Shown: one piece after another, positions 1-42,158 of the stretch
Layout of the letters: the number at the start of each line of letters is the position of its first letter
How positions within the stretch are numbered: position 1 is the stretch's first letter
IMG/VR virus record: IMGVR_UViG_3300021378_000056
Location: 1 to 42,158 of that record
From: a virus
Direction: 5' to 3' (one strand)
DNA: 42,158 bases
Made by a program: the position numbers and the translations under genes
Notes under the pieces: model-generated
Databases searched by the model: none
Seen by the model: only the letters and a program-made list of their open reading frames with translations
Told to the model about the DNA's origin: nothing

Positions 1-138
1 TACCTCAAGTTAGCACCTCTCGAGTCAGCAAACCTCATGTCAGCTTCTCTCAAGTTAGCAAACCTCAAGTTAGCATACCTCAAGTTAGCTCCTCTCAAGT
101 CAGCAAACCTCATGTCAGCATACCTCAAGTTAGCAAAC
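1..138. repeat. Terminal redundancy of the contig, copy 1
   Basis: Bases 1-138 match 42021-42158 with one difference (A at 126, C at 42146). Both copies lie inside the 15-bp tandem repeats of the pentapeptide gene, but they share irregular details such as the single CTCGAG variant, so the match is not just repeat periodicity. Joining the copies keeps the reading frame and gives one 245-aa protein. I read this as the overlap of a circular assembly, not as the natural direct terminal repeat. The mismatch would change Leu to Trp in one repeat unit and is probably an end-of-contig error. Confidence 0.85.
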
Positions 139-368
139 CTCAAGTCAACCCCTCTCAAGTCAGCAAACCTCAAGTCAGCACCTCTCAAGTCAGCTTGTCT
201 CAAGTCAGCAAACCTCAAGTCAGCATAACTCAAGTCAGCTTCTCTCAAGTCAGCAAAAACCAAAACAGCCCCAGCTACTACAGCTTTTTCTAATGCTTCT
301 TTTTTGTTTTCTGCTTCACAACTATAGATTATGCCTGAAGTATAGCTACTTTTAATCTCAATTAACAT
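1..368 (-). CDS. Pentapeptide-repeat protein, N-terminal part (continues at 42158)
   Basis: The start codon is at 368 and the frame runs open to base 1, then continues at the other contig end to the stop at 41651. After removing the 138-bp overlap the protein is 245 aa. Residues 1-38 form a non-repeat lead. Residues 39-163 are 25 uninterrupted pentapeptides of the A(D/N)LRx type. The last 82 residues are a separate C-terminal domain. Such repeats fold into a right-handed quadrilateral beta-helix, and in MfpA and Qnr this fold mimics DNA and binds gyrase. The place in the early region fits an anti-host or DNA-mimic role, but that is inference. The start overlaps the end of the upstream 68-aa gene by 7 bases. 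Confidence 0.85.
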   Translation of the reverse strand, partial: MLIEIKSSYTSGIIYSCEAENKKEALEKAVVAGAVLVFADLREADLSYADLRFADLRQADLRGADLRFADLRGVDLRFANLRYADMRFADLRGANLRYANLRFANLREADMRFADSRGANLR

Positions 369-568
369 TTGTCTTCTCCTTTTGGTTTATCTGCATAACT
401 TAAATACTGAGTTGTTATCGCTTTTCCACACTTACATTTTTCTATTGCATCATATTCAGGTCTTAGCTTCATTGCCCTATCTAAACCATATTCTCCGTTA
501 AGCTTCATTGAACCACTGACAAATATATATTCATGCAATCCGAAAAAGCATTTAATTGACTGCCACAT
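362..568 (-). CDS. Small cysteine-containing early protein, 68 aa
   Basis: Unknown function. The start is supported by an AAAGGA ribosome site 7 bases upstream. The protein has a Cys7-x4-His12 pair near the start, a Cys45-x-Cys47-Gly motif and a final Cys68, so it may bind zinc. This resembles short phage proteins with a C-x4-H start and a CxCG hook. It ends 7 bases inside the start of the pentapeptide gene, so the two are probably translationally coupled. It belongs to the early minus-strand operon. Confidence 0.7.
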   Translation of the reverse strand: MWQSIKCFFGLHEYIFVSGSMKLNGEYGLDRAMKLRPEYDAIEKCKCGKAITTQYLSYADKPKGEDKC

Positions 569-593
569 TATATATCCTTTCCTATTCTAAAGT

Positions 594-671
594 TTACCAA
601 TGATGCCATACATTTATAATTAATGCAACATCTGCAATAATTGCTAATAATAGCAAGAGTTTATTGTCCAT
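594..671 (-). CDS. Tiny membrane peptide, 25 aa
   Basis: A 25-codon frame begins inside the last codons of the 65-aa gene (11-base overlap) and ends at 594. The peptide starts MDNK, continues with a run of Leu, Ile, Ala and Val (residues 5-20) and ends in a Trp-His-His-Trp cluster, which looks like one membrane span. It fills an otherwise empty gap in a tightly packed operon. No clear Shine-Dalgarno is visible, so translation would depend on coupling to the gene before it. Two similar mini-membrane genes occur elsewhere in the early region. Function unknown. Confidence 0.5.
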   Translation of the reverse strand: MDNKLLLLLAIIADVALIINVWHHW

Positions 672-858
672 AATATTCTAGTAATACCTTACAGGCTTTA
701 ATAAGCTTTTTATGTTGTTTGATGTCGTCTATGTGCCAAGCATTAGTCAAAGCTTCTTTAGATTCTCTTAATTCCTTTTTCAGCATAGCAATAAATACTA
801 CCTCTTCAACCGTCTCACTACTATCAAAGTCTAATTCTAATTCTAATTCTAATTTCAT
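661..858 (-). CDS. Hypothetical early protein, 65 aa
   Basis: Unknown function. The start at 858 has an AAAGGGA ribosome site. The N-terminus is an acidic Leu-Glu alternation coded by a 6-bp tandem repeat. The rest looks alpha-helical, with a Lys-rich segment and a LLEYYG end. Short phage proteins with a similar KxxKAxxxLLEYYG tail are common in T7-like phages. It overlaps the 25-aa membrane peptide behind it. Predicted soluble. Confidence 0.65.
   Translation of the reverse strand: MKLELELELDFDSSETVEEVVFIAMLKKELRESKEALTNAWHIDDIKQHKKLIKACKVLLEYYGQ
831..854. repeat. Four tandem copies of a 6-bp unit
   Basis: CTAATT is repeated four times exactly. On the coding strand this gives in-frame Leu-Glu pairs at residues 2-9 of the 65-aa early protein. 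Because the unit is two codons, slippage would change length without breaking the frame. Confidence 0.8.
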
Positions 859-872
859 AATAATCCCTTTCG

Positions 873-1007
873 TTAAAATAAAGCATCTTCAAAATCATCC
901 CAGTTTACCACATAGTCAGGCGGAGTCAAATCAACTGCACCATCTGCAGGATAATCAAAGTATCTCACAACAACCCCATCATAGTCAAGATACGCATACT
1001 TAGACAT
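873..1007 (-). CDS. Small acidic early protein, 44 aa
   Basis: A 44-codon frame starts at 1007 with a strong AGAGGGG ribosome site and fills the gap between its neighbours. The protein is very acidic and aromatic: many Asp and Tyr, a DYDGVVVRYFDYP stretch and a WDDFEDALF end. I do not recognise a family. Good ribosome site, correct strand and operon spacing support a real gene. Acidic early phage proteins often bind host enzymes, but no target can be named. Confidence 0.6.
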   Translation of the reverse strand: MSKYAYLDYDGVVVRYFDYPADGAVDLTPPDYVVNWDDFEDALF

Positions 1008-1062
1008 CACTATAAACCCCTCTAATTTGCACACAATCGCTCTGTAACGCCAGTAACATAGG

Positions 1063-1263
1063 CTAACCCCTTAATGGCTTAATAAAAGTAGGTAAAGGTG
1101 CATCAGGTAAACCCCAAGTAAATGTTTCATGGGCATCATTAAATTGTAAGGTTATATAAGCCTCAAATTCATCAACCACAATCACCTCACCATTCTGCCA
1201 CTCTTGTGTGTATTCATTACGTACTAAGAACGGCATGCCTACTTTAACATCTTTAAATAACAT
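1063..1263 (-). CDS. Hypothetical early protein, 66 aa
   Basis: Unknown function. The start codon overlaps the stop of the upstream membrane peptide (TAATG), with AAGGGG upstream as ribosome site. The sequence (KVGMPFLVRN, GEVIVVDEFEAYITLQF) alternates hydrophobic and polar residues and looks like a small beta-barrel of the SH3 or KOW type. No catalytic motif is visible. Confidence 0.65.
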   Translation of the reverse strand: MLFKDVKVGMPFLVRNEYTQEWQNGEVIVVDEFEAYITLQFNDAHETFTWGLPDAPLPTFIKPLRG

Positions 1264-1364
1264 TACATCATCCCCTTGTCAAGCCACCCAGTTAACGCAC
1301 CGTGGAAAAAATAGATTAACACTGTAATTACAAAATATAATAACCAATCATGCTTTTGTTTCAT
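1263..1364 (-). CDS. Tiny membrane peptide, 33 aa
   Basis: A 33-codon frame begins at 1364 with a GTGAGG ribosome site and ends in a TAATG overlap with the next gene. The peptide has a charged start (MKQKHD), one hydrophobic span at about residues 7-24 (Trp, Leu, Phe, Val, Ile, Tyr) and a short polar tail. It is probably a single-span inner-membrane protein with the N-terminus inside. Function unknown; small early membrane proteins of phages often act in superinfection exclusion or on host membrane enzymes. Confidence 0.55.
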   Translation of the reverse strand: MKQKHDWLLYFVITVLIYFFHGALTGWLDKGMM

Positions 1365-1381
1365 TTAAAGCCTCACTTTCT

Positions 1382-1993
1382 CTATTTAATTAACTCTCTA
1401 ATATGAATCACGTCATTGTCACTATAGCATACCATACAATCTTGACATTTACCATGGCAATTTATCTCAGCTTTGGTTGGATTTTCTTTGCTATATACAC
1501 TGAATATTTTAATAAAATGCTTAGGTAGTTTTATGTCTTTGCTATCAACTTTAGCGTTGGAAAAAATCAATTTAAAATTAGCAGGTAAACTTCTTTTCGC
1601 TAATGTTTTATTAATGATGTCCTTACGCTTTGTCCATAGCACGAAACGGGTGCGCGGATTATCCAAGGCAATATTAATAAAGTTAATCATATGAGTTTCA
1701 TTAATCAATTCACCTGTACTATGAAACCTAAAAGCCAAGTCATTAATCCGAGGCAATTCATGACGCTCAAGTATACGACTGGCTAGTATATCGCTATTCT
1801 TTTGGATGTTTAAGCGCAAACCTTTATAAGCTTTTTCCATATTGGCGGCGTAACACTTTTTACAGATACTGTCCTGCTCACGCATCTTTTGGCAAAATGT
1901 ATTTTTTTCTACACTTGTGTTAAGGCTACGAAAACCTGCTAATTTACCTGATTGATTGTGGTTGGTTACTTTTAAGAATTCAATAGTTTGCAT
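1382..1993 (-). CDS. GP88-like cysteine-rich phage protein, 203 aa
   Basis: This is the first gene behind the early sigma-70-like promoter. It resembles the phage GP88 family: an N-terminal NHNQSGK segment, a first cysteine group (Cys34, Cys44, Cys47), a central FRFHSTGE motif at residues 88-95, an RFVLWTKR segment and a second cysteine group (Cys179, Cys183, Cys186, Cys189). The cysteines suggest a metal or iron-sulphur site. The biochemical role of this family is not known to me. A CTGGAG ribosome site supports the start at 1993. Its position suggests expression in the first minutes of infection. Confidence 0.65.
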   Translation of the reverse strand: MQTIEFLKVTNHNQSGKLAGFRSLNTSVEKNTFCQKMREQDSICKKCYAANMEKAYKGLRLNIQKNSDILASRILERHELPRINDLAFRFHSTGELINETHMINFINIALDNPRTRFVLWTKRKDIINKTLAKRSLPANFKLIFSNAKVDSKDIKLPKHFIKIFSVYSKENPTKAEINCHGKCQDCMVCYSDNDVIHIRELIK

Positions 1994-2036
1994 TTTATAT
2001 ACTCCAGTTAGTTTGATTGCTTACTGCATGTTTCAC

Positions 2037-2065
2037 ATTGTAGACACTTGGAATAACCATGTCAA
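2037..2065 (-). promoter_or_regulatory. Sigma-70-like early promoter
   Basis: On the minus strand TTGACA (2065-2060) is followed after exactly 17 bases by TACAAT (2042-2037), close to the bacterial consensus. A T-rich stretch just upstream could act as an UP element. The predicted start, near 2030, lies about 37 bases before the first early gene (ATG at 1993). This is where a T7-like phage needs a host-polymerase promoter, because the phage RNA polymerase gene lies at the far end of the early operon. Confidence 0.75.
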
Positions 2066-2214
2066 CACCTAAATGCAAAAAAGAGAAACTAATTGCATAA
2101 GTTGTTGTATTCATTGAGATATTTAAGTGCAAAAAAGACATGCCATATAAGCATATCATAGGTATATCTTTGTCTAACTCTTTGATTACATTGAGTATTC
2201 TCTTGGATAGGTGC

Positions 2215-2259
2215 AATAAAGATTCTCATATATATGTCTCTCGGCATACATAAAGAATC
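2215..2259 (-). terminator. Hairpin with U-rich tail, probable late terminator
   Basis: On the minus strand GATTCT (from 2259) pairs with AGAATC (ending at 2221). The stem continues, after a one-base bulge, through eight more pairs (TATGTATG against CATATATG, with G-U pairs). A TTTATT tract follows. It lies between the post-terminase region and the early promoter, so it probably ends late transcription or separates it from the early unit. An RNase III-type processing site is an alternative. Confidence 0.5.
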
Positions 2260-2359
2260 TATTGGTCTTGCTTAGGTATCGCTAGGATGACTAGCTGCTG
2301 GATGTCTCTAGGTTGTCTCTTGGCAGTCTCAGCGATGGCTTCGAGATGCATAAAGGAAG

Positions 2360-2412
2360 GCGCATGCGTGTACGCGTGTGTTTCTTTGTGACGCGTGTGT
2401 GTGTGCGTGTAT
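2360..2412. other. Alternating purine-pyrimidine (GT/GC) tract
   Basis: Apart from a short T-rich break at 2380-2387, nearly every step alternates purine and pyrimidine (GCGCATGCGTGTACGCGTGT and similar). It is much richer in G and C than the rest of the window. Such tracts can form left-handed Z-DNA under negative supercoiling. It lies in the suspected end region, upstream of a plus-strand TATAAT. Confidence 0.6.
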
Positions 2413-2415
2413 AAT
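2386..2415 (+). promoter_or_regulatory. Candidate plus-strand sigma-70-like promoter
   Basis: TTGTGA (2386-2391) is followed after 18 bases by a perfect TATAAT (2410-2415) on the plus strand, opposite to all genes. Downstream are a weak 5-bp stem (CTGAG 2450-2454 with CTCAG 2474-2478) and seven T at 2480-2486. Together they could make an RNA of about 65 bases. The -35 box is imperfect and the stem is short, so this is a candidate only. Confidence 0.3.
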
Positions 2416-2496
2416 ACTAAAGGAGTCGATGGGCTACGGGGGGCTGTCGCTGAGAATCACATGATGATACCCACTCAGATTTTTTTAGTATTTTTT

Positions 2497-2526
2497 AGGA
2501 AGCCCTAAGTAATCCTAGAGCCTCCT
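2497..2526 (-). promoter_or_regulatory. 13-bp RNA hairpin just behind pqqA
   Basis: Nine bases after the pqqA stop, the minus-strand RNA can form a 13-bp stem with an ATTA loop. Three of the pairs are G-U on the minus-strand RNA but would be A-C mismatches on the plus-strand RNA, so the structure is suited to the minus transcript. It is followed by A-rich, not U-rich, sequence, so it is probably a processing or stability element and not a terminator. Confidence 0.45.
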
Positions 2527-2535
2527 AGCTAATGC

Positions 2536-2607
2536 TTACTTGTTCATTACGTACATTGTAACTTCAAAGCCAAAACGCATTTCAGTAGCTGCTGGTGATG
2601 TCCACAT
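2536..2607 (-). CDS. pqqA: PqqA-like PQQ precursor peptide, 23 aa
   Basis: A 23-codon gene starts at 2607, with GGAG seven bases before the ATG, and stops at 2536. The peptide has the PqqA signature: Met1-Trp2, Pro5-Ala6, Arg11, Gly13, then Glu15-Val-Thr-Met-Tyr19, and Asn22 before a basic last residue. Length and the positions of Glu15 and Tyr19 equal those of the gammaproteobacterial PqqA I remember (Klebsiella, 23 aa). In that pathway the radical-SAM enzyme PqqE, with PqqD, joins these Glu and Tyr residues, and PqqB, PqqC and proteases finish pyrroloquinoline quinone. No pqqB-E gene is in the window, so host enzymes would be needed. It lies about 300 bases downstream of the third phage promoter, so it is probably expressed late. 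Small size would hide it from normal gene callers. Confidence 0.85.
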   Translation of the reverse strand: MWTSPAATEMRFGFEVTMYVMNK

Positions 2608-2826
2608 AGTATTTCTCCATATATTAAAATCATACAAGGTCTAGCTTGAGTCATCGAAATGATTACAGTTGACTAGAGAGTACGTAGTTGTCATCGAGAC
2701 TGCGTAAAGATTAAACATAAAACCTCGATGTAGAACCTACAGAAAACCTCGATATAAGATTTAAGGTAGGGGTAGTAGTAGTTAGTCTTTAAGACTGCCT
2801 ACGTAAAACCTAAAAGCAAAAGTGTT

Positions 2827-2870
2827 CTTAGAGTATACTTAGAGTATACTTAGAGTATACTTAAAGAATC
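2827..2870. repeat. 11-bp iterons (three exact copies plus one variant)
   Basis: CTTAGAGTATA occurs three times head to tail (2827-2859), followed by the variant CTTAAAGAATC (2860-2870) and a partial TTAAAGAG. The period is about one DNA turn. On the minus strand the unit reads AAGTATACTCT, close to AAGTATTCTTT at 36.0-36.1 kb. The array lies 30-80 bases inside the transcript of the third phage promoter. A role in replication initiation or end formation is possible. Confidence 0.7.
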
Positions 2871-2881
2871 TTAAAGAGTTC

Positions 2882-2896
2882 GGATATTATATATCC
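2882..2896. repeat. Perfect inverted repeat at the start of the last phage transcript
   Basis: GGATAT, three bases, ATATCC. It begins about 10 bases after the predicted start of the phage promoter at 2903-2925, so the RNA would carry a 6-bp hairpin near its 5' end. Such hairpins can stabilise phage mRNA. No U tract follows on the minus strand. Confidence 0.5.
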
Positions 2897-2902
2897 TCAC
2901 CC

Positions 2903-2925
2903 CTAGAATGTCCGTTCAAATGAAG
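2903..2925 (-). promoter_or_regulatory. Phage RNA polymerase promoter, copy 3 (right end)
   Basis: It shares the 18-base core TTTGAAYGGACATTMTAG with the sites at 25435-25457 and 36159-36181, here with C at Y and C at M, directed toward lower coordinates. It lies about 30 bases behind the large terminase stop, like the right-end promoter phiOR of T7. The bases after TAG are GGGTGAGG; a run of G is a favourable start for T7-type polymerases. Confidence 0.75.
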
Positions 2926-2952
2926 TGCTTAAGAAACAACAACTTACAACCA

Positions 2953-4647
2953 CTAATTAAAAGCTCTAATTCTTGATAAACTAGGCTTACTATTATGTTT
3001 TTTTTGCATACTCCTAAAGATATTAGCTCGTCTTTTAAGCTCATCTTCAATTTTCTTCTTCTTATAGATGTCCAAAGCATCATCAGAGTCCTGCTTTAAG
3101 ATACCATAGTCATTCCAAAACTGAACACCCATAGCCAATACATCAAGTCTATCGTCATGCACCAAAGCACCTCTATCATAAGTTATATGGCTTAGCTGAT
3201 AGATTAGGGAATAATAGATATTCTTAGGCTCAACTAGAGCAAACTCTACATCTTTCTTAATAGCACTATAGTCAAAGACTAGTCGATGCTGGTTCATCAA
3301 AGGTTCTAGAGTATCAATAATCCTCTTTTCCTTCTGAATATTGTTACGTATCTCTTCAGTAGCAACAGGATAGATAGCATTAAGCACAGGAGTTAGTAAG
3401 CTAGTAAACATACCATCACCAAAGTTACTCTCAACTACTACCTTATTGACTTTGTATTCCTGAGCTATCTGACTAAGCTTCACAAGGTTAGCTTCATCAT
3501 AACCACCTCGTAATCCACCAAATGCTGGTACAAATACTTTACCTAGTAGATGATTGACTACACACCACCCCATCTCATCCGTACCTCGACCACTAGGGTC
3601 AATGGCTAAGATACTACCTTCATAGTTACCATAGGACTCCTGTAAGCTAGGTCTCTGCAGCGTATCTCCAGTGAACCCTACGTTGGGTATGTCTTTAATA
3701 CTATCGTGGCTCTGAGAACTCCACATGAGCTTTGTAGGGGCTTGTTCAGGGGATAGGTCAGTAACAATTAAGTCACGTGTCTTTAAAGGATACTTTTCAG
3801 CATCACTTAATGTAGTATCAAGCATAAACTGTAGCTTAAAACCACTACGACCATAACTTAATTCCCTCTGATATAAGTCTTCATCTGAGAATCTTTCGTC
3901 AATAGACTTGTTTACAAGGGCGGGGTTGTTGTTGATGTCCTGTACGATGTAATCAGCTAGACAGCCTTGGTAACTCTCAATGTTATCAGGGTACTTAGCT
4001 GGGTAAATCCTAGTTACATAACCCTTATCTCTAAGGCGTGTATAGATTGACTCAGAAGTCTGAGGTGTACCTAGTACAAGTATCTGAGAGTTCTCAGAAG
4101 TCTGAAGGATAGCTTCGTATTCTGCCACTTGATTGAGTAAGTCTTGCCTACGTTTCTCAGTAGCACTATTGTTTTGTCCCTCAACGTCATCAGATATTAG
4201 TAAACTAGCACGATTACCCTGTAGCTGAGATGTAATACCTAAAGCTTTAACGCTAGGCTGAACCGATACCTCACAACCATTTACATCAAATGATATAACT
4301 GAGCTACGCTGGTCAGCTCTCGGAATCAAATGCTCCAAGATAGGCATAGTATCAATTAGTTTTCTAATAAAGATAGCAATGTTATCTGAGTGTGCACCTG
4401 ATTGTGAGATGATTAATATCTTTTCATTAGGATTACGTAGTAGTCGCCATGCTACGTAGGCTCCTGTAATCCAAGTTTTACCAATACCACGTAATGCTTC
4501 AAGCTGAGACCTTTTGTGTCCCTCTTGTAAGTAGTCTGCAATGTAATACTGCATTCGAGTTGGTGGTGGTAAACGTAGGTGCAACCAAGTATACTTAAGG
4601 AATACCTTAAAGTCTTGGATACAAGCCTTAGTTTCTTGTTGATTCAT
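2953..4647 (-). CDS. terL: Terminase large subunit, 564 aa
   Basis: ATPase-nuclease motor that packages DNA through the portal and cuts concatemers. The N-terminal ATPase has a Walker A segment LRGIGKT near residue 55 and a Walker B-like LLISDD near residue 150. The C-terminal nuclease shows acidic motifs AIDPSGRGTD, VVVESNFGDG and HDDRLDVLAMG. Length is close to T7 gp19 (586 aa). The start has an AAAGGA ribosome site. It is the last large gene of the virion unit, followed by a phage promoter and the suspected genome ends. Confidence 0.95.
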   Translation of the reverse strand: MNQQETKACIQDFKVFLKYTWLHLRLPPPTRMQYYIADYLQEGHKRSQLEALRGIGKTWITGAYVAWRLLRNPNEKILIISQSGAHSDNIAIFIRKLIDTMPILEHLIPRADQRSSVISFDVNGCEVSVQPSVKALGITSQLQGNRASLLISDDVEGQNNSATEKRRQDLLNQVAEYEAILQTSENSQILVLGTPQTSESIYTRLRDKGYVTRIYPAKYPDNIESYQGCLADYIVQDINNNPALVNKSIDERFSDEDLYQRELSYGRSGFKLQFMLDTTLSDAEKYPLKTRDLIVTDLSPEQAPTKLMWSSQSHDSIKDIPNVGFTGDTLQRPSLQESYGNYEGSILAIDPSGRGTDEMGWCVVNHLLGKVFVPAFGGLRGGYDEANLVKLSQIAQEYKVNKVVVESNFGDGMFTSLLTPVLNAIYPVATEEIRNNIQKEKRIIDTLEPLMNQHRLVFDYSAIKKDVEFALVEPKNIYYSLIYQLSHITYDRGALVHDDRLDVLAMGVQFWNDYGILKQDSDDALDIYKKKKIEDELKRRANIFRSMQKKHNSKPSLSRIRAFN

Positions 4648-4678
4648 ACTGTTCCTTTGTGTTTAAAGACGCTTCAGA

Positions 4679-4731
4679 GAGCCTACAAGCCCTTATCTTA
4701 TAGTCGCCTATAGGGTAGGGTAGGTAGGCTC
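4679..4731 (-). promoter_or_regulatory. Stem-loop between small and large terminase genes
   Basis: GAGCCTAC (4731-4724) pairs perfectly with GTAGGCTC (4686-4679) on the minus strand, enclosing a 37-base loop with further short pairings (CCCT with AGGG). No U tract follows. T7 mRNAs are cut by RNase III at similar intergenic stems; this may be such a site or a regulator of terminase balance. Confidence 0.35.
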
Positions 4732-4742
4732 GAGAAAAGCCC

Positions 4743-5006
4743 TTAGTGAGCGATTGTGGAGGTCCTGAGCATATCTTCAACAGACATACTCTCTTCTTTT
4801 GCTGCTTCTTGTGCAATCCTTTGTATAGACTGGGTTAAACTCATCATAGATTCTGACTCTACAATATCAGCTGTAATATCGTTATCTTTAAGAAACTTTA
4901 TTGCATGTGCTAACATCTTAGGGTCGTCAAGGTTGGTAGCTAATTGCTTAGCCACCATTCCATGAAGTCCATTTAACTCGTCTAAAGATGCTTTATCTTT
5001 AGTCAT
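4743..5006 (-). CDS. terS: Terminase small subunit, 87 aa
   Basis: Small packaging protein that recognises concatemer DNA and recruits the large subunit. Identified by position directly before the large terminase, by length (T7 gp18 is 89 aa) and by its helical, acidic composition. The start MTKDKASLDELNGLHGMVAKQL at 5006 has an AAGGAATAA ribosome region. It begins 3 bases behind the stop of the gp16-like gene. Confidence 0.8.
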   Translation of the reverse strand: MTKDKASLDELNGLHGMVAKQLATNLDDPKMLAHAIKFLKDNDITADIVESESMMSLTQSIQRIAQEAAKEESMSVEDMLRTSTIAH

Positions 5007-5009
5007 AGT

Positions 5010-8000
5010 TTATTCCTTGTTAAGTTCTTCTAATGCATATAAGTTATTCAGAGCGTTACCAACTGCATCACCAATATTAATACTTGTAAATGGAACTGTT
5101 AATTTAAAATCACCTTTTAAAGCAGATTCATAATCAGATTGTACAACACCACCTATACGGTAACGGTAGTCATTTGTTAAGTTTTCTCCAGTTAGTAAAC
5201 CTGCAGTTGTATTGGATAATGAAATTGGTAAAGTTGTAAAGGAGTTATTAAGGAATGAATCCATCATAAGCTTGTTAATACCATCTGCACCTGTGTACAT
5301 TTGTTTTTCAGGTTCTTTTATTGCATCTTTCATTGACAAGACAGCTGTCCACATAGCAATATTACCACCTAAAGCTAACATTTGTTTTGCATCTGCTTCT
5401 TGTATACCACGAATAAGCATACGCTCATAAGATTCAAATGGAAACCTCATAAATTTCATCATTAAACGAGGCACAACTTGACCTTCATTCATATTAGTCA
5501 TAAATTTAGGAAGCGTAGCACCATTAGGATTTAAGATAGTTCTTTCAACCATCGTCATAACACCAGCAGTAATATCGTCATCTAATTGACCCCATGTTTT
5601 ACGGTCAATATTACCAATACGTCCTGTGCTGTCTACTTGTAAGGTTGTCCTAATGCGTTCCAAGTCTTCAACTCCAAAGCCCATGTCTTGTAGACGCATT
5701 TCATCAGTTTTACTAATACGTTTAGCTACAGATAAGCCAGCTAGAAAGTCAACAGATAAAGATGCAGTTGTCATACGAAGCATATCAGTAATAGGGAGTA
5801 ATCCACTAAACACCGCTTGTTTTCTTATAACATCATCTACAACCTCTTGTACTTTACCAACAGAATCCATAGAGCTTTCAACATCCATACGATTTACTTT
5901 GGTTGCAAAAGAAGCATCACCATATGAAATCATCATCTCAATTGTATTTTTTTCACTAGGCGTACCATATCTGTAAACGCGGTAAACATCATCAACTGAA
6001 CCTAAAAACTTATCAATAGTTTTAGCCCAACCAAACTCTTTTGCTACTGAAGCAATCTCAGTTATAGTAGGTACGCCAAACGCCATTGAGTGCATTACAC
6101 TTGAATAAGAACTAGCCATTTTTAAAGCCCTTGTAAAAGGGTCAAAAGGATTCTTAGATATTTCACGTGTTCCTAAGATAGTTTGCGCTAGTACACGTAA
6201 ATTGTCTTGCTCTTGTGGAGTAGCGTCTAATTGTTTAGAGATAATATCTTCAAGTTGCTGGTCATTATCCACACCTATTTTTTCTTTTAATGCTAAACGA
6301 CCATGTGTGTTTAAACCATAAATTTGAGTAACGCCAATAATTTCATTTTCTAATACATCTGCTATTTCATTATCAAAAGCATTGATTGTACGTTGTTTTA
6401 AAGAAGATGTTGTAGATTGAACAGGAATACCTAAAGGTTTTACAATAGATTCTCTACGAGCTGTTTTATTTAAAGCACTATCAACAGCTGTTTTAGCTAA
6501 TTCTCGAAACTCTGCTCTAGTTGCATTAGTAAGCTCAGAACCAGTAGCGATAGCAAAGTTAACTTGGGCTTGCTCAAGCGTATTAATAGCATTATCCCTA
6601 CCTAGTTTTTCAATTTTAGCAGTACTATAAACACGTTTAAAATAACCCTTACCTAATGAACCTTTAAAAGCTTCCATACCAAGTTTGTTACCATACGAAT
6701 GTATATACTCATAATAGTTTAACACTTCATCTGTAGCTTTGTTTACAAACTCATTATTTGAAGTATGCTTACGTGTGACTGAGCCAGCTCGTTCTTGAGC
6801 TACTTTAAAGCGTTCCATACCTATAATAGTACCGTCAATTTCGGTAAACATATCACGTTGTATTTTACCAGTTACTTCATAAAGGTTAGAAGCTACTTCG
6901 TTTTGAAAATCTGTAATCTTACCTTTGTAACCTTTTTTAACAGCTTCTGTATGAAGGTAAAGAATAGCTTTAGTCATTCTATCAATTTTATTATCAAGAA
7001 TATTACGAACAACCCACGCTGTTCTACTTGGTATTTTACCCTGATAGACAGTACCTGAGTGAAGCAAGCTAGTAAAACCAGCTACTTTGTCAGTATTACT
7101 ATTAAGTAATTTAGCTACAGGACTTATTAATAATTTTTTAGACCACTCAGGCATACGTTTAAATACAGCTAAGTCAGCATAGTCTTTTACTTTATTAAAC
7201 TCTTCTAGCTCATCGTTAAGTTTTTTAATATAGTTTTGTTTTGTTTTTTGAATACCATATAACTTTTTAAGATTAAAATCATCAGCATTCATTTTAGCTA
7301 AATCATCTTGAACTACTTTGTATTCTTGAGAAAGTTTACGAAGACCTTCAGGTGATAAAGTAGCATTATATTGAGCCAATCTATCTTTTAAAGTTTTAGT
7401 TTCAAGACTATCTCTTTGAGCTGCTTCTTTAGCTTTTCTAAAAGTAAAAGTATCACGCTGTTCTTTTAAGTTATTAAATTTAGCATCATTTTCTTGTGCT
7501 GTTTTTAAATTAGTATCAAAAACAACCTGAGCTTCATCACGTTGCTTTAATAAAGCTTCTCTTTCTTTTTGAAGACTTTGTAATGACTCTTCAGGGCTTG
7601 CTTTAAACTTAGAAAGTTTTGTATTAACCCTTGTTAATTTAATACCTACATCTTTTAATTGTTTTTCTAAAGGTGTTAGTTTTTCTTGTAAAGCTTGAAT
7701 TGTAGCTTTAGATTCTTTAGTAGCTACTTTTTGTAAGCTTTCTATTTTATTTGTAAGCTTAGTAATCTGCCCTTTAACACTTGAAGCAGATTTAGTAAGC
7801 GTAGAAGCTTCTTCTTGTAATGCTTTATAAACAGGTACAGATTGCTCTGTTTTTACAAGAGTGTTTTCTGTTTTAGTTACACCTTTAATTAAAGCATCTA
7901 AATTAGATTTAACAAATTTTAAAGAGTTATCAGCTACTTTTTTAACATCTCTAGCAAAATTAAAAGATTTATCTAGTTGTTCTTTTTCTAATTTTGCATC

Positions 8001-8861
8001 AACAGAAGCTCTTCCTACGTCTGCTTTTTCAGCTGCTCCAAGTTCTTGTTCTACAATTTTTTGTTCATTAACTTTAACATTTACTTCTTCAATTAATGAT
8101 GTTAAATTAGCTGCTTCTTCATTAGCTACTCTTAATTGCTCGACTTTAGCTTCTTCAGGAGACAAGTCGCGACCTTCAGAATTAGTTTCTCTTGTAAGAC
8201 TAGTCTGTTGAGGCGCACGTTCTAATAGCATACTTAACGAGCCACCTAACATAGAGCCTACAACAGCTGCTTCAATAAAAGAATCATCATTGTAGATACC
8301 AGTAGAAGCTTCAAAAGTTGCTTGAGCTGCAACACCTACAGCTGCACCTGTACCAGCACCAAAAGCTGTTAAACCAAGTTTAGAAGATAAGTTTAAACCT
8401 TTCTTAATTTTACCAGCTGTGCTTAGAACAGGATTAACTAAAGTTAAATCAAGAGGGTCTAAAATTGCTAATGCAATTCCAGCGGAATACAAAGTTGCTG
8501 GTGAAAAATTTTCTGCTACTTGTTTTTCACTTTCTTGTATATAACTAAACCAAGATTTAGCTGCTTCGGCTTCTTGCCAACTGTTAATAGGGTATCCCAT
8601 TAAATTATTGAGCAACAAAGGGTCTGTATCACTTTTTTTAAAGTAATCAAACATTGCATCTTTAGTAAAAGGAATGTCAGCCCTGTCTGTAATATCATAC
8701 GTTTGACGTTCAAAGTCTCTTCGTTTTTGTAGAGCAAGAGTAGCGTTCCACGTAACACCTAAAGCTTCCCAATCGCTTTGGGAATACTCAGGTGTTTCGG
8801 GGACAAAACTATTCTGTTCCATCCAAGCTTTTTCATAGTCATTGTAACCAAGTTCTGCCAT
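5010..8861 (-). CDS. Internal virion protein, gp16-like, 1283 aa
   Basis: Large internal core protein expected to be ejected into the cell envelope at infection with its two partners, as T7 gp16 (1318 aa). Residues about 120-220 hold Ala/Gly-rich hydrophobic segments that may insert into membrane. Residues about 220-560 are a long Lys/Glu-rich coiled coil. The C-terminal half is mixed helical. Unlike T7 gp16, no transglycosylase motif is seen at its N-terminus; that domain is on the neighbouring protein. The start follows an AAAGGA ribosome site. Confidence 0.8.
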   Translation of the reverse strand: MAELGYNDYEKAWMEQNSFVPETPEYSQSDWEALGVTWNATLALQKRRDFERQTYDITDRADIPFTKDAMFDYFKKSDTDPLLLNNLMGYPINSWQEAEAAKSWFSYIQESEKQVAENFSPATLYSAGIALAILDPLDLTLVNPVLSTAGKIKKGLNLSSKLGLTAFGAGTGAAVGVAAQATFEASTGIYNDDSFIEAAVVGSMLGGSLSMLLERAPQQTSLTRETNSEGRDLSPEEAKVEQLRVANEEAANLTSLIEEVNVKVNEQKIVEQELGAAEKADVGRASVDAKLEKEQLDKSFNFARDVKKVADNSLKFVKSNLDALIKGVTKTENTLVKTEQSVPVYKALQEEASTLTKSASSVKGQITKLTNKIESLQKVATKESKATIQALQEKLTPLEKQLKDVGIKLTRVNTKLSKFKASPEESLQSLQKEREALLKQRDEAQVVFDTNLKTAQENDAKFNNLKEQRDTFTFRKAKEAAQRDSLETKTLKDRLAQYNATLSPEGLRKLSQEYKVVQDDLAKMNADDFNLKKLYGIQKTKQNYIKKLNDELEEFNKVKDYADLAVFKRMPEWSKKLLISPVAKLLNSNTDKVAGFTSLLHSGTVYQGKIPSRTAWVVRNILDNKIDRMTKAILYLHTEAVKKGYKGKITDFQNEVASNLYEVTGKIQRDMFTEIDGTIIGMERFKVAQERAGSVTRKHTSNNEFVNKATDEVLNYYEYIHSYGNKLGMEAFKGSLGKGYFKRVYSTAKIEKLGRDNAINTLEQAQVNFAIATGSELTNATRAEFRELAKTAVDSALNKTARRESIVKPLGIPVQSTTSSLKQRTINAFDNEIADVLENEIIGVTQIYGLNTHGRLALKEKIGVDNDQQLEDIISKQLDATPQEQDNLRVLAQTILGTREISKNPFDPFTRALKMASSYSSVMHSMAFGVPTITEIASVAKEFGWAKTIDKFLGSVDDVYRVYRYGTPSEKNTIEMMISYGDASFATKVNRMDVESSMDSVGKVQEVVDDVIRKQAVFSGLLPITDMLRMTTASLSVDFLAGLSVAKRISKTDEMRLQDMGFGVEDLERIRTTLQVDSTGRIGNIDRKTWGQLDDDITAGVMTMVERTILNPNGATLPKFMTNMNEGQVVPRLMMKFMRFPFESYERMLIRGIQEADAKQMLALGGNIAMWTAVLSMKDAIKEPEKQMYTGADGINKLMMDSFLNNSFTTLPISLSNTTAGLLTGENLTNDYRYRIGGVVQSDYESALKGDFKLTVPFTSINIGDAVGNALNNLYALEELNKE

Positions 8862-8882
8862 TTAATATCCTTTATATATAGA

Positions 8883-11645
8883 TTAAGGTTGTAAACCCTT
8901 TCTAACTTTTTTAACATAGTCTTTTGTTTCTTTAGAAAGTGGCTCTAGCCATAAAGAACCATTTTTTTCGACTGCTTTTTTAACTGTGCCTGCTCCACTA
9001 TTATAAGCTGCAACTGCTTTATCAATATCACCATTGAATACTTTTAACATTGCTGTCATGTATTCATTGTAAAACCTTTGGTGTTCTGCTAAAGGAGCTT
9101 TATTTAAATCAGCTATAGGTTTAACACCGTAACCTGGATTTTTAGCAGTTGCTGGCATTATCTGATACATACCTAATGCGCCTACTGGTGATTTAGTTAA
9201 ACTTCCGTCTGCTTGTGTATGTTTAGTATTAGATTCAATCTTTGCAATGATAGGTTGTAAGTACTCAGCTACTTTTTTAAAAGGAGTTGCTTGAGATAAT
9301 TGTTGTTGTGTTTGTTTTTGTGACTCTCTTATAACCCCTAAATTACCCATAGCCTTAGACTCAGGAGACATTAAATCCATTAGTGGCTCAGTTATATCTC
9401 TACCCATTTGTTTAAAAAGTTTACTAGTAGAATTTACAAAGTCCCTTTCAACAGCTTTTGGGTCTTGACCAGAGTTAAGTTTTTGTAAAGCTTCTTCTTT
9501 TCCCACTAAAATATCATAGTAAGCTTTAAATTGCTTTTGGTTTGCTTTCATACCTACTGCATTACCACTAGCTGCTGACCATACCCATTTAGCTTCTTCT
9601 GTAACTAAATCAAATACTTGACCGATTTTTTCGGATACATTTTTGACTACTTGTTGACTAGGAGTTACTCTTTGTGATTTAGCATGGATAGTATTAGCTT
9701 CATCAATTGTAGCTGCTAAGCGATTAGAGTCCATTAACACATCTGTAACACCATTTGAGCTTTTAAAAGTTAAGACACCATTTGTGTATGTTGTCGTAGG
9801 GTTTTCACCTTTAATAACTTTTAAGATGTCTTCTTTTTTAGCCTCAGGTAAACCTAAGCCATTTTCAGTACGTGTTAGAAAATCTGTATTAACTAAAGTA
9901 TACATAAAGGAAGCTGGCTCAACTAATCTATTATTTTTTAAAGTAGAAAGTAATTGACCTGACACACCTACATTTTCAATATTAGTTTGTTTAACTGTAA
10001 CTGCAAAAGGGTCTGCTATAAAACCAAAGCCACTGTCTATATTTTGTTGTTGAGCTGCTATCTTATAAGAATAACTAGATGAACCAAAAGATTTATCAGG
10101 GTACGCAAAAGTATATGAAGTAGATACAACATCATAAGCAGCTTCTTCAGATAAAGCCCCTGATTGTACTAAAGCTGAGTAAGCTCCTCTAGCAGCCCCA
10201 AACTGGTCTGTAGGTACATTATCTTTTAACTTAGTTACGTATTTATTACTTACAGGAACTTGTTGGATACCTCCCTGACTGCGTAGACTTTTCATAAGCT
10301 CAGGAACTAAAGCCCCTTGACCTGACACAACTACCGCTTTTAAAGCATTAGCTTGAAACACATCATCAGGAGTTAAAACACCATTGGCTTGATTACTTCT
10401 CATATCTAAAAGATTAATAGCTTGAGCAATATCAGCTTGTGAAGCGTTAGGGTTTGCTGCAATACCTTCTAAAGTTGAAAGAGCATTATCATAAAAAGGT
10501 CTAAAAGCTTTTTGATAGACATCAGCATTAAACGTACTTACATTATTTAAAAATGTAATATCAGGGTTAATCCCACGGAATTGTTCTACTAATTTAGACT
10601 GTGTTTGGGCATCGACTTCTTTTTTTAAGTCAGCATTTAAATTTACTGAGGCTACTGCACCTTTATATGTAGTAAGTATTTCATTGGCTTTTTGTTTATT
10701 TAACGTACCGCTACTTACAAGTTTCTGTCCAAAATCCACATAATAATTATCAGCCTCATCTTGATTAATAGCTCCATTAGCTACTGCTTTAGATACTGAA
10801 GCATCAAAAGGTGCTTGTCTTAAATTATCAATATTATCGGTAATGTCACTTCTTATTGCAGAATCAATAGAATTTTTAATTTGGTTTCTACGGCTTTTTA
10901 GGGAATTAACTACTTCACTATTTTGTTGGTCAACAGCATACATATTATCAATAATATTATCTAATGCAGTAATAGTTGTATAATCTCTATTATTTATAAT
11001 AGTTTCTACATCAAGTTGATTAATAATATAGTTTTCTTGTTGTTTAGCATAGAAAGTACCAAACTGTCTCTTTGTAAGACCCCTTTTTACAGCTTCATCT
11101 TGTAATAGTTTGTAGTCATCTTTTTGTTCTACTAGTGGTTTTACTAATGTCGAAGCTACTGAAATTCCTGCTTTATCAATAAATTCGTTTTGTTTAAATT
11201 CTTGTATATTTTTATTTAATACGTTAGTAGCATTAGCCTTCATAGCTTGGTAGCTTGTAATTACTTTTGCTTGTACTTCAGGAGCAAGATTTGTATACAA
11301 CGCTTCTTGTTCTGCGTTAAATTTAGCTGTTACTTCTTGTTGTTTTACAATATCATTACCAGCTTCAGTCATTGCTGTAGTGTAGTCGTTATACTGTACA
11401 CTTAGTTTCATATCATTATCTAAGTATGCATTAGTAAGCGCACTATCATAATCAATATTAGCTGCTTTTTGTTGGGCTGTTAAGTCAGCTGACTCAAGGG
11501 TCTTTAAGTTTAATTGTGCTTTTTGAGCTGTTAACACTAACTCCGATAAATTACTAAAAGGAGATTTAACTGGTGTTGCTTGTACAAAAGGCGACTGAGG
11601 GTTTACAACCCCTTGTTGCCCTGTGTAGCTAAATAGTTCTGCCAT
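8883..11645 (-). CDS. Internal virion protein, gp15-like, with C-terminal lytic transglycosylase, 920 aa
   Basis: Residues 1 to about 790 are a helical internal virion protein in the gp15 position. Residues about 798-915 are a soluble lytic transglycosylase domain: catalytic Glu804 in IAKIES, then GALGMYQIMPATA and AVAAYNSGAG. Such domains cut peptidoglycan glycan strands so that DNA can pass at entry. In T7 the domain is on gp16, so here it has moved. Longer than T7 gp15 (747 aa), as expected from the added domain. The start has an AAAGG ribosome site. Confidence 0.85.
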   Translation of the reverse strand: MAELFSYTGQQGVVNPQSPFVQATPVKSPFSNLSELVLTAQKAQLNLKTLESADLTAQQKAANIDYDSALTNAYLDNDMKLSVQYNDYTTAMTEAGNDIVKQQEVTAKFNAEQEALYTNLAPEVQAKVITSYQAMKANATNVLNKNIQEFKQNEFIDKAGISVASTLVKPLVEQKDDYKLLQDEAVKRGLTKRQFGTFYAKQQENYIINQLDVETIINNRDYTTITALDNIIDNMYAVDQQNSEVVNSLKSRRNQIKNSIDSAIRSDITDNIDNLRQAPFDASVSKAVANGAINQDEADNYYVDFGQKLVSSGTLNKQKANEILTTYKGAVASVNLNADLKKEVDAQTQSKLVEQFRGINPDITFLNNVSTFNADVYQKAFRPFYDNALSTLEGIAANPNASQADIAQAINLLDMRSNQANGVLTPDDVFQANALKAVVVSGQGALVPELMKSLRSQGGIQQVPVSNKYVTKLKDNVPTDQFGAARGAYSALVQSGALSEEAAYDVVSTSYTFAYPDKSFGSSSYSYKIAAQQQNIDSGFGFIADPFAVTVKQTNIENVGVSGQLLSTLKNNRLVEPASFMYTLVNTDFLTRTENGLGLPEAKKEDILKVIKGENPTTTYTNGVLTFKSSNGVTDVLMDSNRLAATIDEANTIHAKSQRVTPSQQVVKNVSEKIGQVFDLVTEEAKWVWSAASGNAVGMKANQKQFKAYYDILVGKEEALQKLNSGQDPKAVERDFVNSTSKLFKQMGRDITEPLMDLMSPESKAMGNLGVIRESQKQTQQQLSQATPFKKVAEYLQPIIAKIESNTKHTQADGSLTKSPVGALGMYQIMPATAKNPGYGVKPIADLNKAPLAEHQRFYNEYMTAMLKVFNGDIDKAVAAYNSGAGTVKKAVEKNGSLWLEPLSKETKDYVKKVRKGLQP

Positions 11646-11663
11646 TTATATTACCTTTCTTTA

Positions 11664-12356
11664 TTATTTACCGACAAAATTCCAATTAGGAATAAAGTTA
11701 CTTCTCACTTGATTACCAAAGGATGCTGCTTTAGAAGTTGTAATATCTAATGCTGCTTGTTGAGCTGCAATAGTATTAGTAGCACTGTCAATAGATAACC
11801 CTTGTGAGTACCCTGTAAAACCTGCAACTGCTGCACCAGCTATTATATCAAATGTAGATTTTTGTTGTGACATCGTTTGTTGATATTGTTGTGCATTTTG
11901 TATATGTCGTGACTCTGATTGATACTTAGCTTCTGTATATTGTTGTTGGACTTGTAGCATCTTAGCTTCAGCTGCTTGAGCTAGGTTATCAGTAGCCAAT
12001 GCTTTTTGCATATCTACCGCAATCTGTTGTCTACGCGCAGAGTTACCATATACATTACGCTCTGCTTGTGTTGTGGCTACTTGTCCACTTGCTGTTGCAG
12101 CTTGATAGCCTAAGTTAGCTAAAGCTGCTCCAAGCTCTGCATTTACATCTCGTCCTTGTAATCCAATTTGATTATTGACTACGCTTTTATCACGTTCAAT
12201 AAATAAAGTATTAGCATTAAACTGAGCTGCTGCTTGTTTAGCAATTGCTTGATTACCAAATAAGCCCCCTAATAAGGAAAGACCACCTGCTAATGAAGCC
12301 CCCACTAAAGGGGTCATAGACGACCCTGCCGCTGCTGCGACTACTGGTGCTGCCAT
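11664..12356 (-). CDS. Internal virion protein, gp14-like, 230 aa
   Basis: The N-terminus (residues 1-35) is an Ala/Gly-rich hydrophobic segment, followed by a Gln/Ala-rich helical region (QQQYTEAKYQSESRHIQNAQQY) and a second Gly/Ala segment near residue 170. This pattern and the position before the gp15-like gene match T7 gp14, which forms a pore in the outer membrane at DNA entry. T7 gp14 is 196 aa. The ribosome site AGGAGAAA supports the start. Confidence 0.75.
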   Translation of the reverse strand: MAAPVVAAAAGSSMTPLVGASLAGGLSLLGGLFGNQAIAKQAAAQFNANTLFIERDKSVVNNQIGLQGRDVNAELGAALANLGYQAATASGQVATTQAERNVYGNSARRQQIAVDMQKALATDNLAQAAEAKMLQVQQQYTEAKYQSESRHIQNAQQYQQTMSQQKSTFDIIAGAAVAGFTGYSQGLSIDSATNTIAAQQAALDITTSKAASFGNQVRSNFIPNWNFVGK

Positions 12357-12406
12357 ATATTTCTCCTAATCTTTGTTGTCTTTCGTTAAATAAAAGGACT
12401 CATTTT

Positions 12407-12847
12407 TTAAACAACATCTTTTTTATCAAATAGATTACTCCATGTACCATATAAGAATACAGCTTGAGGTAGTCCTGCCTCTACACGTCTGTCGATATGA
12501 CAGAAACTATTATGTAATCCTACTGCCCATCCTAAAGAATAAGAAAGCTTAGCAAATTCTAGTTTTGTTTCTGGGTCCCAGCTGCGCCAAGTAATGTCAG
12601 CTGCCATAGTTCCAAAGGTTTCCCATTTAGGGTTCTCAGTTAAGTGAAAGCTATTTGGATGTCCTTTTACGTTCTTGTTATGCTCAGGTGTTCTACAAAC
12701 ACTTGAAGGAGACAAAGGTTTACCCCATGCCTCCCTTAAGTCTACTAAAGCCTCAGCGAACCGAGGGTCTAATTTGATGATGCCTGTGCCTTTGCAAGCT
12801 AACTCTGTCTCAGAAAAGTATTCTATTGCAGTGGTAATAGGTTGCAT
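12407..12847 (-). CDS. Endolysin, M15-type peptidase, 146 aa
   Basis: Peptidoglycan peptidase of the M15 (D-Ala-D-Ala carboxypeptidase-like) group. The sequence shows SVCRTPEHN, then His68 in NSFHL, Asp84 in MAADI and His117 in FCHIDRR, the likely zinc ligands. The spacing between His68 and Asp84 is longer than the usual HxxGxAxD because of an insert. It follows the holin gene with a TAATG overlap, so lysis proteins are made together. T7 uses an amidase instead. No signal peptide is seen, so it should need the holin for release. Confidence 0.85.
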   Translation of the reverse strand: MQPITTAIEYFSETELACKGTGIIKLDPRFAEALVDLREAWGKPLSPSSVCRTPEHNKNVKGHPNSFHLTENPKWETFGTMAADITWRSWDPETKLEFAKLSYSLGWAVGLHNSFCHIDRRVEAGLPQAVFLYGTWSNLFDKKDVV

Positions 12848-13248
12848 TACTTACTCCTCATGTCTATAATTTTCTCTAAGGTACGACCACCAAAGTAAAA
12901 GGACATTACAAGCATGCCCCATTGCCCCAGTAGCGTCACGTAAGCCTCGTTTGCATCATAGTCAAAGGCTGACATCATCGCAAAGACGAAGTAGCCTATA
13001 AAGATAGCTACAAGCGTTAGGGGACGTATGTTCTTAGATAACCAACTATCAGATGACATATCTGCATGATGTCTTGATGATAGATTGTTTTGTTCTGTTT
13101 TGAATAAATCGGTTTCGTTGGCGAGCTTTACCAGTTCTCCCTCTTGTGCCATCTTAGCGAGAGCTAATTGAGCTTCTGCTTTAGCTTTAGGGTCTGGAAT
13201 AAGCTTATCAACTACTGTGCCGATTAAAGGTAATAATGCAGTAATCAT
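12847..13248 (-). CDS. Holin, three-transmembrane GTA-holin type, 133 aa
   Basis: Pore-forming lysis protein. An N-terminal hydrophobic stretch (ITALLPLIGTVVDKLI) is followed by the DPKAKAEAQLAL helix, then SWLSKNIRPLTLVAIFIGYF and a last span ending MSFYFGGRTLEKI. This arrangement is typical of the holin family first described in gene transfer agents. The stop overlaps the endolysin start, and the start overlaps the stop of the 77-aa gene by 4 bases. Confidence 0.85.
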   Translation of the reverse strand: MITALLPLIGTVVDKLIPDPKAKAEAQLALAKMAQEGELVKLANETDLFKTEQNNLSSRHHADMSSDSWLSKNIRPLTLVAIFIGYFVFAMMSAFDYDANEAYVTLLGQWGMLVMSFYFGGRTLEKIIDMRSK

Positions 13249-13478
13249 TTGTCTGCCTTTTTCTCTATTTTGTCGTATATACGATTTAGCATAACTTCAA
13301 ATTTATCAAAGCGAGCTTCTAGGTCTTCTTTACGAACATAGTGACTTGGTAAGTCTACTTCTAAATCTTTCATGTCGTTCTTTAAATCTTGTACAGCATC
13401 CCATAGTTGCCTAGCAAACCAACCTAATACGGAAAGGACAGTGCCTATGATGATATTAATTATTTGTTGAAATTCCAT
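13245..13478 (-). CDS. Membrane-anchored coiled-coil protein, probable lysis accessory (spanin-like), 77 aa
   Basis: One N-terminal span (about residues 5-20, IINIIIGTVLSVLGWFA) is followed by a charged helical stretch with a YVRKEDLEARFDKFE segment. This topology fits an inner-membrane spanin or a holin partner, and it is directly upstream of the holin with a 4-base overlap. No outer-membrane lipoprotein partner with a lipobox was found. Role uncertain. The ribosome site AAAGGA supports the start. Confidence 0.6.
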   Translation of the reverse strand: MEFQQIINIIIGTVLSVLGWFARQLWDAVQDLKNDMKDLEVDLPSHYVRKEDLEARFDKFEVMLNRIYDKIEKKADK

Positions 13479-13487
13479 AAGAGTCCT

Positions 13488-13892
13488 TTACATACTTACT
13501 ATAGTGATTATACTTGCAATTATAATTACAAATGTTTTAGGGAGCCACTGGTCTAGTAAGCTATCTTTATTCCAATACTCAAAACTTTTAGCTTTATCAC
13601 AAACATCAACACCGTTTTCTTCAGCTTCGATATAAGTTTTGTAACCTAGTTTCGTAAGTATTTTACGTTCGACTTGTGCATACTCACGACCGATGAAAAT
13701 ACCGCTACCTAATGCTGCGCCTATCCACCATGCAGGTGTCCACCACCAATATCCAAATGCTACAACCATTGCTAGTTGGTGTTGTATAGCGACAAGGACA
13801 TGTTCCCAATTGGTTCGATTGGTACTAAAACCTTCTTTTTTGAATATAGCTAACAGGTAGCTTAGTTCTTTTTTTAGTTTGCTCATAACCAT
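13488..13892 (-). CDS. Membrane protein in the lysis cassette, 134 aa
   Basis: Residues about 33-72 form a Trp/Ala/Gly-rich membrane region (QHQLAMVVAFGYWWWTPAWW and on to a GREYAQVE segment). Residues about 118-134 form a C-terminal span. Similar membrane proteins with a GREY-Q motif occur in other phages without a known role. Its place before the holin suggests a lysis regulator or second holin. AAGGA lies just before the start codon. Confidence 0.6.
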   Translation of the reverse strand: MVMSKLKKELSYLLAIFKKEGFSTNRTNWEHVLVAIQHQLAMVVAFGYWWWTPAWWIGAALGSGIFIGREYAQVERKILTKLGYKTYIEAEENGVDVCDKAKSFEYWNKDSLLDQWLPKTFVIIIASIITIVSM

Positions 13893-13899
13893 AATGTCC

Positions 13900-14277
13900 T
13901 TATGTTATTGTCAGTTCACTGACTTTTTCCCTAGAATAACGTGATTTAATCTCAGCGATTTTATCAAGCCACTCTTGTTTTTCTATTTCACCGCGTTGGT
14001 ATTTAAAGAATAGTGGGTCAGATTCATTCCGATAAGCATCTATACGAATTTGCTCCTCTTCTGCTTTTTGTTCCGCTTCTATTTCTTCATCCGTCAGTGT
14101 TGTAGGTGTGATGGTAAGGTCTTCTTCCCACCCTAACCAGTAATCACCATCCTGCCATACATAATCTTTTGTTACCTCTATAGGAAAACTTGTTTGTGTA
14201 AGTTTAGAAAAGACTCTAGGGTTCCAATAGCCTAATGTTTGTATTACCACACCTTCTTTTTTTAAAATAAAACTCAT
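13900..14277 (-). CDS. Tail fibre assembly-like protein, 125 aa
   Basis: The N-terminal half is beta-like (ILKKEGVVIQTLGYWNPRVF), and the C-terminal half has an acidic helix followed by AYRNESDPLFFKYQRGE and EQEW-type residues, a pattern common at the ends of phage tail fibre assembly proteins. It sits right after the fibre and the 230-aa tail protein, which supports a chaperone or accessory fibre role. Not certain. Confidence 0.5.
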   Translation of the reverse strand: MSFILKKEGVVIQTLGYWNPRVFSKLTQTSFPIEVTKDYVWQDGDYWLGWEEDLTITPTTLTDEEIEAEQKAEEEQIRIDAYRNESDPLFFKYQRGEIEKQEWLDKIAEIKSRYSREKVSELTIT

Positions 14278-14285
14278 ATTAATTC

Positions 14286-14978
14286 CTAAACTGGCGTAAT
14301 AGCCATAGTTATAACTGCACCTGTAGAGTTAAAATCTGTAGAGCCACCACCAAATGCAGCAGGGTCTACTTCTCCACTTGCCCAACCAAGAATACATCCA
14401 CCAGCTAAATTCCTTCCTGAGAAAGGAGACTGGTAAAAATTAGTTAAATCGCTACTTGTAAAAGGAGTCATATCCCCAGCTGTTGCTGATTGTTGTGCTG
14501 CAATAACAACAATAGCTGCTCCTGATGTTACAGGGGTAATAGGGGGTGGGTTTGGAGGTTGTTCAGCAAAAGTCAGGGTTTCAGATGTGGTGTCAAGTGA
14601 TAGTGAATTACTTAGCACATAAACTATTGAGTAAGAAAACACTGTGGAACTTAAATCAACTGTTAAAGTAGTATCAGGGGTACTCCCCATTACTTTATAA
14701 AATATCCCCAAGTTTATACGTCCAGTGCCTTGAGCTAAAGTTAGCTCTGCTTCTTCCGTCCATCCACTATCTGATGTTGAAAAGTCTATTATTGACCCTG
14801 AATTACTAGCGACTCCAACAATTACAATATCACCTTCTCTAGGGGCTGTTGCAATACCATTAGATAGTCCTGTTAAAAGCACACTAATACTAGAATTAGT
14901 CCCTTGTCCTCTTGTGCGACTTCCTACAAATTCAATACCTGCTTTAGAAGTTGCCGTCATTAACTTAGTAGCTAACAT
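14286..14978 (-). CDS. Putative tail-associated beta-rich protein, 230 aa
   Basis: Rich in Ser, Thr, Gly and Ala with many predicted beta strands (GDIVIVGVASNSGS, TTLTVDLSS, AAIVVIAAQQS), a Pro-rich linker near residue 145 (PPNPPPITP) and a Gly-rich C-terminal part. The start overlaps the stop of the tail fibre gene (TAATG). It could be a second receptor-binding or tip protein. No family is recognised with certainty. Confidence 0.55.
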   Translation of the reverse strand: MLATKLMTATSKAGIEFVGSRTRGQGTNSSISVLLTGLSNGIATAPREGDIVIVGVASNSGSIIDFSTSDSGWTEEAELTLAQGTGRINLGIFYKVMGSTPDTTLTVDLSSTVFSYSIVYVLSNSLSLDTTSETLTFAEQPPNPPPITPVTSGAAIVVIAAQQSATAGDMTPFTSSDLTNFYQSPFSGRNLAGGCILGWASGEVDPAAFGGGSTDFNSTGAVITMAITPV

Positions 14979-16933
14979 TAGGCATCTCCTACTCTAGCAC
15001 CATAAGTTGTACTACCTACTTTCCACAATACTATAGCTGTGTATCCTGAAGTGTTTAATGTTGGTGCTACACCTCCATCTGTTTTCCATTCAACTGATAA
15101 TGTAGACCATGTGATTGTGTAAGCTGCCCCATCATCAACCATTAAAGTAATAGACTCACCAGCATTCCATGTACCAGCAGTTGGAGTGCTATCCCCTGTT
15201 AAAGTCCATGTTTGTATTGTTCCGTCCGCTGGGCTTAATGCTGGTGTCGTGCCTGATACAGCAAATACGTTTTCACGAATACCATTACTAAATGCTACGT
15301 TACCAGTAGAGTCGATACGCATACGTTCAACACCACTTGTTGACCATATATGTGCAAGACTGCTTCTTAAGTATTGGTATACATTAGTTACCCCATCCCT
15401 GATTAGGAGACCTGCCGAAGCACTTACATGGTCAGGAGCGGAGAGTCTTATGTTTAAGCCGCTATTAATTGCAGTATTGCCTCCTGCAATGCTTAAAGAA
15501 GAATCTAACGATTGAGTACATATTCCAGCCCCGCCAAAGTTGTCCTTATTAAAGCGTAAGTACCCTGCATTATTGAAATCGGCAACTTCTAGCCCATCTA
15601 CAACCATGTTAATGGCAGATGCTGCGCCAGTATTGGTTGGGTCTGATGATAGCGTTAGATTAGCATCTGATACTACGACTCCATTATTTTGCACCTTAAT
15701 ATTTCCAGCTACTTCTAGTTTTTCTGTCGGGCTACTTGTACCGATACCTACGTTACCATTAGCATCAATCACAAAAGGTGTTGAATCAGGGTTACTCGCA
15801 TCCTCAACAAGTAACGCATCTCCTGTCCCTCGTTGTGTTATTCTTACAGCAGGGGTTGAGGTTGATATATCAATTTCTTGAAAACTAGCATAAGCATTAA
15901 GCCACCCAGTACCATCCCATATTTTCATGGTGTTATTAACTGTATTAAAATATAAAGCCCCAATAAGCAACGTATTCCCATCATTGTCCATGGATGGCTC
16001 AGAAAATTTAGCTCCTAGATAACGGTCATCAAAGGAATCATAAGAGGCAGCAGCATTAGAAGCACTCGTAGATGCCTCTGTAGCGCTCGTAGACGCATTA
16101 TCTGCGCTGGTTGATGCATTGGTAGCAGATGTGCTTGCAGAACTCGCTGAAGAGGCTGCATTGCTTGCCTGAGTCGTTGCTATACCAGCTTGGGTTGTAG
16201 CAATACCAGCTTGAGTTGTTGCTGTAGTAGCTGAAGTAGATGCTGAGCTTGCTGAATTACTAGCATTAGTTGCCGATGTTGCTGCAGATGTTGCAGATGT
16301 AGCAGCTTGACTAGCACTTGTACTTGCATTACTAGCACTTGAAACTGCTTGACTAGCACTTGTACTTGCAGCACTAGCTGAGTTACTTGCATTTGTTGCC
16401 GATGTTCCTGCTGCTGTAGCTTGTGTAGTAGCTGTCGTAGCACTTGTAGAAGCACTCGTTGCACTTGAAGCTGCATTAGAAGCACTTGTAGCAGCTGCTG
16501 TAGCTGAATTATTAGCGTTTGTAGCTGAGGTAGCTGCTGCATTTTTAGATGCTAAAGCTGATGCTGCATTCTCTTCAGCATTCTGAATGTCTACAATATT
16601 ATCTGCTGCTGTTATAATATCCTCTAAGGCATCATTGACATCGTTAATTATACTAATATTTACAGCTACAATATCAACACTTGAAGTAGTTCCTAGTTGA
16701 CCAATAGCTTCTTCTGATTGTACAACAAGTACATCTAATTGACTTCCGTCAGGTACATCTTCAACAAAGTTCATTACAATAGAGTTATTTACAATATCAT
16801 ATTTAGCTTTATCATTTACAACTGTACCATCTACTTCGACACGTACATAGTTATCGCCTTTTAAGTTAGAAGGTATAGGAAATACTTGGGTTGTACCATC
16901 TAACGTAAAGGAATGTCTTGCTGGAGTTTCCAT
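14978..16933 (-). CDS. Tail fibre, T7 gp17-type N-terminus, 651 aa
   Basis: Receptor-binding fibre. Residues 1-110 match the T7 tail fibre attachment domain (HSFTLDGTTQVFPIP, DGSQLDVLVVQSEEAIGQL). Residues 122-296 are a long Ala/Ser/Thr repeat that should form the trimeric shaft. The C-terminal part has GIGTSSPTEKLEVAG and ERMRIDSTGNV motifs, known from repetitive fibre and spike tips, and a final beta-rich end that would decide host range. In T7 the fibre gene lies after the internal virion proteins; here it is directly behind tail tube B. Confidence 0.9.
   Translation of the reverse strand: METPARHSFTLDGTTQVFPIPSNLKGDNYVRVEVDGTVVNDKAKYDIVNNSIVMNFVEDVPDGSQLDVLVVQSEEAIGQLGTTSSVDIVAVNISIINDVNDALEDIITAADNIVDIQNAEENAASALASKNAAATSATNANNSATAAATSASNAASSATSASTSATTATTQATAAGTSATNASNSASAASTSASQAVSSASNASTSASQAATSATSAATSATNASNSASSASTSATTATTQAGIATTQAGIATTQASNAASSASSASTSATNASTSADNASTSATEASTSASNAAASYDSFDDRYLGAKFSEPSMDNDGNTLLIGALYFNTVNNTMKIWDGTGWLNAYASFQEIDISTSTPAVRITQRGTGDALLVEDASNPDSTPFVIDANGNVGIGTSSPTEKLEVAGNIKVQNNGVVVSDANLTLSSDPTNTGAASAINMVVDGLEVADFNNAGYLRFNKDNFGGAGICTQSLDSSLSIAGGNTAINSGLNIRLSAPDHVSASAGLLIRDGVTNVYQYLRSSLAHIWSTSGVERMRIDSTGNVAFSNGIRENVFAVSGTTPALSPADGTIQTWTLTGDSTPTAGTWNAGESITLMVDDGAAYTITWSTLSVEWKTDGGVAPTLNTSGYTAIVLWKVGSTTYGARVGDA
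16046..16570. repeat. Degenerate short repeats coding the fibre shaft
   Basis: About 525 bases code an almost pure Ala/Ser/Thr/Asn run with recurring units such as SAS, TSAT, NAS and ATTQAGI (the last twice in a row). The DNA is a degenerate 9-12-base repeat, prone to length change by recombination or slippage. The low complexity also opens long alternative frames on both strands, which I regard as meaningless. Confidence 0.8.
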
Positions 16934-16942
16934 AGTTTTTCC

Positions 16943-19414
16943 TTATTTCATTTCACGAGAAGTTACTGTTAGCATACCTTCTACTATAACTGAAGTTAAT
17001 TTAAAATCATTTTCAGATGAATCTAAAATTGTAATATCTACGTTACCTACACGAGATGCTACAGTTAAGTCTAAATCTTTTAATGATGAGTTGTGTGATT
17101 TTGTATAAGTTGTATCGTAATCTTTACGGTATACTTCTGCGTCAAAAGCACCTTCACCTTCAATAGTTACTTTTTTAATGAGTAGCTTATGCTTAGGTGA
17201 CCTAATGTCTGTCATTTTTGGGTAGTAGTCAGGTAGCTGTACACTTGAGGTATAACCATATGACTCTATTGTAGTGTTGTTAGCAGATGATGTGTCTACT
17301 TTACCATTGACAACGTTCGAGTCTAATTGTAGTTTATGATACCGATAGTCATTAGCTGTCTTACATATTACTAAAAGATTAGAGGATAGCCCATAATATT
17401 CAAATGAGTTAGCAGTAGTAGTGAGTCCATTTAACAACGTCCACTTACTCCATGCTGATTGGATACGAGTTGTACCATCTTCTTTAAAGTTATACAAGTA
17501 TACTTCGTTAGTATCTGTAGTACACACAATATAACCTAATACACCATCTACAATCAATGTGCGGATAGGGTCAGCTAGGTATGTTGGAGTACTGACATTT
17601 AAGTCTACACCTTTAATATCGAGGTTATCTGTTTTGATATACTGACGTAGTTGCTGTCTATTATTAGTCGTTGAGATAAAGTACAAGCTATCATTGACAA
17701 CTACAGGTTCAACATCAATTGCCATTGGGTAGTTAGAGGTATTCACTAATGATACTGAGTCAGGACTAAAAGCTCTCTCACTTACCAATTCATACTGAGC
17801 ATATTTTGTAAAGATATACAATGAGTTATTGAAAGGTTTAGTAAAGTGTATCTTACTTGCTTGGTTAGTAGCAACAGTAACATCGACTACATCTGTGTCT
17901 AAAGATGTGATTACTGATGTAATATAAAAGTTAGTATAGTTAGCAGTTTCGGATAATACAATACTATCATCTGAAGCAATACCCAACCTATTCTTATAAA
18001 AGAACATGTCTTGGATACCGCGTTTGATACCATCTTCGTTTGGTGCAAAAGAAGGGTTAGGGTTATTCTCAATATTACCCACGCGTGGAGGTGACCAGTC
18101 AATTACATTAAACTTAAATGTAGCTACTCCTGCAACAACAGCAATCCTATCTAGTTTGATAGGCATATTTGTAAGAACACCACGGTTCTCTTCAGGGTCT
18201 AGTGTTTCTTCCCATGAGGAGCCATTCCATTTTACAAAGTAGTCAGTAAAGGTTGTTTGTTCTTCACCTGTAATCTTAACATAAGTATCAGCAAACGGAA
18301 AATCTTTAGGTAAATCTGTAATCTTATTAACAGAGCCTTTCCAGCCAATAGAAGCTTGATTACCCCAAGAGTCCCAGCTACTAAATTCAAAATCACCACC
18401 ATCTTCACGTGTGATTTTAATGATAGAGCCTTTGACTTCTGCTTGAAAACCAACTGTAGTATTAAATAGTACATTGAATGTGAAGCTTACGGCTACAGCA
18501 ACATTTACATACGGGTTAAAGGGATTTCCTGTAGGGGATTGCCTTGTAGACTGGTTTGTTAAAGTAACGGTGTAATAACCAGTATCTACGTCGTAACTTA
18601 TATTTGAGGCTACAACCGAATCTCCTGAAGCTGCATCAGGAACAACAATATTATAACTTGGGGTGGCTATTTCATTCCCAGTACCTATAAATATGCTAAC
18701 TGTTTTTGTTTGACTAGCTGCAAGATATTGTGACGAAGCTTGAGATGAAGTGGCTGCTCCATTAACCAAAGCTGCTAATTGGGCTGCTGCATAATCAGAG
18801 TCTTCATACCCAGTAGCAGGGTCATATGTTTGAATTGAAGGTTTATCAGGGCTTACTTGTATAAGGGAGTTATTTAAATAGATAGCATAGTTATACGGAT
18901 TGTATCTATCACCACTACCACGTTTAAGCCAGTAAAAAGCTTCTCTAGTATAGCCTGCTTTTAAAGGAAATGTGTTTGTAGCATCAATGTCTACTAAAGC
19001 ATTTCGTGAGAACATCCAAGTTCTATCTTGTACTGTTAGAGCTTTTAAGTTGCTATTAGCTAAGTAGTCTTTAATTGTAGTTTCATGTTCTGCCTCAAAC
19101 TCTACAACCATCGGCTCACCAACAAGATTAAATATCTGTACTGGGTTGTCGTAGTCGCTTGTCTCTACAAAGATATATTCTTCATCATTTTCCCCACGGT
19201 CATAAGTGTGAAATACTTTACCGTCAGCCATTTCAGGTTGGTCAGCAAAGGTAATTGTTTTTTGATGGTTTACAGGAGGTCTTTTAAGCAAGCCCTCAAC
19301 AACACTAGGAATACAATTTACCATCTCTTTACATTGGTTATCTAGTATCAACTCAGGGTTCTGCTGAGAAACTCCATTGTAGAACGGAGGGTAGACTTTA
19401 TGTATCTTTGGCAT
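16943..19414 (-). CDS. Tail tubular protein B, gp12-like, 823 aa
   Basis: Nozzle of the short tail. The N-terminus PPFYNGVSQQNPELILDNQCKEM is the typical start of this family (a GVSQQ motif), followed by a mostly beta sequence with EYIFVETSDYDNP and EGLLKRP segments. Length fits T7 gp12 (794 aa). It follows tail tubular protein A and has a perfect AAGGAGG ribosome site. Confidence 0.9.
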   Translation of the reverse strand: MPKIHKVYPPFYNGVSQQNPELILDNQCKEMVNCIPSVVEGLLKRPPVNHQKTITFADQPEMADGKVFHTYDRGENDEEYIFVETSDYDNPVQIFNLVGEPMVVEFEAEHETTIKDYLANSNLKALTVQDRTWMFSRNALVDIDATNTFPLKAGYTREAFYWLKRGSGDRYNPYNYAIYLNNSLIQVSPDKPSIQTYDPATGYEDSDYAAAQLAALVNGAATSSQASSQYLAASQTKTVSIFIGTGNEIATPSYNIVVPDAASGDSVVASNISYDVDTGYYTVTLTNQSTRQSPTGNPFNPYVNVAVAVSFTFNVLFNTTVGFQAEVKGSIIKITREDGGDFEFSSWDSWGNQASIGWKGSVNKITDLPKDFPFADTYVKITGEEQTTFTDYFVKWNGSSWEETLDPEENRGVLTNMPIKLDRIAVVAGVATFKFNVIDWSPPRVGNIENNPNPSFAPNEDGIKRGIQDMFFYKNRLGIASDDSIVLSETANYTNFYITSVITSLDTDVVDVTVATNQASKIHFTKPFNNSLYIFTKYAQYELVSERAFSPDSVSLVNTSNYPMAIDVEPVVVNDSLYFISTTNNRQQLRQYIKTDNLDIKGVDLNVSTPTYLADPIRTLIVDGVLGYIVCTTDTNEVYLYNFKEDGTTRIQSAWSKWTLLNGLTTTANSFEYYGLSSNLLVICKTANDYRYHKLQLDSNVVNGKVDTSSANNTTIESYGYTSSVQLPDYYPKMTDIRSPKHKLLIKKVTIEGEGAFDAEVYRKDYDTTYTKSHNSSLKDLDLTVASRVGNVDITILDSSENDFKLTSVIVEGMLTVTSREMK

Positions 19415-19424
19415 TTAATCCTCC

Positions 19425-19988
19425 TTATAGTGGTGTTGGGTTAGCAGCTCTATCAATTAAGCGAGTGCCTCTTACTAAGTTAAATTTAGATTGTCGTAAG
19501 TGTTCGCGTTCAACTTTAATTTGTTGTAAAGCTACTTTTGTCTCTAATTCTTTTTGAGTTGTGTCGTCACCATTTAGATATACATGTAAGTGCTTAGAAG
19601 CTACTAATACAATATATGTTCTAAAGATGTCAGGTATATTATCAAATGTAACTTCAAGTCGTACTGTAAGTGTTACAGGTTGCTCAAAGATACCTGATGT
19701 TGTATCCCTTTGATATAGGTTGTTGCCTTCTTTAAAGTAGTCCACATTTTCAAACTCAATTAAGTTATCAGGTAATGTAATGTAGCCATCTGTGTCAGGT
19801 ACATATGTTACTTCAAATGTATTAAACCATAGTTTATTTTCTTGTTCTTCGCGTAGTGTTTCAGCTAGAATTACACGTGCTAATACCGCTTCATGTCCTT
19901 CAGGTAGGCTATCAATAGTCACGCCTGTAGGGATAGGTAGTTCGCCAATGTATCGAAGCATTCTATTAATAGCGTCAATCTCAGTCAT
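19425..19988 (-). CDS. Tail tubular protein A, gp11-like, 187 aa
   Basis: Adaptor between portal and tail nozzle. The start MTEIDAINRMLRYIGELPI matches the family (EIDAVNxxLxxIGExP), with later WFNTF, ITLPDNLIEF and LVASKH segments. T7 gp11 is 196 aa. It is the first gene behind the capsid terminator and has an AAGGAAAAA ribosome site, so it depends on transcript that passes the terminator. Confidence 0.88.
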   Translation of the reverse strand: MTEIDAINRMLRYIGELPIPTGVTIDSLPEGHEAVLARVILAETLREEQENKLWFNTFEVTYVPDTDGYITLPDNLIEFENVDYFKEGNNLYQRDTTSGIFEQPVTLTVRLEVTFDNIPDIFRTYIVLVASKHLHVYLNGDDTTQKELETKVALQQIKVEREHLRQSKFNLVRGTRLIDRAANPTPL

Positions 19989-20051
19989 AATTTTTCCTTG
20001 TCTATATATTTATGATTACTCTAGCACTCTCTAATAATCACAAATATAGAG

Positions 20052-20077
20052 ATAAAGAGAACCTCCCCGAAGGGAGG
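20052..20077 (-). terminator. Terminator behind the major capsid gene
   Basis: The minus-strand RNA forms a perfect 6-bp stem CCTCCC / GGGAGG closed by the stable TTCG tetraloop (20077-20062), followed by TTCTCTTT. It starts 9 bases behind the capsid stop. T7 has its main terminator T-phi at the same place, where partial read-through makes much capsid and less tail protein. The same logic is likely here. Confidence 0.8.
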
Positions 20078-20086
20078 AGTCTTTAA

Positions 20087-21055
20087 CTAGGCTACTGTAC
20101 CACCTGTGATTACACATGAACATGCTGGTTTAAGAACACCTAAACCGTAGGAGTAGTATGTAGTCATCAATGTAGCTAGTTGCTCAGGGATGTAGTTAAC
20201 TTCAGAAGTAACGTCCATCAATTTAGCAACAGCAACAGCTTCTGATGTGAAGATGATTGCTTTAAGTTTTTTGTTAGTACCGCCAACGTCTACAGATGAA
20301 TCTACTGGTAAGTAGTTAGATTTGTAGATACGGATACCAGCAACTTCCATTACTGTACCTTTGTTGATGCCACCGTTATCACCTGAAGTGATGTCTTTGT
20401 TTACAGCATCTGATTGAGCTAGGTAAGAATAGATTAGTGGTGTAACTACTAAGTATTTTTCACCAGCAACATCTTTAGCTTCCATTGCAGCAACTGCTTG
20501 GAATACGGCTTCGATTAAAGCATCGCCTTTAGCTTTAGGTGTAGAACCTGAATCAATTACATCGTTGTTAACTTCTGTACCGTCAGCTTGTACCGCAGCA
20601 CCGCCAATTGTACCTGAAGTTTGTGAAGCTGTTACTAATAGAGCTGCAACTGCTTTGTCGATTTTAACTGCTAGAGCTTCACCAGCTTGTTTAGCTAGCT
20701 CACCACGTGTTGCAAAGTGCAATACTTTTTCTTCAAATTTATCTACTGCCATTGCAAAGTATTCAAGAGCATCAATGTTGATGATACGCTCTTTAACTGC
20801 AACTGTAGACATTGTTAACTCAGTGCCCGGCACGTGAGTGTTTGTGTCAGAGTCAGAAGACTGACCAATTACAGGGATAGAGATTGAAGAACCGCTTTCG
20901 ATTGATTTAGTTGTAACCAAATCTAAGAAAACTTGTTTACGGTCAAATGCTGTTAATACAGAACCGTAGTAGATTTCTAAAGCGTTGTCCATGTCGGTAG
21001 GAACACCGCGTGTACCAGTGGTAAAATTACCAATGTTATTTACTGTTAATGCCAT
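20087..21055 (-). CDS. Major capsid protein, gp10-like, 322 aa
   Basis: Main shell protein of the head, HK97 fold. The order portal, scaffold, capsid, tail tube and the sequence (RKQVFLDLVTTKSIESGSSISIPVIG, TRGELAKQAGEALAVKIDKAVAA) match the T7-like capsid family. T7 gp10A is 345 aa. It has AAGGATAATAAA before the start and a terminator directly behind the stop. I see no clear frameshift signal for a longer second form. Confidence 0.9.
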   Translation of the reverse strand: MALTVNNIGNFTTGTRGVPTDMDNALEIYYGSVLTAFDRKQVFLDLVTTKSIESGSSISIPVIGQSSDSDTNTHVPGTELTMSTVAVKERIINIDALEYFAMAVDKFEEKVLHFATRGELAKQAGEALAVKIDKAVAALLVTASQTSGTIGGAAVQADGTEVNNDVIDSGSTPKAKGDALIEAVFQAVAAMEAKDVAGEKYLVVTPLIYSYLAQSDAVNKDITSGDNGGINKGTVMEVAGIRIYKSNYLPVDSSVDVGGTNKKLKAIIFTSEAVAVAKLMDVTSEVNYIPEQLATLMTTYYSYGLGVLKPACSCVITGGTVA

Positions 21056-21336
21056 TTTATTATCCTTAAAATATGATATGTGTATTTTGTAATCGTAGCT
21101 ATCTTTATATAATAATCTTTAAGTTGTCCATAGAACATGAGCGCATCATTGTTGTTAGGGCTTACAGAATACTTACAAATCTGCTCTAAGGTTACTATTA
21201 GTTTGTGTAGTTTATGCTACATGATTAAGTGTCTTAGTACGTCTACTATTGACATCTTAGCTAAGGTGTCTTCCTTTATAATATTGAATTGCCCCAATCC
21301 CCTAAAGGAGACGAAACGAGAAAAGGGGCAAATTAG
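21056..21336. other. Gap between scaffold and capsid genes
   Basis: No supported gene in these 281 bases. Just behind the scaffold stop, TTGCCCC (21331-21325) can pair with GGGGCAA (21295-21289) around a 29-base loop, a weak terminator at best. At about 21116-21140 the minus strand contains CATGTTCTATGGACA, a poor match to the phage promoter core, sharing ATGGACA. T7 has a strong promoter (phi10) in this place. The last 20 bases carry the capsid ribosome site. Confidence 0.5.
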
Positions 21337-22146
21337 TTATAGAATACCACGCTTACGTGAAGCTAAGTATCGTTGGTCTACCATTTTGGTGTACTTAGCA
21401 TCTTTACCGTAGAGTCTATCAGTCATAGCTTTCTGCCATTGGTTTTTGTCTGCAAAAGGTTGCATACCACTACCAGCTGAATCACCTTCAAGTCTACGTG
21501 TAGCTGTAGGGGCTTGTTGGTCATACTTTAACTTCATGTACTCTAAGTTACGTAATACTCTTTGTTGGTCTAGGCTATCCACAGCTGCGTTGTAGTCGTT
21601 AATAACGTCTTCAGTCATATTCTGTGATGCCCAATTAATAATATCTACGTACTGCTCTTGTCCACCAACTGAATTGTAGATAGTATTCTTAACGGTTTCA
21701 GCGTAAGCTGTTTGTCCTTGAATATACTGGTCTACTTGTTGTTTGGTGAACCCTTTTTTAGCTAGGTCAGCATAAGACTCATCTGATAGCTTACCCTTTT
21801 CTGCAACCTCTTGCTCGTACTTGGTGACATTGAATCCAGTGTCGGCAGTATCTTCAACTTTAGGTTCTTCTTTGGGTGCTTCAGGTTCTTTAGGCTCGCC
21901 TAGTTTTTTTTGCAGTTCGTTGTATGCTTGTAGTAAGTCCTCTTGAGATTTAAACTTACCAGCAATCAGCTCTTCTTTAGGTGTTCCATCTTCATTGTAA
22001 CCTTCAGGGACACCTTCTGCTGCCTCGTCACTAGTCTTTTGTGACTCTTGGTAACGTGCCTTAGCTGCTGCTTCTACTTGTTGCTGTTCAGACATCTGTG
22101 GGGATTGTTCAACCACACCTGTATCTACCATCTGCTCTTCAGCCAT
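21337..22146 (-). CDS. Scaffolding (capsid assembly) protein, gp9-like, 269 aa
   Basis: Temporary core for procapsid assembly. The protein is acidic, rich in Glu, Lys, Gln and Pro, with low-complexity Pro-Glu repeats near residues 90-105 (EPEAPKEEPKVED) and a helical C-terminus ending with basic residues (YLASRKRGIL), as usual for the capsid-binding tail of scaffolds. Length is close to T7 gp9 (307 aa), and it lies between portal and capsid. Start with AAAGGAGAG. Confidence 0.85.
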   Translation of the reverse strand: MAEEQMVDTGVVEQSPQMSEQQQVEAAAKARYQESQKTSDEAAEGVPEGYNEDGTPKEELIAGKFKSQEDLLQAYNELQKKLGEPKEPEAPKEEPKVEDTADTGFNVTKYEQEVAEKGKLSDESYADLAKKGFTKQQVDQYIQGQTAYAETVKNTIYNSVGGQEQYVDIINWASQNMTEDVINDYNAAVDSLDQQRVLRNLEYMKLKYDQQAPTATRRLEGDSAGSGMQPFADKNQWQKAMTDRLYGKDAKYTKMVDQRYLASRKRGIL

Positions 22147-22147
22147 C

Positions 22148-22339
22148 TTACTCTCCTTTAGCTACTGGTGCTTTAGGTGTAGGTTTAGGAGCTGGGGTCA
22201 TATCAAAGCTATTCGGATAGCCTTTTTTAGCTTCCTCTTCTTTGTCACGTAGATAGTAATCAGCGTCTGTAATTGTATTTTTGTTCTTGGTTTTGACACC
22301 ATTCTGTTTTAGTTCGTATAGCGATTGTTGTTTAGCCAT
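22148..22339 (-). CDS. Small protein between portal and scaffold, 63 aa
   Basis: Unknown function. A basic N-terminus (MAKQQSLYELKQNGVKTKNKN) and a Pro/Lys/Ala-rich tail (TPAPKPTPKAPVAKGE). An AAAGGAG ribosome site supports it, and it ends 2 bases before the scaffold start. Possibly a minor virion protein. Small proteins occur at this place in other T7-like marine phages. Confidence 0.65.
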   Translation of the reverse strand: MAKQQSLYELKQNGVKTKNKNTITDADYYLRDKEEEAKKGYPNSFDMTPAPKPTPKAPVAKGE

Positions 22340-22360
22340 TGTTTATCTCCTTTAGATTAA

Positions 22361-23926
22361 TTAGCCTTGTTGCATTAGTTGTTGCGGTAACTCTTTTGTA
22401 CCTGCATCTACTAGATTACCAGCACCTTGTTGTGCTAATGCTGCTTGTTGAGCTGCTGCTTGTTCCTGTTGGATTTGCTCTTCAGTTTTGATTAGGTCTG
22501 TAACATCGAGTGATAAGCTATTAGCTATTTTCTCAATATACACACCAACATTTAATCTGCTTAAGATAATCTCAGGGCTACCAAGCTCTTGTATTAGTTG
22601 ATTGAACTGACGTATCTTATCTAGCTCTACGTTACGACCTAATGCCTCGATACCTGTAACAATCACCATATCAATGCCTAGTGACTCGACATCGGCTTTC
22701 GATTGATTAAGTAGTAGGTAAGCTAGGGGTCGTTGTAATTCAAGCGATAGGATGCTGTAGACACCGCCTAGAGACTTCTCTAAGTCAGCTGCCATATAGC
22801 GAATCTCAGTAGCTGTAGTTCTTTCAGAATCACGTGCTGCTGATGATGCTACTAGGAATGCTTGCTCAAGCCTTCGTGTAAGGTCTTGTACCATCTGCAT
22901 CGGTACTTGCATATCAGCACCTTTGTCTACACGAAGAGTTGTAATATCATTCTCTAAGTCACCTAAGATACAGATACCATTCTCAGCTTCGTTAATATCA
23001 GCGATGTCAACTGTAGAGCCTGCACGTTTACCAAAGAGTACACGTGACATTACTGCTGATGACTCAATGAGTAATTGGTATAGACCTTCAAGCGAACGGA
23101 AGTCACCTAAGTATTGCTCTACTAAACCACGACCATAGTTTTCACCATTGATTGAAGTCCAGCGTAGAGGGATGAAAGGAAGCTCACGTACATTGTTGTA
23201 GCTTACATCTGAACCATCTACTATAATCTCTTCAACCTCTTGGAACTCATACCACTTGCCTTCTTTGTAGATAGCACGTGTGAATATGGTAACGGTTGAG
23301 GAGTCTGCAATTTCAGGGTCGCTTGCTAATTGAGCTAAGATGTCTTCAGGTAGGGTGTCGCGTGTCACTGCTTCTTTAGCAATGATTTCTACAGGGTTAC
23401 CTGAGAAGTCACGTGAGACTACGAAGTTTTCCATCTTGTAGCTTTTGATACCAGTTTCAGTTTTGTATAGTAATGCATTACCACCAATGATAAGAGATTT
23501 ACAAGCTTCAAAGATAGGAACACGTAGAGCTTCTCGCTCAATTTGTTTCATCATTGCTTGTTCAAGTAAGACTAAGTTTTTCTCTAGTTCATCTACCGCA
23601 CCTTGCTCTTGCTGTTGTAATGTACTTTTAACTTCGTCATTTGGAAGTAATCGGAAAAAGCTAGTGTTTGGTGGGAGTAATGCGAGTAAGAGTTTACTTG
23701 CAAGGTTGTGTACAAGACGACTACCAACTGCTTGGTAAGGTGTAGTCAAGTCATCTGTTTCTGTATGACCATCGTCTGTAACAACAGAAGGGATTGTTAG
23801 TTTAGAACATTCTCTAGCTCTGTCAATAACTGCTGAACGTTCAGCTTCAAGCTTTGAGAACTTTTGTTTGGATGTTGAGTTCTGAGCAATAAGCTCCTCA
23901 ACACTATAGTCATTTTGTAGTGCCAT
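22361..23926 (-). CDS. Portal (head-tail connector) protein, gp8-like, 521 aa
   Basis: Dodecameric ring through which DNA enters and leaves. The sequence matches the T7 portal family: ARECSKLTIPSV near the start, TPYQAVGSRLVHNLASKLLLALLPPNTSFFRL at about residues 60-95, GNALLY near 155, and SSAARDSERTTATEIRYMA near 370. T7 gp8 is 536 aa. The C-terminus is Gln/Ala-rich. Confidence 0.93.
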   Translation of the reverse strand: MALQNDYSVEELIAQNSTSKQKFSKLEAERSAVIDRARECSKLTIPSVVTDDGHTETDDLTTPYQAVGSRLVHNLASKLLLALLPPNTSFFRLLPNDEVKSTLQQQEQGAVDELEKNLVLLEQAMMKQIEREALRVPIFEACKSLIIGGNALLYKTETGIKSYKMENFVVSRDFSGNPVEIIAKEAVTRDTLPEDILAQLASDPEIADSSTVTIFTRAIYKEGKWYEFQEVEEIIVDGSDVSYNNVRELPFIPLRWTSINGENYGRGLVEQYLGDFRSLEGLYQLLIESSAVMSRVLFGKRAGSTVDIADINEAENGICILGDLENDITTLRVDKGADMQVPMQMVQDLTRRLEQAFLVASSAARDSERTTATEIRYMAADLEKSLGGVYSILSLELQRPLAYLLLNQSKADVESLGIDMVIVTGIEALGRNVELDKIRQFNQLIQELGSPEIILSRLNVGVYIEKIANSLSLDVTDLIKTEEQIQQEQAAAQQAALAQQGAGNLVDAGTKELPQQLMQQG

Positions 23927-23932
23927 TAGTTA

Positions 23933-24430
23933 TTAGTCCCTCTCTAGCCAGTTAAGTGTCCAAGCTATATCAGTAGCAGAGCCAGCATCTTCAGTAAAAG
24001 CTACAATTGCAAATGTCTGTCCTACATACATCTCTAGTCCCATACCCATTGCAATTATATCTGCGCTGGATGCATCAGCTGGTGTATTACCATGCTGTTG
24101 GTGAGCGTATGAGAATGTAGTGTAAGCTACTTTACCACCACTGAACTCAGCTGTCTTATTAATTTCTAACTCGCTACCTGTAATTGCTTCCCATGTGCCA
24201 CCTGTAAGGGTAGGCATTGCAACGAAGTGAATAGTAACTAAAGTGTCCTCTGTGGAATCGTGTGGTTTTAATGAGATTCTTTGTAAGACGCCCCTTAAAG
24301 ATGGTATTGAGGAATTGTTACGAAAGGCTGCTAGTAGCTTTGGAGTTGGACCAACAGCTAGTGTTTGGTTGACTCCTATTTCTGTCGGATAGCAGCATGG
24401 GGTGTCAGGCATCTGTATAATAGAAGTCAT
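23933..24430 (-). CDS. Putative virion protein upstream of portal, 165 aa
   Basis: Unknown family. The composition is beta-rich and neutral (VTIHFVAMPTLTGGTWEAITG, KVAYTTFSYAHQQHG, LEMYVGQTFAIVAFTED), like head decoration or fibre-tip proteins. It lies between a gp7.3-like gene and the portal in the late unit. A structural role is inferred from position only. Confidence 0.55.
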   Translation of the reverse strand: MTSIIQMPDTPCCYPTEIGVNQTLAVGPTPKLLAAFRNNSSIPSLRGVLQRISLKPHDSTEDTLVTIHFVAMPTLTGGTWEAITGSELEINKTAEFSGGKVAYTTFSYAHQQHGNTPADASSADIIAMGMGLEMYVGQTFAIVAFTEDAGSATDIAWTLNWLERD

Positions 24431-24439
24431 ATTTTATCC

Positions 24440-24748
24440 TTAAGCCGCGCCTGTGCCTGCTTGACCAGTTGCTGTTGCGCCTGTTGTCGTAGGAATTTGT
24501 AATGATTTAGCACCTAGCTTAAGAGCGTCTTGTTTACGCTTCATCTCATCTTGAGGGGTTGTAGCAAGAGTCTGTGTTGATGTCTCTTCAACTGCTGGAG
24601 CTGCTGGAGGAGGTGTAAAAGCTGGTCGCTCTACGATACTCGGTCCTGATTTACCACCGCCGCCACCTTCAAGGGTAGCTAGTCCTTTGCTAAATGGTTT
24701 CTTTGTGAATGCTTGCTCTGGGAGCATGTCGAAATGATTATATTTCAT
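24440..24748 (-). CDS. gp7.3-like virion protein, 102 aa
   Basis: Low-complexity protein: a short start (MKYNHFDMLPEQAF), a five-Gly run near residue 29, a Pro-rich stretch (PPPAAPA), a Lys-rich helix (MKRKQDALKLGAKSL) and an Ala/Gly/Thr tail. T7 gp7.3, in the same place before the portal, has a similar composition and is needed for tail function and adsorption. Similarity is by composition and position, not by clear alignment. Confidence 0.5.
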   Translation of the reverse strand: MKYNHFDMLPEQAFTKKPFSKGLATLEGGGGGKSGPSIVERPAFTPPPAAPAVEETSTQTLATTPQDEMKRKQDALKLGAKSLQIPTTTGATATGQAGTGAA

Positions 24749-25227
24749 TCTAATTTCCTTATGTTTACTTTTGAGATTAATCGGTTAAATGCTGTTGTTA
24801 CTTCGTCTACTTCGTATAGCCATGTTTCGTATAGTTTCCTGCCTTTAACTTTGCGTGACATCCTTACAGAATGTTCAGAAGCATAGTAATGCTCTAGGGG
24901 TAAGTTGTTACCCATACTTAGTACACCTGATTGGATGTTAAGTAAGTAGTTAGCTTTAGAGTTACGGTGTTCAGGTGTTACATATAAATAGGTAAGACCC
25001 ACGGTTGGCTCACGAAAGCCAAAGTATGTATTATGAATAAAGCCAGCAAACCCTACGACTTTCTTTTCAATTATCGCTAAGTAGACACACCAATGTCCTT
25101 GGATAAACTCATCTATGTTAGCAGTGCCAGTACCAAATAAAGATTTACTCATTTCTTTTAAAAGAGTCTCTAGTTGGTCTCTGTATTTGGCTTCATATTT
25201 TACTAGGGTTACATAATTATCTGCCAT
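24745..25227 (-). CDS. GNAT-like N-acetyltransferase, 160 aa
   Basis: The core VGFAGFIHN, TYLYVTPEHRNSKANYLL fits the GNAT beta4 strand and acetyl-CoA loop, with the loop degenerate. I chose the start at 25227 because AGGAAA lies at the right distance; an upstream ATG at 25251 has no good site. It overlaps the previous gene by 11 bases. Such proteins occur before the portal in several podoviruses and may modify a virion or host protein; substrate unknown. Confidence 0.6.
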   Translation of the reverse strand: MADNYVTLVKYEAKYRDQLETLLKEMSKSLFGTGTANIDEFIQGHWCVYLAIIEKKVVGFAGFIHNTYFGFREPTVGLTYLYVTPEHRNSKANYLLNIQSGVLSMGNNLPLEHYYASEHSVRMSRKVKGRKLYETWLYEVDEVTTAFNRLISKVNIRKLE

Positions 25228-25399
25228 TTGGTTTCCTGTCTGCAGCTTCAATATGCTGTTGTAGATATTGAACTACATCTTGCTGTCCTATTAACCTACC
25301 TAAGTCTTCAATGGCTAGTGGTTTTTTTGGTAATTGATTTGGATACTTCTCTGTAATCAGCTCCAGCACTTGCATTAGGGCTGTTTTAGGTACTGCCAT
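25217..25399 (-). CDS. First gene of the late unit, 60 aa
   Basis: Unknown function. I chose the ATG at 25399 because AAGGAGAC precedes it; a longer frame from 25447 would begin inside the phage promoter and has no ribosome site. The protein is helical (MAVPKTALMQVLELITEKYP, IEDLGRLIGQQDVVQYLQQH). As first gene behind the second phage promoter it should be strongly expressed. Confidence 0.65.
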   Translation of the reverse strand: MAVPKTALMQVLELITEKYPNQLPKKPLAIEDLGRLIGQQDVVQYLQQHIEAADRKPNGR

Positions 25400-25434
25400 A
25401 TAGTCTCCTTTTATTCCTTTAAAATATACTATAT

Positions 25435-25457
25435 CTAGAATGTCCATTCAAATGAAA
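25435..25457 (-). promoter_or_regulatory. Phage RNA polymerase promoter, copy 2 (late genes)
   Basis: Same core as the sites near 2.9 and 36.2 kb, here TTTGAATGGACATTCTAG, followed by ATATAG. It points to the virion genes and lies directly behind a terminator-like hairpin that closes the replication unit. The first ribosome site follows about 25 bases later. Confidence 0.8.
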
Positions 25458-25460
25458 TAG

Positions 25461-25488
25461 AACCCCCTCTAGCATCCTAGAGAGGGTT
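25461..25488 (-). terminator. Terminator between replication and virion units
   Basis: A 12-bp stem (AACCCTCTCTAG / CTAGAGGGGGTT, one G-U pair) with a GATG loop starts a few bases behind the exonuclease stop. TTCTATTT follows on the minus strand and TTTATTTT on the plus strand, so it may work in both directions. It sits back to back with the late promoter, like terminator-promoter pairs in T7-like phages. Confidence 0.7.
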
Positions 25489-25492
25489 TATT

Positions 25493-26248
25493 TTAGGTTG
25501 GAGGAGTCCATAGAATAACGTCTTTGCCGTTGTATTGGTGCATATTAGCAAACCTCATATTCCATATCGCCTCTTCTTCATTTGAACCTTTGCTTTCATA
25601 AGCTTTTACTACAGCTTCCCACATTTCTTTTTCAGTCTTTAGGTCTTCTAAAATAGCCTCTGCTTTTACCTTACCAACTTGGGGGCATCCTTTATATCCA
25701 TCTGACGTATCCCCTGTAAGTGTTTGAAAATAAGCAAACCAAATAGCTTCAAACTTTCTTGTGGTAACTTCGTCACCTGTTGCATAGTTGAAGTGTGTTC
25801 CAACTGTTTGATATAATACATCTTTATCTATTGCACAAAGTATATAGTCTTCAGGGTCTTTTGTTTTTAGGTAGACTACGTAGTCATCAGCTTCAATACC
25901 ATCTACTGTGATAGTATTGTAGTTTGCTCTAGCGTACTCAAATAATTCCTCAAACCCTGACGGTTTTCTTGAAGACTTTCGATTGGCTTTGTAAGAGATA
26001 GGGAAGGTTTTACGGAAGTTATTAGCTCCAGTAAACACCAATAGATAATCATCACATCCAGTAGATAGTAATATACCATTTAGTAGATTATCGAATGTCT
26101 TTTTGCAGGTAACAAAGTTGGTGTAGTAATCCACCTGTGCTTCCTGCTCCTCCCCTACTTTTACTTCCATCTCATTCCATGTAACCTTGTCTTCAATTGC
26201 AAACCCTACTTTATAAATCAATGAGTCTGCATCGACAAGAGCTATCAT
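25493..26248 (-). CDS. 5'-3' exonuclease, gp6-like, 251 aa
   Basis: FEN-type nuclease that removes RNA primers and helps break down host DNA. Motifs: LVDADSLIYK at residues 4-13, KTFPISYKANRKSSRKP near 80-96, DGIEADDYVVY near 117, CAIDKDVLYQ near 138 and LTGDTSDGYKGCPQVGKVKA near 178. These hold the acidic metal ligands and the helix-hairpin-helix of the family. T7 gp6 is 300 aa. The start overlaps the upstream gene by 4 bases. Confidence 0.9.
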   Translation of the reverse strand: MIALVDADSLIYKVGFAIEDKVTWNEMEVKVGEEQEAQVDYYTNFVTCKKTFDNLLNGILLSTGCDDYLLVFTGANNFRKTFPISYKANRKSSRKPSGFEELFEYARANYNTITVDGIEADDYVVYLKTKDPEDYILCAIDKDVLYQTVGTHFNYATGDEVTTRKFEAIWFAYFQTLTGDTSDGYKGCPQVGKVKAEAILEDLKTEKEMWEAVVKAYESKGSNEEEAIWNMRFANMHQYNGKDVILWTPPT

Positions 26249-26691
26249 GCCTCGTCAACACTCATTGGGATGTCTTCAATATCTTCTTCAATGTAAGAGT
26301 CTTCAATAGCTGTTAGAATATAATCTACTTCTTCTGCTGTTACAATCCCTTTATTGTCTAAGGCTGCTTGTACAGCTTTATCAATAATAGAGTAACCTTG
26401 TTCTTTGTTGTAGTAGTGCAATCCAGCTTCTGTTACAAAGGTAGCAATATAGCTATTCATAAACTTCATGGTAGCTGCCTCCCCTTGAGGTTCTTCAAGA
26501 GTGTAGGCTACGTACTTTAAGTATCTACAGCTATACTCAGCGTAATACTGGACTAACGGTGTAATCTCAGCTTTCCCAATAAGCTCTTTTGCCTTAAAGC
26601 AGTCTTGAAGAGCTGTGATAAAGTCAGCTTTAACAAGCTCTTTGGTTCGACTTACTGGTACATCTAAATTATATGCTTTAATTAAACTCAT
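26245..26691 (-). CDS. Hypothetical protein in the replication unit, 148 aa
   Basis: Unknown function. Mostly helical, with Tyr-rich stretches (YYAEYSCRYLKYVAYTLEE, GLHYYNKEQGYSIIDKAV) and a very acidic C-terminus (EDSYIEEDIEDIP). Four-base overlaps with both neighbours show coupling to metallophosphoesterase and exonuclease. No motif recognised. Confidence 0.65.
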   Translation of the reverse strand: MSLIKAYNLDVPVSRTKELVKADFITALQDCFKAKELIGKAEITPLVQYYAEYSCRYLKYVAYTLEEPQGEAATMKFMNSYIATFVTEAGLHYYNKEQGYSIIDKAVQAALDNKGIVTAEEVDYILTAIEDSYIEEDIEDIPMSVDEA

Positions 26692-27476
26692 ACTGTCTCC
26701 TTGTTTGTTTTATATTTCTTACGTAAATACTTGAGGCTCACCATCATCTCATCAAATGAACCATTCTTAACTTCATGTAATACCACAACACCTCGCCAGT
26801 GTGCGTTAGATTGTGCATTTAGGTAGTGTTCGTCATGCTCATAGCAACTACCTACAATCATAGCAGTCATTTCTGTGCCATCTGCTCGTTGAGCGAACGC
26901 AATGTCTCTACCTTGTTGATGCCCTGCAATACAACTTTGATGATGCTTAGCAAGGATTGCTCGAGCAGTACTGCAAGGGCGACCCATAGCACCGCTAACA
27001 AAGTAATGACAAAAAGAAACACCTTCAATATTAATAGGTTGGAGAAAAGGTACAGTCTCCCAGCCCATCTTTTTATAGTGCAAATCGTCAAGCGAGATAA
27101 GTCCATCAAGCTTTGGGTCATTTTGTATTGCCCTTTCGATTCTGTATTCGTGGTTGCCGTATAGCATAACCATACGTGGCTTCCATCGAGGTTTATGGTT
27201 TTTCTTTAAGAAGTCTTGTCGTTCTTTAATAGGTGCTAGGAGGGCTTCCATGGCTTCGTGAGTCGCTTTAATGTCTGCCTTGTACCTTTGCCCCTCCATA
27301 CTCTTACTGCCTGCCTTATCGTGGCTAGAGAGGCTTGGCATATCTGCAAAGTCTCCTAAGTGGACAATGATGTCAGGTTGGATGTCTACAGCATACTTAC
27401 CAATACAGGTTAAGAAGTCGTAGTTGTCATCAGGTCTTATTTGACTATCAGGAATTACTAATATACGCTTGCTCAT
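26688..27476 (-). CDS. Calcineurin-like metallophosphoesterase, 262 aa
   Basis: Two-metal phosphoesterase. Motifs in order: PDSQ (Asp10), HLGDFAD (Asp42), YGNHEYR (Asn108-His109) and a later GHQQGRD, all expected metal or phosphate ligands. Frequent in marine T7-like phages between DNA polymerase and exonuclease genes; the substrate is unknown, and nucleotide or nucleic acid phosphoesters are likely. It overlaps both neighbours by 4 bases. Confidence 0.88.
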   Translation of the reverse strand: MSKRILVIPDSQIRPDDNYDFLTCIGKYAVDIQPDIIVHLGDFADMPSLSSHDKAGSKSMEGQRYKADIKATHEAMEALLAPIKERQDFLKKNHKPRWKPRMVMLYGNHEYRIERAIQNDPKLDGLISLDDLHYKKMGWETVPFLQPINIEGVSFCHYFVSGAMGRPCSTARAILAKHHQSCIAGHQQGRDIAFAQRADGTEMTAMIVGSCYEHDEHYLNAQSNAHWRGVVVLHEVKNGSFDEMMVSLKYLRKKYKTNKETV

Positions 27477-28063
27477 ACTATCCCCTTATATCTTTCCCAT
27501 CGTTTAACTATCTCTTCTGAACCTAACCACATATCCTTACCATTGATTACATTCGTTATCTCTCTATCAGTTAAGAAGCCTTTATAGATTTTCTTAAAGA
27601 TTTCTTTTAAGTTACGGTCATTGAAGTTGATGTAGTCCATAACCTCGTGACCCTTACCTTGTGTACCTGTAGAGTAGTTGTGTATCATAAACTGAGTAAA
27701 ATCAGCTACTTGTAGTTCATGACAAGACAATGCGATGATTGTACCTGCACTTGCTACAGTACCTACAATGTGTGCTATAACAAATGCCTTAGTTTGCTTA
27801 ATAGCATCCACAATCTGAAAAGCACTATCAATATAGCCACCTCCAGTATTTATGTGAAGTTTAACAACATCACCTTCTTTAGCTGTCTCTAGGACATAGT
27901 GTAGCTCATTGTAATTATGAGGGCTACCAATATCACCTGTAATGTAACAGTTATAGTTATTCTCATCTTTCTTAATAGGAACTGCTCGCCCCCAAATAGG
28001 GACTGAACGACCCCTATTTGGGTACGCTTCCAGTAACTCTTCTAAATCAAACTCTTCATCCAT
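27473..28063 (-). CDS. ClpP-like serine protease, 196 aa
   Basis: ClpP/crotonase fold. The visible triad is Ser105 in VASAGT, His128 in FMIHNY and Asp177 in GKDMWLG, with the oxyanion-type segment NTGGGYIDSAF at 72-82. Length is near bacterial ClpP. In many phages such proteins are prohead proteases next to the capsid gene; here the gene is in the nucleotide and replication unit, so it may instead act on host or replication proteins. The 29-residue N-terminus before the core is extra. Confidence 0.85.
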   Translation of the reverse strand: MDEEFDLEELLEAYPNRGRSVPIWGRAVPIKKDENNYNCYITGDIGSPHNYNELHYVLETAKEGDVVKLHINTGGGYIDSAFQIVDAIKQTKAFVIAHIVGTVASAGTIIALSCHELQVADFTQFMIHNYSTGTQGKGHEVMDYINFNDRNLKEIFKKIYKGFLTDREITNVINGKDMWLGSEEIVKRWERYKGIV

Positions 28064-28082
28064 ACTGTCTCCTTTAGTATTC

Positions 28083-29780
28083 TTAACCTTCGCAGGCTAC
28101 ACATCCGCCATCACTACCTCGTACACCAGCTTCGCTTCTAATATAATACAAGGACTTGATGTGTTCATTTGTAAATGCTTCTTTATGTACTCGACTAATC
28201 TCAGCTTCAGGTGTCTCTGCTGGAAAGAATAAGTTAAGTGATTGAGCTTGGTCAATATTACGTTGACGTGACGCTGCTAATCTTACAAGTACATCTTGAT
28301 TCCATTCGAAGGCTGTCTTAAATACTGCTTGCTCTTCTTCGGTAAACTCTTCCATCTCTTGAATCGAACCATTGTTAGCAATGATTTTGTCAATGAGAGT
28401 AGGTGAGTAAATACCCTTAGCCTGCATACGCTCTAATAGTATAGGGTTGATGCGGTTAATTTCCCCTGCTGGACTACCTTGAACAAATACATTCTTATAG
28501 ACTGGCTCAATGCCTTGGCTTACAGAACCACATACTAATGCTGAGCTACTATTAGGTGCAATAGCAAGTAGATGTGTGTTACGTAGTCCTAAGCCTTTAC
28601 ACCATTTAGGTTCACCTTTAGTCTTAGCTAACCATTGAGAAGCCTTAACAGCTTTCTGTTTGATGTTGCTAAAGATTTGTTGGTTAAGTAAATGTGCCTC
28701 CATGCTATCTAGTGGTATCATGTTTTGTTGCATGTAGGTGTGGAAGCCTAAAGCTCCTAGTCCTAATGCTCTACCTGATTCAGTAGCACGTACAGCTTTC
28801 TCAATACCTTGGATACCCTTGCCCATATTAATAAACTCTTGTGCTACGCAGTCTAAAAATACAATAGCGTTATATACAGCATCTGTATCTTTCCACTCGT
28901 CATACTTAGCTATGTTCATTGATGACAACACACAAGTGAATGTATGGAACTCATCACTTGCTAATGTAATCTCAGTACATAAGTTACTAGCTTTAACCTT
29001 AAGTCCATGATTAATATAGCTTTGTGGGTTAGCTCGATTAATCTTATCAATGAATACAAAGTAACCTTTACCAGTTACCATCTTAGTCTTTAGTGACCTT
29101 TGGTATCTTTGGATTGATTCACTATCACCAGCTTCTAAGTCTTCTACAAACTTGTCAGTAATTAACCATCCTACGTTGCAGTCATCAGGGTGCTTGTTAA
29201 TGAATGCATCAATCTCCCAGTAGTCAGGATGTGTAATCTCTACGTATCCAGCCCAAGCACCTCTTCGTGTATTGCCTTGGCTTACATCTCGACTAAGCTG
29301 GATGAAGTCTTTAAGTACAGGTAGTACACCTGAAGCTACGCCACCTGCTAAGATTGGAGTACCACGCCCACGAATATCCCCAAGATAAGCTGAAGTACCA
29401 AAACCATTCTTTGTAAGAACAGCTACTTCGGTCTGTGCTTGGTAGAAGTCGTATACTGAATCACCTACATAATTGCCAGAACAGCTAACAGGGCAACCTC
29501 GATTAGTACCCATATTAGCAAGAACAGGTGTAGAGCAAGCCAAATGACCACTCCACATAAGATTGAAGAATACTTTTTCCCAATAGGATTTGTCGTCCAT
29601 ATGCTTAGCAGCTGTTCCAGCAATACGCTTGTAAATAGAATATAAATCAGGGTAATCACTTGTAACATATTTTTCCTTTAAAATTTGCCATGCTACTGTT
29701 GTAAACCACTGTGGCAATTTACCAATGGCTTGTAGTTTCTTACGCTCTTCGCTTAAATCTTCATAAATACTTTTTACCAT
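28083..29780 (-). CDS. nrdA: Ribonucleotide reductase class I, alpha subunit, 565 aa
   Basis: Makes deoxynucleotides from ribonucleotides using a radical passed from NrdB. Active-site cysteines are visible in HLACSTPVLANMG (Cys82) with a Cys96/Cys100 pair nearby, in NLCTEI, and in FTCVLSSMN. The C-terminus GGCVACEG carries the redox-shuttle pair. Shorter than the E. coli protein (761 aa), mainly for lack of the N-terminal ATP-cone, so it may escape dATP inhibition. It overlaps nrdB by 7 bases. Confidence 0.93.
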   Translation of the reverse strand: MVKSIYEDLSEERKKLQAIGKLPQWFTTVAWQILKEKYVTSDYPDLYSIYKRIAGTAAKHMDDKSYWEKVFFNLMWSGHLACSTPVLANMGTNRGCPVSCSGNYVGDSVYDFYQAQTEVAVLTKNGFGTSAYLGDIRGRGTPILAGGVASGVLPVLKDFIQLSRDVSQGNTRRGAWAGYVEITHPDYWEIDAFINKHPDDCNVGWLITDKFVEDLEAGDSESIQRYQRSLKTKMVTGKGYFVFIDKINRANPQSYINHGLKVKASNLCTEITLASDEFHTFTCVLSSMNIAKYDEWKDTDAVYNAIVFLDCVAQEFINMGKGIQGIEKAVRATESGRALGLGALGFHTYMQQNMIPLDSMEAHLLNQQIFSNIKQKAVKASQWLAKTKGEPKWCKGLGLRNTHLLAIAPNSSSALVCGSVSQGIEPVYKNVFVQGSPAGEINRINPILLERMQAKGIYSPTLIDKIIANNGSIQEMEEFTEEEQAVFKTAFEWNQDVLVRLAASRQRNIDQAQSLNLFFPAETPEAEISRVHKEAFTNEHIKSLYYIRSEAGVRGSDGGCVACEG

Positions 29781-30733
29781 GAGAACCCTTTTTCTTTCCA
29801 GTTACGATTATACTCTGAGCCTTGGTTGTTAAAGAAGTCATTCATCTTAGACTGCTGAATGTTCTTATAGAACCACTGGCTAATAGGGTCATATCCAACC
29901 TCAAACTCGTCTTCCATACCTAGCTGTCTCAAACATAGGTTTAAGCGACTCTTAATGAACTGCTTCATTTGGTGGTCTGTAATACCTTTGATGTCGCCCT
30001 TCTCAAAAATCATGTCAATGATACGTGACTCATGGTCTAGTACTTGATGACAAGTCTTAATGATGTTTGCTTTTAACTCTTGCTTCTCTGTGTCAGATAA
30101 CTTTGACTCTTGTAGTAGTGTGTTGAATAACCAAGCACCTGCTAAGCTGTGTAAGTTTTCATCTCTAACTGAGAAGTTAATACCAGCTGATAGATTAACT
30201 AGCTTGTTCTTACCCTCTGACTGGAAGTGTTTCAAGAAGGCAAAGTTACTATACAAGATAGCACCTTCTGTAATACTACCAATAGCTAGTGACTGTAATA
30301 AGTCGTCAGGTTTAAACTGGCGTTCAATCCATTCAATCCGATGTCGCAGTGTTTCGTCTTCTACGTATGAGTTATAGAACTCTTCTGTATCTAAGTTTAA
30401 TACTTCGTTGATGCGGTTGTAGAAAGGGGCATGGATACTTAGCTCAGTCCTTCCAAACTCTGTAGCCATCCGTTGAATCTCAGGGCGTACAAACTTCTTA
30501 CGTACAAAGTCTAACCAATAATCGTTTCCTACATGTGTTTCATATTTTGTAAATAGTTTTAATACTGTAACTACACCATGCATCTCTGCTTCTGTGACTG
30601 AGTTGTGCAAGTCGTGCAGGTCTTTGTCCATCTCAATCTCTGTAGCTGTCCACGCAATATGTTCCTGCGCTTCAGCATACTCTACTGCTTGTGGATATTC
30701 AATTACGTAAGCTGTTTGTTTATCTGTAATCAT
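29774..30733 (-). CDS. nrdB: Ribonucleotide reductase class I, beta subunit, 319 aa
   Basis: Ferritin-like subunit that makes the radical. Likely metal ligands are Glu65, Glu97, His101, Glu156, Glu192 and His195; the radical Tyr would be Tyr105, four residues after His101 as in E. coli. The second pair is standard (RDENLH, E-x2-H). The first is spaced E-x3-H (TELSIH), one residue more than usual. Upstream of nrdA, in the order B then A. Confidence 0.9.
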   Translation of the reverse strand: MITDKQTAYVIEYPQAVEYAEAQEHIAWTATEIEMDKDLHDLHNSVTEAEMHGVVTVLKLFTKYETHVGNDYWLDFVRKKFVRPEIQRMATEFGRTELSIHAPFYNRINEVLNLDTEEFYNSYVEDETLRHRIEWIERQFKPDDLLQSLAIGSITEGAILYSNFAFLKHFQSEGKNKLVNLSAGINFSVRDENLHSLAGAWLFNTLLQESKLSDTEKQELKANIIKTCHQVLDHESRIIDMIFEKGDIKGITDHQMKQFIKSRLNLCLRQLGMEDEFEVGYDPISQWFYKNIQQSKMNDFFNNQGSEYNRNWKEKGFSW

Positions 30734-30741
30734 TTACTGTC

Positions 30742-31080
30742 CTATAATAGTTGTTGTTGTTTACTTTCCTTTACAAAGATACCATCCACCATCTTACCTT
30801 TGCGGTCTTTAATGTCATTATAAGCATGGGCTAAGCAGTCGTTAATAGATAAGCCATTACGTTCTGCGATATTAATTAGGACTACCATTATGTCACCGAT
30901 GTCATCAATAGGACTTGTCTCATTCCATATGGAAGTAGCTAACTCCTGCACCTCTTCCTGTAGTTTGGTAAACTGTGCTTTATCAGTAGCCCCATCAATT
31001 AGGTTGCGGTCATAATGCCACTGAGTAACTCGTGTAATGTTATCAGGTAGTTGTAAGTTTTCTATTGAGCCGTTAATCAT
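30742..31080 (-). CDS. MazG-like nucleotide pyrophosphohydrolase, 112 aa
   Basis: All-alpha NTP pyrophosphatase fold. The metal site is suggested by KLQEEVQELA (ExxE) and DDIGDIMVVL (DxxGD), followed by GLSINDCLAHAYNDIKDRKG, typical of short phage MazG proteins. Could clean up modified nucleotides or lower host (p)ppGpp, but the substrate is unknown. It sits just before nrdB. Confidence 0.8.
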   Translation of the reverse strand: MINGSIENLQLPDNITRVTQWHYDRNLIDGATDKAQFTKLQEEVQELATSIWNETSPIDDIGDIMVVLINIAERNGLSINDCLAHAYNDIKDRKGKMVDGIFVKESKQQQLL

Positions 31081-31376
31081 TTCTCTAAATCCTTCTTAGC
31101 TCGCTCTAAGTAAATAGTAGCATCCATTAACTCTTCTTGTAGGTTGTTTAACCACCCAATTAAGTCGATGTCAGTACGCTCTGTAGTAACACCATACTTC
31201 TTCATGCCTTCAGCTGCTCGCTTTAAGTATACCTCGACTACCGAAGCTACGTTAGGGTCTTCAGGTACATCGTAAGTAGTTGGTTTGTCAGGTATAATCT
31301 GTACACCTTCAGGATAAAACTCCCAAAGCATACCTGTTGCCTCTAGTTTCCTATAGTCTTCTAATGTCATTTTCAT
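31077..31376 (-). CDS. Hypothetical protein, possible MazG-type helical fold, 99 aa
   Basis: The C-terminal half (YLKRAAEGMKKYGVTTERTD, WLNNLQEELMDATIYLERAK) resembles phage proteins with an EExxD helix near the MazG family, and it lies next to a MazG-like gene. The N-terminal half has Tyr/Pro-rich sequence of unknown type. Four-base overlap with the MazG-like gene. Function not established. Confidence 0.6.
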   Translation of the reverse strand: MKMTLEDYRKLEATGMLWEFYPEGVQIIPDKPTTYDVPEDPNVASVVEVYLKRAAEGMKKYGVTTERTDIDLIGWLNNLQEELMDATIYLERAKKDLEK

Positions 31377-31387
31377 AGTGTGTCCCT

Positions 31388-33235
31388 TTAGTGTGTGTCA
31401 GCCCAGCTATCACCAATGTCAGCTGTGCCTCTAATTGGAATACGAAACTTAAGATACTTAGTCACATCATCAAATGCATCCTCTAGTGTCTTAGCTACGT
31501 CTTCCGCAATCTCTTCATTACATTCTAGCTGTCCCTCGTCATGGACATTTAGAACCCATTCATAATCTTGTCCTGCTTTGTACTTCTTCTGTAAGTTTTG
31601 GTCAGCAAAGATTAACCAGTATTTCATAACCAATGCACCTGCACCTTGTAGTAAAGTGTTAAGCGCACTATGTGCTGAGCGTATGTGGTAAGGGTTGCCA
31701 TCCAAAGCCCTAAGCATCCCGTTGGCTTTATATGTCTGTGCGACCTGCTCAACTAATGTCTTAATAGCTGGAATCTTTTTAAAGAAGTCCTCTTTAAGTT
31801 TCTTACCTTCACGCTCTGTACCGTTAACAATCTTACCTAACTTACCATCGCCAACTCCATATAGGAAAGCATAAATAAAAGTCTTGGCATCATCTCTAGT
31901 GGGCAATCCTGCCGACTTCTGATTCAATGTATGAATATCTGTGCCTTTGTCTTTGTCGCCTTCGTCTACTGCTAACGCATACTTACCACCATCGAATCTA
32001 GCCATATAGTGACTAAGTGTTCGTAGCTCTAAGGCATCTGCATCACAACCTACAAGCTTCTTGCCTTTTGGTACTGTAAACAATGACCTTGCCTCGTGTC
32101 CCTTGTAGGCTCTTCTACTCGGCACTTGTGCCATGTTGGGATTGCTATGAGTACATCGTCTTGTTACAGCTCCAAGTGTATTTACTCTACCGTGTATGCG
32201 GTTGTTGTTGTCTACTGCTTTCAGCCAAGCATTCTTACCTTCTGCCAGCTGTCCTACTAATTTAGTTACGTTGAAGTAGTGAGCTAGTACCTTACCCTCA
32301 GGAAAGTCAAGAGCATCTAGTACAATCTCATTAACAATTGGTGTACCCTTCTCAGTAAATACTGTAGGCTTCCAGTTGTAAACTTCTTTCAACCACCTAG
32401 CAATGTGTTGCCTGCTACTTGGATTAAACTCAGTCTCTCTGTAGTATCCCCAATCACCATCACGCCAATGACAACCTAGCATCTCTTGATTAAGTAATAC
32501 TGTAGACTTCTTACCATCTTTCTTAACTGCTACTTTAGGGTATGGTTTAGAAACCCAAGTCTGTAAAGGCGTAAAAATTTTTTTCAAGTTTTTTTCGGCT
32601 TCATCAACCTCTTCAAGTAAGCTTACATGTAACTCTTGTGCTTTCTTAACATCAAAGTAAACACCATACTTCTCTTGTCTGCTCATAATCTTAGCAAACT
32701 CTTGCTCTAACCATATTGCCTCTTTAGGTGTCTCGGCTAGTTTTAGCTTTTCGTATAATGTATAAGTAACGTCTGTATCTTGCTTACAGTATTCAGCCAT
32801 TGCTGTTGTAAGAGTATCCCATGCGTCCACTTGCTCACCATACTCACCTTTAAGTTTTCGTAGTCTATAACCCCAAGCCTTTAGCGAATGACTGCCTTTA
32901 AGGTTGGAAGGTACTGACTTCCTATTAGCATCCTGTAGCATAATATTTGGATAAACCAAACGACTAAGTATAAGTGTGTCTACTGTGTCTTTATATGTCC
33001 AATCAGGATAAAGCTTCTGTATCACTGGTATATCGAAGTTAATGCCGTTGTGAGCGATTATTGTGTCACATTGGGATAAGACCCCTAGCCCCTCTTCAAT
33101 AGTGCCGTCTGATATATCTAGCTCTCTGCTGGTGTATATCTTTGTTGCCTCGTCATCCACTTTGACTGAGATACAATGAATGGTGGTTGCTTCTGTATAT
33201 AAGCCATCTGTCTCAATGTCAAAAATCGATTCCAT
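31388..33235 (-). CDS. DNA polymerase, T7 gp5-like family A, 615 aa
   Basis: Replicative polymerase with an intact 3'-5' exonuclease at its start (FDIETDGL, DxE) and polymerase motifs A (GCDADALELRTLSHYMA), B (KTFIYAFLYGVGDGKLG) and C (NVHDEGQLEC). I chose the ATG at 33235 because TGGAGAC precedes it and T7 polymerase also starts at the exonuclease motif; a longer frame from 33340 is not supported. Shorter than T7 (704 aa), with a reduced insert before FNPSSR where T7 binds thioredoxin. It overlaps the primase end by 17 bases. Confidence 0.93.
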   Translation of the reverse strand: MESIFDIETDGLYTEATTIHCISVKVDDEATKIYTSRELDISDGTIEEGLGVLSQCDTIIAHNGINFDIPVIQKLYPDWTYKDTVDTLILSRLVYPNIMLQDANRKSVPSNLKGSHSLKAWGYRLRKLKGEYGEQVDAWDTLTTAMAEYCKQDTDVTYTLYEKLKLAETPKEAIWLEQEFAKIMSRQEKYGVYFDVKKAQELHVSLLEEVDEAEKNLKKIFTPLQTWVSKPYPKVAVKKDGKKSTVLLNQEMLGCHWRDGDWGYYRETEFNPSSRQHIARWLKEVYNWKPTVFTEKGTPIVNEIVLDALDFPEGKVLAHYFNVTKLVGQLAEGKNAWLKAVDNNNRIHGRVNTLGAVTRRCTHSNPNMAQVPSRRAYKGHEARSLFTVPKGKKLVGCDADALELRTLSHYMARFDGGKYALAVDEGDKDKGTDIHTLNQKSAGLPTRDDAKTFIYAFLYGVGDGKLGKIVNGTEREGKKLKEDFFKKIPAIKTLVEQVAQTYKANGMLRALDGNPYHIRSAHSALNTLLQGAGALVMKYWLIFADQNLQKKYKAGQDYEWVLNVHDEGQLECNEEIAEDVAKTLEDAFDDVTKYLKFRIPIRGTADIGDSWADTH

Positions 33236-34862
33236 TATCGTCTCCAGTTTGCTCAATTTCAAAATCTTCATCAAGCTCGTGAACAATCCCAGTTTCTGCA
33301 TCATACCTAAAGCCAACGGTATTACCTGTAGCACTGCCACTATACCTATCTTTAAGTACTCGTATTAAGCCCTTATTACGCTCATTGATGTCATCATGTA
33401 AAGTATTACGTTCAATACCGAACATAGCTGATGCCCACCGCATGATAGCTCTAGAACCTGTAAACTGTCCTTGCTCTGTCCTACCGCCTGCCTCATGACT
33501 TGCTCCCTTTTTAGGTGGGTTTAAGTGTGATACAAGCATTATCCATATATCTAACTCTTTAGCGATACCTGCAACATCTGCCATTAATCCATCAAGATTA
33601 CGTCTCTCATCTGGAGCATGTGCATTTAAAGCTGTTAGGTTGTCGATGTAAAATATACGACAGCCATAGTTGTGATACATGTATCTCATTTTACTACTTA
33701 TGGTTTCCCAATCGTTACTACCAAAGTTATCAAACATAAACAATGAGCCATCCATATCTCTTACGGTTGCTCTAAGCTTTTCAGAATCTGTTTGTACATT
33801 TGGTAGATGATAGTGGCATCCATCTATCTTACCAGCTGTTCGTAGTAGTGTTTCTTTTGTAGATTGCTCTAACATAAACGATGCTACTTTCCAGCCTTGT
33901 TTAATATCATGTGCTAATTGACTCATGATAAAGTCAGTCTTACCGATACTCACACCTGCGCCTACAACAACTACCTCACCAAAGCGTCTACCATACATAA
34001 GCTTTGAGAGCTTGGTAGAGTAGTAAGGGAAGCCGATTTCAATAGGCTCTGCGATTGTATCAATCAAGTCAATAGGACTTACAATATCGTCAGGCTTATA
34101 CTTCTCAGCATTGTAGAATGCATTGAGTATACCTGCTTTTCCTTTGTAGACTAAAACCTCGTTTGCATCTTTGTAGTCAGCATGTCTTATTATTCTCACT
34201 TTGTCAGCAGGGAGGATGTTCACACATTCTGCTACTGCTTTTCTACCAGCATCGTCTCCATCAAACCAAAGGTAGATTTCTTCGTATCCTGATAGCCATT
34301 CTAAGTGAGTTGATATTTCTTTCTTAGCACTTGTGCTTCCATTCTTAATACTAACAACAGGGTACTTACCATCGAAAGCAGTGGCTACTGATAAGGCATC
34401 TATTTCACCTTCTGTAACTACGACCTTCTTTCCTGTATTTCCCCATAGTTGCTGTCCAAACATAAGAGCTTCTTTGGCATCCCCTATAAACTTAAAAGTT
34501 TTATCAGGGTATCTTAGCTTTTGTGCTACAAGCTCTTTCTCTTTGTTGAAATAATTAGCTATCTGACATAGTGTACCGTTCTTATCATGCCCAATACCAT
34601 AGCGATACTGAGCTACGATAGCATCAGGTATCTTTCTTTTAGCTAAGGCTTGGTACTCGTATTTAAGCAAACTTTTGTCTTTGGTGTCTGAGCTGGTGGC
34701 TTTGGAATCACCATCCGTCTTTTCCCATCTTTCACAAGCAAAACAATAACTAGTCCCATTAGAATACTGGGCGTTAGCATCAGAAGAACCACAGTTATCG
34801 CACCTAGTGTGCTTAAGAAACTCCCCACTGTCATCACTCCCATTCATCATTTGTTTCGTCAT
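33219..34862 (-). CDS. Primase-helicase, T7 gp4-like, 547 aa
   Basis: Fused primase and hexameric helicase. Zinc ribbon Cys21-x2-Cys24, Cys40-x2-Cys43; TOPRIM motifs VVVTEGEIDALSVA and LWFDGDDAGRKAV; helicase Walker A GAGVSIGKTD, then MLEQSTKETLLR, FYIDNLTAL (Walker B) and a VSHLNPP segment. Length equals T7 gp4A (566 aa). The start at 34862 has a GAGG site and overlaps the 48-aa gene. Confidence 0.93.
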   Translation of the reverse strand: MTKQMMNGSDDSGEFLKHTRCDNCGSSDANAQYSNGTSYCFACERWEKTDGDSKATSSDTKDKSLLKYEYQALAKRKIPDAIVAQYRYGIGHDKNGTLCQIANYFNKEKELVAQKLRYPDKTFKFIGDAKEALMFGQQLWGNTGKKVVVTEGEIDALSVATAFDGKYPVVSIKNGSTSAKKEISTHLEWLSGYEEIYLWFDGDDAGRKAVAECVNILPADKVRIIRHADYKDANEVLVYKGKAGILNAFYNAEKYKPDDIVSPIDLIDTIAEPIEIGFPYYSTKLSKLMYGRRFGEVVVVGAGVSIGKTDFIMSQLAHDIKQGWKVASFMLEQSTKETLLRTAGKIDGCHYHLPNVQTDSEKLRATVRDMDGSLFMFDNFGSNDWETISSKMRYMYHNYGCRIFYIDNLTALNAHAPDERRNLDGLMADVAGIAKELDIWIMLVSHLNPPKKGASHEAGGRTEQGQFTGSRAIMRWASAMFGIERNTLHDDINERNKGLIRVLKDRYSGSATGNTVGFRYDAETGIVHELDEDFEIEQTGDDNGIDF

Positions 34863-34980
34863 CGTCTGCCTCTAAGCCTTCTAAAATTCTCATACTCTCT
34901 TCAAGTGCCTCAGCATAGTCCATGTCGTTATAGTACATAGTTTCACTAATTAACATTTTAATACTCCCATCGTTACTCAT
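34834..34980 (-). CDS. Small acidic protein between resolvase and primase, 48 aa
   Basis: A 48-codon frame starts at 34980 inside the end of the RusA gene (8-base overlap) and ends 29 bases inside the primase gene. It fills an otherwise open gap on the right strand. The peptide is very acidic (EALEESMRILEGLEADDDETNDEWE). No family recognised. Overlaps on both sides suggest coupling. Confidence 0.55.
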   Translation of the reverse strand: MSNDGSIKMLISETMYYNDMDYAEALEESMRILEGLEADDDETNDEWE

Positions 34981-35377
34981 TTTTTATTTCCTCAATTACA
35001 ACATCACAGCGTGGGTTGTCTTTATCAATACCACCAAAAACATATTTGATGTTAGATACCCATTTGTAGTTGTCATCTTCAATTATACCAGCTTCAATTA
35101 AAGCATCATGAGTGAACTTACCCACGATAGAACCGATGTTGTCAATATCAAACTCCCTTTTTGTTGGGTAGTAGATAGTATATGTAATCTTACATGGCGG
35201 TTCTACAGGGTATAAAAGACGAAGCCTACTAATTACCTCAATCTTAAAACTTTTCTTTAGTTGATTATTAACATGAAACTGCCAATTCCTATACTTGTTG
35301 AGGTTGAGGTAGTACATTTTCTTTTTGACTACCCCAAGCTCTAACCTTATAGGCACTGTAAATGCCTGCGTACTCAT
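34973..35377 (-). CDS. RusA-like Holliday junction resolvase, 134 aa
   Basis: The motif YYPTKREFDIDNIGSIVGKF, then HDALIEAGIIEDDNYKWV, matches RusA-type endonucleases, whose DxDN and later acidic pair bind metal. It cuts branched DNA before packaging. It stands where T7 has the gp3 endonuclease, so it is a functional replacement. Start and SSB stop share a TAATG overlap. Confidence 0.85.
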   Translation of the reverse strand: MSTQAFTVPIRLELGVVKKKMYYLNLNKYRNWQFHVNNQLKKSFKIEVISRLRLLYPVEPPCKITYTIYYPTKREFDIDNIGSIVGKFTHDALIEAGIIEDDNYKWVSNIKYVFGGIDKDNPRCDVVIEEIKNE

Positions 35378-36006
35378 TAAAAGTCGTCTTCTTCATCAAA
35401 GTCAGCCGCTTTAGTAGCTGATTCATTAGCATACCCATCTTCTTCATCAAACTCAGAAGCAGCACCACCCTTAGAAAACTCTACAAGCTTAATAACCTGC
35501 ATCTTAGTCCAAATCAGCGAGATGCCTACTTCTTTTGTGTTAGGTGCTGTATAAGGGTTAGCATAAGCAACACAACGAATCTCACTGCCATTACCAACAA
35601 GCGGAGGGTCGTTTAGTGGGTTACGTTTAGCGTCTACTACAAAGATTTTATCTGAGTTACCTTGAGCTGTTCTATCAGCTACATTGTTCATTTTAAACTT
35701 GAAGATAATATTACCAGTAGCATTACCATCTTGGTCTTCCTCTTCAGTATACACATCACGAGCTACGTATTTGTCACCCTTAACACCTAGTGTTTCTTTT
35801 GTTTCTGCTAACGCAACATCACGTAACTCTTCAAGTCTACTAATGAACTCTTTAACAGCTGGTTCATTAGGGTCACACACAAGACTTGTGGAATACACTC
35901 CTTTGTCATTGTAGGCATAATCAGGTTCTTTGACCTTACACCACAACGCCTTCCCTTTAGGTGAAGTAATATTAGTGCCTTTTACTGCAAATGGTTTTAC
36001 TGCCAT
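35377..36006 (-). CDS. Single-stranded DNA-binding protein, gp2.5-like, 209 aa
   Basis: OB-fold protein that coats single strands and organises the replisome. Identified by position behind the RNA polymerase, by an N-terminal region like T7 gp2.5 (GKALWCKVKEPDYAYNDKG, STSLVCDPNEP) and by the acidic tail ending DEEDDF, whose final Phe contacts polymerase and helicase in T7. AAAGGAGAC precedes the start. First gene behind phage promoter copy 1. Confidence 0.85.
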   Translation of the reverse strand: MAVKPFAVKGTNITSPKGKALWCKVKEPDYAYNDKGVYSTSLVCDPNEPAVKEFISRLEELRDVALAETKETLGVKGDKYVARDVYTEEEDQDGNATGNIIFKFKMNNVADRTAQGNSDKIFVVDAKRNPLNDPPLVGNGSEIRCVAYANPYTAPNTKEVGISLIWTKMQVIKLVEFSKGGAASEFDEEDGYANESATKAADFDEEDDF

Positions 36007-36035
36007 AATTGTCTCCTTTAGACGATTTACAAGAT

Positions 36036-36130
36036 ACTCAAGTATTCTTTAAGAATACTTTAAAGTATTTAATTTAAGTATATTAGTAGTAGTTGTTACT
36101 CAAGTATTCTTTAAGTAATCTTTAAGTACT
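36036..36130. repeat. Palindrome and 11-bp iterons behind phage promoter copy 1
   Basis: ACTCAAGTATTCTTTAAG occurs at 36036-36053 and 36098-36115. The first continues into a perfect inverted repeat, AAGTATTCTT-T-AAGAATACTT (36040-36060). The second is followed in tandem by AAGTAATCTTT (36113-36123) and AAGTACT, an 11-bp period. The unit is close to AAGTATACTCT, repeated at 2827-2859 on the other strand. Confidence 0.75.
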
Positions 36131-36158
36131 AATCCTACTTTTTCTTTTTGGGATTAAT

Positions 36159-36181
36159 CTATAATGTCCATTCAAATGAAA
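36159..36181 (-). promoter_or_regulatory. Phage RNA polymerase promoter, copy 1 (replication genes)
   Basis: Core TTTGAATGGACATTATAG, directed toward SSB and the replication genes, directly behind the RNA polymerase stop. The ACATTATAG end looks like the ACACTATAG of SP6-type promoters, so the start is probably at or just behind the final G. Together with copies 2 and 3 it divides the genome as in T7. Confidence 0.8.
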
Positions 36182-38710
36182 TTAGCTAAAAATATATTTG
36201 CTATCAACAACTTGCGACAAATCTAAAGTATTGAGCATAACGCTCTCAGGGTCACCTTCAAAAGTAGGGTTAACTTGCCTTACAAATCTACGTAAAGGCT
36301 TAGTCTCAAACATCTCAACGAAGGTCTCTCTTACTCTTCTGTTTAATGCCACAACTTGATTCACAGGAACACCATAGCTATCATGAACTAAATGAAAATT
36401 AATACATCCATCCTCCTTCAGTTTTAGTACAGTCATCGACAGCAAAGCAGCATCTAAACTATGAATATAATTTGGAGCGATTCCGCTGACCATTTTCTGT
36501 GGGTTAAGGGCATCCATAGTCTTACGTATAGAAAGCTTGCCTATGGGCGTTGTAACACGTTCTATCTCGGTCTTATGTAGCTTCTGCAAGACAGGGAACT
36601 CTGTAAGAGGTGAAGTATAGAAAACCCACTTACCTTGTTTAACAACATCCGCTGTAACTTGTTTTAGATAATCCTGACCTATCCTAGCCCCTTTAACAGT
36701 TTCTATAATAGCTCTGTCATTTAAGTCTGTTAGTAGCTTAGCTACCATCCACATATCACCTACCCAAAACTTCTTACCATTATTTTCAAGCTCTATCAGC
36801 TCCGCTTTAAGTTGCTCATACATCCCAAACTTCGTTACTGAGTAAGGCTGTGTCATGGTGTTACGCTTGGTTAAGTTTCTTGTGATATTACCTTTAAGAC
36901 TATTTGCAAGTGCAACTGTAGACTGCTCATGAGAATTACCATCCGATGTTTTAAAATTAACAAACTTTATGTAATCCCCAGCTTGTAAAAAAGACTCTAC
37001 TTTATCTGCAACTCGTTGATAAATATCATTTCTAGTATCACCAATAACATTAACTGCTTCTGCTCCCTCCTTGTCAAGTAGTAGTCCTGAATATATCTGA
37101 ATGCCACTACAGGTTGCATCTAAAGCAACTGGAACATGTGACACAAAGTTTTCAGGGTCTTTTAGGTAATCAGCATACTCAAAACACCAAGCTAAGTACA
37201 GATAGGGTTCATCTGCATCTTTCCAAAACCCACGGTTTGCGATAGGGTCTTCAGCGATTAGTTTAATCTCATGCTCTAACTCTTTGATTTTACTGACTCT
37301 TTCGTCATAAGGCTCTTTGTCGTAGCCATAACAGTTAGCACCATGAATCATAAACCACATCAACTGCTCTTCATTTTCTATCTTGCATCCATTACGAAAC
37401 TCTAATAAAGCTTTGACTTCTCCCTTTCCTTGTGGTTGTAGATGTTGCTGAATCGGATAGATTCTGCCCCTAAAGTCATACTGGTAACTAAAATAAAACT
37501 CATCTTCGTCTACATACTCCTTTGCATTAAATAATACTAGGTTCGTCATAATAGCCTTACCTGTATTGCTTATTGTAATATCACGTTGTGCTTCTAAGTC
37601 CTTGAAATACTTACGCATCATCTTCTTGTCTTTGGGTAAACCTTTGTAGCTACCTGTTGTGTTTATCTCACCATAGTTATAGATGTTAATAAAGTCTTCA
37701 GGTTCTAGTTGTCCGTTGTAAGGCAACTTACCAACCAAGTAAGGGTTATTAGAAGCACTTTCAGGGTCTACTATATTATTTTGGAATACATACTCAAATA
37801 CATCAAAGACTCTTCTATTTACCCTCCACGCAGTCCCCTGAAGGGCGTTTAAGGTTTCATATAGGGTTGTCATAGGCTTCTCTTTAAAAAACGCTTCTAA
37901 GAGCTTCTTAGACCCCATACGGCACTTAATGATAGGCATTGCATATAGCTTTTCTGTCTGATAACCACCACTTCCAATGAAACCGTCCCAATCTTTAGGT
38001 TTAACTAGATGAATTGGGAACTTCCTGTAATCAGCTAAAAGTCTTTCCCTAGATTGTAGTACCATCTTAAAACACTCTTCAGTATACACGATGTACTGTG
38101 TCTTCCTGCGGTCTTTTACGACAATCTTTGCTTGTATGATATTGATACCGCTTTTAATCACTAAATCTAATAAAGTACCTCCTAGATATGCAGTACATTG
38201 AGATAAATGTTCTTCCTGTAACTGGGATTGACGTTTGATAATTTTAAGTTTCTCACGTGTTCGAAAGGTTTCACTCCGTCTCTTAAACCTCTTTTCTACG
38301 AAGGCACTAAAATTAGTACCGCTATTATCTAACCGCCTAACCAAGATACTTTCATGGATAGCCTTAACTATGTGTGTTATTAAAGTTACTGTTGGTACTT
38401 GTACGTCTTTACTAATACTTCTAACAATAGTAGCTAAGATAATAAAAGCTAGGTCTTTAGGTGACTCATAAAACTCAACAGCAACTAAATCCCTAGCCTG
38501 TCCCATTTTACCGTATATCTTTTTGTCAAAGTATTCTGATATTTTATCAGCAACAGCCTCAATACTATGCACCAACAACATCTTACCCTCAGCAAGCTCA
38601 TCGGCTTGTCCTGCACGAACACGAGAATTGATTTCCTTCATCAGCCTATTATAGCTGTAGTCGGTAGCTGTTTGCTCTAAAACCAATTGCCTGTCCATTA
38701 AAGTTGTCAT
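36182..38710 (-). CDS. Phage single-subunit RNA polymerase, 842 aa
   Basis: Transcribes the replication and virion genes from the phage promoters. Motifs match T7 RNA polymerase: DFRGR at 412-416, Asp531 in LDATCSGIQ, Lys615 and Tyr623 in TKRNTMTQPY, His776-Asp777 in LVHDSYG. These correspond to the T7 metal ligands and catalytic residues Asp537, Lys631, Tyr639 and Asp812. T7 has 883 aa. The promoter recognition loop should lie at about 700-745. It is the last gene of the host-transcribed early unit; AAAGGA precedes the start, which overlaps the PhoH gene end. Confidence 0.96.
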   Translation of the reverse strand: MTTLMDRQLVLEQTATDYSYNRLMKEINSRVRAGQADELAEGKMLLVHSIEAVADKISEYFDKKIYGKMGQARDLVAVEFYESPKDLAFIILATIVRSISKDVQVPTVTLITHIVKAIHESILVRRLDNSGTNFSAFVEKRFKRRSETFRTREKLKIIKRQSQLQEEHLSQCTAYLGGTLLDLVIKSGINIIQAKIVVKDRRKTQYIVYTEECFKMVLQSRERLLADYRKFPIHLVKPKDWDGFIGSGGYQTEKLYAMPIIKCRMGSKKLLEAFFKEKPMTTLYETLNALQGTAWRVNRRVFDVFEYVFQNNIVDPESASNNPYLVGKLPYNGQLEPEDFINIYNYGEINTTGSYKGLPKDKKMMRKYFKDLEAQRDITISNTGKAIMTNLVLFNAKEYVDEDEFYFSYQYDFRGRIYPIQQHLQPQGKGEVKALLEFRNGCKIENEEQLMWFMIHGANCYGYDKEPYDERVSKIKELEHEIKLIAEDPIANRGFWKDADEPYLYLAWCFEYADYLKDPENFVSHVPVALDATCSGIQIYSGLLLDKEGAEAVNVIGDTRNDIYQRVADKVESFLQAGDYIKFVNFKTSDGNSHEQSTVALANSLKGNITRNLTKRNTMTQPYSVTKFGMYEQLKAELIELENNGKKFWVGDMWMVAKLLTDLNDRAIIETVKGARIGQDYLKQVTADVVKQGKWVFYTSPLTEFPVLQKLHKTEIERVTTPIGKLSIRKTMDALNPQKMVSGIAPNYIHSLDAALLSMTVLKLKEDGCINFHLVHDSYGVPVNQVVALNRRVRETFVEMFETKPLRRFVRQVNPTFEGDPESVMLNTLDLSQVVDSKYIFS

Positions 38711-39411
38711 TCAAATCCTTTCGGGTAACTAAAGTGTTTCTGCCTAATATACTCACCAACAAGACCACTACGTACAATATCATTTTCATCAAAGTAATTG
38801 AAGTCAAACATATCAGGTAGTTGTTGCAATACCTGTAAGAATTTCTCAATGTTCTTTTCTGAATGCTTAGTGAAGTCACGTTGCAGTACATCACCACAAA
38901 ACATAATTTTAGAATTACGCCCTACACGAGTAATCACACTATCAGCTTCATGCGCTGTCATGTTCTGAAACTCATCAACAATGATAATACTATTGTCTAG
39001 TGTAAGTCCCCTGATAAAACTTGTTAGCATAAACTGTATGCCACCATGATGCTTTAAGATTTCGTAGGCATCTGCTCTCCTAAATAACTCACTACATATT
39101 TGCTTGTAAGGTAACTCATAGACTGCCCCTTTCTCTGCCTCTGTGCCTTTCAAGAAGCCGATGTCGCGTGTAGGTACAGCACTACGTACAACCACAACCT
39201 GCTTATACTCACCACCCTTCATGACCTCTTGAAATGCTTTGTAGCAAGCAATGAATGTTTTACCTGTACCTGAGTAACCTAGCAATAACTGGCTTTTGTC
39301 TTTGTCGTAGTTGTCAAAGAAACCCTCTTGGGTATCAGTTAATGGTAAGACATCAAGTAGGTTTAGGTTGTTGTCATTAAATGCATTCTTTGCTTTGCGT
39401 CTTACTGCCAT
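38707..39411 (-). CDS. PhoH-like ATPase, 234 aa
   Basis: P-loop ATPase with Walker A LLGYSGTGKTF at about residues 43-53 and Walker B SIIIVDEFQNMT near 140, then MFCGDVLQRDF, all typical of PhoH. Very common in marine phages; a role in phosphate stress is often stated but not shown, and an RNA helicase or nuclease partner role is possible. It is directly upstream of the RNA polymerase. Start overlaps the previous stop (TAATG), so translation is probably coupled. Confidence 0.85.
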   Translation of the reverse strand: MAVRRKAKNAFNDNNLNLLDVLPLTDTQEGFFDNYDKDKSQLLLGYSGTGKTFIACYKAFQEVMKGGEYKQVVVVRSAVPTRDIGFLKGTEAEKGAVYELPYKQICSELFRRADAYEILKHHGGIQFMLTSFIRGLTLDNSIIIVDEFQNMTAHEADSVITRVGRNSKIMFCGDVLQRDFTKHSEKNIEKFLQVLQQLPDMFDFNYFDENDIVRSGLVGEYIRQKHFSYPKGFE

Positions 39412-39614
39412 TATAGGATTACTTTCTCTACTAAAGTTGGGGTTTCTGAAAGAGTATCACCATAGTCTAAGATTTTAGGTTGATTAATATCGAACCCATA
39501 CCCAACTGAGATAGCTGTACGTGCTTCCTCTTCGTCTTTAGCCTCAACAATAAACTCCTCCTCAATCGTTACCTCTTTCAAGACGGTTTCTAATACTACT
39601 CTAAAATGTGCCAT
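39411..39614 (-). CDS. Hypothetical early protein, 67 aa
   Basis: Unknown function. A beta-alpha-beta-like sequence (MAHFRVVLETVLKEVTIEEEFIVEA, DEEEARTAIS) rich in Glu and Val. AAGGAG precedes the start, and the stop overlaps the PhoH start. No motif recognised. Confidence 0.65.
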   Translation of the reverse strand: MAHFRVVLETVLKEVTIEEEFIVEAKDEEEARTAISVGYGFDINQPKILDYGDTLSETPTLVEKVIL

Positions 39615-39623
39615 AATAGCTCC

Positions 39624-39872
39624 TTATTTTGTTTTGATAACAGTATGTACTGCGTTTACTTTGGTAATCGTACTTTTGTTTACATTACGATAGCCTTTGT
39701 TGAAGTCATAAAACATAATATATTTCTCAGGGTCGGAGGTACGTTGGTTACCCTGTGTATGCTTGTGTACCCCTGTGCGACCATGTACAACTCCAGTCGT
39801 TCCATCTTTCTTTGTGAACTCGACCTTGCAGATTTTACCTGATTCAATAATATTTAATAATGTTTTGTTCAT
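39624..39872 (-). CDS. SH3-barrel-like early protein, 82 aa
   Basis: I chose the ATG at 39872 because GGAG lies 7 bases upstream; starts further upstream would overlap thyX and lack a site. The sequence CKVEFTKKDGTTGVVHGRTGV, then YIMFYDFNKGYRNVNKSTI, is a pattern seen in many phages and called an SH3-like beta-barrel protein. Function unknown. It follows thyX in the early operon. Confidence 0.65.
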   Translation of the reverse strand: MNKTLLNIIESGKICKVEFTKKDGTTGVVHGRTGVHKHTQGNQRTSDPEKYIMFYDFNKGYRNVNKSTITKVNAVHTVIKTK

Positions 39873-39906
39873 GATGCTCTCCATAAGATGTTGTGAAAAA
39901 CGTAAT

Positions 39907-40581
39907 CTAAGATTCTGCTGAGTAATCATCTTTCAGCCACTCCATTGTATCAAGAAATTTAAAATTTGCAATCAAATTATTAGCTACCTCCTTCGCAATA
40001 AGTCTGTGTTCCAATTGTGTTTCTACTCCACACCTTACTTGGCAATAATGAAGCCATGACCTCAAACTACCATTCATATACAATCTAGTCTTTGTTAAGC
40101 CTTCAGGTAGCAAGGCTCTTGCCTGCTCTTTAGCTACTCCATTGACCAATGCTTGCTTGTAAAGTCTTTGAGAATGCTGCCATAAATCCTGCTGTCCTTT
40201 GATAAACTCTTGATTTATATGTGTATTTTCAGATATAATACTATTCTGCTTATTCTTTACATCTTGCAACCTAGGCTGTCTCAAGATTGCTTCGTCTTCA
40301 GCTTCAGCATATCGCTGGCTAAACTCTTGAAAACTGAAAGACCTATGACGGATAATCTGCCTTCCTATATCACGTGTCGTCTCAATCTCAAACATTAGGT
40401 TTACCATTTCAAAAATACTAAAGTGCTTATGTTTGATGCAGTACCTTAGTAATCCTGCAGCTGTATTTGTATTCAACTGATTAGGTGGATTGGATACCCT
40501 AGCGCAATAACTAATAAACTCTTCAGCTGTTTTGATACCATCAATATTAGGTTGGCTGATTGATACTAAATCTACTTTCAT
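39907..40581 (-). CDS. thyX: FAD-dependent thymidylate synthase ThyX, 224 aa
   Basis: Makes dTMP from dUMP with flavin and methylene-tetrahydrofolate. The signature RHRSFSFQEFSQRYAE at about residues 77-92 matches RHRxxSxxxxSxRY of ThyX. A later RLYMNGSLRSWLHYCQVR segment gives further dUMP and folate contacts. It works with NrdAB to supply DNA precursors but is placed in the early region. Start overlaps the 60-aa gene by 4 bases; GAGGGGG is the ribosome site. Confidence 0.93.
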   Translation of the reverse strand: MKVDLVSISQPNIDGIKTAEEFISYCARVSNPPNQLNTNTAAGLLRYCIKHKHFSIFEMVNLMFEIETTRDIGRQIIRHRSFSFQEFSQRYAEAEDEAILRQPRLQDVKNKQNSIISENTHINQEFIKGQQDLWQHSQRLYKQALVNGVAKEQARALLPEGLTKTRLYMNGSLRSWLHYCQVRCGVETQLEHRLIAKEVANNLIANFKFLDTMEWLKDDYSAES

Positions 40582-40760
40582 GCATATACCCCCTCTTGGT
40601 TATCCTCATAGAAATATTGTAACTCCTGCTCTTCAAGAGCCAATATGGTTAATAAATGAGCTTGGCTTAGCTTATCAGCGATTAATGAGTAATTACCATC
40701 GCTTCTACCTTGCTCTGTAATAATACTATCTATTTTATTAGCAATACTTAAATTAGTCAT
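40578..40760 (-). CDS. Hypothetical early protein, 60 aa
   Basis: Unknown function. Helical and acidic (IANKIDSIITEQGRSDG, LLTILALEEQELQYFYEDNQE). AAGGAGAG gives a strong ribosome site, and the stop overlaps the thyX start. A 47-base AT-rich gap without features separates it from the gene upstream. Confidence 0.65.
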   Translation of the reverse strand: MTNLSIANKIDSIITEQGRSDGNYSLIADKLSQAHLLTILALEEQELQYFYEDNQEGVYA

Positions 40761-40807
40761 TTTGACTCTCCTTGTTTAATTATAAAGAACTTAATAATAA
40801 TAAAGTT

Positions 40808-41110
40808 TTAACTCGTATAGCCTAAAACTACAAAAATCCAGTTCCCATCACTACATTGTATTTCCGTACAATCTCTAAGCGTCTGAATTGACTTGTCGAG
40901 TGTAGCTAAACGCTCAGCATCTTTCTCTAACTCTGCAATGCGTTTATTGCTGTTAGATAGGGCGTATTTGTATGCGCCATGCGCTAAAGTATATTGTTCT
41001 AGGTATTCGGCATAATCTTCATCATTTTGATTTGGAATAAACTGTCCATGCTCTTCATCTCCCAACCAAATAGCGTCGAACCATTCTTTAAACTCTCTAT
41101 CGTTATCCAT
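40808..41110 (-). CDS. Hypothetical early protein with coiled coil, 100 aa
   Basis: The N-terminal half is acidic and aromatic (EFKEWFDAIWLGDEEHG, DYAEYLEQY). The middle (about 55-80) is a predicted coiled coil (NKRIAELEKDAERLATLDK). The C-terminus has two Cys and a beta strand. AAGGAGAG precedes the start. It overlaps the 84-aa gene by 8 bases. No known family. Confidence 0.65.
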   Translation of the reverse strand: MDNDREFKEWFDAIWLGDEEHGQFIPNQNDEDYAEYLEQYTLAHGAYKYALSNSNKRIAELEKDAERLATLDKSIQTLRDCTEIQCSDGNWIFVVLGYTS

Positions 41111-41357
41111 CTATACTCTCCTTGCTGGCTTTCGATTCCTTCATGGCTTCATTTGCGATATTCCAAACGGCTACACACAGTTCTTTAGGGTTATTCTGAG
41201 CATTGTCAATTGACAGTCTAATATCCTTCAAGGCATCTTCTAACCGCTTGATATAAGCTGATTGACTAGATAGCTTGGCTTTTAAGCACTCATTGCAATC
41301 AGAAATAAAATTACAATTCTTACCGTGTTCACATTTGAATATGTATAGCATTACCAT
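41103..41357 (-). CDS. Zinc-binding-like early protein, 84 aa
   Basis: A cysteine group near the start (Cys9, His11, Cys15, Cys21, Cys24) suggests a zinc knuckle. Residues about 27-50 form a helix or coiled coil (SSQSAYIKRLEDALKDIRLS). Similar phage proteins are unassigned. AAAGGAAT lies before the start. Unknown function. Confidence 0.6.
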   Translation of the reverse strand: MVMLYIFKCEHGKNCNFISDCNECLKAKLSSQSAYIKRLEDALKDIRLSIDNAQNNPKELCVAVWNIANEAMKESKASKESIDG

Positions 41358-41376
41358 GTTTATTCCTTTAGCTTAA

Positions 41377-41580
41377 TTAGTGCTTAACCAAACAAGACTT
41401 AGTGCCTAAACTGCAAATATTGCTCATAAAGACATTAACCTTACACTTTGGCTTATAGCATCGTGTAATCCCACATAAATCATGGTCTAAACTTTGCCAC
41501 TTTATTGAACCAATTTGATAATCTAATGGCTCGTTGCAAACTTCACATTTTGCGGTCAAATCTGGCGGTTCTCTTCCCAT
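41377..41580 (-). CDS. Cysteine-rich zinc-ribbon-like early protein, 67 aa
   Basis: Seven cysteines (12, 15, 36, 41, 46, 56, 63) and a Cys-x2-Cys hook (KCEVCNEPL) suggest one or two zinc sites. Start overlaps the stop of the 24-aa membrane peptide (TAATG), with AGGGGAT upstream. Could bind nucleic acid or host protein; nothing more can be said. Confidence 0.6.
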   Translation of the reverse strand: MGREPPDLTAKCEVCNEPLDYQIGSIKWQSLDHDLCGITRCYKPKCKVNVFMSNICSLGTKSCLVKH

Positions 41581-41654
41581 TAGAATATCCCCTGCTTAAT
41601 AGCGCAAATAGCTAATATGATTAGTGATAGGGTTAGGTATAAATAAAGGTTCAT
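41580..41654 (-). CDS. Tiny membrane peptide, 24 aa
   Basis: A 24-codon frame starts in an ATGA overlap with the pentapeptide gene stop and ends in a TAATG overlap with the next gene. It is almost all hydrophobic (MNLYLYLTLSLIILAICAI), with a short KQGIF tail, so a single membrane span. The two coupled junctions support translation. Third mini-membrane gene of the early region. Confidence 0.55.
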   Translation of the reverse strand: MNLYLYLTLSLIILAICAIKQGIF

Positions 41655-42158
41655 TTTGTGTCCCTTATTATAAATTTTAAAGCCTCTTTTTTATGTGCCT
41701 CACATTCTGCTAAAAGCCATGTTTTATTACTTTTCCAAAAGTCAGCAGCACTATCATGCATTTCAGCAATTTGCTCAGTAGTGAAAGATGCCCACTCTTT
41801 ATGGCTATGTCGTTGACACCCAATAGTCATGTATTCCGCTGTAATTAAAATATCCCAAGTTAAGTTAAGAATTGATATAGGTGTAATTACTAGTTTTTCA
41901 TCTCTCAAGTCAGCAAACCTCATGTCAGCACCTCTCAAGTCAGCAAACCTCATGTCAGCACCTCTCAAGTCAGCATAACTCAAGTCAGCTTCTCTCAAGT
42001 TAGCAAACCTCAAGTTAGCATACCTCAAGTTAGCACCTCTCGAGTCAGCAAACCTCATGTCAGCTTCTCTCAAGTTAGCAAACCTCAAGTTAGCATACCT
42101 CAAGTTAGCTCCTCTCAAGTCAGCAAACCTCATGTCAGCATACCTCCAGTTAGCAAAC
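41651..42158 (-). CDS. Pentapeptide-repeat protein, C-terminal part (start at 368)
   Basis: Continues the gene that begins at 368. It holds the second half of the 25 A(D/N)LRx repeats and then an 82-residue C-terminal domain (EKLVITPISILNLTWDILIT, IGCQRHSHKEWASF, FWKSNKTWLLAECEAH). This domain is common behind phage pentapeptide repeats, where ITxxxMxIGCxxH is a recurring pattern; its role is not known. An internal ATG at 42133 would give 160 aa but is not the true start, because the frame is open upstream and joins the other contig end. Confidence 0.85.
   Translation of the reverse strand, partial: FANWRYADMRFADLRGANLRYANLRFANLREADMRFADSRGANLRYANLRFANLREADLSYADLRGADMRFADLRGADMRFADLRDEKLVITPISILNLTWDILITAEYMTIGCQRHSHKEWASFTTEQIAEMHDSAADFWKSNKTWLLAECEAHKKEALKFIIRDTK
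42021..42158. repeat. Terminal redundancy of the contig, copy 2
   Basis: Copy of bases 1-138 with one difference at 42146. See the copy at the window start: circular overlap inside the pentapeptide repeats. Unique genome length is therefore about 42,020 bp if the overlap is true and no repeat units were lost. Confidence 0.85.

Follow-up and report, generated by a model that had tools for sequence, protein, structure and literature searches.

A 23-codon pqqA gene in a T7-like phage genome and its recurrence in phages of Methylophilales

We analyzed a 42,158-nucleotide phage sequence (IMG/VR record IMGVR_UViG_3300021378_000056, hereafter "the window") and confirmed that it contains a real pqqA gene, far above chance expectation. 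The gene (positions 2536..2607, minus strand) encodes the 23-amino-acid PqqA precursor peptide MWTSPAATEMRFGFEVTMYVMNK, followed by a stop codon, and was identified from two family models, its identity to pqqA of Methylotenera, and related copies in other phages. We consider it likely that this is a functional gene of host origin that would supply PqqA to the PQQ enzymes of the host during infection. We also lean, with less assurance, toward a broader view: that phages of Methylophilaceae have pqqA as a recurrent signature gene, that unrelated tailed lineages acquired it independently, that it was overlooked because 23 codons is below the usual limits of gene callers, and that it supplies only the substrate and uses the enzymes of the host.

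The initial annotation had proposed a PqqA peptide at this location, and re-reading the sequence gave exactly the same coordinates, strand, number of codons, and GGAG site. All of the residues that it listed are found in the translation (Trp2, Pro5-Ala6, Arg11, Gly13, Glu15-Val-Thr-Met-Tyr19, and Asn22). The E-x3-Y spacing corresponds to Glu15 and Tyr19, which are the residues that become PQQ. The putative ribosome binding region, with a Shine-Dalgarno-like motif, lies 5' of the start codon (2612..2619, minus strand, limits approximate); the GGAG is arranged as TATATGGAGAAATACT-ATG, and the letters ahead of the ATG are TGGAGAAATACT. The peptide exceeds the curated cut-offs of both PF08042 (37.9 bits, E = 1.7e-9, cut-off of 21.1) and TIGR02107 (34.4 bits, E = 1.4e-8, cut-off of 20). 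A loose regular expression for PqqA had no matches in 200 random windows with the same dinucleotide frequencies as the window, and a search of solved structures with the peptide found no match. Because both models match, none of the 200 random windows does, and viral copies conserve the protein while synonymous sites vary freely (see below), the match is beyond chance. The reading frame is short and a strong hairpin lies behind it, as might be expected of a chance frame or of a sequence that acts as RNA instead of peptide, but given the scores from both models and synonymous sites that are near saturation while the protein is unchanged, we give that explanation almost no weight.

The window is the genome of a T7-like phage (a 42-kb record) and encodes a T7-type TerL, head-tail connector, capsid, nozzle, RNA polymerase, primase/helicase, ribonucleotide reductase, and PhoH. 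Among named phages, Lauvirus lau218 is the nearest (55% identity for the terminase and 33% for the RNA polymerase), followed by marine roseophages and pelagiphages. The upstream neighbor of pqqA is the gene for the large terminase subunit (terL; 2953..4647, minus strand; PF22530 and phrog_38), and pqqA begins 346 nt downstream of it, so the earlier description of pqqA as lying behind the large terminase gene is accurate. Just 3' of the pqqA stop codon is a strong RNA hairpin (2496..2527, minus strand, limits approximate; -21.3 kcal/mol, z = -2.97) that has about 14 base pairs, G-U pairs among them in several places, and no U-run behind it; it is possibly a 3' end or a stability element. The downstream edge of the pqqA insertion is marked by the element CTAAAAAATACTAAAAAAATCTGAGTGGGTATCATCA (2460..2499, minus strand, limits approximate), which follows terL and is conserved in relatives: it is present in the window and in the related records L278, L279, L280, L302, and L304, with a diverged version in L291. 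This element might mark a genome end or act in packaging or as a promoter. Tandem repeats of TATACTCTAAG also follow terL (2827-2859, minus strand), and similar repeats are found in the relatives. Elsewhere in the window, 1382-1993 (minus strand) encodes a GP88 family protein (PF17338) with several cysteine residues. A leader hairpin that seemed to covary between the window and L279 was dropped, as its folding z-scores were around zero.

We used the terminase to find 28 IMG/VR records that are related to the window. The contig of L277 (97% terminase identity) ends inside pqqA, L278 (91%) has two copies in tandem, both of them intact and each with a Shine-Dalgarno-like site, and L279 (85%) has one copy. 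In the remaining relatives (61-84%), which include four records of 43-44 kb, there was no match to PF08042 anywhere in the record. Among these relatives, the ones whose sequence we read (L280, L302, L304, and, in a diverged form, L291) contain the element that follows terL without pqqA. As pqqA is present in the close relatives and absent from the corresponding site in the more distant ones, its arrival in this lineage was probably rather recent. The tandem pair in L278 (6052-6256) also follows terL, and the two copies differ at synonymous codons; the pair could have arisen by duplication or by a second capture.

The window's reading frame is identical to pqqA from Methylotenera at 70 of 72 nucleotides, and the same count of differences (2 of 72) holds for Methylotenera oryzisoli and for other Methylophilaceae. 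Given this match, the gene was probably acquired recently from Methylophilaceae, and we infer from this 72-nt gene that the host of the phage belongs to the same group. As a check on the host, we compared the window's metallophosphoesterase to 11 host genomes and found no match.

To find pqqA in other phages, as the initial annotation had suggested, we compared the peptide to 50,697 phage records with tblastn. Matches were found in Methylophilaceae phage P19250A, in the Methylophilales phages MEP301, Venkman, MEP401, MEP402, and four Melnitz isolates, and in one Manatee Spring podovirus. The cultured Methylophilales phages with pqqA represent five lineages besides that of the window. Most of these phage records have no annotated feature at pqqA; Melnitz-1 and the Manatee Spring record have a "hypothetical protein" that overlaps it on the opposite strand. 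MEP431-434, HIM624-A, phiHIMB624-A, and Venkman EXVC038S, whose inclusion in the collection is uncertain, were not among the matches. The window, MEP301, P19250A, and MEP402 have terminases that are unrelated or only distantly related to each other, so phages likely acquired pqqA independently several times. The other tblastn matches were two Acinetobacter "phage" contigs and one match at E = 10. We read one of these contigs, Acinetobacter "phage" MD-2021a (L276, CAKLQF020000010.1), and excluded it because it contains a bacterial pqqABCDE operon; it is either mislabelled or contaminated.

In IMG/VR, two pattern scans gave at least 120 matches each, and pqqA is present, mostly unannotated, in more than 120 contigs. 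All of the copies that we read among the matches listed from these scans encode a full PqqA peptide. Overall, 97 of 151 viral loci (including the window) have at least two open reading frames in common with cultured Methylophilales phages or with the Manatee Spring podovirus, and none of the 151 was classified as resembling the surroundings of pqqA in hosts. One record with both pqqA and methanol dehydrogenase (L043/G016; L467, IMGVR_UViG_3300025120_009955), a locus that had been left unassigned, was not counted as evidence: the genes on its flanks encode formate dehydrogenase and a SoxYZ carrier of the quinoprotein-associated type, and the record looks like host chromosome, which calls for caution when a methanol dehydrogenase is claimed to be viral. 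Given this case, a few of the IMG/VR records may be bacterial. Among the other loci, the open reading frames of L023 match phage P19250A as well as a contig from a bacterial genome bin, and the locus may reflect a P19250A-like phage or provirus in that bin. L123 (IMGVR_UViG_3300023174_000036) is a very large viral record (356 kb) with pqqA. L465 and L466 encode a Methylobacterium-type PqqA (MKWSAPIVQEVCVGMEVTSY...); these may be bacterial contigs, or the trait may be shared by phages of other hosts.

The distribution of pqqA is patchy. Counting only long records (most contigs are too short), pqqA is present in one of seven MEP402-like records and in three of four Venkman-like records. We do not claim that pqqA is universal among Methylophilales phages. 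Instead, as the more distant relatives of the window lack it and just one of the seven MEP402-like contigs has it, the comparison indicates that pqqA is dispensable for some phages or is tied to the host.

To measure selection, we used 108 distinct viral reading frames and considered codons 15-23, which the search pattern had left unforced. At these codons, pS was 0.69 and pN was 0.064, so viral pqqA is under strong purifying selection. Glu15, Thr17, and Tyr19 were invariant across the 108 sequences, and the other changes in this region were mostly conservative. The initial annotation had named a match to the family models, retention of Glu15 and Tyr19, and purifying selection as checks on its claim of a phage-encoded PqqA, and the claim held up in all three respects. 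Selection also bears on whether pqqA could be a passive remnant, that is, a recently transferred fragment of host DNA with no function in the phage. The window's copy differs from Methylotenera copies by just two nucleotides and so may be young. However, the viral copies as a group are under selection, the gene recurs across unrelated phage lineages, and both copies in the two-copy relative are intact, and we find a passive remnant very unlikely. As would be expected of an auxiliary metabolic gene, pqqA is a host-derived metabolic gene that lies within a real phage genome and is maintained in phages by selection.

In the flanking sequence, a Shine-Dalgarno-like motif is present in all 121 of the viral leaders tested (versus 13.5 expected), 127 of 134 viral copies are intergenic, and 47 copies are antisense to both neighbors. 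Terminator-like hairpins are found 3' of 60 of 140 viral copies (versus 3.4 expected) and 109 of 127 bacterial copies (versus 5.0 expected). As judged from these features and from selection, the pattern is that of a stand-alone protein gene. Sigma-70 promoters upstream of pqqA were no more frequent than in shuffled sequences (80 found versus 80.8 expected), and we claim no promoter.

The initial annotation had offered two mechanisms: that the peptide adds to the supply of precursor, or that it is a decoy that occupies PqqD and PqqE of the host. A decoy would lower or divert PQQ synthesis and slow the metabolism of the host. Any PqqA is expected to bind PqqD and PqqE, and phages are known to encode peptides that target the host. 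But a decoy could lose or alter the cross-linked residues, yet Glu15 and Tyr19 are invariant in the 108 distinct viral copies; and a decoy could diverge from the host peptide, yet the most frequent viral peptides are the same as those of hosts. As viral PqqA fully retains both the residues that are cross-linked and its host-like sequence, supply is favored on sequence grounds, and we view a decoy as improbable.

If the peptide is supplied as substrate, then the phage would need only this gene. One PqqA is consumed for each PQQ that is made, so a phage that provides the substrate would not need to encode the enzymes. Indeed, PqqE was not found above the cut-off in any of 40 viral records, and the viral flanks that we read contain no homologs of pqqBCDE from Acinetobacter. 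Among 16 Methylophilaceae genomes, we found 1-12 copies of pqqA in each, and 15 of the genomes encode PqqE (one copy in 14 and two copies in the remaining one); this imbalance in copy number has been reported before (PMC4109929). PQQ is reported to increase in Gluconobacter when pqqA is overexpressed on its own (Wang 2016, as cited in PMC7936290). PqqE makes the Glu-Tyr cross-link within PqqA (PMC9851590), and the top transcript of OM43 bacteria is xoxF, which encodes the methanol dehydrogenase XoxF (PMC5120137).

We propose that a T7-like phage took pqqA from a Methylophilaceae (Methylotenera-type) host and has retained it as a small gene that stands alone, with terL on one side and a conserved non-coding element on the other. 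In infected cells, the phage gene would provide extra PqqA peptide, host PqqD and PqqE would cross-link its Glu15 and Tyr19, and PQQ would then be completed by peptidases of the host together with PqqB and PqqC. The phage would thus add to the dosage of a consumable substrate while borrowing the PQQ enzymes of the host, and the added PQQ might keep the very abundant XoxF charged and sustain methanol oxidation. Within this explanation, the expression and processing of the peptide, the effect on PQQ, and the benefit to the phage are all predictions from sequence. The effect of an extra phage copy may be modest because the hosts already carry several copies of pqqA. A related possibility is that the phage gene replaces host pqqA expression that is lost during infection, so that PQQ is kept level and not raised. 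A stand-alone gene with its own Shine-Dalgarno site and, often, a terminator-like structure would suit this role, and psbA in cyanophages is an analog. At the sequence level, replacement would look the same as a boost in PQQ; we regard it as possible, though not as the expected outcome. Our preferred explanation is still that the phage supplies PqqA to the PQQ enzymes of its host.

These results suggest that, in bacteria that abound in fresh and coastal waters, the key step in oxidizing methanol is supported by their viruses by means of a peptide rather than an enzyme. They also illustrate that a recurrent metabolic gene of phages can stay unannotated because it is just 23 codons long. In metagenomes, pqqA could serve as a simple marker of the host for phages of methylotrophs.

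Phage-encoded PqqA was already known; its breadth and the missing annotation appear to be new. The initial annotation had cautioned that pqqA might have been noted in phages of marine methylotrophs: there is indeed an earlier report, from Lake Baikal (PMC7678222), and the "marine" part is not supported for the window's phage, whose nearest pqqA copies are in Methylotenera. A 2026 reservoir study also lists virus-encoded pqqA (PMC13188868). In the main text of open-access papers, we found no report of the breadth of pqqA across methylophages. The main texts of the papers on MEP301, MEP401/402, and Venkman do not mention pqqA, and the main text of the Melnitz paper names PQQ solely as a component of the medium.

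Compared to known systems, the window's gene resembles pqqA of Methylophilaceae (PF08042, TIGR02107) in its length, core residues, E-x3-Y motif, Shine-Dalgarno site, and organization as a stand-alone gene. Unlike those genes, it is part of a phage genome, where it follows terL at a distance of 346 nt, and its hairpin lacks the U-run that follows many host copies. Lauvirus lau218, the nearest named relative, is a podophage without a match to PqqA. The peptides of P19250A, MEP301, Venkman, MEP401/402, and Melnitz, which are phages of OM43 or LD28 bacteria, are 73-96% identical to the window's and are mostly encoded between annotated genes, but these phages belong to other lineages and carry the gene at other positions. 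Finally, the Lake Baikal virus VP_266, described in 2020, is a predicted Methylophilaceae virus whose pqqA was proposed to support methanol oxidation (PMC7678222), and the window's phage is similar in that it carries pqqA and probably infects Methylophilaceae. VP_266 is a T4-type virus that encodes methanol dehydrogenase as well (PMC7678222), whereas the window's phage is T7-like and pqqA is the sole PQQ-linked gene that we found among the window genes examined.
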